Part shown: one piece after another, positions 1-36,534 of the stretch | Position numbering within the stretch: position 1 is the stretch's first letter | Layout of the letters: every line of letters begins with the position of its first letter | The notes under the pieces: model-generated | The model's input: only the letters and a program-made list of their open reading frames with translations | The model's database searches: none | Told to the model about the DNA's origin: nothing | Position numbers and translations under genes: made by a program | Virus record (IMG/VR): IMGVR_UViG_3300034198_005094 | Location: 1-36,534 of that record | From: a virus | Length of the DNA stretch: 36,534 nucleotides | Direction: 5' to 3' (one strand)

Positions 1-2
1 AC

Positions 3-65
3 CCTGTGTCGTACTTTAACGACTCACGCGCAACCAAGACCTATCAATCAAGAGAGGACAACTAA
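3..65 (+). CDS. Possible 3' end of an upstream gene (partial)
   Basis: A frame open from the left edge stops at a TAA that overlaps the next ATG by one base (TAATG), the junction seen repeatedly in this operon. A second frame is also open from base 1 to a TGA at 70-72. Only about 20 codons are visible, so neither product can be identified, and the choice of frame rests on the junction style alone. Confidence 0.3.
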   Translation, partial: PVSYFNDSRATKTYQSREDN

Positions 66-187
66 TGAGTGACCCGTACTGCTCGTCGTGCCACGAATTG
101 TTAGGCACATCATTCATCACACTTAAAACACGCAATGTCTGTTTCGACTGTGGTCTGGACATTGCCGAGAAAGGAAAATCAAAATGA
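65..187 (+). CDS. 40-residue zinc-ribbon-like protein
   Basis: An ATG preceded by AGAGAGGAC opens a 40-codon frame with two cysteine pairs, Cys6-x2-Cys9 and a second C-x2-C about 20 residues later, the spacing of a minimal treble-clef or zinc-ribbon fold. Little else is present, so it is probably a small zinc-bound protein. It ends in an ATGA overlap with the next gene, implying coupled translation. The function is unknown. The open frame and junction are seen directly; zinc binding is inferred. Confidence 0.6.
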   Translation: MSDPYCSSCHELLGTSFITLKTRNVCFDCGLDIAEKGKSK

Positions 188-321
188 GTCAGCACGAATG
201 GCGCGTTATCGCGTACAGCGACCCTGTCGCAATGATGACCTGTGACCTGTGTGGACAGCGCAGAGTCATTCCCACGCTCAATCCAGAACCAGAATGTATC
301 AAAGAGACGGAGAATGTCTAA
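184..321 (+). CDS. 45-residue protein with one C-x2-C pair
   Basis: This gene starts in the ATGA overlap with the preceding one and ends in a TAATG overlap with the following one, so three genes are fused translationally. The product has a single C-x2-C (TCDLCGQRR) in its middle and a third Cys near the end. It may be half of a zinc ribbon or act as a dimer. The family is not recognised. Confidence 0.6.
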   Translation: MSQHEWRVIAYSDPVAMMTCDLCGQRRVIPTLNPEPECIKETENV

Positions 322-908
322 TGTCTATTGAAGCATACGAACCAACACTAATTGACGAGACTACGCGAATCGCGTACTACTACGACAATCACGCACAGCA
401 CCCTGCCGAATGGTGGGACAGCGAGACTCTATCTATTCACAGTCTGTACTCATACGTCTATCGAGAATTGTCGTTTGGCAAAGACCCTGACGCAGACACT
501 CTAGATGATATTTGGTGCAACAATGACCGCTATGGTCGAGAGGAAGCAATCGAGCGACACTTTGCGCGTAAGGGACAGGCGTACTACATTCTCCACGACG
601 AGCATGGCATATCGCTATGGTACGCAACCGCCACAAACATCAACACAAACCCTGACCTTGATTGGATAATGTCCCACGTGCAAGAGTGGGAAGCGTACAG
701 CAAGGGAAAAGTGTACCTAGTCTCATTGGAGAAGCGCGTAACCTATCGCAACGACGATGACCCTAACGACGTGCGATACGACTGGGTAAACCACGAAGCC
801 ATTGGCGGTCTCATGTCAACCACTCACGAAGCGTTAGAGTACGAAGCCAAAGACTGCTTTGGCTTACACACAGACCTGAAAGTACCAGAATACTCTAGCC
901 AAGCGTAA
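321..908 (+). CDS. Conserved phage-type hypothetical protein, paralogue of the 5466 gene
   Basis: The start at 321 is chosen over an in-frame GTG at 249 because it gives a TAATG junction with the preceding gene and has GAGACGGAG upstream. The 195-residue product has no membrane segment. It resembles the product of 5466-6092: both have an Arg-hydrophobic-Ala-x-Tyr opening strand, then a Pro- and Trp-rich stretch before an Ile-His, and a later block (KGKVYLVSLEKRVTYR here, RGDVYMAQIQKRTVYR there). The first block recalls a common phage family with a P-x-EW-x-N-x-G motif (recalled, not searched). The molecular role is unknown. Confidence 0.8.
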   Translation: MSIEAYEPTLIDETTRIAYYYDNHAQHPAEWWDSETLSIHSLYSYVYRELSFGKDPDADTLDDIWCNNDRYGREEAIERHFARKGQAYYILHDEHGISLWYATATNINTNPDLDWIMSHVQEWEAYSKGKVYLVSLEKRVTYRNDDDPNDVRYDWVNHEAIGGLMSTTHEALEYEAKDCFGLHTDLKVPEYSSQA

Positions 909-990
909 GCAAGAACAAGCAAGACTTACTAGGCAATATCACTAGCAAGCCTAAGCACTATCAAAGCATTATCACGAAAGGATAATCACA

Positions 991-1314
991 ATGCTAGATA
1001 ACGAAACATTAATCGAAGAACGACTCGCTGACGCGCGTGGAATCGCGTGGGACACCTGTCACAAAATCTATTTACTCATGGACGAAAAACAGGTCGAGCA
1101 AATGAGGGAGTACAATTACGACTCAATCATTACGTCAGACCAAGCCACACCAAAAATAATGTTGGAATACATACGCCGTTGGTGGTCAGATTCATGCGGA
1201 TTACGGTTTGTAGAATCGATACGCACCGACCACGACACTCCTAATCTTGGCTTTAAGAGACACGAGTGCGCAACAGTATTTGAGACCCTAATCCCACAAT
1301 TCGACGAGGAGTAA
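991..1314 (+). CDS. Hypothetical 107-residue protein
   Basis: The frame starts after an 82-base gap with GAAAGGATAATCACA upstream of the ATG, a good ribosome-binding site. The product is acidic and mostly helical in character, with a Trp pair (RRWWSD) near residue 65. No family or motif is recognised. It is followed five bases later by the next gene. The gap 909-990 holds only AGCAAGA-like repeats and no promoter I would defend. Confidence 0.7.
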   Translation: MLDNETLIEERLADARGIAWDTCHKIYLLMDEKQVEQMREYNYDSIITSDQATPKIMLEYIRRWWSDSCGLRFVESIRTDHDTPNLGFKRHECATVFETLIPQFDEE

Positions 1315-1319
1315 TCACA

Positions 1320-1526
1320 ATGGCAACATACAAAGTCACACACAATTACACGCTTGCCAAAATAGCGTATGTCTCTGCGGAGAGCGAAGAAGAAGCAAGG
1401 GAAATTGCAGACACTCTCTTGATTGAGAACCCTGAATTCGAGACAAATGGTGAACCAGTAGAGGGAGTCTTATCATTCTCAAATTACAGAGAGTACAACT
1501 TTACTGACGCAGAGGAAGTGGAGTAA
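1320..1526 (+). CDS. Small beta-alpha-beta-like protein, paralogue set A
   Basis: This 68-residue protein begins MATYKVTHNYT, continues with a strand ending in VSAESEEEA and an alpha-helix starting with the acidic run, then a C-terminal strand. The layout 'M-x-x-Y-x-V-T, strand, (A/D)-x-A-D/E-S, helix, strand' recurs in the genes at 2296 and 2631. GAGGAGTAATCACA lies before its ATG. It is probably a small ferredoxin-like or swapped-hairpin fold. The function is unknown. Confidence 0.7.
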   Translation: MATYKVTHNYTLAKIAYVSAESEEEAREIADTLLIENPEFETNGEPVEGVLSFSNYREYNFTDAEEVE

Positions 1527-1529
1527 CCA

Positions 1530-1850
1530 ATGAAACCAGTAGGTAAGTTTCACATTGCATACACAGATGACAATCGTCAAACAGTCTCTCGACTCATGGA
1601 GACTTATCAATCAATCGTTGGCAAGAAGAATGTTCATTCAGAGTTTCTTGAGCCTCTTGTCAACGCAAACAAACACACGCACTACATCAGAGTAATTACA
1701 CTTACTTCGCGCAAACTTGGTGTGACCAATGCCATGTACCTTGCAGGTAGTAAGGGTATTTACAATGACTTCATCTCAAGCAACTATCAGGAAAATCACA
1801 GGCAATCGTTACCAATTCGTTACCGTAAAAAGTGGCGATTGGCTCGCTAA
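1530..1850 (+). CDS. Hypothetical 106-residue basic protein
   Basis: It starts four bases after the preceding stop, with GAGGAAGTGGAG upstream as ribosome-binding site. The C-terminus is strongly basic (IRYRKKWRLAR), suggesting nucleic-acid contact. The middle has a Leu/Gly/Thr strand-helix pattern somewhat like a LAGLIDADG or HTH region, but no catalytic motif is visible, so no function is assigned. Confidence 0.65.
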   Translation: MKPVGKFHIAYTDDNRQTVSRLMETYQSIVGKKNVHSEFLEPLVNANKHTHYIRVITLTSRKLGVTNAMYLAGSKGIYNDFISSNYQENHRQSLPIRYRKKWRLAR

Positions 1851-1903
1851 GCAATTAGCGTAGTAATAGTTGGAATGACCAACCCCAAGAAAGGACAACA
1901 CTA

Positions 1904-2284
1904 ATGGAATACAACGCAGTAAGCACACAGGTCGAGACCCCTCGCTACCCCACAGAGGATTGGGTACGCGAATTGGTCAGTAGCATTATCACGCTTCACA
2001 AAGACGGCAAGATTGACTTGGCGAACGGTATGCACCACTCGCTGACAGACATTCGTATGACGTTAAGTGAAATGGCTCGTCAGGGATTCATCGAGCCAAT
2101 CATGGTCGAAAAGACCGTTGAGGTGCGCGTCACCAAAGAGATGACAGTCTCAATCGAGGTTGAGCAATCAATCTTTGACGACGCTGACGAGATTGACCTT
2201 GACGAGTACCACGACTTGATTGAGGATGAAGCAGACGGAGAATGGCGCGACTGCTGGGAAACCAACTACGAGAACATCACATAG
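1904..2284 (+). CDS. Hypothetical acidic 126-residue protein
   Basis: AAGAAAGGACAACACTA precedes the ATG. The N-terminal half looks helical. A central alternating stretch (VEKTVEVRVTKEMTVSIEVE) looks like a beta hairpin, and the C-terminal 40 residues are very rich in Asp and Glu. No cysteine pairs or membrane segments are present. The family is not recognised. Confidence 0.7.
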   Translation: MEYNAVSTQVETPRYPTEDWVRELVSSIITLHKDGKIDLANGMHHSLTDIRMTLSEMARQGFIEPIMVEKTVEVRVTKEMTVSIEVEQSIFDDADEIDLDEYHDLIEDEADGEWRDCWETNYENIT

Positions 2285-2295
2285 GGAGGTTGACA

Positions 2296-2472
2296 ATGCC
2301 TAAATACAAACTCACAGCAACGTTTTACTACTGGGATTATATTGACGCTGATTGCCCTAGAGACGCTGTACAGATGTTTAAGGACAGCGTTGAGTACCAA
2401 GTGTTTGACCAAAACGACGGTTACAAAATTAAGTGGAAACAACAACAGGTAAGGGAGACCAACAATGAGTAA
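2296..2472 (+). CDS. Small beta-alpha-beta-like protein, paralogue set A
   Basis: The start at 2296 is preferred over an upstream in-frame ATG at 2242 because GGGAGGT at 2284-2290 is an excellent ribosome-binding site and the upstream stretch would overlap the 1904 gene. The 58-residue product (MPKYKLTATFYY..., then IDADCPRDA and a helix) matches the pattern of the 1320 and 2631 products. It ends with an eight-base overlap into the next gene. Confidence 0.7.
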   Translation: MPKYKLTATFYYWDYIDADCPRDAVQMFKDSVEYQVFDQNDGYKIKWKQQQVRETNNE

Positions 2473-2638
2473 TCACACAGAACTCAACCTGTGGATTAGC
2501 AAGACCGCTGGTGTCCACAGAAACTACGACCTAAAGAACGCACAGTACGACCTGCTATACCGGTTGTACTACACGCTCACACCTGAGCAGAGAAAACAAA
2601 TCAACTCTGACCTGACAAGGGAGAACAGCAATGCCTAA
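2465..2638 (+). CDS. Hypothetical 57-residue helical protein
   Basis: A short frame starts inside the end of the preceding gene (ATGAGTAA junction) and ends eight bases into the next. It contains a Tyr/Leu-rich helix (YDLLYRLYYTLTPEQRKQI), possibly a small helical bundle. The codons for its last residues (AAGGGAG) serve as ribosome-binding site for the next gene. No known family. Confidence 0.55.
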   Translation: MSNHTELNLWISKTAGVHRNYDLKNAQYDLLYRLYYTLTPEQRKQINSDLTRENSNA

Positions 2639-2807
2639 TTACACAGTCACTCTGTACGAAACTATCTACCACACCGTAGATGTCGAAGCAGATTCCGCAG
2701 ACAAAGCGGTCGCTTTGGCAATGAACACCGTTACTGGGGATGTGGGAGACTACGAAACCGAATCACAGGGTATCAACTCGTGGTCGTGGGAAATAGAGGA
2801 AGCGTGA
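2631..2807 (+). CDS. Small beta-alpha-beta-like protein, paralogue set A
   Basis: This 58-residue protein begins MPNYTVTLYETIYHTVDVEA and continues DSADKAVALAMN, the same strand-strand-helix opening as the 1320 and 2296 genes. The shared features are an aromatic-Val-Thr first strand, a second strand ending in Glu/Asp-Ala, an acidic helix cap, and a C-terminal Trp-containing strand. It ends TGATG with the next start, so translation is probably coupled. Confidence 0.6.
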   Translation: MPNYTVTLYETIYHTVDVEADSADKAVALAMNTVTGDVGDYETESQGINSWSWEIEEA

Positions 2808-3067
2808 TGACTAAACAATACTTACCAATTCTTGACTTTGACCTTGATTCAGCCTTTGTTCACATCGAGACCAACGGAACTTTGTTTAACCTGTGCTACA
2901 CAGACGGCATCAATGAGTGGAGTGAGCCGTACCCTGCTCTGTCTGTGGCTATCATGCGTCTCGCTGTCCTCACAGAGTGCGATGACAAAGGTACGCTCAT
3001 GTTCCAACACAACCATTTGACATTCTCCGACCACGCAACCGAATTCATTTACAGAGAGGTTATCTAA
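2807..3067 (+). CDS. Hypothetical 86-residue protein
   Basis: The start at 2807 is chosen because the ATG overlaps the preceding stop (TGATGA) and GAGGAAGCG lies just upstream. An in-frame upstream GTG would overlap the 2631 gene. The product has beta-strand character and a conserved-looking NGTLFNLCY segment. No family recognised. It ends TAATG with the next gene. Confidence 0.65.
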   Translation: MTKQYLPILDFDLDSAFVHIETNGTLFNLCYTDGINEWSEPYPALSVAIMRLAVLTECDDKGTLMFQHNHLTFSDHATEFIYREVI

Positions 3068-3318
3068 TGTCCAGTAGTGGAATCACTTACTTCGTTGTTG
3101 CCTACGACAACGACACCATGCGATTCACCGTTGACGAAGCCAAGCGTAGCGAGATGTTTCGTTGCGACACTTGGGACACAGTAGACGAGTGCTGGTGCTA
3201 CCTAGACACCAACCTTGATATGCCAGATGACATGAAAAGTCTGACCTACGGACTGACCCAGATTCTCGAAGAAGCACAGAAAGGAGACGGATATGAGTAC
3301 AACCTCGGTATCGATTAA
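3067..3318 (+). CDS. Hypothetical 83-residue protein
   Basis: The frame starts at a TAATG junction with GAGAGGTTATCTA as ribosome-binding site. The product contains an unpaired cysteine/tryptophan cluster (DTVDECWCYLDTN). The last 26 bases overlap the next gene, whose ribosome-binding site AAAGGAG lies within the present coding sequence. No family recognised. Confidence 0.65.
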   Translation: MSSSGITYFVVAYDNDTMRFTVDEAKRSEMFRCDTWDTVDECWCYLDTNLDMPDDMKSLTYGLTQILEEAQKGDGYEYNLGID

Positions 3319-3577
3319 GGACTATCAATGCCCCGAATGTGGCGCGACTTACGCCAGCAAGTCATCGGAGTGCTGTGACGAGTGTGTAGATACATTCTAT
3401 GTCGCAGATGAATTCCCGAGCAATGTCCAGCGGTTGCCAGAAACTCTGGTTACTCTCCCTCGCGTTTACCTGATTACACTCAGAGTCACAGACAAAGACA
3501 TTGACTACTCAAAGTTGCGATGGCTTTTGGAAGAAGCAGGACACATTCTCAACATCAAGGAGATTGACAATGAGTAA
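3293..3577 (+). CDS. Zinc-ribbon protein, 94 residues
   Basis: A clear zinc ribbon lies near the N-terminus: YQCPECGATY (C-x2-C), then CCDEC about a dozen residues later. The C-terminal half has a strand (PRVYLITLRVTD) and a helix. The start is set by AAAGGAGACGG just upstream. Small phage zinc-ribbon proteins of this kind commonly bind nucleic acid or another protein; which applies here is unknown. Confidence 0.75.
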   Translation: MSTTSVSIKDYQCPECGATYASKSSECCDECVDTFYVADEFPSNVQRLPETLVTLPRVYLITLRVTDKDIDYSKLRWLLEEAGHILNIKEIDNE

Positions 3578-3764
3578 GCAAGAAAACTCGTCGGTGTACT
3601 CAATGACTGATGAAGAAATCATCGGTGCAGTAGCAATCATCTACACGCACGGCAGTCTAACCGAGCAAGAATACACAACGTGGGTCTCACGTCTGTGCGA
3701 CCAGTACGGATTCGACGAGAGCAGTCTGCTCAAGAAAGTGAAAGAGAAGGCAAACAATGTCTGA
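3570..3764 (+). CDS. Hypothetical 64-residue helical protein
   Basis: The start at 3570 is used because the ATG lies in an eight-base overlap with the preceding gene and AAGGAGATTGACA precedes it. The product is a predicted three-helix segment (EEIIGAVAIIYTHG, then EQEYTTWVSRLCDQYG, then a Lys/Glu-rich tail). No recognised family. Confidence 0.6.
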   Translation: MSKQENSSVYSMTDEEIIGAVAIIYTHGSLTEQEYTTWVSRLCDQYGFDESSLLKKVKEKANNV

Positions 3765-3867
3765 GCAACCATTGATTAGTGGTACTTGTGATTCCTGCGA
3801 GGAGTACATGATTCTCAAGTATTTTCCCGAGACCGGCAACTACCTCTGCCCCGATTGCGTGGATTGA
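3757..3867 (+). CDS. 36-residue zinc-ribbon-like protein
   Basis: The frame starts eight bases inside the preceding gene with GAGAAGG as ribosome-binding site. The product has GTCDSCEEY followed by LCPDCVD at its end, two C-x2-C pairs separated by about 18 residues, a minimal zinc ribbon. It is followed by the gap that precedes the HNH gene. Confidence 0.55.
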   Translation: MSEQPLISGTCDSCEEYMILKYFPETGNYLCPDCVD

Positions 3868-3874
3868 CAACCTG

Positions 3875-3890
3875 CTTACAACCCTGTAAG
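3875..3890. repeat. Short inverted repeat before the HNH gene
   Basis: CTTACA and TGTAAG form a perfect 6-bp stem around a 4-base loop (ACCC). It lies in the 58-base gap between the zinc-ribbon gene and the HNH endonuclease gene. It could be a weak terminator or a boundary of the inserted gene. No U-run follows, so terminator function is doubtful. Confidence 0.35.
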
Positions 3891-3925
3891 TTGGAACTAA
3901 CAACAACCCCATAGAAACAACTGAT

Positions 3926-4324
3926 ATGACTGATAAATTTTACGCAAAAGTCAATAAGACAGACTCGTGCTGGCTATGGACTGGTCATATAAACAATGTC
4001 GGGTATGGGAGATACAACGGAAAAGGAATTCCTAGTGGGTATGTTCACAGAACCGCCTTTTACTGGGCAAATGGATACCTTCCAGAAAAACCAAATATAG
4101 TCGGTCATCTATGTGAAGTTAGAAACTGCGTTAATCCCGAACACTTACAAGAGCAATCACAATCAGAAAATGTAAAGCAATATACATACAAAATAACTTT
4201 TTGCCCAAAGGGGCATGAGTACACAGAAAACAACACTTACATCCGACCAAATGGCGCACGGAAATGCCGTGAATGTCACCGAGTAACAACGAATAAGAAA
4301 AGGAAAAACGATAATGGGTCTTGA
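3926..4324 (+). CDS. HNH endonuclease, probably a free-standing homing enzyme
   Basis: This 132-residue protein has the ordered motifs of phage HNH enzymes: CWLWTG at 15-20, a GYGRY strand, His-Arg at 41-42, and the catalytic core GHLCEVRNCVNPEHL at about 60-74 (His61 general base, Asn70, His73). A second zinc-binding set follows near the C-terminus (C-x3-H at 93-97, C-x2-C at 114-117). Family members make nicks or double-strand breaks and spread by homing. The gene is visibly richer in A and T than its neighbours, lacks a strong ribosome-binding site, and interrupts an otherwise tight operon, which suggests recent arrival. The next gene's ribosome-binding site lies inside its end. Confidence 0.9.
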   Translation: MTDKFYAKVNKTDSCWLWTGHINNVGYGRYNGKGIPSGYVHRTAFYWANGYLPEKPNIVGHLCEVRNCVNPEHLQEQSQSENVKQYTYKITFCPKGHEYTENNTYIRPNGARKCRECHRVTTNKKRKNDNGS

Positions 4325-4793
4325 CCAATATCTATTCGCTAACAAGCACCTCAACGGATACGACTACGACTGGAAAACGGATGTGCCGTTGCCCACACCC
4401 GAATTCGATGCGGTTATGACTGCCACAGGTCTTGAGCGCACCGACTTCCAGACTGATATGCCGTCTGTACAACTTTCGTTTAAGGTCGGTTACTGGCGCA
4501 AGCAGAACGCAATCCACAACTGGTTCGTTGACACCGTAGGTAATGGCGAGGACAACTGCCAGCCATACTACGTCAGTCGTTCTGACCTAGATGAATTGGT
4601 CTCTTTGTGCCAGTCTGCTCTGGCTGACAAGAACCCAGACATCTTGCCCCCTATGGACGGATTCTTCTTTGGCTCTACCGAGATAGATGACACCTACTGG
4701 TGGAGTATCCAGTACACGCTGGATATGGTCTCCGCCATTCTCGACAACCCAAAGTTTGCAGACTGCGACTTTGAGTATCAGGCTTCGTGGTAA
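4314..4793 (+). CDS. Conserved phage hypothetical protein (MGLDQYL family)
   Basis: The 159-residue product opens MGLDQYLFA and contains VGYWRKQNAIHNWFVD, DNCQPYYVS and FFFGSTEIDDTYWWS. I recall this set of blocks from a protein widespread in phages and some bacterial genomes with no established role. The aromatic, charged conserved blocks suggest an enzyme-like or ligand-binding fold, but no catalytic motif is known. The ATG is preceded by AAAAGGAAAAACGATA and overlaps the end of the HNH gene by 11 bases. Confidence 0.85.
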   Translation: MGLDQYLFANKHLNGYDYDWKTDVPLPTPEFDAVMTATGLERTDFQTDMPSVQLSFKVGYWRKQNAIHNWFVDTVGNGEDNCQPYYVSRSDLDELVSLCQSALADKNPDILPPMDGFFFGSTEIDDTYWWSIQYTLDMVSAILDNPKFADCDFEYQASW

Positions 4794-4802
4794 GGACACA
4801 CA

Positions 4803-5282
4803 ATGCTAACTTTCGACAACGAACTGCAAGCCGTGCGTGACGCATCTGGCTTCACCGAAGAACAACTGCTCATTCTTGAGTCTGAGTTTGAGACCGCGTA
4901 TGACGAATCACAGAAACTACTCAACAACATTGACGCTCTGTGGGAATTCCAAGACGAGTTACGTAGTATCTCTAAGCGCGACAGTTTCCGTGACGCGCTT
5001 GTGCGTATGGGAGAACGCAAATTTGTCAGCCTACTGAGTGGAATCAATGAGACTCAGGCGCAGGTAGACAGGTGTGTACGCAACGAACACGAACGTTACT
5101 TCGAGTCTCTTGACACTCTGGAATCAATCGTTCACGAGTGTGTCAAGAACGGTGTGCTTCACCAAAATGCACCGTGGGAACTCTCCAATGGGCGTATGTT
5201 CCCCTCTGCTACACGCATCATGAAGCACCGCACCGACCTGAAAAACGTCATCATCGCACGAGAGATACGGGACAATGACTGA
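4803..5282 (+). CDS. Hypothetical 159-residue helical protein
   Basis: The product is almost entirely helical in character, rich in Glu, Leu and Arg, with heptad-like spacing in the first two thirds that suggests a coiled coil. No cysteine pairs or membrane segments are present. GTAAGGACACACA precedes the ATG. It ends eight bases into the next gene. No family recognised. Confidence 0.75.
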   Translation: MLTFDNELQAVRDASGFTEEQLLILESEFETAYDESQKLLNNIDALWEFQDELRSISKRDSFRDALVRMGERKFVSLLSGINETQAQVDRCVRNEHERYFESLDTLESIVHECVKNGVLHQNAPWELSNGRMFPSATRIMKHRTDLKNVIIAREIRDND

Positions 5283-5469
5283 GAAAAGCGAACACATCAT
5301 TAGGCAAGAACACTTCGTCTCTGGTTGGGAAAGCGGAGAGGAAGCCGAGCGCAGTCGTATCATTGCTCTGCTGGAAAATATGCGTGATGAATGTCAGGAA
5401 GCAGATGACCTTCACGGCGCGACTATTGTTCGCGTTGCTCAGACGCTTATTAAGGGAGAGAACAAATGA
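5275..5469 (+). CDS. Small helical protein of the 'ERxRI-LL-IKGE' set
   Basis: This 64-residue protein contains SGWESGEEAERSRIIALLENMRD and ends TLIKGENK. The same plan (Tyr/Trp-x-x-Gly, charged helix, ER-x-RI-x-x-LL, then a C-terminal I-K-G-E) recurs in the minus-strand genes at 21246, 21080, 20881 and 20372. The codons of the C-terminal KGE (AAG GGA GAG) double as the ribosome-binding site of the next gene. The function is unknown; a helical hairpin or dimer is likely. Confidence 0.65.
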   Translation: MTEKSEHIIRQEHFVSGWESGEEAERSRIIALLENMRDECQEADDLHGATIVRVAQTLIKGENK

Positions 5470-6092
5470 GTGAGCCAATCTATGCGTTCCCTCTGGGAGA
5501 TGACTACCGCGTAGCCGTATACGCCGACCCTGATGCCGAATGGTATCCCCCGTACGAGAACTGGGAGAGTGTAGGTATTCACACTCTGACCATGAGCGAG
5601 GACAACACCCCTATCTACCACACCCCTGTGGGTGCAGAGTCAGTAAGTGAGTGGCTTGTCAATCACTACGCAGGTGTAGATGTTCACACAGGCGCACACA
5701 GCGACCACCTTGAGCGAGGTATGTTCGATTACTTTAAATCTCTTGGCACTCAGGCTTGTCTCCTCGCTATGAATGGTCACTTGAGCAGTCAATGGGGAAT
5801 CGTACTCTTGTACAACGCAGTCAAAGACGAGGTAGATATTGCCCGCAACAAACTTGACAACCACGCCAGCGAACTAACAGACTGGTGGCGTGGGGACGTG
5901 TACATGGCGCAGATTCAGAAACGGACTGTGTACCGTGCAGACAACAACAAGATGGTGATTCTCTGGGAACGCGCTGACGATGTACAGCCCAACACAGCAG
6001 GTGGACTGTACCTGTCTGGAGATGCAACCTTAAACAACGTTCTTCGTGGCATTGGATGGATAGATACCGAACACTTTTGGGAGAACAACTAA
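5466..6092 (+). CDS. Conserved phage-type hypothetical protein, paralogue of the 321 gene
   Basis: The 208-residue product starts at an ATGA overlap with AAGGGAGAG upstream. It shares with the 321 product the opening strand (YRVAVY here), the Pro/Trp-rich block before Ile-His, the KR-x-x-YR-x-D block, and a Gly-Gly-Leu near the end. It has no cysteine pairs or membrane segments. The two genes are probably copies from an old duplication within the left arm. The role is unknown. Confidence 0.8.
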   Translation: MSEPIYAFPLGDDYRVAVYADPDAEWYPPYENWESVGIHTLTMSEDNTPIYHTPVGAESVSEWLVNHYAGVDVHTGAHSDHLERGMFDYFKSLGTQACLLAMNGHLSSQWGIVLLYNAVKDEVDIARNKLDNHASELTDWWRGDVYMAQIQKRTVYRADNNKMVILWERADDVQPNTAGGLYLSGDATLNNVLRGIGWIDTEHFWENN

Positions 6093-6280
6093 TGAGTACA
6101 TGGCAAGACGATGACGAAGTAGTCACCACTTACCGCACCATACAGCAGATTAAGTCAGAGTTTTATCAAGAAGGTGTGAAGTCTATGGAGAGTAAAGTAT
6201 TCAGTCTCCAAGAACAACTCCGGGCATCTCAGGCTCTTACCGAACGACTCATGAACGAACGCAAAGAAGGGAAAAAATAA
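6092..6280 (+). CDS. Hypothetical 62-residue coiled-coil protein
   Basis: The start at 6092 gives a TAATG junction; a longer in-frame start at 6056 would overlap the 5466 gene. The C-terminal 40 residues (FYQEGVKSMESKVFSLQEQ and onward) form a probable coiled coil and loosely follow the plan of the ERxRI set. The last codons (AAAGAAGGGAAAAAA) provide the next ribosome-binding site. Confidence 0.6.
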   Translation: MSTWQDDDEVVTTYRTIQQIKSEFYQEGVKSMESKVFSLQEQLRASQALTERLMNERKEGKK

Positions 6281-6615
6281 TGGAAATACCACCCAACGAA
6301 CTGGGTTACGACCTTAACGTCTATGACCGAGGTGGAGACCTGAACGACTACGCTGTTGGCTCTGAGGAGTGGGTAATCCTTGTCCACCATCTCGAACTGG
6401 GTTACGACAAGCAGTTACAGACTGGGGAATGGATTGAGGGCATTGAGTATGTTCTAACCCCCAACGAGTCAGCGCAACTAACGCTTGGTCTCACGCCCGA
6501 GCAAGGTGGGCAGTATGACTGTGACACCGACTTCTTCATCGACCCTGCTGGATTCCTTGATGTCTACAAAGACATCCCCAACGGTGTACGCGAATTCGTA
6601 CAGCAATTCATCTAG
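6280..6615 (+). CDS. Hypothetical acidic 111-residue protein
   Basis: It starts one base before the previous stop ends (TAATG) with GAAGGG upstream. The product is acidic, rich in Tyr, Asp and Gly, and contains paired ELGYD segments near residues 7 and 43, perhaps an internal duplication. No catalytic motif or family is recognised. Confidence 0.65.
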   Translation: MEIPPNELGYDLNVYDRGGDLNDYAVGSEEWVILVHHLELGYDKQLQTGEWIEGIEYVLTPNESAQLTLGLTPEQGGQYDCDTDFFIDPAGFLDVYKDIPNGVREFVQQFI

Positions 6616-6629
6616 AAAGGATAACTACA

Positions 6630-6869
6630 ATGTCTGACTACGATACTTGGCTATCGACCAACCCTAATGATGCATACGCCGAGAAAGAGATGGCACAGAA
6701 CCTTGAGTGTGACTGTGGCTGGAATGGCACTCTCGACGTTGAGGTAAGCATTAGCCGGTACTCCATGAACTTCGTCTGGGACTGCCCCGACTGTGGTGAG
6801 AACCATGAAGAAGAGGGAGACTACTCCGAGGATGACTACATCGACAGCGACCCCACGTCGGAATACTGA
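6630..6869 (+). CDS. Zinc-ribbon protein with acidic tail
   Basis: This 79-residue protein has LECDCGWNG (C-x-C) and WDCPDCGENHEE (C-x2-C), separated by about 27 residues with alternating strand character, consistent with a zinc ribbon. The last 20 residues are almost all Asp, Glu, Ser and Tyr, which could mimic nucleic acid or mediate protein contact. GAAAGGATAACTACA precedes the ATG. Confidence 0.7.
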   Translation: MSDYDTWLSTNPNDAYAEKEMAQNLECDCGWNGTLDVEVSISRYSMNFVWDCPDCGENHEEEGDYSEDDYIDSDPTSEY

Positions 6870-7012
6870 TGCTAGTACCATCTGACCCACGCTCACAGAC
6901 CGCGCCAATGGATGCGATAGCAGATGTCATCGCTGACTTTGACGCAGGGTACTGCAACCCTCTCGAAACCCTGTCAAGTATTCGTGGCATCGTCATAGAG
7001 TGGAGAATCTAA
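6869..7012 (+). CDS. 47-residue hypothetical protein
   Basis: A short frame begins in a TGATG overlap with the preceding gene. The product is MLVPSDPRSQTAPMDAIAD followed by a single amphipathic helix and a short strand (GIVIEWRI). No obvious ribosome-binding site exists other than purines in the preceding coding end, so expression would depend on translational coupling. Confidence 0.5.
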   Translation: MLVPSDPRSQTAPMDAIADVIADFDAGYCNPLETLSSIRGIVIEWRI

Positions 7013-7041
7013 CTTTGTCCAAAACAACCAAAGGTCAATCA

Positions 7042-7248
7042 ATGAATAATCAGCAAGCAGTCTCAGTCATGAGTCAGGCAGTACAGACACTCATCAAGTG
7101 TCACGGCGTACACGATTTGTCATCTACCACGCGACTCACACTCCGCATCCTCAATGACGCGATTGGCGCAGAGGAGTGGGAGTCTGACGGGTTCGTAGAG
7201 CGGTACTCCAGCGCAATCACGATGGCACAGAGCATTGTTAAAGGGTAA
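7042..7248 (+). CDS. Hypothetical 68-residue helical protein
   Basis: The ATG at 7042 is chosen over an in-frame GTG at 7000 because the longer version would overlap the preceding gene and lacks a ribosome-binding site, whereas CAAAGG lies ten bases before 7042. The product is a small helical protein (VSVMSQAVQTLIKCHG, a Thr/Leu helix, then a C-terminal helix) without recognised motifs. Confidence 0.55.
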   Translation: MNNQQAVSVMSQAVQTLIKCHGVHDLSSTTRLTLRILNDAIGAEEWESDGFVERYSSAITMAQSIVKG

Positions 7249-7258
7249 ACAACCTCTG

Positions 7259-7357
7259 GTGTTTGGCTGGTGCATGACCAAAGACCACGACAAATGCCCC
7301 TACGACCTCGTCTCACAGCCCGGAACACTCTGTGAATGTGAATGCCATGCTAAGTAA
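7259..7357 (+). CDS. 32-residue cysteine-rich protein (GTG start)
   Basis: A GTG opens a 32-codon frame reading VFGWCMTKDHDKCPYD and ending LCECECHAK. Five Cys and two His occur in 32 residues, with a C-x-C-x-C-H end. I recall similar tiny proteins (G-W-C-x5-H-x2-C ... C-x-C-x-C) in actinophage genomes. It probably folds around one metal ion. The start is uncertain because the ribosome-binding site is weak. Confidence 0.5.
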   Translation: MFGWCMTKDHDKCPYDLVSQPGTLCECECHAK

Positions 7358-7375
7358 TATCAAAAGGAACTAAAA

Positions 7376-7648
7376 ATGCACAATCTGGAAGATGCACTCT
7401 GCGCCCAAACTGACCCTGACGCATTCTTTGAAGAAGCTTCCCCAAATGCACAAGTCTTTGCCGTCAGGCTTTGCGTTAAGTGCCCCTTGAAAAAGCAGTG
7501 CCTTGAGACGGCTCTCAAGACCCCATACATGGATGACTACGGAGTATGGGGCGGGACAACAAGAGCAGAGCGTAGGCGTATGCGAACAGAGAGAAACAGG
7601 CAGTACAGGCTGCTAGAAGGGACAACCAATGTTGTACACAACGATTAA
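7376..7648 (+). CDS. WhiB-like iron-sulfur transcription factor
   Basis: The 90-residue product carries the canonical WhiB cysteines: Cys9, then Cys33-x2-Cys36-x5-Cys42, followed by the turn GVWGGTTRAERR and a basic tail. WhiB proteins hold a 4Fe-4S cluster and usually act by binding region 4 of the housekeeping sigma factor; phage copies can repress or redirect host promoters. AAAAGGAACTAAAA precedes the ATG. It sits at the end of the small-gene block next to a helix-turn-helix gene, so the two may form a regulatory pair. A second WhiB-like gene lies at 23294. Confidence 0.93.
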   Translation: MHNLEDALCAQTDPDAFFEEASPNAQVFAVRLCVKCPLKKQCLETALKTPYMDDYGVWGGTTRAERRRMRTERNRQYRLLEGTTNVVHND

Positions 7649-7662
7649 GGAGACACTGACTA

Positions 7663-7866
7663 ATGCAGTTAAACGAATGGCTGACCGCGCACGAGGTCGC
7701 AGAGTACGCGAGTATTCCCTACCCACACCTTTGGACTTATCAAAAGCGAGGCATCCTTCCAATGCCCGACCAGTACATCGGGAACAAGCCCCTATGGAGT
7801 CGCAGTCTTATCGAGTCGTGGAACTTCGAATGGAATCGCCGGACTCGGCAGGAAACTAAAGAATGA
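7663..7866 (+). CDS. Excisionase/MerR-type helix-turn-helix protein
   Basis: The 67-residue product starts NEWLTAHEVAEYASIPYPHL, a MerR/HTH_17-style helix-turn-helix, and continues with TYQKRGILP and the wing, a pattern typical of excisionases and small phage repressors or activators. The start is set by AAGGAGACACTGACTA upstream. It overlaps the metallopeptidase gene by four bases. No integrase is visible in the window, so regulation is as likely as excision. Confidence 0.8.
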   Translation: MQLNEWLTAHEVAEYASIPYPHLWTYQKRGILPMPDQYIGNKPLWSRSLIESWNFEWNRRTRQETKE

Positions 7867-8456
7867 AAAAGTATCAAGCAGTAGCAATAGTCTTTCTACT
7901 TGTACTCAGTCTCGGGGCATTCCCAGCCAATTATCTGGATGGGTCAAAGTACAACCATTATCAGTCAAAGCCTGTTTCAACACAAACCGTGACGGCTAAA
8001 GGCAAAGAGGTGAATGTGGCTCGGGGTCTAGGCATCTACATCCCAAGCATGATTTACCCAGTCGGTCGATACGTTCCCGTGACATCGGGCTTTGGGTATC
8101 GAACTGCACCCTGCGCAACGTGCTCTAGTAACCACGAAGGATTAGACTTCAATCCCGGCTATGGAACGCCAGTTTATTCAGCAACAGATGGGACAGTAAT
8201 CTGGGTAGGAATGGAAGGAAGTCTTGGCTATCACGTAGTCATAGCAGATGCAGGGACATGGCAACTCTACTACGGGCATATGATAGATGGGTCAGCCCCA
8301 TCAAGCGTCATCATCGGAAGCACCATCAAGAAGGGGGACTTGATTGGTAAGGTCGGCAGCACAGGGCAGTCAACTGGGGCGCACCTGCACTTTGCCATCC
8401 AAGATGGAAAAGCCTTTGTAGACCCTTACCCACTACTCCAAAAGTATGCAGAATAG
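7863..8456 (+). CDS. Secreted or membrane-anchored M23 metallopeptidase (lysin)
   Basis: The 197-residue protein begins with a Lys-containing N-terminus and a hydrophobic stretch (VAIVFLLVLSLGAF) typical of a Sec signal peptide or anchor. The M23 (LytM-like) zinc endopeptidase domain follows: FGYRT, H-x3-D in NHEGLDF (His91, Asp95), YYGHM (His139), and HLHF (His174, His176). These supply the zinc ligands and catalytic His. The family cleaves peptide cross-bridges in peptidoglycan. An extra pair Cys84-x2-Cys87 precedes the active site. It is the last gene of the + strand block. It could be an endolysin or act on the wall early in infection; the signal segment is unusual for a simple holin-dependent endolysin. 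Confidence 0.93.
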   Translation: MKKYQAVAIVFLLVLSLGAFPANYLDGSKYNHYQSKPVSTQTVTAKGKEVNVARGLGIYIPSMIYPVGRYVPVTSGFGYRTAPCATCSSNHEGLDFNPGYGTPVYSATDGTVIWVGMEGSLGYHVVIADAGTWQLYYGHMIDGSAPSSVIIGSTIKKGDLIGKVGSTGQSTGAHLHFAIQDGKAFVDPYPLLQKYAE

Positions 8457-8476
8457 GGTGTGGCACAATTCAAACA

Positions 8477-8506
8477 GTGTCGTTTACTGTTATCAGATAA
8501 CTAGTC
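8477..8506. repeat. Repeated palindromic element, copy 1 (convergence point)
   Basis: This element contains ACTGTTATCAGATAAC, in which GTTATC and GATAAC form a perfect palindrome around a central A. Sixteen bases are identical in copy 2 at 9138-9166, as are flanking GTGTC and AGTC. Copy 1 overlaps the stop codon of the 8501-10003 gene and fills most of the 44-base gap between the two convergent gene blocks. It could be a protein-binding site or a recombination relic; the stem is too AT-rich and short for a convincing terminator. Confidence 0.7.
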
Positions 8507-10003
8507 TTCGATGGATTGGCGGATAATCGTGGTAGTTTGTTCTTCGTTTAGAGGCTGTTCCATCTCTCTCAGAGCCGTAGCCCTATCACCGAAAATGGCA
8601 CTCAACACTCCACCAGAGGACTGGCGTTCAGCAGTGATGCGAATGAACTCTTTGTTCTCTTCCAACTCTTTTACATTCTTGACTAACTTGAACAATCTAT
8701 CCATCTCTTGGGACACATTGGGGTCAGCATACCCGCCGTTCAATTCCTCTTGGAAGCGCATAAATGCTACTCTTTGCCCCTGCATTTCAATGACCGCAGT
8801 AAGCAGAGCCTTCAATTGTTCTTTGGTCCGAACCTCTACTGGCAAGTTAAACGCACAGGTCGTATCAGGCTTGAAAGCAGGGCAATTGGAAGCCACAAAA
8901 CAGGTGTTGCAATTGCGCAAAGACACCCCATTGGACTGCACCACAGGGGCGTCTCTAAGCACCTCATTGCCAGCGTCATCTACGTCTACAATGGTCTTCA
9001 TTGAGTACCCGAAAACAGGCAACGGAGTGACCTCTGAGGGGTCTCTAGGGGTCACTTCTGAGGCTTCATGTTTCCGCATCTCAGACCCACTGTTATTAGA
9101 AGACCCTACCCCTAATTCCATCAAACCGCTGTATAGGGTGTCATCACTGTTATCAGATAACAAGTCATCTTTGCCACCTTTGAGTACACGTAAGTCTGGT
9201 TTATCTTTATCCATTGACCTCTCCAACTGTAAAAATGACCAGATAGCAACCCGTGTAGATTCCAAAGTGTCATCCGCAACAAACAAATCAAAGTCTAATC
9301 CAGCAGACAGCACTTGCGCTCGGTATCTCGGTCGAGCCTGTGCCTTCATCTTCTTTGGATACCGCATGAGTTTCATGCCATCCCAGATGATTGTCTCGCC
9401 TCTACGCATGGGGGAAATCCAAGCGAGTGTAGATGCAGTAGCAAATGGAATCTGGCGCAGGTTGTCGGGTTTAGCAGTAGCAAGTGCATGGAAAGCAACA
9501 CCATGCTTCTGAGCCAGAGAGCGAGTAACCGTAGCAAGGTTAGTCACAGACTCTATAGTCTCGTAAGGGATAGCAACGTTAGCATAATCAGAAGCCCATC
9601 GTTGCAAGAGCATCTGCCCGTAAGACTCTCGCCAGACTACCCAGAGCTTAGGGTCATTCTCGTAAGCAGCTCGGTTCTGCTGAATAGCTGGAAGCCCGAG
9701 CACCTGACTGTCGAACTCCACCCATCCCTCGATGCGGTCGTAGTTGATGGCGATGAAGTCCTCGTAGTCCGCAGCGTAGTCTTCCAGCTCTTGACGAGAC
9801 AGGTTAGCCTTATCAGCTTGGACAGCTCCAGAGTCTACCCACACTTTCATGTCAGGCAGGAAGTGCTCACCAATCAAATACTCTTTGGTCTTGGGAAGCC
9901 CACGTTTGCGCAAACCCCAGTAGTTGAGCATAACGTGCTGAACACCGCTCCTCTCCAAGAGAGTGCGGTTACTTGGAATCTCTACTCCGCCAAAGATAAT
10001 CAC
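8501..10003 (-). CDS. Two-part protein: possible TGT/DpdA-like barrel plus cysteine-cluster domain
   Basis: This 500-residue protein starts at GTG with TAGG seven bases upstream. Residues 1-265 show alternating strands and helices: a Gly-Val-Glu-x-Pro start, NYWGL, VWVDSGA (57-60 is DSGA), FHALATAK (170s), ATASTLAWISPM and GETIIWDG. The DSG strand, the HALA strand and the following Ser/Trp strand recall TGT-fold enzymes such as tRNA-guanine transglycosylase and phage DpdA, which place 7-deazaguanines in DNA; this is a pattern-based guess. Residues 266-330 are a low-complexity linker with a SEVTP repeat. A cluster Cys365-x2-Cys368-x5-Cys374-x8-Cys383 follows, then a helical C-terminal region. 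No preQ0 synthesis gene is seen in the window. Confidence 0.85.
   Translation of the reverse strand: MIIFGGVEIPSNRTLLERSGVQHVMLNYWGLRKRGLPKTKEYLIGEHFLPDMKVWVDSGAVQADKANLSRQELEDYAADYEDFIAINYDRIEGWVEFDSQVLGLPAIQQNRAAYENDPKLWVVWRESYGQMLLQRWASDYANVAIPYETIESVTNLATVTRSLAQKHGVAFHALATAKPDNLRQIPFATASTLAWISPMRRGETIIWDGMKLMRYPKKMKAQARPRYRAQVLSAGLDFDLFVADDTLESTRVAIWSFLQLERSMDKDKPDLRVLKGGKDDLLSDNSDDTLYSGLMELGVGSSNNSGSEMRKHEASEVTPRDPSEVTPLPVFGYSMKTIVDVDDAGNEVLRDAPVVQSNGVSLRNCNTCFVASNCPAFKPDTTCAFNLPVEVRTKEQLKALLTAVIEMQGQRVAFMRFQEELNGGYADPNVSQEMDRLFKLVKNVKELEENKEFIRITAERQSSGGVLSAIFGDRATALREMEQPLNEEQTTTIIRQSIED
9138..9166. repeat. Repeated palindromic element, copy 2 (inside the 500-residue gene)
   Basis: This copy shares ACTGTTATCAGATAAC with copy 1 and lies in the codons for LLSDNSDD in the protein linker. 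The two identical cores start at 8486 and 9146, exactly 660 bases (220 codons) apart, so the C-terminal domain is bracketed by direct repeats in the same reading frame. Confidence 0.7.
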
Positions 10004-10004
10004 A

Positions 10005-10027
10005 GATTAAACCTAGTGAATTTAATC
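10005..10027 (-). promoter_or_regulatory. Hairpin one base before a GTG start
   Basis: GATTAAA and TTTAATC form a perfect 7-bp stem around a 9-base loop in the 18-base gap before the 500-residue gene, also covering the end of the 10022 gene. In the transcript the 3' arm ends one base before the GTG, and the AGG of the probable ribosome-binding site lies at the loop-stem edge. It could tune translation. The stem is all A-T except one pair, so stability is modest. Confidence 0.45.
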
Positions 10028-10420
10028 ATAGTTAGTGAACTGAACGGTGTGAGACTCTTTTCCAGTGAGCCTGTCTGCAAGGAGTCGATGGTGTCCCTCA
10101 GCCACCCATATCTTCCCTTGGTACTGGTAAACCTGTGGGGCGTTATGCCCGTCGTCATCCGACCATTCTTCTGGGTCATACCCGGTTTTGGCGTAGTGTG
10201 CCAACCCCCATTTACCAAAAGATGTTTGGCTAGTATGCAGGGGAACATCGGTAGACAAAGTGGTCATCTCGTGCGGCTGTTGGTACGTGTAGCCCTCTAC
10301 TTCACCAATGATATGTGGAGCGTCTTCCTTGTGAAAGACAAATCCGTGTTTCTTGGCAATAGCTGAGTCCATAGGGAGATACGGCTCAAGCTGATGCCCA
10401 ACATTTTCATCTCTCCACAT
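10022..10420 (-). CDS. ParB-like (GHHR motif) protein
   Basis: The 132-residue protein ends with VYQYQGKIWVAEGHHRLLAD (His110-His111-Arg112), matching the core strand-helix of ParB/sulfiredoxin-like domains (v-x-x-G-x-HR-x-x-A). In ParB this Arg-containing motif binds CTP; in other members it acts as a nuclease or kinase site. No DNA-binding helix-turn-helix follows, so this is not a partition ParB. AGGAGAGAGTA precedes the ATG. Its neighbours, a HAD-like protein and unknowns, suggest an accessory virion or nucleotide-metabolism set. Confidence 0.75.
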   Translation of the reverse strand: MWRDENVGHQLEPYLPMDSAIAKKHGFVFHKEDAPHIIGEVEGYTYQQPHEMTTLSTDVPLHTSQTSFGKWGLAHYAKTGYDPEEWSDDDGHNAPQVYQYQGKIWVAEGHHRLLADRLTGKESHTVQFTNYD

Positions 10421-10432
10421 TACTCTCTCCTA

Positions 10433-10918
10433 TCATTCGAAGTTTAAAGTCTCTGTACGAGTGAGGCGACGGTCGGTAGTGCGAAGTTCGTTCTGCTTCT
10501 CCACAGCTTCTTCAATCTCAGACCATGCACGTACTTTACGAGGAGCATCAGGTCGAAACTCTGGTCGCAGGTAGGAAGGTTGAGCGAACATCACAGCCGC
10601 GATGCCTAGGTCAAAAGCGTAAGCCCACAGATGCGGGTCTCCTGTGATGAACAAATCGATAGCACCACGAGAGCGAGCAAAAGTAATCTGACGCTCTTCC
10701 AGACTCTCCCCAGCCAGAGCCACAGAGTTATCAATCACGTTATCGAAGTCAACGATTTTGTTTACGTTGAGCCAACGCTCGGTCTCGGCTCGCGTCATCG
10801 TTGACATATAAGTCAACTGATTATAGACAGTCAATGTAGACGCCATAATTATGCCCGTAGGGATGATTTGGTCGTCAGTATTCCGCAGAACGCCGTCTAA
10901 TTGCACCAGTATTTGCAT
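10433..10918 (-). CDS. HAD-like protein with altered catalytic motif
   Basis: The 161-residue protein begins MQILVQLDGVLR. In HAD hydrolases motif I is D-x-D-G, where the first Asp is the nucleophile; here it is Gln6 (codon CAA) and only Asp8 remains. Later LFITGDPHLWAYAFDLGIA fits motif IV and the following helix, and PSYLRPEFRPDAPRKVRAW resembles the tail of a small HAD-like family I recall from actinophages. Loss of the nucleophile suggests a catalytically inactive binding protein. No clear ribosome-binding site precedes the ATG. Confidence 0.75.
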   Translation of the reverse strand: MQILVQLDGVLRNTDDQIIPTGIIMASTLTVYNQLTYMSTMTRAETERWLNVNKIVDFDNVIDNSVALAGESLEERQITFARSRGAIDLFITGDPHLWAYAFDLGIAAVMFAQPSYLRPEFRPDAPRKVRAWSEIEEAVEKQNELRTTDRRLTRTETLNFE

Positions 10919-10927
10919 AGAGTCAGC

Positions 10928-11386
10928 TTAATCGTAAAATGGTTTAGAATCTTTGTTGAACTCGTCGATGTGGTTAAAAAACTGTTCCGGGGTAAACTCG
11001 CCTTTTTCATAGGGCTGTTCACCCCACTTTGCGGAATAATCGTGCATATTTGTAACGTCAATTGCGCCGTGCGCAGGGTGATGGTGGTCAATAATCGGTC
11101 CACCATGCCAAACGTGCGACCAGCCATCTGATTCTGTGTGCTTAATGTGCAAATCCCCGTGCTCATCTTCGTGAATCATGCTCGTAGGAAAGTGCTTTGC
11201 ACGAGACAGAAAAACTTGAGTTTGATGTGCTTTACGTTCTTCGTCAGTTTGCGGTGTACCGAATATCTCTGAAACTTTGTTCCACAGTTGTTCCCCCATT
11301 GCACGACCGGTCATAGCACTCTCGTCTTGTTGAGAAAAGTTGCGCCCCATAATTTCGTCAAACTGCTTACTGTCTTCAGGGTTCAT
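10928..11386 (-). CDS. Hypothetical His-rich 152-residue protein
   Basis: It starts in a TAATG overlap with the preceding gene. The second half is rich in His and aromatic residues (HIKHTESDGWSHVWHGG, then IIDHHHPAHGAID), which suggests metal binding, but the spacing fits no family I know. It ends ten bases before the HAD-like gene. Confidence 0.7.
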   Translation of the reverse strand: MNPEDSKQFDEIMGRNFSQQDESAMTGRAMGEQLWNKVSEIFGTPQTDEERKAHQTQVFLSRAKHFPTSMIHEDEHGDLHIKHTESDGWSHVWHGGPIIDHHHPAHGAIDVTNMHDYSAKWGEQPYEKGEFTPEQFFNHIDEFNKDSKPFYD

Positions 11387-11886
11387 TATTTAAGCTCTCT
11401 TTTCTGTACCGTACGAGCACTAACTACTTTTAAAGTATTTGGGCGTTGAATTTCTGGGTACTCAGACGCTGCATTTGCTAGACCGTTTACATATTCTTTG
11501 TCGGTGTAAAAACCTGCGCGGTGCTCTGCGCCCATCTCATCTTGCCGTTCGCGTTCAATTCTTCTGCCGTTGTGAATTCGGAGTGCGCTGAGAGCAGAGT
11601 CTTCGTTGCCACCGTGCAAATCAACTACGGCGTTGTAGTCTTCTAGTCTTTTACTCCCCAAGTAACGAGACATGGCTTTTTCGTGCGCATCTTCGCTGTC
11701 AAACAACTCTCGGTAATTACTGCCTGTTACATGAAACAGAGAACCTGTGTACTGGTGATGAGTCAAGTATCCGTGAGGAGTCTCTACAGTATCTGGGTCA
11801 ACGGGAGTTGAGTCCCCGATGTTCTTGTGCCATGTTTCTGTCCATGGGTTTTTATACGGGAGAAACTGTGCGCTGATGTCCATCAT
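11386..11886 (-). CDS. Hypothetical 166-residue protein
   Basis: The gene opens with tandem ATG codons overlapping the stop of the nucleotidyltransferase-like gene; AGG lies just upstream, so either ATG (11886 or 11883) may be used. The product contains GSLFHVTGSNYRELFDSED, loosely like the 'YHGT' opening of ADP-ribosyltransferases, followed by a Glu/Arg-rich helix (HNGRRIERERQDEMG). The resemblance is too weak to assign. Confidence 0.7.
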   Translation of the reverse strand: MMDISAQFLPYKNPWTETWHKNIGDSTPVDPDTVETPHGYLTHHQYTGSLFHVTGSNYRELFDSEDAHEKAMSRYLGSKRLEDYNAVVDLHGGNEDSALSALRIHNGRRIERERQDEMGAEHRAGFYTDKEYVNGLANAASEYPEIQRPNTLKVVSARTVQKRELK

Positions 11887-12779
11887 GACCTGCCGTAGAG
11901 TGCGGATGTGCGGAGGGCTAAATGAGCATCAGGGAGACTAGCCCCGTACAGGGACTTCTCTCGCTGTTCCTTGACGGCGTCAACTCGTTGGCGAATCTGA
12001 CGCAGTGCTTGAACCGTACCCTCACGCTTCCCTGCTTGCCATCTGTAGTTATTAAAGTCTGAGTAACCTTCACCAGTATCTGAGAACGCCAGAGCGCGGT
12101 TGCCATGAATCTCGTCGTAAAGTGCTGACCCTTGCTGGGATGCGGCTTCCAAACGAGCCTCTGCATTACGGCGGAGTGCCTCGTTGTAAGCAGTCGAGGA
12201 CTCGGTGAGCGCAGCTTGGAAACGTGTAACGACCTGCTGCGTCATGGCACGGTCACTGTTTACAATCTCTTCCCACTCAGGCTTGTATGGGGCGTGTTGG
12301 GCAGGATTGGGAGAAACAGTCCACTCATCGTATTTAACGTCGTATGCCGCGTACGGGTGGATGCTACGGATGTCATCTGTCTGAAGTGCGTAAAACGTCA
12401 GTTCGTAACCGTTCCAGTTTTCCGTCTCAGGGTGTAACCCCTCGTGAATATCGTCGTTAATCTGCTCTGAGATTTCACGGTCTGACAGACCCATAAACTC
12501 TGGGTTAGCTTTGCGGAACTGTACGTAGTCCACACCAAATAAACAGTCAAGGTCTCCGGGCTGTCTGGCGGCTTCCCATTGGTACGAAACCCCTGACCCA
12601 GCCAGCCATGCGTGAGACCACAGCTCTGGATGACGATACTTGTGACTCAGAAACCCAGCTAACAGAGACTGAATACCCTGTCGTGCCCAGCTTTTGAGGT
12701 GGCGACCTTCAAACAAGTTGGGGTCAAGGTTGGTTGACGGCTCGCTAAAGTACGATGTAGGCGAACCGGTTATATCCAT
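11883..12779 (-). CDS. Putative nucleotidyltransferase (pol-beta-like fold)
   Basis: The 298-residue protein shows the nucleotidyltransferase signature: AWLAGSGVSYQW (Gly61-Ser62) followed 14 residues later by GDLDCLFGVD (Asp76-x-Asp78), the metal-binding pair. Downstream it has FRKANPEFMGLSDREISEQI and a long helical C-terminal half rich in Ala, Glu and Arg. Such enzymes transfer a nucleotide to RNA, protein or a small molecule; the acceptor cannot be told from sequence. Its ATG follows a hairpin by one base and has no ribosome-binding site, which is odd for this genome. Confidence 0.8.
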   Translation of the reverse strand: MDITGSPTSYFSEPSTNLDPNLFEGRHLKSWARQGIQSLLAGFLSHKYRHPELWSHAWLAGSGVSYQWEAARQPGDLDCLFGVDYVQFRKANPEFMGLSDREISEQINDDIHEGLHPETENWNGYELTFYALQTDDIRSIHPYAAYDVKYDEWTVSPNPAQHAPYKPEWEEIVNSDRAMTQQVVTRFQAALTESSTAYNEALRRNAEARLEAASQQGSALYDEIHGNRALAFSDTGEGYSDFNNYRWQAGKREGTVQALRQIRQRVDAVKEQREKSLYGASLPDAHLALRTSALYGRS

Positions 12780-12780
12780 A

Positions 12781-12813
12781 AGTAAAGTTTAGTGCATATA
12801 TGCTGACTTTACT
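12781..12813 (-). promoter_or_regulatory. Nested inverted repeats one base before the nucleotidyltransferase-like start
   Basis: AGTAAAGT and ACTTTACT (12781-12788, 12806-12813) form a perfect 8-bp outer stem. Inside lies a perfect 10-bp palindrome GCATATATGC (12794-12803). The structure spans the stop of the 12809 gene and ends one base before the next ATG, which lacks a ribosome-binding site. It may be an operator, an RNA processing site or a translational control element. Confidence 0.55.
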
Positions 12814-13084
12814 CGGTATCAGGTGTAGCCGTTCGTTCCTTAAGGGCGTTAGACACCTTGTCTGCTACCGTGGGTTCTGGGGTAGGCATAAGAGCGTTTA
12901 CTGCCTGAGTAATGCCTTCCATGAGCAGTGAACGCTCAAGGTCAGCAACGCACTTGCGGGAGGAATCAATGATGTCAAAGATTCCAGCCTCTTTCTTGAC
13001 CTCAACACCCTCAGGTACTTTGGTGTCAATTTTGATTGAGCCGTCTTCATCAACAGCAATGCTGTACTGGTAATTAGTTGTCAT
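12809..13084 (-). CDS. Hypothetical acidic 91-residue protein
   Basis: It starts 11 bases inside the preceding gene with GCAGGGTC upstream. The product has a beta-rich N-terminus (YQYSIAVDEDGSIKIDTKVP) and then helices. The C-terminal PTPEPTVADKVSNALKE is linker-like. A short scaffold or chaperone-like role is possible, but nothing identifies it. Confidence 0.7.
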   Translation of the reverse strand: MTTNYQYSIAVDEDGSIKIDTKVPEGVEVKKEAGIFDIIDSSRKCVADLERSLLMEGITQAVNALMPTPEPTVADKVSNALKERTATPDTE

Positions 13085-13634
13085 AAAGACCCTGCTTCAT
13101 ACGGGCGTTGGTAATTGCAACGCTGTGGAACGGACAAAAGTTACAAAGGTAAATCTTGGGACCCGGTGCTTGGTCCGGTGATTCCAACCCTACATCCTTA
13201 CGCTCTTTGGCAGTCTTTGGCAAGAGGCGTTTCTCCGGAGATTTGTAGTCAGAACACCCGATTTGTGGTCGTTTGTGCTTTTCGTAGCACGACATAGCGT
13301 CTTCTGCAAACTGCATTTTGCTGGAGTAGTAGTCCTTTTCAGGAGTCATAGCGTCGAGACCTTCTGAACTACCGCCCTTGAGTTGTGTAATAATCTCCTT
13401 GCGGTACGCGGGGTTACCCCACGTCTTTACTGGGAGAATAAACAACTTACCTTTGTGGGGTTCTCCTGATGGGAACTTGTGCTTCTCTACAGAGATTTCA
13501 AGCAAGTAGTCATGCTCTGGTTTTCCCTCGTATGGGGGTAGTTCTTCCATCGTGTTGCAAACGAGACAATACAACAGCCGGATAACCGGTCCGTCATGCA
13601 TCTCGCGTTTACCAAGAAGTGGTACATCAACCAT
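13074..13634 (-). CDS. Cys-pair protein of 186 residues, possible zinc or Fe-S binder
   Basis: Two C-x2-C pairs lie at opposite ends, LLYCLVCNTMEE near residue 23 and YLCNFCPFHS near residue 165. Additional Cys occur at MSCYEKHKRPQIGC in between. The ends may come together around one metal ion. TTAGGAGCACAAT precedes the ATG, an excellent ribosome-binding site. No family recognised. Confidence 0.75.
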   Translation of the reverse strand: MVDVPLLGKREMHDGPVIRLLYCLVCNTMEELPPYEGKPEHDYLLEISVEKHKFPSGEPHKGKLFILPVKTWGNPAYRKEIITQLKGGSSEGLDAMTPEKDYYSSKMQFAEDAMSCYEKHKRPQIGCSDYKSPEKRLLPKTAKERKDVGLESPDQAPGPKIYLCNFCPFHSVAITNARMKQGLYDN

Positions 13635-13664
13635 ATTGTGCTCCTAACAGTTAGTAATCCTAGT

Positions 13665-14222
13665 TCATTGAGCGTACTGGCTCAGGTCAAACTTCTTTGA
13701 AACAAATTCTTCCGGGGAACCATCGTGATATAGGTCAAATGCTTTTGTGCACCGAGTACAAAACGTTCCCTCTCTTAGGTAGTAATATGACCATTCAAAT
13801 TTGCGTCGTTGTTCTTTCTTTAGATAAAAAACAAACTGTTGTAACCCAAGAGCCGCAAACATCCCAAGAAAAATTCCAATAGGCAACCCAGTCATTATGT
13901 ATGAAAATAACTTGGTTTCATCGGGGTATGTAGTCCACTGCGGAATAATAATCAAAACAACTAAATAAGCAATGATTGGAGTGGCAAACAATGTCCACCC
14001 AAGAAAATTCCACACGGTTATGTTGCCCGGAAGACGGGGTATGGAAAACCTCTGAGCTATTTGAGACGAGCTTTGTGACCAAAGCATCGCGGGGGTAATG
14101 CCCTCTCCGGGGATGTAGCCCCCACCCATGGTCACTGTGTTCGTGGTACCAGAGTCGAGTAAATAGCCGATATTGACAAGAGAGTTTTTGGTTTCGCAAT
14201 AGGGGCACGTATTATTTGCCAT
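13665..14222 (-). CDS. Membrane protein with two TM segments and cysteine pairs at both ends
   Basis: The 185-residue protein has Cys6-x2-Cys9 at the N-terminus, two strongly hydrophobic segments (about 70-94 and 106-133), a basic stretch (KKEQRRK) just after the second, and Cys155-x2-Cys158. The arrangement suggests both ends in the cytoplasm forming one zinc ribbon, with a membrane hairpin between them. Such a protein could anchor or sense something at the host membrane. No lysis protein family matches. Its ribosome-binding site is embedded in a hairpin. Confidence 0.75.
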   Translation of the reverse strand: MANNTCPYCETKNSLVNIGYLLDSGTTNTVTMGGGYIPGEGITPAMLWSQSSSQIAQRFSIPRLPGNITVWNFLGWTLFATPIIAYLVVLIIIPQWTTYPDETKLFSYIMTGLPIGIFLGMFAALGLQQFVFYLKKEQRRKFEWSYYYLREGTFCTRCTKAFDLYHDGSPEEFVSKKFDLSQYAQ

Positions 14223-14223
14223 G

Positions 14224-14248
14224 ATGATTCCTTTCTATTGGGAATCAT
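14224..14248 (-). promoter_or_regulatory. Ribosome-binding-site-masking hairpin
   Basis: ATGATTCC (14224-14231) and GGAATCAT (14241-14248) pair perfectly across a 9-base loop. In the transcript the 3' arm contains the GGAA of the ribosome-binding site AAAGGAA and ends one base before the ATG of the membrane protein gene. Folding would hide the ribosome-binding site, so this is a candidate translational switch. Confidence 0.55.
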
Positions 14249-14272
14249 ACACCTGATTTGTGCAAATAGGAA

Positions 14273-15049
14273 CTACCGGTACGGGTTTGCTCCGACATTG
14301 ATTTGACCCGGCTGGCGGGTGGCTTCGCCTACTCGCATGGTGTTATTACCGTCTTTTCGGGTGCTACGAATATAGCGACCAACTACTGGGGATGCTGGAG
14401 CTACGGGACTCGCTACGAAACCTGTTACAGAGTACCCCGGTGACGCGTAATCAGCGTAAAACGAACCCGGCTCCTCTTCGTGCTTGGGGTCACCCTGCAA
14501 TTGGTAACGATGGGTAATGAACGCCTCTAGGTCGCCTGATACTCCCTTGGAGACTTTGCCCTTGGGTACGGTCATACCGCCAGCTCCCGGTCCCCAGATA
14601 GTCTCCTGTTTTGGAACCAATGATTGAAAGTGCTCTTCCAAAACTTGTCGAGCTGTGCGCTGCGCAGTTGCGTGAGCAATCTTAACTAACATGTCTTCAG
14701 ATGCTCGGGGGTATATGCCCCGTGCCTTTTCAACGTCAATTGGGATTCTTTGCTCAAAGTTGTACGGAGTGTGCCCATCGCCCAACTCAAAGTTATCTTT
14801 ACTCTGCTGGTCTACGATGCCCACGTGGTAGTGCTCGTTGATGCGCGTAGTCAGCGGAGCGTTTGGGTCTCTTCTCATCGCGTTTACTGCGCTTCTACGC
14901 TCTTTTTTCGCTTGGTCGTCCGGCGTAAGCGGGGTGAACTCTGCCAGAAGTTCTTGGCGTTTTTCGAATTGCTTAGGATTGAGGTTACCCAGAGAGGCTG
15001 GTGGCTCTTCTGGGTCTGCCTCTTCTTCGCTTTCGAAACGGTAACCCAC
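14273..15049 (-). CDS. Hypothetical 258-residue protein
   Basis: It begins at GTG with GGTAAGTAATC upstream. The first 75 residues are charged and probably disordered (Glu/Pro-rich, then Lys/Arg-rich). The middle contains a helical domain (ASEDMLVKIAHATAQRTARQ). The last 90 residues are Gly/Pro/Ser-rich with a GNNTMRVGEATRQPGQINVG end. A virion-associated role is possible given similar composition in neighbouring genes, but is not shown. Confidence 0.75.
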   Translation of the reverse strand: MGYRFESEEEADPEEPPASLGNLNPKQFEKRQELLAEFTPLTPDDQAKKERRSAVNAMRRDPNAPLTTRINEHYHVGIVDQQSKDNFELGDGHTPYNFEQRIPIDVEKARGIYPRASEDMLVKIAHATAQRTARQVLEEHFQSLVPKQETIWGPGAGGMTVPKGKVSKGVSGDLEAFITHRYQLQGDPKHEEEPGSFYADYASPGYSVTGFVASPVAPASPVVGRYIRSTRKDGNNTMRVGEATRQPGQINVGANPYR

Positions 15050-15051
15050 GA

Positions 15052-15261
15052 TTACTTACCGGGGTTGACCTTAGCCGAGTCCGGGTACTCTGACGTGGCG
15101 AAACCGTAGTTGTAGAATGGGTTCAGGCTCTGGCGGTTTTCCAGAGTAGCGTCGGGAGCACCGGGGATTACCTCGGTGTTGGGGCGTACCTTACGGTACT
15201 TACCGTCTGTCGAGCCTTCGTTGAGGCTGGCGTTCATCGAACGCGAAGTGTTAACTGCCAT
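15052..15261 (-). CDS. Hypothetical 69-residue disordered protein
   Basis: The start at 15261 is chosen because CAGGATACTAAA lies upstream; an earlier in-frame start at 15333 would overlap the preceding gene. The product is rich in Asn, Ser, Pro and Tyr with no hydrophobic core, ending NPFYNYGFATSEYPDS. Its composition resembles the products of 15665 and 18042-19289. Confidence 0.65.
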   Translation of the reverse strand: MAVNTSRSMNASLNEGSTDGKYRKVRPNTEVIPGAPDATLENRQSLNPFYNYGFATSEYPDSAKVNPGK

Positions 15262-15262
15262 T

Positions 15263-15646
15263 TTAGTATCCTGACTGTTGGCTAGTAGAAATAGGTCGGT
15301 TGTGGTTCGGGTCTTTGCACTTGTCCGTAACACGGTTCAATTTTGCACCACAAGTCTCGCAGATTGCGGTTCCGCCCACCATGACGCCGTCGCCTTCGTG
15401 CTCATTTTGCATGTAGCGCAAATCGGTGTTATCGAACTCATCGTCTTCTGAGTACTCTTTTCCGGAGTGCTTCTCGTGTTCGCGCCGAATAAAGTCGCTG
15501 CCGTACATGTGGTCGAGAGTCCCCTGCTGAATCGCGTCCTGAGCCGCTGCACGACATTCGGGGCACGAGCGAGCTTCGACGTCGTATTCGCTACCGGGAC
15601 CCATGTTTACGTGGTCTCCGTTTCGACGGTCATGAAATGTAGTCAT
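15263..15646 (-). CDS. Zinc-binding protein of 127 residues
   Basis: C-x2-C occurs at SCPECRAAA (about residue 28) and again at ICETCGAKL, followed by DKCKDPNH near the C-terminus, so six metal-binding candidates are present. The middle is acidic (EYSEDDEFDNTD). AAAGAGATTACC precedes the ATG. No family recognised. Confidence 0.7.
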   Translation of the reverse strand: MTTFHDRRNGDHVNMGPGSEYDVEARSCPECRAAAQDAIQQGTLDHMYGSDFIRREHEKHSGKEYSEDDEFDNTDLRYMQNEHEGDGVMVGGTAICETCGAKLNRVTDKCKDPNHNRPISTSQQSGY

Positions 15647-15664
15647 GGTAATCTCTTTCCCCCG

Positions 15665-15871
15665 TTAGTCTCGGGCGTTTCCTGTCTTATGGTTTTGTCC
15701 CCACGGCAACGTGCGCCTACCCCGTGATGGGTCAGCCATGACACGGTACTTTGGTTCAGTTTTAGACTTCTTTGCCTTAGGTACGTAATCCCAAACACCG
15801 CTGACGTCTAGGTCAGCGTCAACGTCGTTCCGATTACCGGCACGATTTGGCACTGGGTCGTATGCACCCAT
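15665..15871 (-). CDS. Hypothetical 68-residue basic protein
   Basis: CGGAGAGTAATC precedes the ATG. The product is Arg/Lys/Pro/Asn-rich with little hydrophobic content (YVPKAKKSKTEPKYRVMADP), so it is probably unfolded on its own and may bind DNA, RNA or a partner protein. Nothing identifies its function. Confidence 0.6.
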   Translation of the reverse strand: MGAYDPVPNRAGNRNDVDADLDVSGVWDYVPKAKKSKTEPKYRVMADPSRGRRTLPWGQNHKTGNARD

Positions 15872-15873
15872 GA

Positions 15874-16152
15874 TTACTCTCCGTACGGCTTTGAGGCTTC
15901 GTGGGCGGCTTTACACGCGGGGCAATCCTCGGCGTGAACCTGTGCTCCCATACCTGTTTCAGAGTCTACGTTAGAGTAATCGTACTTGTGGTCCATCTGC
16001 GCACCTGCGCGAGGCTTACCGCCACGACCAATGAACCCCATGAGCTGAGCCATGTCTTTTTCCCCACCAGCGTTCCATGCGGGGTCCGTAAGAAGGTCAC
16101 GGTATTTTCCGTGAGTACCTGCTGCGCGGTTCGGCGGGTTGTTGTTATCCAT
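15874..16152 (-). CDS. Hypothetical 92-residue protein with one cysteine pair
   Basis: The ATG follows AAGGAAAAATGGCGTA and overlaps the preceding stop. The N-terminus NNNPPNRAAGTHGKYRDLL is similar in style to neighbours. A helical segment (KDMAQLMGFIGRGG) follows, and EDCPACKAAHEA near the end supplies one C-x2-C-x3-H site. Role unknown. Confidence 0.65.
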   Translation of the reverse strand: MDNNNPPNRAAGTHGKYRDLLTDPAWNAGGEKDMAQLMGFIGRGGKPRAGAQMDHKYDYSNVDSETGMGAQVHAEDCPACKAAHEASKPYGE

Positions 16153-16352
16153 TACGCCATTTTTCCTTTGACTCGTTGTGCCATCTTGTTATTTAAACAT
16201 TCTGGACACAGACCCTTGCTCATCATAAATTCAACTGGATTCATAATGACTCCGCATTGTGGGCACGGAGCTGACCCTCTATATAGAGTAGCATTTTCCA
16301 TGATTTGTCGTGCCTGAAGTTCGAGCGGGTATCCGCCACCATCAATATCCAT
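16152..16352 (-). CDS. Zinc-ribbon protein, 66 residues
   Basis: The start at 16352 is chosen over an in-frame upstream ATG because TAGGAGGAAACTG is the best ribosome-binding site in the neighbourhood and the ATG overlaps the preceding stop (TGATG). The product carries APCPQCGVIM and GLCPECLNN, two C-x2-C pairs 18 residues apart, and a basic end (AQRVKGKMA). It is a typical small zinc ribbon. Confidence 0.75.
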   Translation of the reverse strand: MDIDGGGYPLELQARQIMENATLYRGSAPCPQCGVIMNPVEFMMSKGLCPECLNNKMAQRVKGKMA

Positions 16353-16735
16353 CAGTTTCCTCCTAGATGGTTCCATGAGTAAGCATAAACGGCATTATGC
16401 GCAGCTTCTGTGGCGTTGTCTTTGATGCCTCTTACTGCTCTTTTAACCGGCTCTGGGGCGTCTACCCCCGCGCTGAATAGTGCGTGGGCGTGGTTAACGT
16501 GTTCTTCAGCAACCATCATGCTTGACAGTGCGGAGTGATAATCCCCATCCATGTGGTGTACGGCGGAGTACAGCAGATGGGCATTGGCTTGCTTCAGGTG
16601 ATGCACCAACACGCCTTGTTCAGCGTCATCTAGGTCCACATACCCAGACTTCAACGCTTGTTTCATTCCCTGTTTAAGAGTCTGAAGTGTGTCGTGCATT
16701 TCTTCGTGTTGAACCGAGATAGGTGATTTAGCCAT
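16352..16735 (-). CDS. Hypothetical helical, His-rich 127-residue protein
   Basis: The product is a predicted helical bundle with many His and Ala (HHLKQANAHLLYSAVHHMDG, then MVAEEHVNHAHALFSAG). I recall Ala/His-rich helical proteins in the structural regions of large actinophages, without known function. It starts in a TAATG overlap with the preceding gene and ends in TGATG with the zinc-ribbon gene. Confidence 0.7.
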   Translation of the reverse strand: MAKSPISVQHEEMHDTLQTLKQGMKQALKSGYVDLDDAEQGVLVHHLKQANAHLLYSAVHHMDGDYHSALSSMMVAEEHVNHAHALFSAGVDAPEPVKRAVRGIKDNATEAAHNAVYAYSWNHLGGN

Positions 16736-17127
16736 TAGTCACCTGCCAAGCTGTTGCGCGACGAACCCGAGTATGAGCCAACTCCTCCTGAGTACCACGC
16801 CACACGAGGTTCGGTGTACACGCGGTCAATGCTCACAACGTCATCAATTTCGGGCTGGGTGCGCATACCGTAGCCAAAACGGTCTGGGAACAATCGGATT
16901 TGAGGAAGCGGTGGGCGTACCATTTCTTGAATCTTGCTACCCGGAATGGATGCGACAACCAATGCTTGTTGCGTCAACCGTTCTTCGTTAGACGCCCACG
17001 GTCCCAAATATGACCATGACTTCTCGGAAGACGTTGGCGCATAACGATTACTAGCCGTTCCACTGGAGTCGAATGCTCCTTGCCACGGCTTAGTCTTGTC
17101 GTATTGACCGTCAAATCGCGTTGTCAT
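16735..17127 (-). CDS. Hypothetical 130-residue protein
   Basis: GCTGGAGGTGACCGGTA provides the ribosome-binding site inside the preceding gene's end. The product is rich in Ser, Gly, Arg and Trp, with aromatic-Gly stretches (WYSGGVGSYSGSSRN) at the end and a short hydrophobic block (QQALVVASIPGSKI). It looks largely unfolded or fibrous. No family recognised. Confidence 0.65.
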   Translation of the reverse strand: MTTRFDGQYDKTKPWQGAFDSSGTASNRYAPTSSEKSWSYLGPWASNEERLTQQALVVASIPGSKIQEMVRPPLPQIRLFPDRFGYGMRTQPEIDDVVSIDRVYTEPRVAWYSGGVGSYSGSSRNSLAGD

Positions 17128-18038
17128 TACCGGTCACCTCCAGCGATTCCTTTGGCAAAATGTTCTAAACGGGTATTGTAATCTTGCTCTGTGGAGAGCG
17201 GTTGAAGACCGTGGTTTGCGGGGTCAAGAACAGGGTTTTTCTCAGCGTAACGAAGGCTTTGGCGAATGTTGCTTTTTGCCATTCCCTGAACCCGAGCGGA
17301 AACCGAGGCTTTACCCAACTGATGATGTACCCAGTGAGTGGCTTGAAAAGCTGCGGGGGTCATTTCAGATGGAATGAGCTTTTGTTTTAACGCCTTTTGA
17401 TGAGCAGTAAGGTACGCTTGTTGCACAAAGTCGTACGCATGACCGTCTTTCATATGCTGTGAGCCAACTCCGTACGGGATATCGTAACGGTCAAGGGCTG
17501 CGTCGTATGCGTGAGTATCGACTGGAAGAAGAGCGGTGTCTCCGCCTGTTGCCAAAGAAACGCTGAAGTGTCCGGTTTTTTTAGAACCAGCACCCTTCAT
17601 TTTAAACGCTTGTCTTGGAGAAACCCTTCCTTTTAAAACGTTTTCTGCTCCCAGAATAGCTTGATTGGTTGTCAATCCCAGCGGAGTACCTCCAACAATG
17701 CTGGAACGTATGGCTGTCAACTCGTCTTTATCAGTTTTGTTATGAAAAGCTTCACGCAGTGGGTCAAGGGCATCTTCGGGCATGGACTTGATTTGCAGCC
17801 CCATTTGTCGGTTGATTCCCCACGCTTGTTGAGGAGACAACTTGGAGAGAACTGCTGCGCCAACTTCTGGGTCTCCTTCGCCAACATGTTCAGCGTCGGA
17901 TTTACCGCTAGGGTACCAGCTCATTCCTTCAGCAATTGTTTCAGGAGATAATTCCCGAGTCCTTTTAAGAAGGTTTCTTACTAGGTGATTTTGATTGGCA
18001 GCGTTGAGTTCAAACGAACCGGGAACGAGTTTTGCCAT
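17127..18038 (-). CDS. Conserved phage protein, weak DNA-glycosylase-like resemblance
   Basis: The 303-residue helical protein contains ETIAEGMSWYPSGKSDAEH, AAVLSKLSPQQAWGINRQM and LLPVDTHAYDAAL. The first two blocks occur together in a phage family I recall as a domain of unknown function. The helical layout with a late Val-Asp-Thr-His loop recalls helix-hairpin-helix DNA glycosylases, where an Asp near a Gly/Pro loop is catalytic, but a true G/P-rich hairpin is not evident. I treat the glycosylase idea as speculation. The ATG has only a weak ribosome-binding site. Confidence 0.8.
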   Translation of the reverse strand: MAKLVPGSFELNAANQNHLVRNLLKRTRELSPETIAEGMSWYPSGKSDAEHVGEGDPEVGAAVLSKLSPQQAWGINRQMGLQIKSMPEDALDPLREAFHNKTDKDELTAIRSSIVGGTPLGLTTNQAILGAENVLKGRVSPRQAFKMKGAGSKKTGHFSVSLATGGDTALLPVDTHAYDAALDRYDIPYGVGSQHMKDGHAYDFVQQAYLTAHQKALKQKLIPSEMTPAAFQATHWVHHQLGKASVSARVQGMAKSNIRQSLRYAEKNPVLDPANHGLQPLSTEQDYNTRLEHFAKGIAGGDR

Positions 18039-18041
18039 GAT

Positions 18042-18575
18042 TTATGACCAAACTGGCTTGAGGTAATTCAACATGTCAGCACGACGAACGTTGATAGTAC
18101 CCGGCTGGTCTGCTCGGGTGTTTGCTTTACCATCGTTGACAAGGTGCGGAGCCGGAGTGAGGCGAATATCCTGTGTAAACCGAGGAACTCGGTATGTCAC
18201 AACACCGTTATTCATAACGGGTACAGCTTTCATTTGACGTTTGAGACCGTCTTGTGCGCCAAACTCGGGGGACCAGAAGTAGGATGACGCCTCAATTCGC
18301 TCACCTTTGTGGACGCCACGCTGGTATGCCTTTTGACCGACGCGATTCTTGATGGAATCCAAAAGACGGTCATCACGGCGTGAACGTATAGTCCCAAGAT
18401 AGCCGTCAGGATACTCCGCCGATGGTACACGCCCAGTACCAATGCGGATGCCGTCAAGGTCGCTACGAGCAACCGGCGTACCGGAACCGCCTTGGTTGTT
18501 GTACCCACTAAATCCACCGCCACCCAATGACTGCCAGTTTTGGCTGGGCGACATGTTGTTGGTGCTACCAGCCAT
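18042..18575 (-). CDS. Hypothetical 177-residue Gly/Asn-rich protein
   Basis: The first 40 residues are Gly/Ser/Asn-rich (WQSLGGGGFSGYNNQGG). The rest is basic and contains RSRRDDRLLDSIKNRVG and a Pro-rich end (DIRLTPAPHLVNDG). GGTGGATA lies before the TAATG junction. The composition suggests a virion-associated or flexible protein. No catalytic motif. Confidence 0.7.
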   Translation of the reverse strand: MAGSTNNMSPSQNWQSLGGGGFSGYNNQGGSGTPVARSDLDGIRIGTGRVPSAEYPDGYLGTIRSRRDDRLLDSIKNRVGQKAYQRGVHKGERIEASSYFWSPEFGAQDGLKRQMKAVPVMNNGVVTYRVPRFTQDIRLTPAPHLVNDGKANTRADQPGTINVRRADMLNYLKPVWS

Positions 18576-18856
18576 TATCCACCTGCCGGAGGATACGGAG
18601 TCTGATTAGAGTTAAAGTTAACAAAAGAACCACTGACGTTTGATGCCCCGCGGTTTGCACCAAACTGTGAAGTATCCCATGCCGTAAAACGATTAGCCCC
18701 GTAATTTGCAGAGCCAAATGGAGCAACATGCGTAGGTCCACCGGGTTGACCGGCTTTAGCTAATGCAAATCCTGCTCCGGGGTCGGAACTCGGTATTTGT
18801 ACTGCTTGTACCGCGTTCATCGCGGGGTGGATACCCTCTACGCCATAACCAGCCAT
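18575..18856 (-). CDS. Hypothetical 93-residue Gly/Ala/Asn-rich protein
   Basis: This protein is low in charge and rich in Gly, Ala, Asn and Pro (GSANYGANRF, then QFGANRGASNVSG). NYGANRF and QFGANRG look like an internal repeat. It resembles the N-terminus of the 18042 product in composition and may belong to the same assembly. AAGGCGCGATAACCC precedes the ATG. Confidence 0.65.
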   Translation of the reverse strand: MAGYGVEGIHPAMNAVQAVQIPSSDPGAGFALAKAGQPGGPTHVAPFGSANYGANRFTAWDTSQFGANRGASNVSGSFVNFNSNQTPYPPAGG

Positions 18857-18869
18857 GGGTTATCGCGCC

Positions 18870-19289
18870 TTAGTACAGTTCGTTGATGCTCGCGTCAAAG
18901 TTGGGAGCAACACGACCCTGAATGGACGGAACGATACGAGCATTTGCCATCGTCTGTCCTGCTGAGGGGTCAAGTGGGATACCCATGTTTGCCGTCACGC
19001 GGTAGGTTGCACCGATGCGCTCGATGTTCTGGCGGTTCTGCTTCGAGCCGGGGTTGGTGGGGTCACCTGCCTGAGTGTTGTGGCGAGGCATCATCGTACC
19101 AGCCGTAGGCATAACGGGGGCTGCCATACCAATCGGAACACGCGCACTGTTAGCAGCAGCGTGGTCCTGCATAGCTTCGTCCGAGGTCTTGTGGGTGCGG
19201 TTCATAGGGGTTCCTGCCGACTCGTGGTGGTTGGAAGGAATTCCCATTCGACGGCGCATGCCGTGACCAATGCTGGACCAATTTGCCAT
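18870..19289 (-). CDS. Hypothetical 139-residue Met/Pro/Asn-rich protein
   Basis: AAGGAGTCTCTC is a strong ribosome-binding site before the ATG. The product is rich in Met, Pro, His and Asn (GMAAPVMPTAGTMMPRHN) with a more ordered C-terminus ending NFDASINELY. It is the first gene after the SpoVS gene and follows a 20-bp palindrome, so it may begin a separately controlled unit. Confidence 0.7.
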   Translation of the reverse strand: MANWSSIGHGMRRRMGIPSNHHESAGTPMNRTHKTSDEAMQDHAAANSARVPIGMAAPVMPTAGTMMPRHNTQAGDPTNPGSKQNRQNIERIGATYRVTANMGIPLDPSAGQTMANARIVPSIQGRVAPNFDASINELY

Positions 19290-19302
19290 GAGAGACTCCT
19301 TA

Positions 19303-19322
19303 TACTCTTATTAATAAGAGTA
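19303..19322 (-). promoter_or_regulatory. Perfect 20-bp palindrome upstream of the 18870 gene
   Basis: TACTCTTATTAATAAGAGTA reads identically on both strands. It lies in the 41-base gap between the SpoVS stop and the AAGGAG ribosome-binding site of the next gene. The symmetry suits a dimeric repressor or activator site; as RNA it would give an 8-bp stem with a TTAA loop and no U-run, so operator is favoured over terminator. Confidence 0.6.
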
Positions 19323-19330
19323 CGCTTAAA

Positions 19331-19624
19331 TTAACTCGATGTAACAGTAAACACGAGCGCGGAAATCATTCCGTCCCTAGATTCAATTGTGGCAAAACCT
19401 ACTTTAAAATTCAGGTCAAGTCCTCGGGGAGCCGCGTAACCACGGGCAATAGCCATGGCTTTGCATGCCTGATTCACAGCTCCGGCACCAACGGCACGGA
19501 GTTTAACTGTGTGGGCTTCGTAAATTGCATGGGCGATTGCCGACGCAACAGACTGCGGGTTTGAACCGGCACTGACTTTAAGAAAAGGTTCTTTGGATGA
19601 AAAAACAGCAACGTCTTCTGACAC
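19331..19624 (-). CDS. spoVS: SpoVS-like (Alba-superfamily-like) protein
   Basis: The 97-residue product matches the SpoVS pattern throughout: LKVSAGSNPQSVASAIAHAI, then VGAGAVNQACKAMAIARG and LDLNFKVGFATI. SpoVS affects septation and spore coat formation in Bacillus and is thought to bind nucleic acid; phage and non-sporulating homologues have unknown roles. The start is GTG with AAGGAC upstream. A short N-terminal extension (SEDVAVFSSKEP) precedes the family core. It stands between the recombination genes and the unknown block. Confidence 0.9.
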   Translation of the reverse strand: MSEDVAVFSSKEPFLKVSAGSNPQSVASAIAHAIYEAHTVKLRAVGAGAVNQACKAMAIARGYAAPRGLDLNFKVGFATIESRDGMISALVFTVTSS

Positions 19625-19679
19625 GGGTGGTAGTCCTTAAATATGAGGGGTGCCCACCTCGTGATACAGCGTACAGCAG

Positions 19680-20267
19680 TTATTGAATGGCGTCTCTGTA
19701 TTTGGTGTCCAGTATCTGCTCCACAATTGCGCGTTCTGTGGCGTCTATTGAAACCTTACCTGCCAGTCGCGCAAGCGCGTATGCATCTGCTGCGTTGTCA
19801 TCGTTGAACTCAATTTGCCAACGCTTGTAAATCTGCATCAGCATCTCTTGCTTCTTTGAGGTGCCTTTGCCTGTTGCGTACTTCTTGAGCGTCATGGGGG
19901 GAATTTGAAGCGGAGTTGCCAACAGCTTCTCGTTGTTTGAGAACATGACCCACAACGTCAGCTTTACGGTTGCGGCTAATTCACCGAGAACACTGGCAGA
20001 GAACGATGCGTTGACCGTACCTTCCATGGCAATGTCCACAATACGGTGACCCGCTAACGACATGACTTTACCGCGCATCCAGTGTGAGATGTCATTCAAT
20101 CTTTGTACCCCGTTATATGGAGATTTATATACCCACGTCTCGTGGAAGTTAGGGTCGTTTACGGATACCGCTGAGAATGCAAACCCGGTAAGGGATTGGT
20201 CGATACCAATGGCGATGTCTTTGGCGTTCTGGAGACCGGTGCCAAAGTGCTTTTCTTTACCTACCAA
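19680..20267 (-). CDS. RuvC-like Holliday junction resolvase
   Basis: The 195-residue protein has the RNase H-fold acidic residues of RuvC: GIDQSLTGFAF (Asp23), IAMEGT (Glu82), and FNDDNAADAYALA (Asp157, Asp161). RuvC-like phage enzymes cut four-way junctions to trim replicating DNA before packaging. The start is a TTG with TAGG upstream and no better ATG before the first motif, so the N-terminus is uncertain. A second resolvase-like nuclease lies at 23598. Confidence 0.88.
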   Translation of the reverse strand: MVGKEKHFGTGLQNAKDIAIGIDQSLTGFAFSAVSVNDPNFHETWVYKSPYNGVQRLNDISHWMRGKVMSLAGHRIVDIAMEGTVNASFSASVLGELAATVKLTLWVMFSNNEKLLATPLQIPPMTLKKYATGKGTSKKQEMLMQIYKRWQIEFNDDNAADAYALARLAGKVSIDATERAIVEQILDTKYRDAIQ

Positions 20268-20274
20268 TGTGTAC

Positions 20275-20385
20275 CTAATTTCTTATTAGAAAAAATATTG
20301 CTACTGGTGAGCCTAGGATTGCAATAATAACAATTGCCCACCATGCCCACGCCTCGAACTCGTGGTCAGGCTTAGTCCACTTCAC
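20275..20385 (-). CDS. 36-residue single-span membrane protein (GTG start)
   Basis: A frame beginning at GTG inside the end of the preceding gene encodes VKWTKPDHEFEAWAWWA followed by one strongly hydrophobic segment (IVIIAILGSPVAIFFLI) and RN-stop. The span is about 20 residues with charges outside, as in a small membrane protein or phage antiholin-like peptide. The ribosome-binding site is weak, but the gene exactly fills the gap before the RuvC-like gene. Confidence 0.45.
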   Translation of the reverse strand: MKWTKPDHEFEAWAWWAIVIIAILGSPVAIFFLIRN

Positions 20386-20551
20386 CTTTTATAATCTCAA
20401 TCAGTTCGTCGGGGCTGTAAGCGTAGTGGTCATGCCACTTTCGGCAGTCGTGAGGTTTTTCGCAACGGAGATGATTGAGCAACTTTGTGATGCGTTCACG
20501 CTCATGCTGCATACCTTGGCGATATGCGCGAGTGTTTTCGTTTTCACTCAT
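20372..20551 (-). CDS. Small helical protein of the 'ERxRI-LL-IKGE' set
   Basis: The 59-residue product reads TRAYRQGMQHERERITKLLN, then HLRCEKPHDCRKWHDH and ends LIEIIKGEVD. It follows the plan of the set, with the variable middle replaced by a C-x5-C and several His. The start overlaps the preceding stop by four bases and uses AAAGGAAAG, encoded by the previous gene's end, as ribosome-binding site. Confidence 0.65.
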   Translation of the reverse strand: MSENENTRAYRQGMQHERERITKLLNHLRCEKPHDCRKWHDHYAYSPDELIEIIKGEVD

Positions 20552-20730
20552 TTGTTCTTTCCTTTAATTCGTCGCACAAACCGTAGGAGTGCTCGTTCGA
20601 CAACCATTCGGCGTACAAAGAACCAGTAATGGTCATTTAGCAAGTGCATGTACTGAGCATCTGGGCTGAGGTTTACGGGTACAACTCTGGGGTCCCTGTA
20701 ACCACACAGACCGCATGATTGGTTTCTCAT
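20548..20730 (-). CDS. Hypothetical 60-residue basic protein with C-x2-C
   Basis: It begins RNQSCGLCGYRDPRVVPVNL and ends in a very basic tail (RFVRRIKGKNK). One C-x2-C pair and two His (YMHLLNDHYW) could form a zinc site. The end codons AAAGGAAAG feed the next ribosome-binding site in the style of the ERxRI set. The start at 20730 is chosen by the ATGA overlap. Confidence 0.6.
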   Translation of the reverse strand: MRNQSCGLCGYRDPRVVPVNLSPDAQYMHLLNDHYWFFVRRMVVERALLRFVRRIKGKNK

Positions 20731-20888
20731 TTGTTCTCTCCCCTTAGATTCCCAAGTAGTTCTGCCAACTCCTCTGAGTCGTAATCGGGGTGGGGGAACC
20801 CTTGAAACTCCAAAGAACCAAACTTTGTAAGGTGGTACGCGCCACACCAAACAATGCCGTCAATCGTAACTTGATAGCTTTTAGCCAT
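20727..20888 (-). CDS. Hypothetical 53-residue protein
   Basis: The start at 20888 follows AAGGGAGAGAATC and lies in an eight-base overlap with the preceding gene. The first half is beta-like (KSYQVTIDGIVWCGAYHL), the second a helix ending LRGENK. The gene ends in the AGGGGAGAG ribosome-binding site of the next gene. No family recognised. Confidence 0.55.
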   Translation of the reverse strand: MAKSYQVTIDGIVWCGAYHLTKFGSLEFQGFPHPDYDSEELAELLGNLRGENK

Positions 20889-21087
20889 GATTCTCTCCCT
20901 TGATAAGCGCAATAAGTTTATTAAACCTAACTTCTATCATGTCGCACTCACCCCCACAACCACACTTAAGTGTTTCAATTAGTGCAGTGACGCGTTCCCG
21001 CTCTTGGCTCGCACCAATGCCTACGCCTACTTCATAGGCTTTGTTTTCTATGCGGTCTACCTCTTCAGGAGTAAAGGAATTACGCAT
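20881..21087 (-). CDS. Small helical protein of the 'ERxRI-LL-IKGE' set
   Basis: This 68-residue protein has NKAYEVGVGIGASQERERVT, a short Cys-rich insert (LKCGCGGECD), and ends LIALIKGENHG. The insert gives three Cys in seven residues where the paralogues have other sequences. The start is set by AAGGGAGAGGACA, itself the coding end of the previous gene. Confidence 0.65.
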   Translation of the reverse strand: MRNSFTPEEVDRIENKAYEVGVGIGASQERERVTALIETLKCGCGGECDMIEVRFNKLIALIKGENHG

Positions 21088-21253
21088 TGTCCTCTCCCTT
21101 GATACGCGAAATGGCATGCTTGAGAGCCTCTTCGCATTCGCACACACTCATTTCATTGTCGAGTAGTGCAAGGATGCGGTCGCTCTCAGCTTTTGCGCCC
21201 TCGGAGCAGCCTTGGGCGTACGCCTTGTGCTCCGAAGAACCCGACTCAAACAC
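21080..21253 (-). CDS. Small helical protein of the 'ERxRI-LL-IKGE' set (GTG start)
   Basis: A GTG inside the preceding gene's end, with AAGGAAGAC before it, opens a 57-residue frame: HKAYAQGCSEGAKAESDRIL, then MSVCECEEALKHAISRIKGEDNA. It overlaps both neighbours by eight bases. The plan matches the set, with SDRILALL in place of ERERIxxLL and a C-x-C in the variable middle. Confidence 0.6.
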   Translation of the reverse strand: MFESGSSEHKAYAQGCSEGAKAESDRILALLDNEMSVCECEEALKHAISRIKGEDNA

Positions 21254-21440
21254 TTTTGTCTTCCTTGATGAGCTTAATAATATGACGTAAATTCATGTTC
21301 CACCTAAGAACTGAGGTGCTGGTAGTAGGACCAAAGTCATGAGTCTCAAGTAACGAAATGATGCGTTCACGCTCGTAATCTCGCCCCTGTTGGAAGTGGG
21401 TGTCTGCGATAAGGTCGTCAAGTTCATCTTCACTAAGCAT
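21246..21440 (-). CDS. Small helical protein of the 'ERxRI-LL-IKGE' set
   Basis: The ATG at 21440 is used because it overlaps the preceding TAA (TAATG) with GGAG upstream; an in-frame GTG lies four codons earlier. The 64-residue product has HFQQGRDYERERIISLLETH and ends IIKLIKEDKSV. The middle (GPTTSTSVLRWNMN) differs from its paralogues. Confidence 0.65.
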   Translation of the reverse strand: MLSEDELDDLIADTHFQQGRDYERERIISLLETHDFGPTTSTSVLRWNMNLRHIIKLIKEDKSV

Positions 21441-21706
21441 TAGTTTCTCCACCCCTCGTACTCAAAAGGAGCCTCTGGTATGTCGAGGGTTTTAGCGCTG
21501 TTATCTTGAGACAGTGAAACACGCTCGATTTCCCACGCCAAGTACTGCTGAGCTTTTAACAAGTCTTGCAGTTCTTCCCCCTTATAGGGAGCGCGGAGAA
21601 TGTACTTCAGAATGTTCCCGCGAAGGAAAGTTTCAAATTTTGTTATTTGAATTGCCTCAATACCGCTGGGGTGATAGTAGTGCTTAGGGCTGACTGCATC
21701 AGGCAT
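21440..21706 (-). CDS. DUF3310-family protein
   Basis: The 88-residue product shows the whole DUF3310 pattern: SPKHYYHPSGIEAIQ, FLRGNILKYILRAPYKG, and LLKAQQYLAWEIE. DUF3310 proteins are common in phages; the T7 gp1.7 relative was reported as a nucleotide kinase-like protein affecting thymidine nucleotides, so a nucleotide-metabolism role is plausible. The start lies eight bases inside the preceding gene. Confidence 0.9.
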   Translation of the reverse strand: MPDAVSPKHYYHPSGIEAIQITKFETFLRGNILKYILRAPYKGEELQDLLKAQQYLAWEIERVSLSQDNSAKTLDIPEAPFEYEGWRN

Positions 21707-21971
21707 TGTTCATACCTACAATGCTTCGTGCCAAATCAACCTCTGCTGGATAAAGAACCCCGAGGTTACCAGTCATCTTGGAATACTTGTCAAGCCGGTT
21801 TTCTACCGCCATTAAAATACGTAATTGGGCTTGGTAGTACGAGAGGTGGGTGTGAGCAACAAAACTCGGTTGGTCATCCATCTCTATTTTATATTGGTTG
21901 ACTTTGTCCTGAAGTTGAGCGATTGCGGTTTCCAACGCTTCTTCATCTGTCAAGACCCCCAATGCTTGCAT
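21699..21971 (-). CDS. Hypothetical 90-residue helical protein
   Basis: AAGGAGTTCTG precedes an ATG that overlaps the preceding stop. The product is helical (EEALETAIAQLQDKVNQYKI, then YYQAQLRILMAVENRLDKYSK), probably an antiparallel coiled coil. No family recognised. It lies between the 155-residue protein and the DUF3310 gene. Confidence 0.7.
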   Translation of the reverse strand: MQALGVLTDEEALETAIAQLQDKVNQYKIEMDDQPSFVAHTHLSYYQAQLRILMAVENRLDKYSKMTGNLGVLYPAEVDLARSIVGMNNA

Positions 21972-22438
21972 CAGAACTCCTTCCTAGTGAATCTGTTCTC
22001 GTTTGAACGTCGAGTAATCTCTCGGGAGATAAGTGAGATGTCACGCTCATGGTTGGTGAACAGCATCTCCAACATCTTGCGATACGCGTACTTGTCTTCG
22101 TAGTCCTGCGAAAGAGCTTGAATGTTCTCGTCAATGTTAATCTGTGCTTTAACAGTGGTGACGCGTTCTCCTCGGACCGAAGCTCCCATGCGGGTAACAA
22201 GAAGCTTGCTTTCCTCAAAGTCCATCAGCTTCTGAGCTTGACGTTCTTCCAGAATTGCGAGAGTCAGCTTAGAGGCGATGTAATCTGCCCACGCGGTTAG
22301 TGCCGTAAATTTAGCGGCTAGTTGGTCACTGGTCAACTCAGTGATGTCGGCGGGCATTGTTACCTGACCAAGCTTGGGTTCCTCGAACTTAAACCCCAAC
22401 TGATTGAACTTTTGAATTGCGTCCATATTAATTTGCAT
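21971..22438 (-). CDS. Hypothetical 155-residue protein next to the Cas4-like nuclease
   Basis: The start at 22438 is chosen because AAGGAG lies seven bases upstream, inside the end of the Cas4-like gene. The product is mainly helical (LTLAILEERQAQKLMDFEES) with a short basic strand segment (TRMGASVRGERVTTVKAQI) and a charged C-terminal helix. Its fixed position beside the nuclease suggests a DNA recombination or repair partner, but no motif confirms this. Confidence 0.75.
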   Translation of the reverse strand: MQINMDAIQKFNQLGFKFEEPKLGQVTMPADITELTSDQLAAKFTALTAWADYIASKLTLAILEERQAQKLMDFEESKLLVTRMGASVRGERVTTVKAQINIDENIQALSQDYEDKYAYRKMLEMLFTNHERDISLISREITRRSNENRFTRKEF

Positions 22439-23294
22439 CCTGTTTCTCCTTATAGGGGGCACACTTCTTGCACGCTCCACTTTCATCTACATTACAGGCT
22501 AACGGAATCCCCGCTTCAACAGCATCTACGACAACCCGTGCGTTGTCAAAAATCTTTTCAACAAATCGATAGTCAGCTTTAACTGGAAACTCCTTGTAAG
22601 ACTGGTCTGCCTTGAGTTCGTAAATAAAAACAATCTCATCAATAGGGTCTCCCATGCGCTTCATTAGCTCAAGGTACATTTGCCCCTGTAAAACGTGAGA
22701 TTGGAAAGGATGGGTAACTTTCGTCCATGCTTTCATAAAGTCCCCGTATGCCTCATACATCTGGGTAGGAGCTTCAAACCGCAGTGTTCCGGGTCCAATT
22801 GACTTAATCTCAATCAGACAGTCATCTCCAATACCTTTAATCCAGCCATCGGTGTGACCCTTGATACGCAAGTCGTCGTCTCGCAAAGTGACTTCTTCGT
22901 AGTAAAGGGTGTGGCGAGGGGCTGTACAAGACCCGCACATTTCGGGAGAAGTGCCCCACGTAATCTCGTTACATACCTGACACCGGAATTGACCGTGAAG
23001 AACACCCATGTCTTGGAACCAACGTTGCCATTTAGCGTGAATGGCGTGACCTTCGTCAAAGATAGACTGTAGTTTGAGACCGGGAGTTTCGGCAATTTTC
23101 TTGTGACCACTGAGCAAGAACCACGATTCCCGCAGACACCAGTCCTTCTTAATAATCTCTGAGGGATGAAGCACTGTAGTAGAACGGTCTCCGGGGGGAC
23201 GAGAGAGCAAATACCGCTCTACATCACCAATCAATCTATTCGAAGATTTCTTCGCATTAAGATACGCTTTTAGTGTCGGGTCCTTAACAGACAT
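22428..23294 (-). CDS. Cas4/RecB-like nuclease with inserted zinc ribbon
   Basis: The 288-residue protein has the PD-(D/E)XK core in order: a His in EGHAIHAKWQ, GHTDGWIKG (Asp149), LIEIKSIG (Glu162-x-Lys164), and a Gln/Tyr helix (HVLQGQMYLELM). Cys53 near the N-terminus and Cys267, Cys275, Cys278 near the end fit the 4Fe-4S clamp of Cas4/AddB-type enzymes. An extra zinc ribbon (Cys105, Cys108, Cys120, Cys123) lies between. Such phage enzymes act as 5'-3' exonucleases in recombination. The ATG at 23294 overlaps the WhiB stop (TGATG); there is no CRISPR array here. Confidence 0.9.
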   Translation of the reverse strand: MSVKDPTLKAYLNAKKSSNRLIGDVERYLLSRPPGDRSTTVLHPSEIIKKDWCLRESWFLLSGHKKIAETPGLKLQSIFDEGHAIHAKWQRWFQDMGVLHGQFRCQVCNEITWGTSPEMCGSCTAPRHTLYYEEVTLRDDDLRIKGHTDGWIKGIGDDCLIEIKSIGPGTLRFEAPTQMYEAYGDFMKAWTKVTHPFQSHVLQGQMYLELMKRMGDPIDEIVFIYELKADQSYKEFPVKADYRFVEKIFDNARVVVDAVEAGIPLACNVDESGACKKCAPYKEKQDAN

Positions 23295-23608
23295 CAAAAG
23301 GTCCTTTCATTCAACACGTAGTCTTCGAGAGTCATTTTGTCTTTGTAGAGCCTACGCCACTTTCTAACCAAAGCGTTTCTCTCTCGGTGACTCATGCCCC
23401 CCCAGATTCCGTGAACCTCGTCTGAGTCTATCGCGTACCACAGACACTCGTTCAATACTGGGCACGGTGTCTTGCCGTTTACTCCAAAACAGTAAACCTT
23501 TGCTTTGTCGGCAATTGATTTGTACTTATCTTTGTCTCGGGGTGGGAAGAACAGCTCAGTGTCTTCACCTTTACACCGAGCTTCTTCACGCCACGATTCA
23601 TCCCGCAT
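23294..23608 (-). CDS. WhiB-like protein with widened cysteine spacing
   Basis: The 104-residue protein has Cys12, Cys40, Cys49 and Cys55, followed by GIWGGMSHRERN and a basic tail. The usual WhiB spacing between the second and third Cys is two residues; here eight residues (FGVNGKTP) lie between Cys40 and Cys49, while C-x5-C before the turn is kept. Such longer loops occur in some phage and plasmid WhiB proteins that I recall. The gene is embedded in the recombination operon, overlapping both neighbours. It probably alters host or phage transcription through the sigma factor. Confidence 0.88.
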   Translation of the reverse strand: MRDESWREEARCKGEDTELFFPPRDKDKYKSIADKAKVYCFGVNGKTPCPVLNECLWYAIDSDEVHGIWGGMSHRERNALVRKWRRLYKDKMTLEDYVLNERTF

Positions 23609-23912
23609 TCTTTTCCCACATCTCTAGGAAGTCGGTCTCAAGAAGAATTACATAGTCTTCGCCGTCAAGGTGAATGCCGAATACGGGAAGGCGACCATCC
23701 ATGATTGCTTCATTGGTAATCTTCTTTAGCTCCGCCGAACTAATGGTCTTGGTTTTCTTGCCGGTCCACTTGTGCTCAATAAGCAAGTCAGCATTACGCA
23801 CGTCGCCCTTACGAGACCAGAAAGCACCAGAGGCAGCAGTTGTGCTGCCCCCGATTGCCTTAGCAATACGCTTTTCGTGCGCCTGACTCTGCTTCTGTCC
23901 CTCGCTACGCAA
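23598..23912 (-). CDS. Holliday-junction-resolvase-like nuclease (TTG start)
   Basis: The conserved block is HEKRIAKAIGG, then SRKGDVRNADLLIEHKWTG, with Glu13, Asp37/Asp42, Glu46 and Lys48 forming a PD-(D/E)XK site as in archaeal Hjc/RecU-like resolvases. The rest (VFGIHLDGEDYVILLETDF) supplies the last strands. A TTG at 23912 is taken as start because AAGGTGG lies just upstream and it overlaps the preceding stop by eight bases; a longer ATG start at 23999 would overlap the previous gene by 95 bases. This gives 104 residues, short for the family. With RuvC it makes two resolvase types in one phage. Confidence 0.82.
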   Translation of the reverse strand: MRSEGQKQSQAHEKRIAKAIGGSTTAASGAFWSRKGDVRNADLLIEHKWTGKKTKTISSAELKKITNEAIMDGRLPVFGIHLDGEDYVILLETDFLEMWEKNAG

Positions 23913-24147
23913 AGTCCACCTTGCCTTCTTTATAGGCTTCAAGGATTCGAGGAATGAGAAAGTGAAGTGTTTCCCGAGACTCACATACTTCACAGCCACA
24001 ATAATCTACACCAGACAAGGTAGTGAAGTCGGGTGCAGGGTCATCGAAGACTAAAGCAGCGCAATTTTCCATGTACTCTGTTAACTCTGCGGAAACGTAA
24101 TGCGCCCAAGCGGTGTCTTTAATAACAAACTTACTCTGACTGTTCAT
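23905..24147 (-). CDS. Hypothetical 80-residue protein with C-x-C-x2-C
   Basis: CTAGGAGCAATCA is a strong ribosome-binding site. The product is acidic and carries DYCGCEVCESRETL, three Cys in six residues, with a C-terminal helix. It sits between RecA and the resolvase, overlapping the RecA end by 17 bases, and could be a small recombination accessory protein. No family recognised. Confidence 0.7.
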   Translation of the reverse strand: MNSQSKFVIKDTAWAHYVSAELTEYMENCAALVFDDPAPDFTTLSGVDYCGCEVCESRETLHFLIPRILEAYKEGKVDFA

Positions 24148-25186
24148 TGATTGCTCCTAGAATTGAATCCGGCGTGGTCAATACTTTCTCACGAAGTTCT
24201 TCCATGAAGTCAACTTCTTCTCGGATGGACGCAATAAGAGCTTCTTGACCCTGCCACTTGCGTTCTCCGTAGTAAATCCAGCCACCCTTACGGTCTACGA
24301 TTTCCTTGACGATTGCCATTGCTGCAACTTCTTTGGCAAAGTCGTAGTCACCAGCTTCGTACATCCCGTGGTCAGAGAAGTAAAAGTCGATGTACGCCAC
24401 ACGTTGTGGTGGAGCAACTTTGTTCTTAATCGTGCGAATCTTGATGCGCTGACCAACTCGGGACTTGTTAACCCCAGAACCAGCCTCAATCCATTCATCA
24501 CGACGAATCTCGCTACGAGTAAAGAACGCGTAGTTCTTACCTTCGCCACCGGGGGTGGTACGAGGGTCTCCGTGCATTACACCAATCTTCATACGATACT
24601 GGTTGATTACCAGCCCCAGAATTGGTCGCTCGTCATCAACAAGGCTACGCTTCATTGCAGCACCTGCCTTGCGAAAGAACTTGTTGGTAATCATGGCACC
24701 ACGACCCACGGTGAGTTCGTCCATGTTCTTGTCCATCTCTGGGGACGGCACAAGGGCGGGGAGCGAGTCGATGACAATGGCATCAATGGACTTGGATTCA
24801 GCGAAGTCAAGAACAGCTTGGTATGCCTCTTCCATCACGTTGGTCTCAACGACAATGACACGGCTAGTATCGACCCCACACATGTCTGCGTACTCGGGGA
24901 CCCACTGCTCAGCAGCCACCCACACGGTAACGTGCTCCGGATTAGCTGCCTGATTTGCTGCGATGCATTTAAGGGCAACAGCGGTCTTCCCGTGACTTGC
25001 TTCACCAATAAGTTCGTTCCACTGGTTAGCCGGGAATCCACCGCCAAGGATGTAGTCAAAAGTGGTAGAGCCAGTCGTAATCTTGGAGACTAGTCCGGGA
25101 CGGATGTCCTCACCAATGACTACTACGTTCTCACCAAATTTCTTATTGATAGAAGCAATAATCTTCTTGGCTTCTGCGCTAATCAT
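24131..25186 (-). CDS. recA: RecA-like recombinase
   Basis: The 351-residue protein has a GEASHGKT Walker A loop at 61-68, AIVIDSLPAL (Walker B, about 136-145), and VGRGAMITNKFFRKA followed by LGLVINQYRMKIG, the RecA L1/L2 and allosteric regions. GDPRTTPGGEGKNYAFFTR resembles the L2-end GG(N/E)-x-hydrophobic motif of RecA. It catalyses ATP-dependent strand exchange. The standard RecA C-terminal domain is replaced by a shorter helical end. AAGGAAAAACTAA precedes the ATG, which overlaps the zinc-ribbon gene's end. Confidence 0.95.
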   Translation of the reverse strand: MISAEAKKIIASINKKFGENVVVIGEDIRPGLVSKITTGSTTFDYILGGGFPANQWNELIGEASHGKTAVALKCIAANQAANPEHVTVWVAAEQWVPEYADMCGVDTSRVIVVETNVMEEAYQAVLDFAESKSIDAIVIDSLPALVPSPEMDKNMDELTVGRGAMITNKFFRKAGAAMKRSLVDDERPILGLVINQYRMKIGVMHGDPRTTPGGEGKNYAFFTRSEIRRDEWIEAGSGVNKSRVGQRIKIRTIKNKVAPPQRVAYIDFYFSDHGMYEAGDYDFAKEVAAMAIVKEIVDRKGGWIYYGERKWQGQEALIASIREEVDFMEELREKVLTTPDSILGAINEQSE

Positions 25187-25463
25187 TTAGTTTTTCCTTA
25201 ACTGTTTTTACAGCGGTTTGAAGAGAAGAGTTATTTTCAGACAAAAGTGCTTTTTCAATCAACCAACTCATGTCGGAACTAAACTTACTTGGGTCTAGAG
25301 GTTCTGGAAAAACTTGACCTATTGCGTCAATAGTTTCCATTGTTGGGGCGGAACTTGAAGAACTCCAGTTTTGAGCCGAACCCAAAGCGATGTCGGTGTA
25401 ACCGCACGAGAAACAATGGTATTTTTCGTAGTAAGTCTCCTGCGAGCATTTAGGACACTGCAT
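25179..25463 (-). CDS. Zinc-ribbon protein, 94 residues
   Basis: The N-terminus is a compact zinc ribbon (QCPKCSQETYYEKYHCFSCG), then a Ser-rich linker and a helical C-terminal half (DMSWLIEKALLSENNSSLQ). It starts in a TAATG overlap and ends eight bases into recA. Together with the next-door 25463 gene it forms a pair of zinc-ribbon proteins next to RecA; similar paired genes occur in other actinophages as I recall. Confidence 0.8.
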   Translation of the reverse strand: MQCPKCSQETYYEKYHCFSCGYTDIALGSAQNWSSSSSAPTMETIDAIGQVFPEPLDPSKFSSDMSWLIEKALLSENNSSLQTAVKTVKEKLND

Positions 25464-25840
25464 TACCCGTCAATCCTTCCGATGATGCCCTGTGGGTTCC
25501 AGTTATTCGTCGGGTCATTGCCTTTTGAGGACTTTGCGGAACCCTCAACATGAGCACCTGCCAAAGAGCCGTATCGAGAACCAGACTGCTCCAGAGGGTA
25601 ACCGCAATCAAAGCAGCGAGGGGCTGCATTAGCAACTGACATATAATTAGCACTACCACAATCAGGACATGCAGAAGTTTGATTGGCACTTTGCGCTCTC
25701 GTAGTTGTTTGAGGTTGAAAGTTAGGCATGGGAGCCAACGGTTGTTGGCTAGGTGGTGCCGGTAGGACTCCGTCCGAACGTGGAGGAGCCTGTGGCGTGG
25801 TCTGGGCAAGCTTCTTTGCCCACCAGTCGGCGTTATTCAT
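25463..25840 (-). CDS. Zinc-ribbon protein with proline-rich N-terminus
   Basis: Residues 1-55 are rich in Pro, Gln and Ala (APPRSDGVLPAPPSQQPLAP), and the middle has SACPDCGSANYM and RCFDCGYPL, a zinc ribbon. The C-terminus is Ser/Gly/Asn-rich and disordered. A flexible nucleic-acid or protein adaptor is likely. The start overlaps the preceding gene by eight bases. Confidence 0.78.
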   Translation of the reverse strand: MNNADWWAKKLAQTTPQAPPRSDGVLPAPPSQQPLAPMPNFQPQTTTRAQSANQTSACPDCGSANYMSVANAAPRCFDCGYPLEQSGSRYGSLAGAHVEGSAKSSKGNDPTNNWNPQGIIGRIDG

Positions 25841-26054
25841 AGGTACTCCAAACTACTCTCTTCATGTTATTGTCTCCGGTGGTCGTGATAGACACGACAC
25901 TCCAGTCAGAAAATAAAGTATCTGAGGCAGCGATTACGTCGTCGTCAGACGGAGCCTCAATGGTCACGTAGGTACGTGCTCGCCACCACTTTGCGGGGTG
26001 AGCTTGTGCGTACTCAATTGAGTACTCTTGCATCTTGATGTGTCCCTCACGCAT
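25833..26054 (-). CDS. Hypothetical 73-residue protein
   Basis: The ATG at 26054 is chosen because GGAGGAC lies just upstream and it overlaps the preceding stop (TAATG). The product has a strand (QEYSIEYAQAHP), WWRARTYVTIEAP, a DDDVIAASD helix and a final strand, similar in plan to the set-A proteins of the left arm (strand-strand-helix-strand). Similarity is weak. Confidence 0.65.
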   Translation of the reverse strand: MREGHIKMQEYSIEYAQAHPAKWWRARTYVTIEAPSDDDVIAASDTLFSDWSVVSITTTGDNNMKRVVWSTYE

Positions 26055-26323
26055 TAGTCCTCCAAAATAGCATTTGCCAAACCAAGAAACTCTCGGCAAG
26101 CGTAAAGGTCGTCGGGGTCAAGTGAGCCATCTTCTGTGATAGCCGACGAGTCAAGAAACTTTTTACCAAGCTCCAAGAGGTCAATAAGCCACGGAACGGT
26201 TCGATACAAAACTTTTGCCTCGGAATATAAAACCATAGTGTCGTGGTGTTCTTTCCACCCAAGAAGCTTATTCAAAGCCCTGTCGATGGTTTCCTGTGGG
26301 AGTTCAACGTTTGAAGATGTCAT
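26054..26323 (-). CDS. Hypothetical 89-residue helical protein
   Basis: AAAGGACATTGGT precedes the ATG. The product is helical (RALNKLLGWKEHHDTMVLYS, then VPWLIDLLELGKKFLD, then DPDDLYACREFLGLANAIL). No known family or catalytic residues. It lies just downstream of the HTH-like gene, overlapping it by 20 bases. Confidence 0.7.
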   Translation of the reverse strand: MTSSNVELPQETIDRALNKLLGWKEHHDTMVLYSEAKVLYRTVPWLIDLLELGKKFLDSSAITEDGSLDPDDLYACREFLGLANAILED

Positions 26324-26750
26324 ACCAATGTCCTTTTCTGTTTACAACCTTTATGATACCCAAGTCAACAAGCTGAGACAACGCGCCGACCAAGGTGCTT
26401 ACGGATACTTGTGTAAAAACTTTACGCGTCATTACCCAAGCAGAGGCTGGGAGGACATCTTCGTCATCTAGCTCGGCTTTTTGATACTCGGTAATTCCTT
26501 CTGCCATTGTGTGCGCAAAAGCGTAAAGAAGAGGAATTAAATGAGATATTTCAGATACGCGGTTTTCGCTTTCCTCATACTCTTTGTCTAAAACTTCCTC
26601 GCTAATCTCAGACATGCCTAAATACGCAACTACTTCTTCTGCTTCAGGAAGTTGAGAGTCGTAAATAAACTCTCTTATTCGGGCTGTCAACTCTGGGATA
26701 GACATGTCTTCTGGGCGGTTGCGATGAAATATCACTTTGCTTCGCCCCAT
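26304..26750 (-). CDS. Hypothetical protein with C-terminal winged-helix-like region
   Basis: The 148-residue protein has helices in its first 100 residues and ends VSTLVGALSQLVDLGIIKVV followed by NRKGHWYDIFKR, typical of a winged helix (recognition helix, then a beta wing). It overlaps the polymerase end by 19 bases. No ribosome-binding site is evident at 26750; a later ATG at 26705 is possible. It is probably a DNA-binding regulator or replication accessory protein. Confidence 0.7.
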   Translation of the reverse strand: MGRSKVIFHRNRPEDMSIPELTARIREFIYDSQLPEAEEVVAYLGMSEISEEVLDKEYEESENRVSEISHLIPLLYAFAHTMAEGITEYQKAELDDEDVLPASAWVMTRKVFTQVSVSTLVGALSQLVDLGIIKVVNRKGHWYDIFKR

Positions 26751-28735
26751 TTATCAACCACGTTAATTTCAGCCACAAGAGGTATTGTAATCTGCTTTAA
26801 CTTAATACCTTCCATAGACACGCGAATCGCTTCGACGGTCTCTTCTGCACGGTCTTCGGGGCACATAGTGACCAGTTCGTCATGAACCGTGAGAACTACA
26901 TTGATGTCTGGCTCGTCAATAAAGCACGAATGAGCGCGGACAATAGCCAACTTCATGACGTCCGCAGCAGAACCTTGAATGACGGTGTTGAATGCCTGAC
27001 GTTCTGCTCTAGAGAGGAATCCTTGTTCCCGACTTATGAGGTCTGGCAAATAGCGTCGGCGTCCAAAGATAGTCTCAACATACGGTACTGGCTTTGTCTG
27101 TCGAGCAAGACGTACTACCTCACCCTTGTACTTGGTAACCGACGAAAACGCGGACTCAAAGTCGGCAAGAAGTTGTCGCGCTTCCTTGACCGTACAACCA
27201 ATGCTGGAGGCAATCTTATCGGGTCCCACACCGTACGAGATGGCAAGAACCAGAACCTTGCCAGCCTTGCGGTCAACGCCCATCGTGTCACCGATAGCTG
27301 TGTAAATGTCCCCACCAGTACGGTACGTCTCAGTCATAACAGGGTCATTAGAAAATGACGCAATGATTCTTGGCTCAATCTGAGAGTAGTCTGCTACGAC
27401 CAACTTGTACCCCGGTTGAGCAACAAAGAGATTACGAATAAGCTTTCCGTATTCACCTGAGGATGGTATGTTCTGGAGGTTAGGGTTTGCCGATGAAAGA
27501 CGCCCAGTCTCAGCACCGTGCGCTTTAAAGTCCGTGTGCACACGCCCTTTGATAAGCAGACTCTTTTTATCAATGAGTCGTTCCTTACCTTTATTTACGC
27601 GCTTTACCTCGCCACCAGCGTAGGGGGTTACGTACGTGGTCATAATCTTGTTGAGGTCTTGATACTCCAACAGAGCGTCAACCAACTCGTCTTGACCACG
27701 GTACATCTCCAGTGCGTCTGCACTGACAGAGTAGTGTTGAGGAAGGATAGGGGAATTAGATGCCCGTGCTTCTTGACCCTTAGGAGTAAGAGCAATCTTC
27801 AGTGCTGGGTTTGGGCGAATCCGAGGTGATTTAGCCCCGTCACGTTTTGAGAACAACAGCTCTTGTTTAACAGGGACAGAGTTAATACTAAACGTCTCAC
27901 CTGCAAGACGGTACACCCGCTTCTCTGCTTCAAGCTTGTCGTGAGACAATTGCTCGTCAAGAACCTTTAGCTGGTCAAGGTCGATAACTGCACCTGCCAA
28001 CTCCATGTCGCACAACGCGGGGAGACAATCCATCTCCAACTTCCAAACCTTGCTTAAGTTACCTTCCAGTTTGGGAGTAAGAGCCTTGTATAGTTTCCAC
28101 GTCACGTCGGCGTCGATACCTGCGTACTTTGCCACATCTTCAAAAGAGTGCTGAGAAATGTCTTCTCCAACCCCTTTTTCAATCTTGAGTTTAAGTTCTC
28201 GTTCTACGCAGTAGAGAAGGCTCAACTTGTGGCGGTTACGGTTGTCAATGATAAACGATGCCATCATGGTGTCAAAGTAAGGACCGCTGGGAATGGTGGT
28301 CTTGTAGTACTTAGCCACAGACTTTAAGTCAAATTTTAGGTTGTGACCAATCTTCAATGCAGGTCCAAACATGACGGGCTTAATTGCGGAGAACACCTCT
28401 GCCGGAGTCAACTGCTCGGGCGGGTCTGTGAACTGAGGAATCCACAGCTTAGAGTTTTTAGAGAAGTGAGTGTCACTAAGTGGCTTGCCCTCAGCGACCC
28501 GTCGTTTACCAGAGAGGAGAAGGGGCTTAGTCCAGAACTCAAACTCTCCGTTGGGGTGACCCATGGGGATTACGTCCACACGACTGTCTGTGGCAAATGA
28601 CAGCCAACAAACGTCGTTGATAATGGTATTGACGCGGTTTTCCCCGATAGTTTCGCAGTCATAGGCAAAAGCGTCTACCGCACTGTATGCCTGTACAAAT
28701 TCTTCTAGTTGTTCCCTTGTAGTAATGATGTTCAT
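26732..28735 (-). CDS. Family A DNA polymerase (exonuclease + polymerase)
   Basis: From the ATG at 28735 (AAGGGACAATAAA upstream; an in-frame start 14 codons earlier is less likely) the protein has 667 residues. It has 3'-5' exonuclease motifs (Asp26-x-Glu28, Asp136, Asp208/Asp210) and polymerase motifs A (VADYSQIEPR, Asp449), B (RKAGKVLVLAISYG, Arg489, Lys493, Tyr501) and C (VHDELV, Asp619). There is no 5' nuclease domain. At the place of Phe762 of E. coli Pol I stands Leu497, a variant known in viral polymerases. It is presumably the replicative polymerase, paired with the nearby primase and helicase. Confidence 0.97.
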   Translation of the reverse strand: MNIITTREQLEEFVQAYSAVDAFAYDCETIGENRVNTIINDVCWLSFATDSRVDVIPMGHPNGEFEFWTKPLLLSGKRRVAEGKPLSDTHFSKNSKLWIPQFTDPPEQLTPAEVFSAIKPVMFGPALKIGHNLKFDLKSVAKYYKTTIPSGPYFDTMMASFIIDNRNRHKLSLLYCVERELKLKIEKGVGEDISQHSFEDVAKYAGIDADVTWKLYKALTPKLEGNLSKVWKLEMDCLPALCDMELAGAVIDLDQLKVLDEQLSHDKLEAEKRVYRLAGETFSINSVPVKQELLFSKRDGAKSPRIRPNPALKIALTPKGQEARASNSPILPQHYSVSADALEMYRGQDELVDALLEYQDLNKIMTTYVTPYAGGEVKRVNKGKERLIDKKSLLIKGRVHTDFKAHGAETGRLSSANPNLQNIPSSGEYGKLIRNLFVAQPGYKLVVADYSQIEPRIIASFSNDPVMTETYRTGGDIYTAIGDTMGVDRKAGKVLVLAISYGVGPDKIASSIGCTVKEARQLLADFESAFSSVTKYKGEVVRLARQTKPVPYVETIFGRRRYLPDLISREQGFLSRAERQAFNTVIQGSAADVMKLAIVRAHSCFIDEPDINVVLTVHDELVTMCPEDRAEETVEAIRVSMEGIKLKQITIPLVAEINVVDKWGEAK

Positions 28736-28788
28736 TTTATTGTCCCTTGTTAAATGTCTCCTTTTCTTACCCACCAATTAAGAAGGGA

Positions 28789-28823
28789 GCTGAGGTGTAG
28801 AAAGGATAGAAAGCCACCTCAGC
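28789..28823 (-). terminator. 9-bp hairpin between the ssDNA-binding protein and polymerase genes
   Basis: GCTGAGGTG (28789-28797) and CACCTCAGC (28815-28823) pair perfectly around a 17-base loop, in the 105-base gap that is the largest in the minus-strand block. No U-run follows on the minus strand, so it may be a weak or factor-dependent terminator or an RNA stabilising element that raises ssDNA-binding protein output over polymerase. Confidence 0.55.
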
Positions 28824-28840
28824 CCCCGTTCTATGAGTGG

Positions 28841-29512
28841 TTACGCAGCCCCAAAGGACTCCGCGAGCTTCACCAGTTCCTCGTAGGGGGAGACGTAAAC
28901 TGTGTCGTTCGTGTACGGAGTAGCGGTTGCCATGAACTCAGCAACCTTGTCGGGGTCGATTTTCCACTCTTCGGCAAGGTCACGGGGACGAACACGCTCA
29001 AGGGAAAAGCGTGTGGTGGGACCCATTCCCTGCCGAGAAATTGCCCAGAATGACTTGGTCAAAGGACCGCGCATCGGGTCTTCATTCGCTGTCTGCAAAT
29101 CGCGTCCAAAGCTGACACCAGCAGTCAGAATCTTGACTTCCCACTCTTCATCTGTCAGAACTACGACGTTGAAGTCATACTTCTGTGCAGGTACGTTGCT
29201 GACCGGCTTGTCACACAACGGGCAGGGCTGTCCGGGAAGTGCGCAGACAAAAGAGCGCTTTCCTGCGGAACGGTCAATCCAGTGCTGCTTGTAGTTAGCA
29301 AACGGCGCGTCCTCAAAAAAGGCGACTACTTGAGTCTGAGGACCGAACTTGAACGCGGTGGGGTACTTCTTGTCCTTGTTAACAGGAGCGGTTCCCCAAC
29401 CAGACTGTACGGAAGTTCCGTACTTAGGTGTAGCGGTAGGTGAATCCTCAGCAAGAACTGCTGGGGATTCATAATCATCGGCATCAATGTTTGGCAATTG
29501 CATAATCGGCAT
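28841..29512 (-). CDS. gp32-like ssDNA-binding protein
   Basis: The 223-residue protein has an OB-like strand-rich centre and a His77-x12-Cys90-x6-Cys97-x2-Cys100 site (HWID ... FVCALPGQPCPLC), close to the zinc site of T4 gp32 (H-x12-C-x9-C-x2-C). The N-terminal 40 residues are acidic and Pro/Thr-rich, probably flexible; there is no acidic C-terminal tail of the usual SSB type. It would coat single strands at the fork and interact with RecA, polymerase and helicase. Position directly upstream of the polymerase gene supports this. Identity as gp32-like is by motif, not search. Confidence 0.85.
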   Translation of the reverse strand: MPIMQLPNIDADDYESPAVLAEDSPTATPKYGTSVQSGWGTAPVNKDKKYPTAFKFGPQTQVVAFFEDAPFANYKQHWIDRSAGKRSFVCALPGQPCPLCDKPVSNVPAQKYDFNVVVLTDEEWEVKILTAGVSFGRDLQTANEDPMRGPLTKSFWAISRQGMGPTTRFSLERVRPRDLAEEWKIDPDKVAEFMATATPYTNDTVYVSPYEELVKLAESFGAA

Positions 29513-29530
29513 ACTTTCGGTAATGAGTAC

Positions 29531-30019
29531 TTACGCACTCGGTTTTTGGTTGATGGCTTCTCTCCATCTATCAACGAGTATAGATGTTAAGTCGCCCAAT
29601 TGATTCCACTCGACACGCGCAGAACCAAGAAGTCCTCGCTTGCCAAATTCCTCAATTGCTATTTCAATCAGTTCCCGAGTATACACCCGGTTACCGTTGA
29701 CCTTGTTACCGTTTAGGGTTTTAGACCGCAAACGATAGGGAGCAATGGGGATGTACCCCTTCTTTTCCCAAAGCCTAATTGTAACTACTTTTTTCTCCAG
29801 AGCATCTGCTAATGCGCTGATTGTAAACACCTCTACGGGCACGCCCTGCATGTGTTTAATAATGGGGGTACTGTCCCACCCATTTGATTCCCCAAGAGCT
29901 TTTGCTCGTCGCCTGTCAGCAACAGGGGTGGTATCCCTACGGGGCTTTTTAGAGCCGGGAACTTTATCAAGACCTTCAAAGGCGCGAAGAATGTCTTCTT
30001 CACTACGCATTCCGGGCAT
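29531..30019 (-). CDS. MerR-like DNA-binding protein
   Basis: The 162-residue protein contains FTISALADALEKKVVTIRLW followed by EKKGYIPIAPYRLR, an HTH of MerR type with wing, and then RVYTRELIEIAIEEFG. The first 60 residues are basic and probably flexible (KKPRRDTTPVADRRRAKALG). It could regulate the operon or help at the origin. AAGAAGGGCTAGC precedes the ATG. Confidence 0.85.
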   Translation of the reverse strand: MPGMRSEEDILRAFEGLDKVPGSKKPRRDTTPVADRRRAKALGESNGWDSTPIIKHMQGVPVEVFTISALADALEKKVVTIRLWEKKGYIPIAPYRLRSKTLNGNKVNGNRVYTRELIEIAIEEFGKRGLLGSARVEWNQLGDLTSILVDRWREAINQKPSA

Positions 30020-30020
30020 G

Positions 30021-30464
30021 CTAGCCCTTCTTGGTGGTCAAAGCCCAGATGGTCTTCTTGGGGAACATCTCGTCAATTTCATCCTCGGTCAACTTACCTT
30101 CGTAAAGCTGGGACATGAGGGCACCCTCGTCGATTACGCGAACCATCTTGTATACATCATCTCCAATACCCTTCTCTTCAATGATTCGTTCTGCAACGGT
30201 GTCATCAAGGTAGGGGGTAATTCGAGCGGTCTTCTGTAGGCAACGGATTCCTTCAACAGACTGGGGAAGGTCAAGAATGACGTTACCTTTTTCATCTTCG
30301 TAACCCTCCTCTTCAATCTTGGAAAACAGAAGGTCGCGCAGCTCTTTCTGCCGAGCCTCCATGTAGTTCATTGAAGCCTTAAGCTTTGCGTACTCACGGA
30401 CCTGTGCTTCGAGGCTGTTGGGGTCAACAAATCGTGTTTCTTCTTCGGGAATAATCTGTGCCAT
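30021..30464 (-). CDS. Hypothetical 147-residue coiled-coil protein
   Basis: The N-terminal half is a coiled coil (LEAQVREYAKLKASMNYMEA, then RQKELRDLLFSKIEEEG) followed by a strand/loop (GNVILDLP) and a helical end. This layout loosely recalls phage Gam-like or Gp157-like nuclease inhibitors, but the similarity is in composition only. TTTAAAGGACATAAC precedes the ATG. It sits between the SNF2 helicase and the MerR-like gene. Confidence 0.78.
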   Translation of the reverse strand: MAQIIPEEETRFVDPNSLEAQVREYAKLKASMNYMEARQKELRDLLFSKIEEEGYEDEKGNVILDLPQSVEGIRCLQKTARITPYLDDTVAERIIEEKGIGDDVYKMVRVIDEGALMSQLYEGKLTEDEIDEMFPKKTIWALTTKKG

Positions 30465-30474
30465 GTTATGTCCT

Positions 30475-32046
30475 TTAAATTCGTGATGATAGGAAATTTA
30501 TCAAACTTCCTACAGTGAGGTCAACCCCTCCATCAGAGTTTATACCTTCTCCATCTAACACTGCCCCTGCGACACTCATCTTCTGCTGAAGCATGTCGTA
30601 CTGTCGTTGCTCGATAGAGCCGTTGATAAGGAAGTCTTGAATGGTAACTGTTTGCCATGTAGAGCTGGTTCTCTTGATTCGCCCGTTACGTTGGACTGAA
30701 AGACCGGAAGACCAAGGTTGGTCATAGTTAATGAGCAAGTTTGCTTGAGGTAAATCAACCCCATAACCTCCAGCGTCACTGCTGACAAGTACCCGAATAT
30801 CGGTAGAAGTTTGGAAGGCAACCTTGTGGGCTTCCTTCTCTTTGGCGTTCATCTTCCCTGTGTAAGGAAGGGCTTTAAAGTTTTTTGCACCTAGACGATT
30901 GACGATGTGGTCAACTGAGCCAAGATAACTTGAGAACACAACGGCTTTGTACGACTCATCAATGTCTAGGTGCTCACTCAAGTATGAGACAACTGCGTCA
31001 AGCTTGGGGGTCTTATCGACACCTTCTAACAACCCTTCCTCTCCGAGGGAATGCACAAAAGCACTTCCTTTTCCCTGTTGAGCAGAAAAATTTTTGTAAC
31101 TCTCTTTGAGTAAGTCGGGGTGCGAACAGAGCATGCGAAGCGCGGTGATTCGGGACATAATCTTGCCCCTCATTTCGTTTGCGGGGTCATTAGGTCCCTG
31201 TGACTGACCGTAGTGGGAAGCAATGCTGAAAGATGCTCCAAATAATTGGCTGGCGTCTAAAAGCAATGAGTGCAGGTCGGTGGCAATGTAGTTGTACAAC
31301 GACTTGGTCTTGGAGTCAAAGGTGACAAGCATAGGCTCGCGGTAAACAGCGTCAGGAAGAAACGGAGCTACGTCTTCGTCTTTTTGAGACTTGCGGGCTG
31401 TGTGGTCTGAAAGTGTGGAGTACAAAGTCGGAAGATTGCGGTAACGCAAAACTCCGCCAAAATGATTACGAACAATAAATGTTTTATCAAACAAGTCAAA
31501 ACGACCAAGAACCTCGCGGTTCACAAACTCCATGATGGAGTAAATCTCTTCTGGTCGCCCGTTCTCAATAGGTGTCCCTGTCAGGGCATACCTGATGGGA
31601 ATTGATTTAGAAAGCTCTTTTACTTTTTTTGCTCGTTTTGCTCGGAATCCTTTGATTGCTGTTGCTTCGTCGCAAATGATTGCAGAAAAACTTTTAGTGC
31701 GAATAATGTCCCAGTCATTTACCACCTGCTCGTAATTCATGATGATGTAGTTGTAATCCAAGTATGTCTCGTAAGACATATTTCGTTGCTTGGGCGTACC
31801 GTCAATCACTAGCGCAGTTTGGTCACTGAACTTATTGATTTCTTTTTGCCACTGGTACTTCAAGCTGGCAAGACAAAGCACAAGAACCGGAGAGGTGACC
31901 TCGCCGGATTCTCGTAATGTCTCAATCGCTGCAATGGTGCTTGGCGTTTTGCCAAGACCCATCTCGTATGCCATGAGGAGTTTCTTTTTCTCCACCATAG
32001 CGTCCACAGCCTCCACCTGATAGGGGAGTAGGGAACCCTTAAACAT
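30475..32046 (-). CDS. SNF2-family DNA helicase/translocase
   Basis: The 523-residue protein has the SF2 motifs in order: YQVEAVDAM (Q-like motif), MGLGKT (Walker A, 29-34), CDEATAIKG (motif II, Asp126-Glu127), ALTGTPIENG (motif III), a C-terminal domain with VVFSSYLGSVDHIVNRL, and SSDAGGYGVDLPQANLLINY then RNGRIKRT (motifs V-VI). SNF2 proteins move along duplex DNA using ATP. Phage members may help fork restart or displacement of bound protein. CCTAGGAGAACGCGCGT precedes the ATG, which overlaps the primase end by eight bases. Confidence 0.95.
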   Translation of the reverse strand: MFKGSLLPYQVEAVDAMVEKKKLLMAYEMGLGKTPSTIAAIETLRESGEVTSPVLVLCLASLKYQWQKEINKFSDQTALVIDGTPKQRNMSYETYLDYNYIIMNYEQVVNDWDIIRTKSFSAIICDEATAIKGFRAKRAKKVKELSKSIPIRYALTGTPIENGRPEEIYSIMEFVNREVLGRFDLFDKTFIVRNHFGGVLRYRNLPTLYSTLSDHTARKSQKDEDVAPFLPDAVYREPMLVTFDSKTKSLYNYIATDLHSLLLDASQLFGASFSIASHYGQSQGPNDPANEMRGKIMSRITALRMLCSHPDLLKESYKNFSAQQGKGSAFVHSLGEEGLLEGVDKTPKLDAVVSYLSEHLDIDESYKAVVFSSYLGSVDHIVNRLGAKNFKALPYTGKMNAKEKEAHKVAFQTSTDIRVLVSSDAGGYGVDLPQANLLINYDQPWSSGLSVQRNGRIKRTSSTWQTVTIQDFLINGSIEQRQYDMLQQKMSVAGAVLDGEGINSDGGVDLTVGSLINFLSSRI

Positions 32047-33019
32047 ACGCGCGTTCTCCTAGGAGGCTTGAGGTAGAGTTTTCAATACCCCATGCTATCT
32101 CACTATCAGTCATATCTCCGGGGTCTTTCTTGCTCGTGTCACCGTAGTTAAAGAACGACAAGTTGATTCCGTACGTGATTGCTTGTCGCATTAACTCGCT
32201 AGAAACCTTCTTGCCAGCAGAGTCTATTTTAGGGTTGTCAAAAGCAGCGATGACACGGTCAGCGTAACGAATGATGCGGAGTTGCGTCTCACTGATAGAA
32301 GACCCACAAATTGCAACAGCTCCGGGGAATCCTGCGGTGTGCAAGCGTGCGCAGTCTAGAGGTGACTCTACAAGGTACACAACGCTCTCCTGCATTTGAC
32401 CAAAACCAAAAAGGGTCTTAGAACGAGGAAGACCCGCTGGTCTATTCATGAAAGTTCTTTCTACAGTTCCCTTTTCCTGCCAACCTAGTAGCTTCTTGGT
32501 GTAGGGGTCGTAAAAAGGAAAAACCCACGCTTTCCTGCGTTCATCCCAAAGGATGTTGTAAGCCTCCACCGACTCCCGTGAGAGGTTACGCTCTCGAAGT
32601 TTGTCGTCAGGGGGAGAAACAAAGACTGCAAGATGTGCCTCTGATACTTCAATTGGTTTGGGGGTTTCTTCAATGCGTCTAGGAATAGCAGCCAGCATTT
32701 CCGCGAGTCTTTCAGGAGAAATATCACCAAGTTCTGCTAGCCAACGTTTTGCGGCTTGGTAGTCGTAACTGTAAGTGTCTCCCCAGTTCTTGACGTAGAA
32801 CTCTTCAACATCGCAGACTAGCTGGAGAACATTCCCCTTGTATTGGCAAGAAAAACAGATGTGCTGTCCGGTGTCGAGGTTTATCCACCATGAGGGTGAG
32901 CGGTCATCCTTGCCCGTACGAGCCTTGTGCATGGGGCAAAGACCTAGGGCTTCATTGCCCTTCTCCTCAAAGTCAATACCCAAACGAATGAGGACTTCTT
33001 CAATGTCGATGTCAATCAT
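32039..33019 (-). CDS. DNA primase (CHC2 zinc finger + Toprim)
   Basis: The start at 33019 is chosen because it forms an ATGA overlap with the helicase stop; ten residues more are possible from 33049. In the 326-residue product Cys28-x2-His31 and Cys55-x2-Cys58 form the CHC2 zinc finger that recognises template. The Toprim core contains VYLVESPLDCARL (Glu) and VIAAFDNPKID (the D-x-D region is represented by Asp-Asn), then SSELM. Primase makes RNA primers beside the DnaB-like helicase. The end has STSSLLGERAYV with no obvious helicase-interaction domain. Confidence 0.94.
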   Translation of the reverse strand: MIDIDIEEVLIRLGIDFEEKGNEALGLCPMHKARTGKDDRSPSWWINLDTGQHICFSCQYKGNVLQLVCDVEEFYVKNWGDTYSYDYQAAKRWLAELGDISPERLAEMLAAIPRRIEETPKPIEVSEAHLAVFVSPPDDKLRERNLSRESVEAYNILWDERRKAWVFPFYDPYTKKLLGWQEKGTVERTFMNRPAGLPRSKTLFGFGQMQESVVYLVESPLDCARLHTAGFPGAVAICGSSISETQLRIIRYADRVIAAFDNPKIDSAGKKVSSELMRQAITYGINLSFFNYGDTSKKDPGDMTDSEIAWGIENSTSSLLGERAYV

Positions 33020-34266
33020 TGCTGAATCCAAGGGGTGCAGTACTTGCATTCAAACTTCTTGCTTTCATCATGGAAGCATCCTATATCCCACCGCCACGTA
33101 ATGGAAGTCTCCTCCGGGGGAGCGTTACGGGACTGGACAACTTTCAAGAGTCGAACCTCTTCATCGCCGTCCACCGGCTCAAGACCAAGAATAACGTCCG
33201 AGTCTTGGAAGAACGACGACGAGTAACCAATCGAGTCTGCGGTGACTTTCCCATTCCGCATCTTCCACAACAGAGTCTGAGTAGTGATAACGACTGGGAT
33301 GTCCATACTCTGTGCCACCCGCTTGAGACCACGAGTGATGTTAGTCAATGCTTGAGGGGTGTTGGAGTCACCTGTGACTTGGTCCAGCATCAGGTAGACA
33401 CCGTCAATGAACATAATGTCTGGCTTCAACTGGTCGGCTTTAGCCACGAGTGCGTCAATCGTTAGACCGTTCACTGCATCCACCAGATGGAACGGAGGAG
33501 CGTCTGCCATCTGAATGAGCATGTCTCGATACCGAGCCTCTTCGCTATCAGATAGCTTTCCAAGTCGAAGGTCTTTGTGAGAGAGGTGCGCACGCATAGC
33601 ATCGTGACGCTGAGTTTGCTCGGCGTTGTTCATCTCAAAACTTTGGAACATCGGGACTTTACCGATGGCGTGAGTGTTAATAGCCATCTGCAAGGCAATC
33701 TGAGACTTACCCGTTTTAGGGGGAGCGATAACCGTAATCAACTGCCCACCCTGAAGCCCTGCGGTAGCCTCATCAATCGCGGCAAAACCAGTGGGAATCC
33801 CAAGGAACTCATTGTTCTGCATTTCCTCGTAGTGAAGAAAACGAGACTCGGGGTCTTTGGTCAAGTCAACGTGTTGGGTCCCAACAATGCCCTGCTCATT
33901 GACAATCGAAATAGTCTTGGACATCTCGGAAAGAGCGGACTCAAAGTTGTTCTGCTGCATGTCGGCAACAGCTTGAGCAACACCCTGATTAACCAAAGTG
34001 CGACGGCGGAAAGCAACCATCTGGTCAATGAGGTAGTCAATAGTATCTCCGACATCGAGTGCCGTGAAGTTTGGGAAGTTGTCCTTTACCGCTGTGTACG
34101 TAGGTACTTCTCGGTATTTGGCGTAGTGCTCTCGGACAAACTTCCAGATACGACGAAGGTCGGGGTCAACAATCCAGTCGTCCCGAATCCCAACCTCGAT
34201 AACCGGAATGATGTTCCGGTCTGTGATTACTTTGCTAAGTAACCTGTACTCGTTATCGTGTGCCAT
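33016..34266 (-). CDS. dnaB: DnaB-like replicative helicase
   Basis: The 416-residue protein has an N-terminal helical domain, then APPKTGKSQIALQM (Walker A, 182-188), FQSFEMNNAEQTQR (H1a), DIMFIDGVYLML (Walker B, about 284-293), and VVITTQTLLW, which are RecA-core motifs of DnaB. The C-terminal end (FECKYCTPW) adds a C-x2-C not in typical DnaB. DnaB hexamers unwind the fork and need a loader, likely the 35012 gene. AAGGGAAATAAG precedes the ATG; it overlaps the primase start by four bases. Confidence 0.95.
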   Translation of the reverse strand: MAHDNEYRLLSKVITDRNIIPVIEVGIRDDWIVDPDLRRIWKFVREHYAKYREVPTYTAVKDNFPNFTALDVGDTIDYLIDQMVAFRRRTLVNQGVAQAVADMQQNNFESALSEMSKTISIVNEQGIVGTQHVDLTKDPESRFLHYEEMQNNEFLGIPTGFAAIDEATAGLQGGQLITVIAPPKTGKSQIALQMAINTHAIGKVPMFQSFEMNNAEQTQRHDAMRAHLSHKDLRLGKLSDSEEARYRDMLIQMADAPPFHLVDAVNGLTIDALVAKADQLKPDIMFIDGVYLMLDQVTGDSNTPQALTNITRGLKRVAQSMDIPVVITTQTLLWKMRNGKVTADSIGYSSSFFQDSDVILGLEPVDGDEEVRLLKVVQSRNAPPEETSITWRWDIGCFHDESKKFECKYCTPWIQQ

Positions 34267-34287
34267 CTTATTTCCCTTGTTTTGTAC

Positions 34288-34707
34288 CTATAAATTCTGT
34301 AGTTCAATTCCCCATGAACCGTAGCGTGCAACACGCTCTACTATGTCTATCACACCTTTGAGGTTAGTCCTATAAGGCAACTCGCCAATGAAGTCGTCAA
34401 TACTCGGGTAAAGCTCCGCGTAGTTAAACGGGTTCCCGCCCCGACTATCAAGTCGAGCCATCAACTTGTCCAAGTGTTCTTGAGTCCAAAGCTCTGACTC
34501 AAATGCAGAAAGTTCTACGGATAGTCCAAACTGATAGGACTTGTTCCACAGCAAGGACAAGGCGGGGTTATTAAGACCCAAGATTCGTCTGGTGAGTTTA
34601 TTGCCACGGATTATTCTTTTCTCCTCATCAATGTCTGACGAGACTACCGCGTCAATGTTTACGATTATTCTTGGCGGAGTTTCATTGGATATGTCCCCGC
34701 GTAACAC
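34288..34707 (-). CDS. Hypothetical 139-residue protein, possibly HAD-like
   Basis: A GTG preceded by GAGGTTATTTA opens the frame, overlapping the preceding stop. RIIVNIDAVVSSD near residue 14 resembles a degenerate HAD motif I (hydrophobic strand, then Asp), and the later YGSWGIELQ a final strand. Catalytic residues beyond this are not clear. Position between the SWIM protein and DnaB suggests a replication accessory role. Confidence 0.75.
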   Translation of the reverse strand: MLRGDISNETPPRIIVNIDAVVSSDIDEEKRIIRGNKLTRRILGLNNPALSLLWNKSYQFGLSVELSAFESELWTQEHLDKLMARLDSRGGNPFNYAELYPSIDDFIGELPYRTNLKGVIDIVERVARYGSWGIELQNL

Positions 34708-35012
34708 TAAATAACCTCAATGCGAGCGTTATGAATCAACATGTTGCGGAACGAGTCTGCACTTTCTGATGCTCGTTCTATCTCTTCGTCACTAACGTGC
34801 TCGGGGATAGTAATGCTGTACGAGCCATTCTTGGAGATGATTTGCTGACGCACGTAACGCACATGAGCACACCGCTTTCCAGTCTTGTAGACATCGCAGT
34901 CGCACTTAAGTCGCTTGTAATTATCAGGGTTAGCTTGAACTTCATGAACCCCGTCCTCAGACAAGAAGAACTGAAGGGAACGCCATTCTGCCACGGGCTT
35001 AGCCTCTCTCAT
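34707..35012 (-). CDS. SWIM zinc-finger protein
   Basis: Cys37-x-Cys39-x8-Cys48-x-His50 (KCDCDVYKTGKRCAHVRYV) fits the SWIM motif CxCx(n)CxH, found in DNA- and protein-binding proteins. The rest has a strand/helix layout (SYSITIPEHVSDEEIERASE). The 101-residue length is close to a lone SWIM domain. It lies between the helicase-loader-like and HAD-like genes, so may contact the initiation complex. The ATG overlaps the preceding stop (TGATG). Confidence 0.85.
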   Translation of the reverse strand: MREAKPVAEWRSLQFFLSEDGVHEVQANPDNYKRLKCDCDVYKTGKRCAHVRYVRQQIISKNGSYSITIPEHVSDEEIERASESADSFRNMLIHNARIEVI

Positions 35013-35731
35013 CAGTTTTTACGCAAGTCCTTTCCATCCAGTTTAACGCGTCGAAAGGCTTCATGTGCGAAAGACTCCATCGCTTCTGAATAAACTTCCT
35101 TCCACGTCTCACGGGAAACGTTGGTGGTCAGGATTGTCGGGAGACCCTTGTCGTAACGAGTTCGCAGGATATCGTCGAAAGTAAACTTGTCGTACTCAGA
35201 GCCGTACTCTTTGCCAAGGTCATCTAGAACCAGTAGGCGAACATTGAGCGTGTCTTCTTTGGCACGACCGTGGAACCCATCCATCTCCTCTTGCAACCGC
35301 TTACGGTCGTCTACGTCGGCATCAAACAACGCTTTCTTGCGGTAGAGCAGGTCGGTGAATGTCAAGTAATAGACGGGGCGCATGTTCCGCCCATAAGCCG
35401 AGCGGGGCATGTGAAGAATCTTGGATGCTTGGTCTGGGTCTTCTGGAAGGTTCTTAACGAACTCAATCAGGGATGCTACGGCATGCGTGGTCTTGCCTCG
35501 TCCCGGAGGTCCCTCAAGCAAGACTCCGACTCCTGTGGTACCAAGACCTCCGACGTTGAGGATTACTTTGCCATCCATGAGGTCGTGAAACCAGTCCTCA
35601 AGTTCAACGGGTAGGTTCCCCTGACTCTCCCGAATGTTGTCAAAATCCCAGCGCAGGTAGCGCGTAGGAATGTTCGACATCTTTGTCAACCAGTGCTCCC
35701 TGTTGAGACCGATTGTCCTCATGTCAAGCAT
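35012..35731 (-). CDS. DnaC-like AAA+ ATPase (probable helicase loader)
   Basis: The 239-residue protein has GPPGRGKT (Walker A, 74-81), VRLLVLDDLGKEYG (Walker B), FDDILRTRYDKGLPTILTTN (sensor 1), and a C-terminal ARG-containing helix (HEAFRRVKLDG). This is the DnaC/IstB layout that opens and loads the DnaB ring. An N-terminal helicase-binding region of about 50 residues precedes the core. It follows the initiator gene with an eight-base overlap, matching the lambda O-P order. AAAGGATTTCCAAGA precedes the ATG. Confidence 0.92.
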   Translation of the reverse strand: MLDMRTIGLNREHWLTKMSNIPTRYLRWDFDNIRESQGNLPVELEDWFHDLMDGKVILNVGGLGTTGVGVLLEGPPGRGKTTHAVASLIEFVKNLPEDPDQASKILHMPRSAYGRNMRPVYYLTFTDLLYRKKALFDADVDDRKRLQEEMDGFHGRAKEDTLNVRLLVLDDLGKEYGSEYDKFTFDDILRTRYDKGLPTILTTNVSRETWKEVYSEAMESFAHEAFRRVKLDGKDLRKN

Positions 35732-36534
35732 TCTTGGAAATCCTTTCCTCGTAGTTCTTCAGCGCAGAACGCCCAGCGATGTTGTTCTCGAACGTCCTGC
35801 CGTCCGAAGCATACAACACGTCTGTGACCTCTTGGGTAGGCGTGTCTTTCTCGTACTCAATGCCAAGTCGGTCGAAGGCGTTTCGCATGTTGGTCTTGAA
35901 CATGTGTAGATACCACGTGTGAACCTGTGAGGCTTTCTTGTCGGCATCCCGGAAGTTTCTCTCGTCTTCAAAGAACATCCGCATGATTTCCATCTCGATT
36001 TGCGGGGTGATTCCGTACTGCTTCCGCCATCGGGATAGCGCACCACGGATGTCCTTAGTGTTTACCAATGCGGGGGTCATGGGGTAGTGCATCGATAGCC
36101 GGTAGGAAAACTCCGCAGCAACATCTCCGGGGGTCCACTCGTCTTCTGGACGCTTCCAGCGCGTACGGATATCCCGCTTGTCAATCTTGGCTTGGGGCTG
36201 TTTCCGGAGAGCCTCATCTTCAAAAAGCCCTACTCCGCCAATCTCGTCATCTCCCGCAGTGTCTTCACCACGAGGTCTCCACTTCTCCACAATGACCTCC
36301 TTCGTGGGGACGGACGCGTCCCCAATTAAATACGAAGTATTTAATTTGGTAGTTTTACTACTATTACTATTACTACTAGCTGTTGACCACACAGAATTGT
36401 GTGATGGTGTACCCGCAATTTCCACCAAAATGTGTGATGGTTGAGCGGGCAAATCCTCGGAATTGTGTGATGGTAAAACCCCTGTTTCCACAGAATTGTG
36501 TGATGGTGAAACTAGGTGGTAAATGTTCCGAGAC
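35724..36534 (-). CDS. Replication-initiator-like protein, 5' end beyond the window
   Basis: The frame is open to the right edge (269 residues visible). A GTG at 36491 is a possible internal start, but no ribosome-binding site supports it and the frame continues upstream as NIYHLVSPSHNS, so the true start is probably outside. The visible N-terminus carries four 11-residue repeats around P-S-H-N-S, encoded by the iterons. A Ser/Asn tract follows, then a charged linker and a helical C-terminal domain (VAAEFSYRLSMHYPMTPA, then IEMEIMRMFFEDERNFRDAD). A DNA-binding N-terminal domain would lie outside the window. By position it is analogous to lambda O. Confidence 0.82.
   Translation of the reverse strand, partial: SRNIYHLVSPSHNSVETGVLPSHNSEDLPAQPSHILVEIAGTPSHNSVWSTASSNSNSSKTTKLNTSYLIGDASVPTKEVIVEKWRPRGEDTAGDDEIGGVGLFEDEALRKQPQAKIDKRDIRTRWKRPEDEWTPGDVAAEFSYRLSMHYPMTPALVNTKDIRGALSRWRKQYGITPQIEMEIMRMFFEDERNFRDADKKASQVHTWYLHMFKTNMRNAFDRLGIEYEKDTPTQEVTDVLYASDGRTFENNIAGRSALKNYEERISKNA
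36306..36323. repeat. GC-rich perfect hairpin in the candidate origin
   Basis: GGGGACG and CGTCCCC form a 7-bp perfect stem with the loop GACG, lying next to the AT-rich hairpin without a gap. It may act as a boundary or single-strand initiation structure. As it lies in coding sequence, its perfect pairing is less expected. Confidence 0.6.
36324..36346. repeat. AT-rich perfect hairpin in the candidate origin
   Basis: AATTAAATAC and GTATTTAATT form a 10-bp perfect stem with a 3-base loop (GAA). Almost all pairs are A-T, so it is a good candidate for the unwinding element or a cruciform. It is in frame within the initiator gene. Confidence 0.65.
36355..36378 (-). repeat. Eight tandem TAG/TAA triplets
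   Basis: On the minus strand the sequence reads TAG TAG TAA TAG TAA TAG TAG TAA without interruption. It lies between the iterons and the AT-rich hairpin. Bacterial origins carry DnaA-trios (5'-TA[G/A] repeats) that guide initiator onto single-stranded DNA. Whether this array works the same way with this initiator is unknown. Confidence 0.6.
36394..36507 (+). repeat. Four iterons at exact 33-bp spacing
   Basis: Cores begin at 36394, 36427, 36460 and 36493. Copies 1, 3 and 4 share GAATTGTGTGATGGT exactly; copy 2 reads AAAATGTGTGATGGT. The 33-bp period is three helical turns and eleven codons, so all copies lie on nearly the same face of the DNA and stay in the reading frame (P-S-H-N-S repeats). 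Confidence 0.9.

What the first reader, a model, noticed from the sequence alone, without database searches (positions are those of the whole stretch)
36306..36507. Lambda-like origin architecture inside a non-lambda initiator gene
Four iterons, a triplet-rich AT segment and two perfect dyads lie within the coding sequence of an initiator-like protein, followed directly by an AAA+ helicase-loader-like gene and then primase and DnaB-like genes. Lambda has the same order (iterons in gene O, AT-rich region, dyad, gene P). The sequences here share nothing obvious with lambda, and the host is apparently an actinobacterium, so this may be a convergent or very distant origin system.
Basis: partly seen in the sequence, partly recalled or inferred. 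Interest (0 to 1): 0.88.

Follow-up and report, generated by a model that had tools for sequence, protein, structure and literature searches.

The report
Phage replication origin inside initiator gene
An uncultivated phage of actinobacteria appears to carry its DNA replication start site inside the gene for the protein that recognises it, with two hairpin-forming sequences and a hidden second gene start that relatives have preserved while changing almost every letter.

Summary
In detail: four iterons, an AT-rich triplet segment and two perfect dyads lie inside one gene at the window's edge. Relatives (64 IMG/VR loci) complete it: a 345-aa protein with an N-terminal winged helix, an unstructured linker encoded by the repeats, and a helical C-terminal domain, followed by a DnaC-like loader, DnaB and primase. 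The layout works like ori-lambda, SPP1 oriL and RepA_N (pSK41) origins, where the initiator binds sites inside its own gene. The wHTH matches PHROG 678, which also matches lambda O, and its nearest solved folds are RepA_N domains, so distant kinship is likelier than convergence. (1) Iteron sequence switches with the recognition helix across the family. (2) Both dyads covary and persist where relatives have split the gene and the dyads are non-coding. (3) A Shine-Dalgarno plus in-frame ATG/GTG/TTG directly after the dyads is conserved (27/33 members versus 4.5 expected), and is the real start of the C-terminal gene in split relatives. Origin activity itself is inferred; GC skew does not support it. 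Verdict: new variant of a known kind; hairpin role and second product untested.

The parts
35724..36534 (-). initiator gene, 5'-truncated at the window edge (269 of about 345 codons); only the last residues of the winged helix lie inside the window
   Evidence: ORF; complete relatives; PHROG 678/270 replication initiation
36493..36507 (-). iteron 1, ACCATCACACAATTC(TGTGG), first after the winged-helix codons
36460..36474 (-). iteron 2
36427..36441 (-). iteron 3 (two mismatches)
36394..36408 (-). iteron 4; in most relatives a palindrome such as CCCACA-n4-TGTGGG
36378..36386 (-). TCAACAGCT directly after the last iteron; TCA 31/33, ACA 33/33 and GCT 26/33 in relatives whatever the iteron class
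36348..36377 (-). AT-rich triplet segment (TAG/TAA trios), presumed unwinding element
   Evidence: AT 67% over the family against 57% for own-codon resampling (max 59%); AGTA/TAGT words 229 against 71
36324..36346 (.). dyad 1, 10-bp arms; loop TTC on the gene strand, GAA on the window + strand
36305..36324 (.). dyad 2, GC-rich, 8-bp arms, abutting dyad 1
36295..36302 (-). Shine-Dalgarno AAGGAGGT inside the gene
35724..36290 (-). putative second in-frame product from an internal GTG (36290-36288), 188 aa, whole C-terminal domain
   Evidence: model domains
35012..35731 (-). DnaC-like AAA+ helicase loader, overlaps the initiator stop
   Evidence: phrog_50 8.8e-26; present in 15 of 15 relatives' records
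34707..35012 (-). small conserved ORF, no family
34288..34707 (-). small conserved ORF, no family
33016..34266 (-). DnaB-like replicative helicase
32039..33049 (-). DnaG-like primase (zinc finger + Toprim)

Best explanation
This is the theta-type replication origin of an actinobacterial phage, built into the linker-coding middle of its initiator gene. Shown by sequence: palindromic iterons at 33-bp spacing, an AT-rich segment, two covarying dyads, an internal ribosome-binding site with start codon, and a downstream loader/helicase/primase set. Inferred: a dimer of the N-terminal winged helix binds each iteron (about three helical turns apart, so on one face), wraps or bends the DNA and melts the AT-rich segment. 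The C-terminal domain then hands over the phage DnaC-like loader with the phage DnaB, and the phage primase starts synthesis. The dyads most likely act as DNA (hairpins or a cruciform in the melted or supercoiled origin) that bound or hold open the unwound zone; an mRNA role is the main alternative. A second, C-terminal protein without DNA-binding domain is probably made from the internal start and would help or limit loader recruitment.
For: Replication neighbourhood. Winged helix matching replication-initiation PHROGs, shared with lambda O; best solved-fold matches are RepA_N initiator N-domains (E 2.5e-3, weak). Synonymous codons in the linker are kept (51/55 for 82%-identical relatives against 43/69 and 78/146 in the flanking domains; pooled 73% against 37% and 44%). 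Iteron core follows the recognition helix: [AST]ES/EES-RR with CCACA/TGTGG, RTT-W/F/Y with GTTTCA/TGAAAC, REA with TGCCTC/GAGGCA, RE[ST] with TGCCAA/TTGGCA. In L060 it follows the winged helix and not the C-terminal domain. Dyads. Split genes L063/L064 keep both dyads non-coding. Internal start.
Against: No experiment and no read coverage. GC skew in four 91-94 kb genomes does not turn at the gene. In six members (L024, L030, L031, L062, L063, L064) only a half iteron remains at this site, and no nearby repeat array was found in the four checked. Four members (L029, L032, L036, L050) lack both dyads in their usual form and L017 lacks dyad 1. In the window's own clade the iteron palindromes alone are not beyond codon chance (p = 0.25). 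The C-terminal domain matches no family.
Confidence: 0.8

Rival explanations
1. The two dyads are mRNA structures that serve the internal translation start (presenting or gating the Shine-Dalgarno), not part of the origin.
For: They sit directly upstream of the internal Shine-Dalgarno in nearly all members and also in split relatives where that start is the real gene start; RNA folding is strong (z about -5).
Against: Dyad 1 has only 2 G-U cells out of 220, so the symmetry is kept on both strands, unlike typical RNA stems. The loop on the non-coding strand is always C-GNA-G, a loop class known for unusual stability in DNA (PMC4686876), though coding constraints would also allow it. Members without dyad 1 keep the internal start (L029, L036, L050).
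Confidence: 0.35
2. The repeats are a protein feature (PSHNS linker repeats) and the dyads are coding by-products.
For: Repeat spacing is a multiple of three and the units encode similar peptides.
Against: Synonymous sites are conserved far above the flanking domains; unit sequence changes with the recognition helix while the palindrome stays; dyads persist non-coding in L063 and L064; a frameshift in L006 leaves the repeat DNA in place.
Confidence: 0.03
3. The repeats are operators for autoregulation or a partition site rather than a replication origin.
For: wHTH proteins often regulate their own gene; iterons can do both (general knowledge).
Against: The sites lie about 250 bp inside the gene rather than at a promoter, next to an AT-rich segment, with loader, helicase and primase downstream; no ParA/ParB-like product was identified among the genes scanned.
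Confidence: 0.1
4. The AT-rich trio segment is a DnaA-trio and the phage opens its origin with host DnaA.
For: [quoted passage not shown] trio runs are enriched over codon resampling in the family (82 against 45).
Against: Long runs occur in only a few members (L009, L005, L029, L057); most have runs of two; no DnaA-box search was made. The enrichment is better described as TAGT/AGTA words.
Confidence: 0.1

Closest known systems
Bacteriophage lambda gene O / ori-lambda
   Same: Palindromic iterons (four in both) inside the initiator gene straight after the DNA-binding domain, then an AT-rich segment, then a dyad; helicase-loader gene next (PMC5043065). Shared PHROG 678 profile.
   Different: 33-bp rather than about 20-24-bp spacing, unrelated loader (AAA+ DnaC-like rather than P), two covarying dyads, internal start, phage-encoded DnaB and primase; no Pfam Phage_rep_O match.
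SPP1 gene 38 / oriL
   Same: Direct repeats plus AT-rich DUE inside the initiator gene, with loader gp39 and DnaB-type gp40 (PMC6316719).
   Different: SPP1 has a second origin oriR; sequence relation could not be tested (record not in the collection).
RepA_N plasmid initiators (pSK41, pTZ2162)
   Same: N-terminal winged helix binds boxes located centrally in rep; the region encodes a dispensable linker; separate helical C-terminal domain (PMC5703833). Best solved-structure matches to our model.
   Different: No Pfam RepA_N match; plasmids of Firmicutes without a linked loader/helicase set; dyads and internal start not described in the passages read.
pIGRK RepR / RepR'
   Same: One rep gene encoding a full and an N-terminally truncated in-frame initiator from an internal start (PMC6854812).
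   Different: There the short form is known to repress replication; here it is only predicted, lacks the winged helix altogether and is a separate gene in some relatives.
N4 virion RNA polymerase hairpin promoters
   Same: Short DNA stems in which base identity is partly free while complementarity is kept, extruded by supercoiling (PMC4496689).
   Different: Promoters, not origins; no N4-type RNA polymerase was found among the window proteins scanned. An analogy only.

Membership tests
Lambda O / ori-lambda | Initiator binding sites within the initiator gene, followed by an AT-rich segment | tested here: met
   lambda layout read (that the repeats are binding sites is inferred here)
Lambda O / ori-lambda | Phage_rep_O domain (PF04492) | tested here: not met
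   lambda O matches at 5.7e-36; family members do not match
Lambda O / ori-lambda | Sequence homology of the winged helix to O-like proteins | tested here: inconclusive
   shared PHROG 678; direct profile comparison probability 1.3% although the right segments align
Lambda O / ori-lambda | P-type helicase loader encoded next | tested here: not met
   loader matches phrog_50 and phrog_3277 DnaC-like, no phrog_109 P-like match
Lambda O / ori-lambda | Initiator dimer binding to each iteron and melting of the AT segment | not testable with these tools
   needs purified protein
RepA_N initiators | RepA_N Pfam domain | tested here: not met
   no match even at E 10
RepA_N initiators | N-terminal winged-helix fold of 4PQL/4PT7/5KBJ | tested here: inconclusive
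   top PDB matches but E 2.5e-3 and TM about 0.5 to the target, and ordinary winged-helix regulators come close behind
RepA_N initiators | Binding boxes centrally in rep, encoding a linker | tested here: met
   linker pLDDT mostly below 40 between two confident domains, iterons encode it
SPP1 G38P / oriL | Sequence relation to G38P | not tested
   record X97918 not available
DnaA-trio unwinding element | Runs of 3'-GAT-5' trios beside DnaA boxes, conserved | tested here: inconclusive
   long runs in few members only; DnaA boxes not searched

The most novel reading that the evidence does not exclude
The origin contains a structural element not described for theta-replicating phages: a pair of adjacent DNA hairpins, the first with a C-GNA-G triloop on the non-coding strand, selected for shape rather than sequence, which extrude when the origin is supercoiled or melted and act as the entry or priming site. 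Coupled to it, the same gene makes a second, C-terminal replication protein from an internal start.
Probability: 0.3. Interest if true: 0.82.

Novelty: new variant of a known kind. Interest (0 to 1): 0.62.

Why it matters
No convincing relative of the initiator was found among about 50,700 sequenced phage records, so this is an origin system known only from uncultivated phages. It gives a natural data set in which iteron sequence and recognition helix have switched together, which makes the protein-DNA recognition code of winged-helix initiators directly testable. The covarying dyads and the conserved internal start suggest origin parts that lambda-based models do not include.

Tried and rejected
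GC and AT skew on four 91-94 kb genomes: no turning point at the initiator, so it neither supports nor localises an origin. First structure model from five sequences was too poor (pLDDT 53); repeated with 28 sequences. tblastn of three family members against 50,697 phage records: nothing beyond a 29% HTH hit at E 0.6. Host genomes: no encoded relative. Whole-gene PDB sequence search: only chance hits to colicin E5. Lambda O by direct profile comparison: not significant. DnaA-trio idea: kept as a minor rival only. L017's iteron CCCTTGAAAACGAGGGAT resembles the lambda iteron CCCTCAAAACGAGGGA by eye; one member only, treated as possible coincidence. The invariance of RTKRN-GK is not used, because that motif was a retrieval pattern.

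Full report
WHAT IS THERE. The window is a linear 36,534-bp IMG/VR record. Its right edge cuts a minus-strand gene (36534-35724). Three exact and one near-exact copy of ACCATCACACAATTC lie in it at exactly 33-bp spacing, then a TAG/TAA-rich segment (36377-36348), then two abutting dyads (36346-36324 and 36324-36305). No other place in the window has an 11-mer three times within 150 nt, and dyad 1 is the longest perfect short-loop dyad in the window. The loader gene overlaps the initiator stop codon by 8 nt. Two small ORFs, a DnaB-like helicase and a primase follow.

COMPLETING THE GENE. Scans of IMG/VR returned 64 loci encoding the family. The 96%-identical L009 gives the full protein: 345 aa, with the winged helix at about 1-84, the iteron-encoded linker and a C-terminal domain. 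A model from 28 relatives has two confident domains (blocks mostly 80-95 pLDDT) joined by a linker mostly below 40. The N-terminal domain matches PHROG 678 'replication initiation O-like' (1.7e-8 for L005, 1e-7 for L007, 7.5e-5 for L002) and PHROG 270 'replication initiation protein'. Lambda O matches PHROG 678 at 1.7e-35. Pfam Phage_rep_O matches lambda O only, and hhalign of the family against lambda O aligns the two winged helices but is not significant. Foldseek against the PDB ranks RepA_N initiator N-domains first (4pql, 4pt7, 5kbj; E 2.5e-3 to 9e-3), closely followed by ordinary winged-helix regulators. The loader is found in all 15 relatives' records tested.

IS IT SELECTED AS DNA? Four lines say yes. 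First, between L009 and L005 (82% identical proteins) identical residues use the identical codon in 51 of 55 linker positions, against 43/69 in the winged helix and 78/146 in the C-terminal domain; pooled over pairs of 33 representatives the figures are 73%, 37% and 44%. Second, the iteron palindrome changes sequence while staying a palindrome, and its core goes with the recognition helix: [AST]ES or EES-RR with CCACA/TGTGG, RTT-W/F/Y with GTTTCA/TGAAAC, REA with TGCCTC/GAGGCA, RE[ST] with TGCCAA/TTGGCA. L060 has a C-terminal domain closest to CCACA-class members but a winged helix and iterons of the GTTTCA class, so the iteron follows the winged helix. Third, TCAACAGCT after the last iteron is kept at synonymous positions in all classes (TCA 31/33, ACA 33/33, GCT 26/33). 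Fourth, the split genes described below.

THE DYADS. Dyad 1 is an 8-11 bp stem with loop TNC in 28 of 33 representatives. Drawing codons at random from each gene's own usage and repeating the same best-stem search gives p at or below 0.01 in most members. On 22 distinct members 98.2% of cells pair, 8 of 10 pairs change on both sides, 47 cells are double changes (12.8 in shuffles, 0 of 500 as high), and slid registers fall to about 40% paired. Only 2 of 220 cells are G-U. Dyad 2 changes sequence almost completely (GGGGACG, CGGAACAC, ACACACC, ACGCGCC, GTTTTCG and so on); its five inner pairs are 100% complementary and all covary. The stems of dyad 2 were centred by my own search, so the per-member codon test is the fairer measure (p from 0.000 to 0.23, and in some members the second-best stem found there is not dyad 2); it is strong in some members and weak in others. 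In L063 and L064 the winged-helix ORF ends at a stop codon before the dyads and the C-terminal domain is a separate ORF. The dyads then lie in non-coding DNA, dyad 1 is even longer (TAATTAATAAATAC-TNC-GTATTTATTAATTA), and dyad 2 differs between the two yet stays complementary (GGGGC/GCCCC and GAAGGC/GCCTTC). That argues strongly against a coding by-product. Whether the active form is DNA or RNA is not settled: the near-absence of G-U pairs and the constant C-GNA-G loop on the non-coding strand, a loop type with exceptional stability in DNA (PMC4686876), favour DNA, whereas the position just upstream of a ribosome-binding site favours RNA. The window pair folds well as either.

THE INTERNAL START. 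Directly after dyad 2 comes AAGGAGGT-CATT-GTG in the window (36302-36288). Across 33 representatives 27 have a core of at least five Shine-Dalgarno bases 4-10 nt before an in-frame ATG, GTG or TTG, against 4.5 expected from codon resampling (maximum 11 in 300) and 0.2% of other windows in these genes. The residue there is M, V or L, and its codon is nearly always ATG, GTG or TTG. In L063 and L064 this is the ATG of the separate C-terminal gene. A second product of 188 aa, the whole C-terminal domain without DNA-binding domain, is therefore likely. A truncated in-frame initiator has a precedent in plasmid pIGRK, where it represses replication (PMC6854812).

HOW IT MOST LIKELY WORKS. By analogy with ori-lambda (PMC5043065), SPP1 oriL (PMC6316719) and pSK41 (PMC5703833): initiator dimers bind the palindromic iterons at three-turn spacing, strain the AT-rich segment (67% AT over the family against 57% expected from codon resampling), and the C-terminal domain recruits loader plus DnaB. 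The mechanism in this paragraph is inference; only the AT enrichment is measured.

LIMITS. GC skew in four 91-94 kb relatives (three with 123-127 bp end overlaps, so probably circular assemblies) does not turn at the gene. Six members keep only a half iteron at this site, and no nearby array was found in the four checked. Five of 33 representatives lack dyad 1. No DNA-binding or replication data exist. SPP1 gene 38 could not be compared. The host assignment rests on two WhiB genes.

NOVELTY. Origins inside initiator genes are known in several systems, so this is not categorically new. The protein family has no convincing relative in 50,697 sequenced phage records by tblastn, and I found no paper describing paired covarying dyads plus an internal start in such an origin in the library searched, which is not proof of absence.

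Noticed in passing
L063:5023-5877 and L064:5702-6486: Initiator split into two genes (winged helix; C-terminal domain) with both dyads in the non-coding gap.
   Followed up: yes
L006:1812-2859: Near relative with a frameshift inside the iteron array, giving two overlapping frames; could be an assembly error at the repeats.
   Followed up: partly
L020:5310-5579: A second, separate winged-helix ORF (89 aa) sits just upstream of the complete initiator, possibly a paralogue with its own specificity.
   Followed up: no
L017:3440-3505: Iterons CCCACGAAAACGAGGGG and CCCCTTGAAAACGAGGGAT look like the lambda iteron CCCTCAAAACGAGGGA.
   Followed up: partly
window:36534 and L018: The window contig ends at the iteron array, and another contig (L018) ends within the same gene about 45 codons after its start.
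   Followed up: no
window:7376-7648 (+) and 23294-23608 (-): Two WhiB-type regulator genes, pointing to an actinobacterial host.
   Followed up: yes
window:24131-25186 (-): Phage-encoded RecA, in the same strand block as DNA polymerase A (26732-28777) and an SNF2-type helicase (30475-32046).
   Followed up: partly
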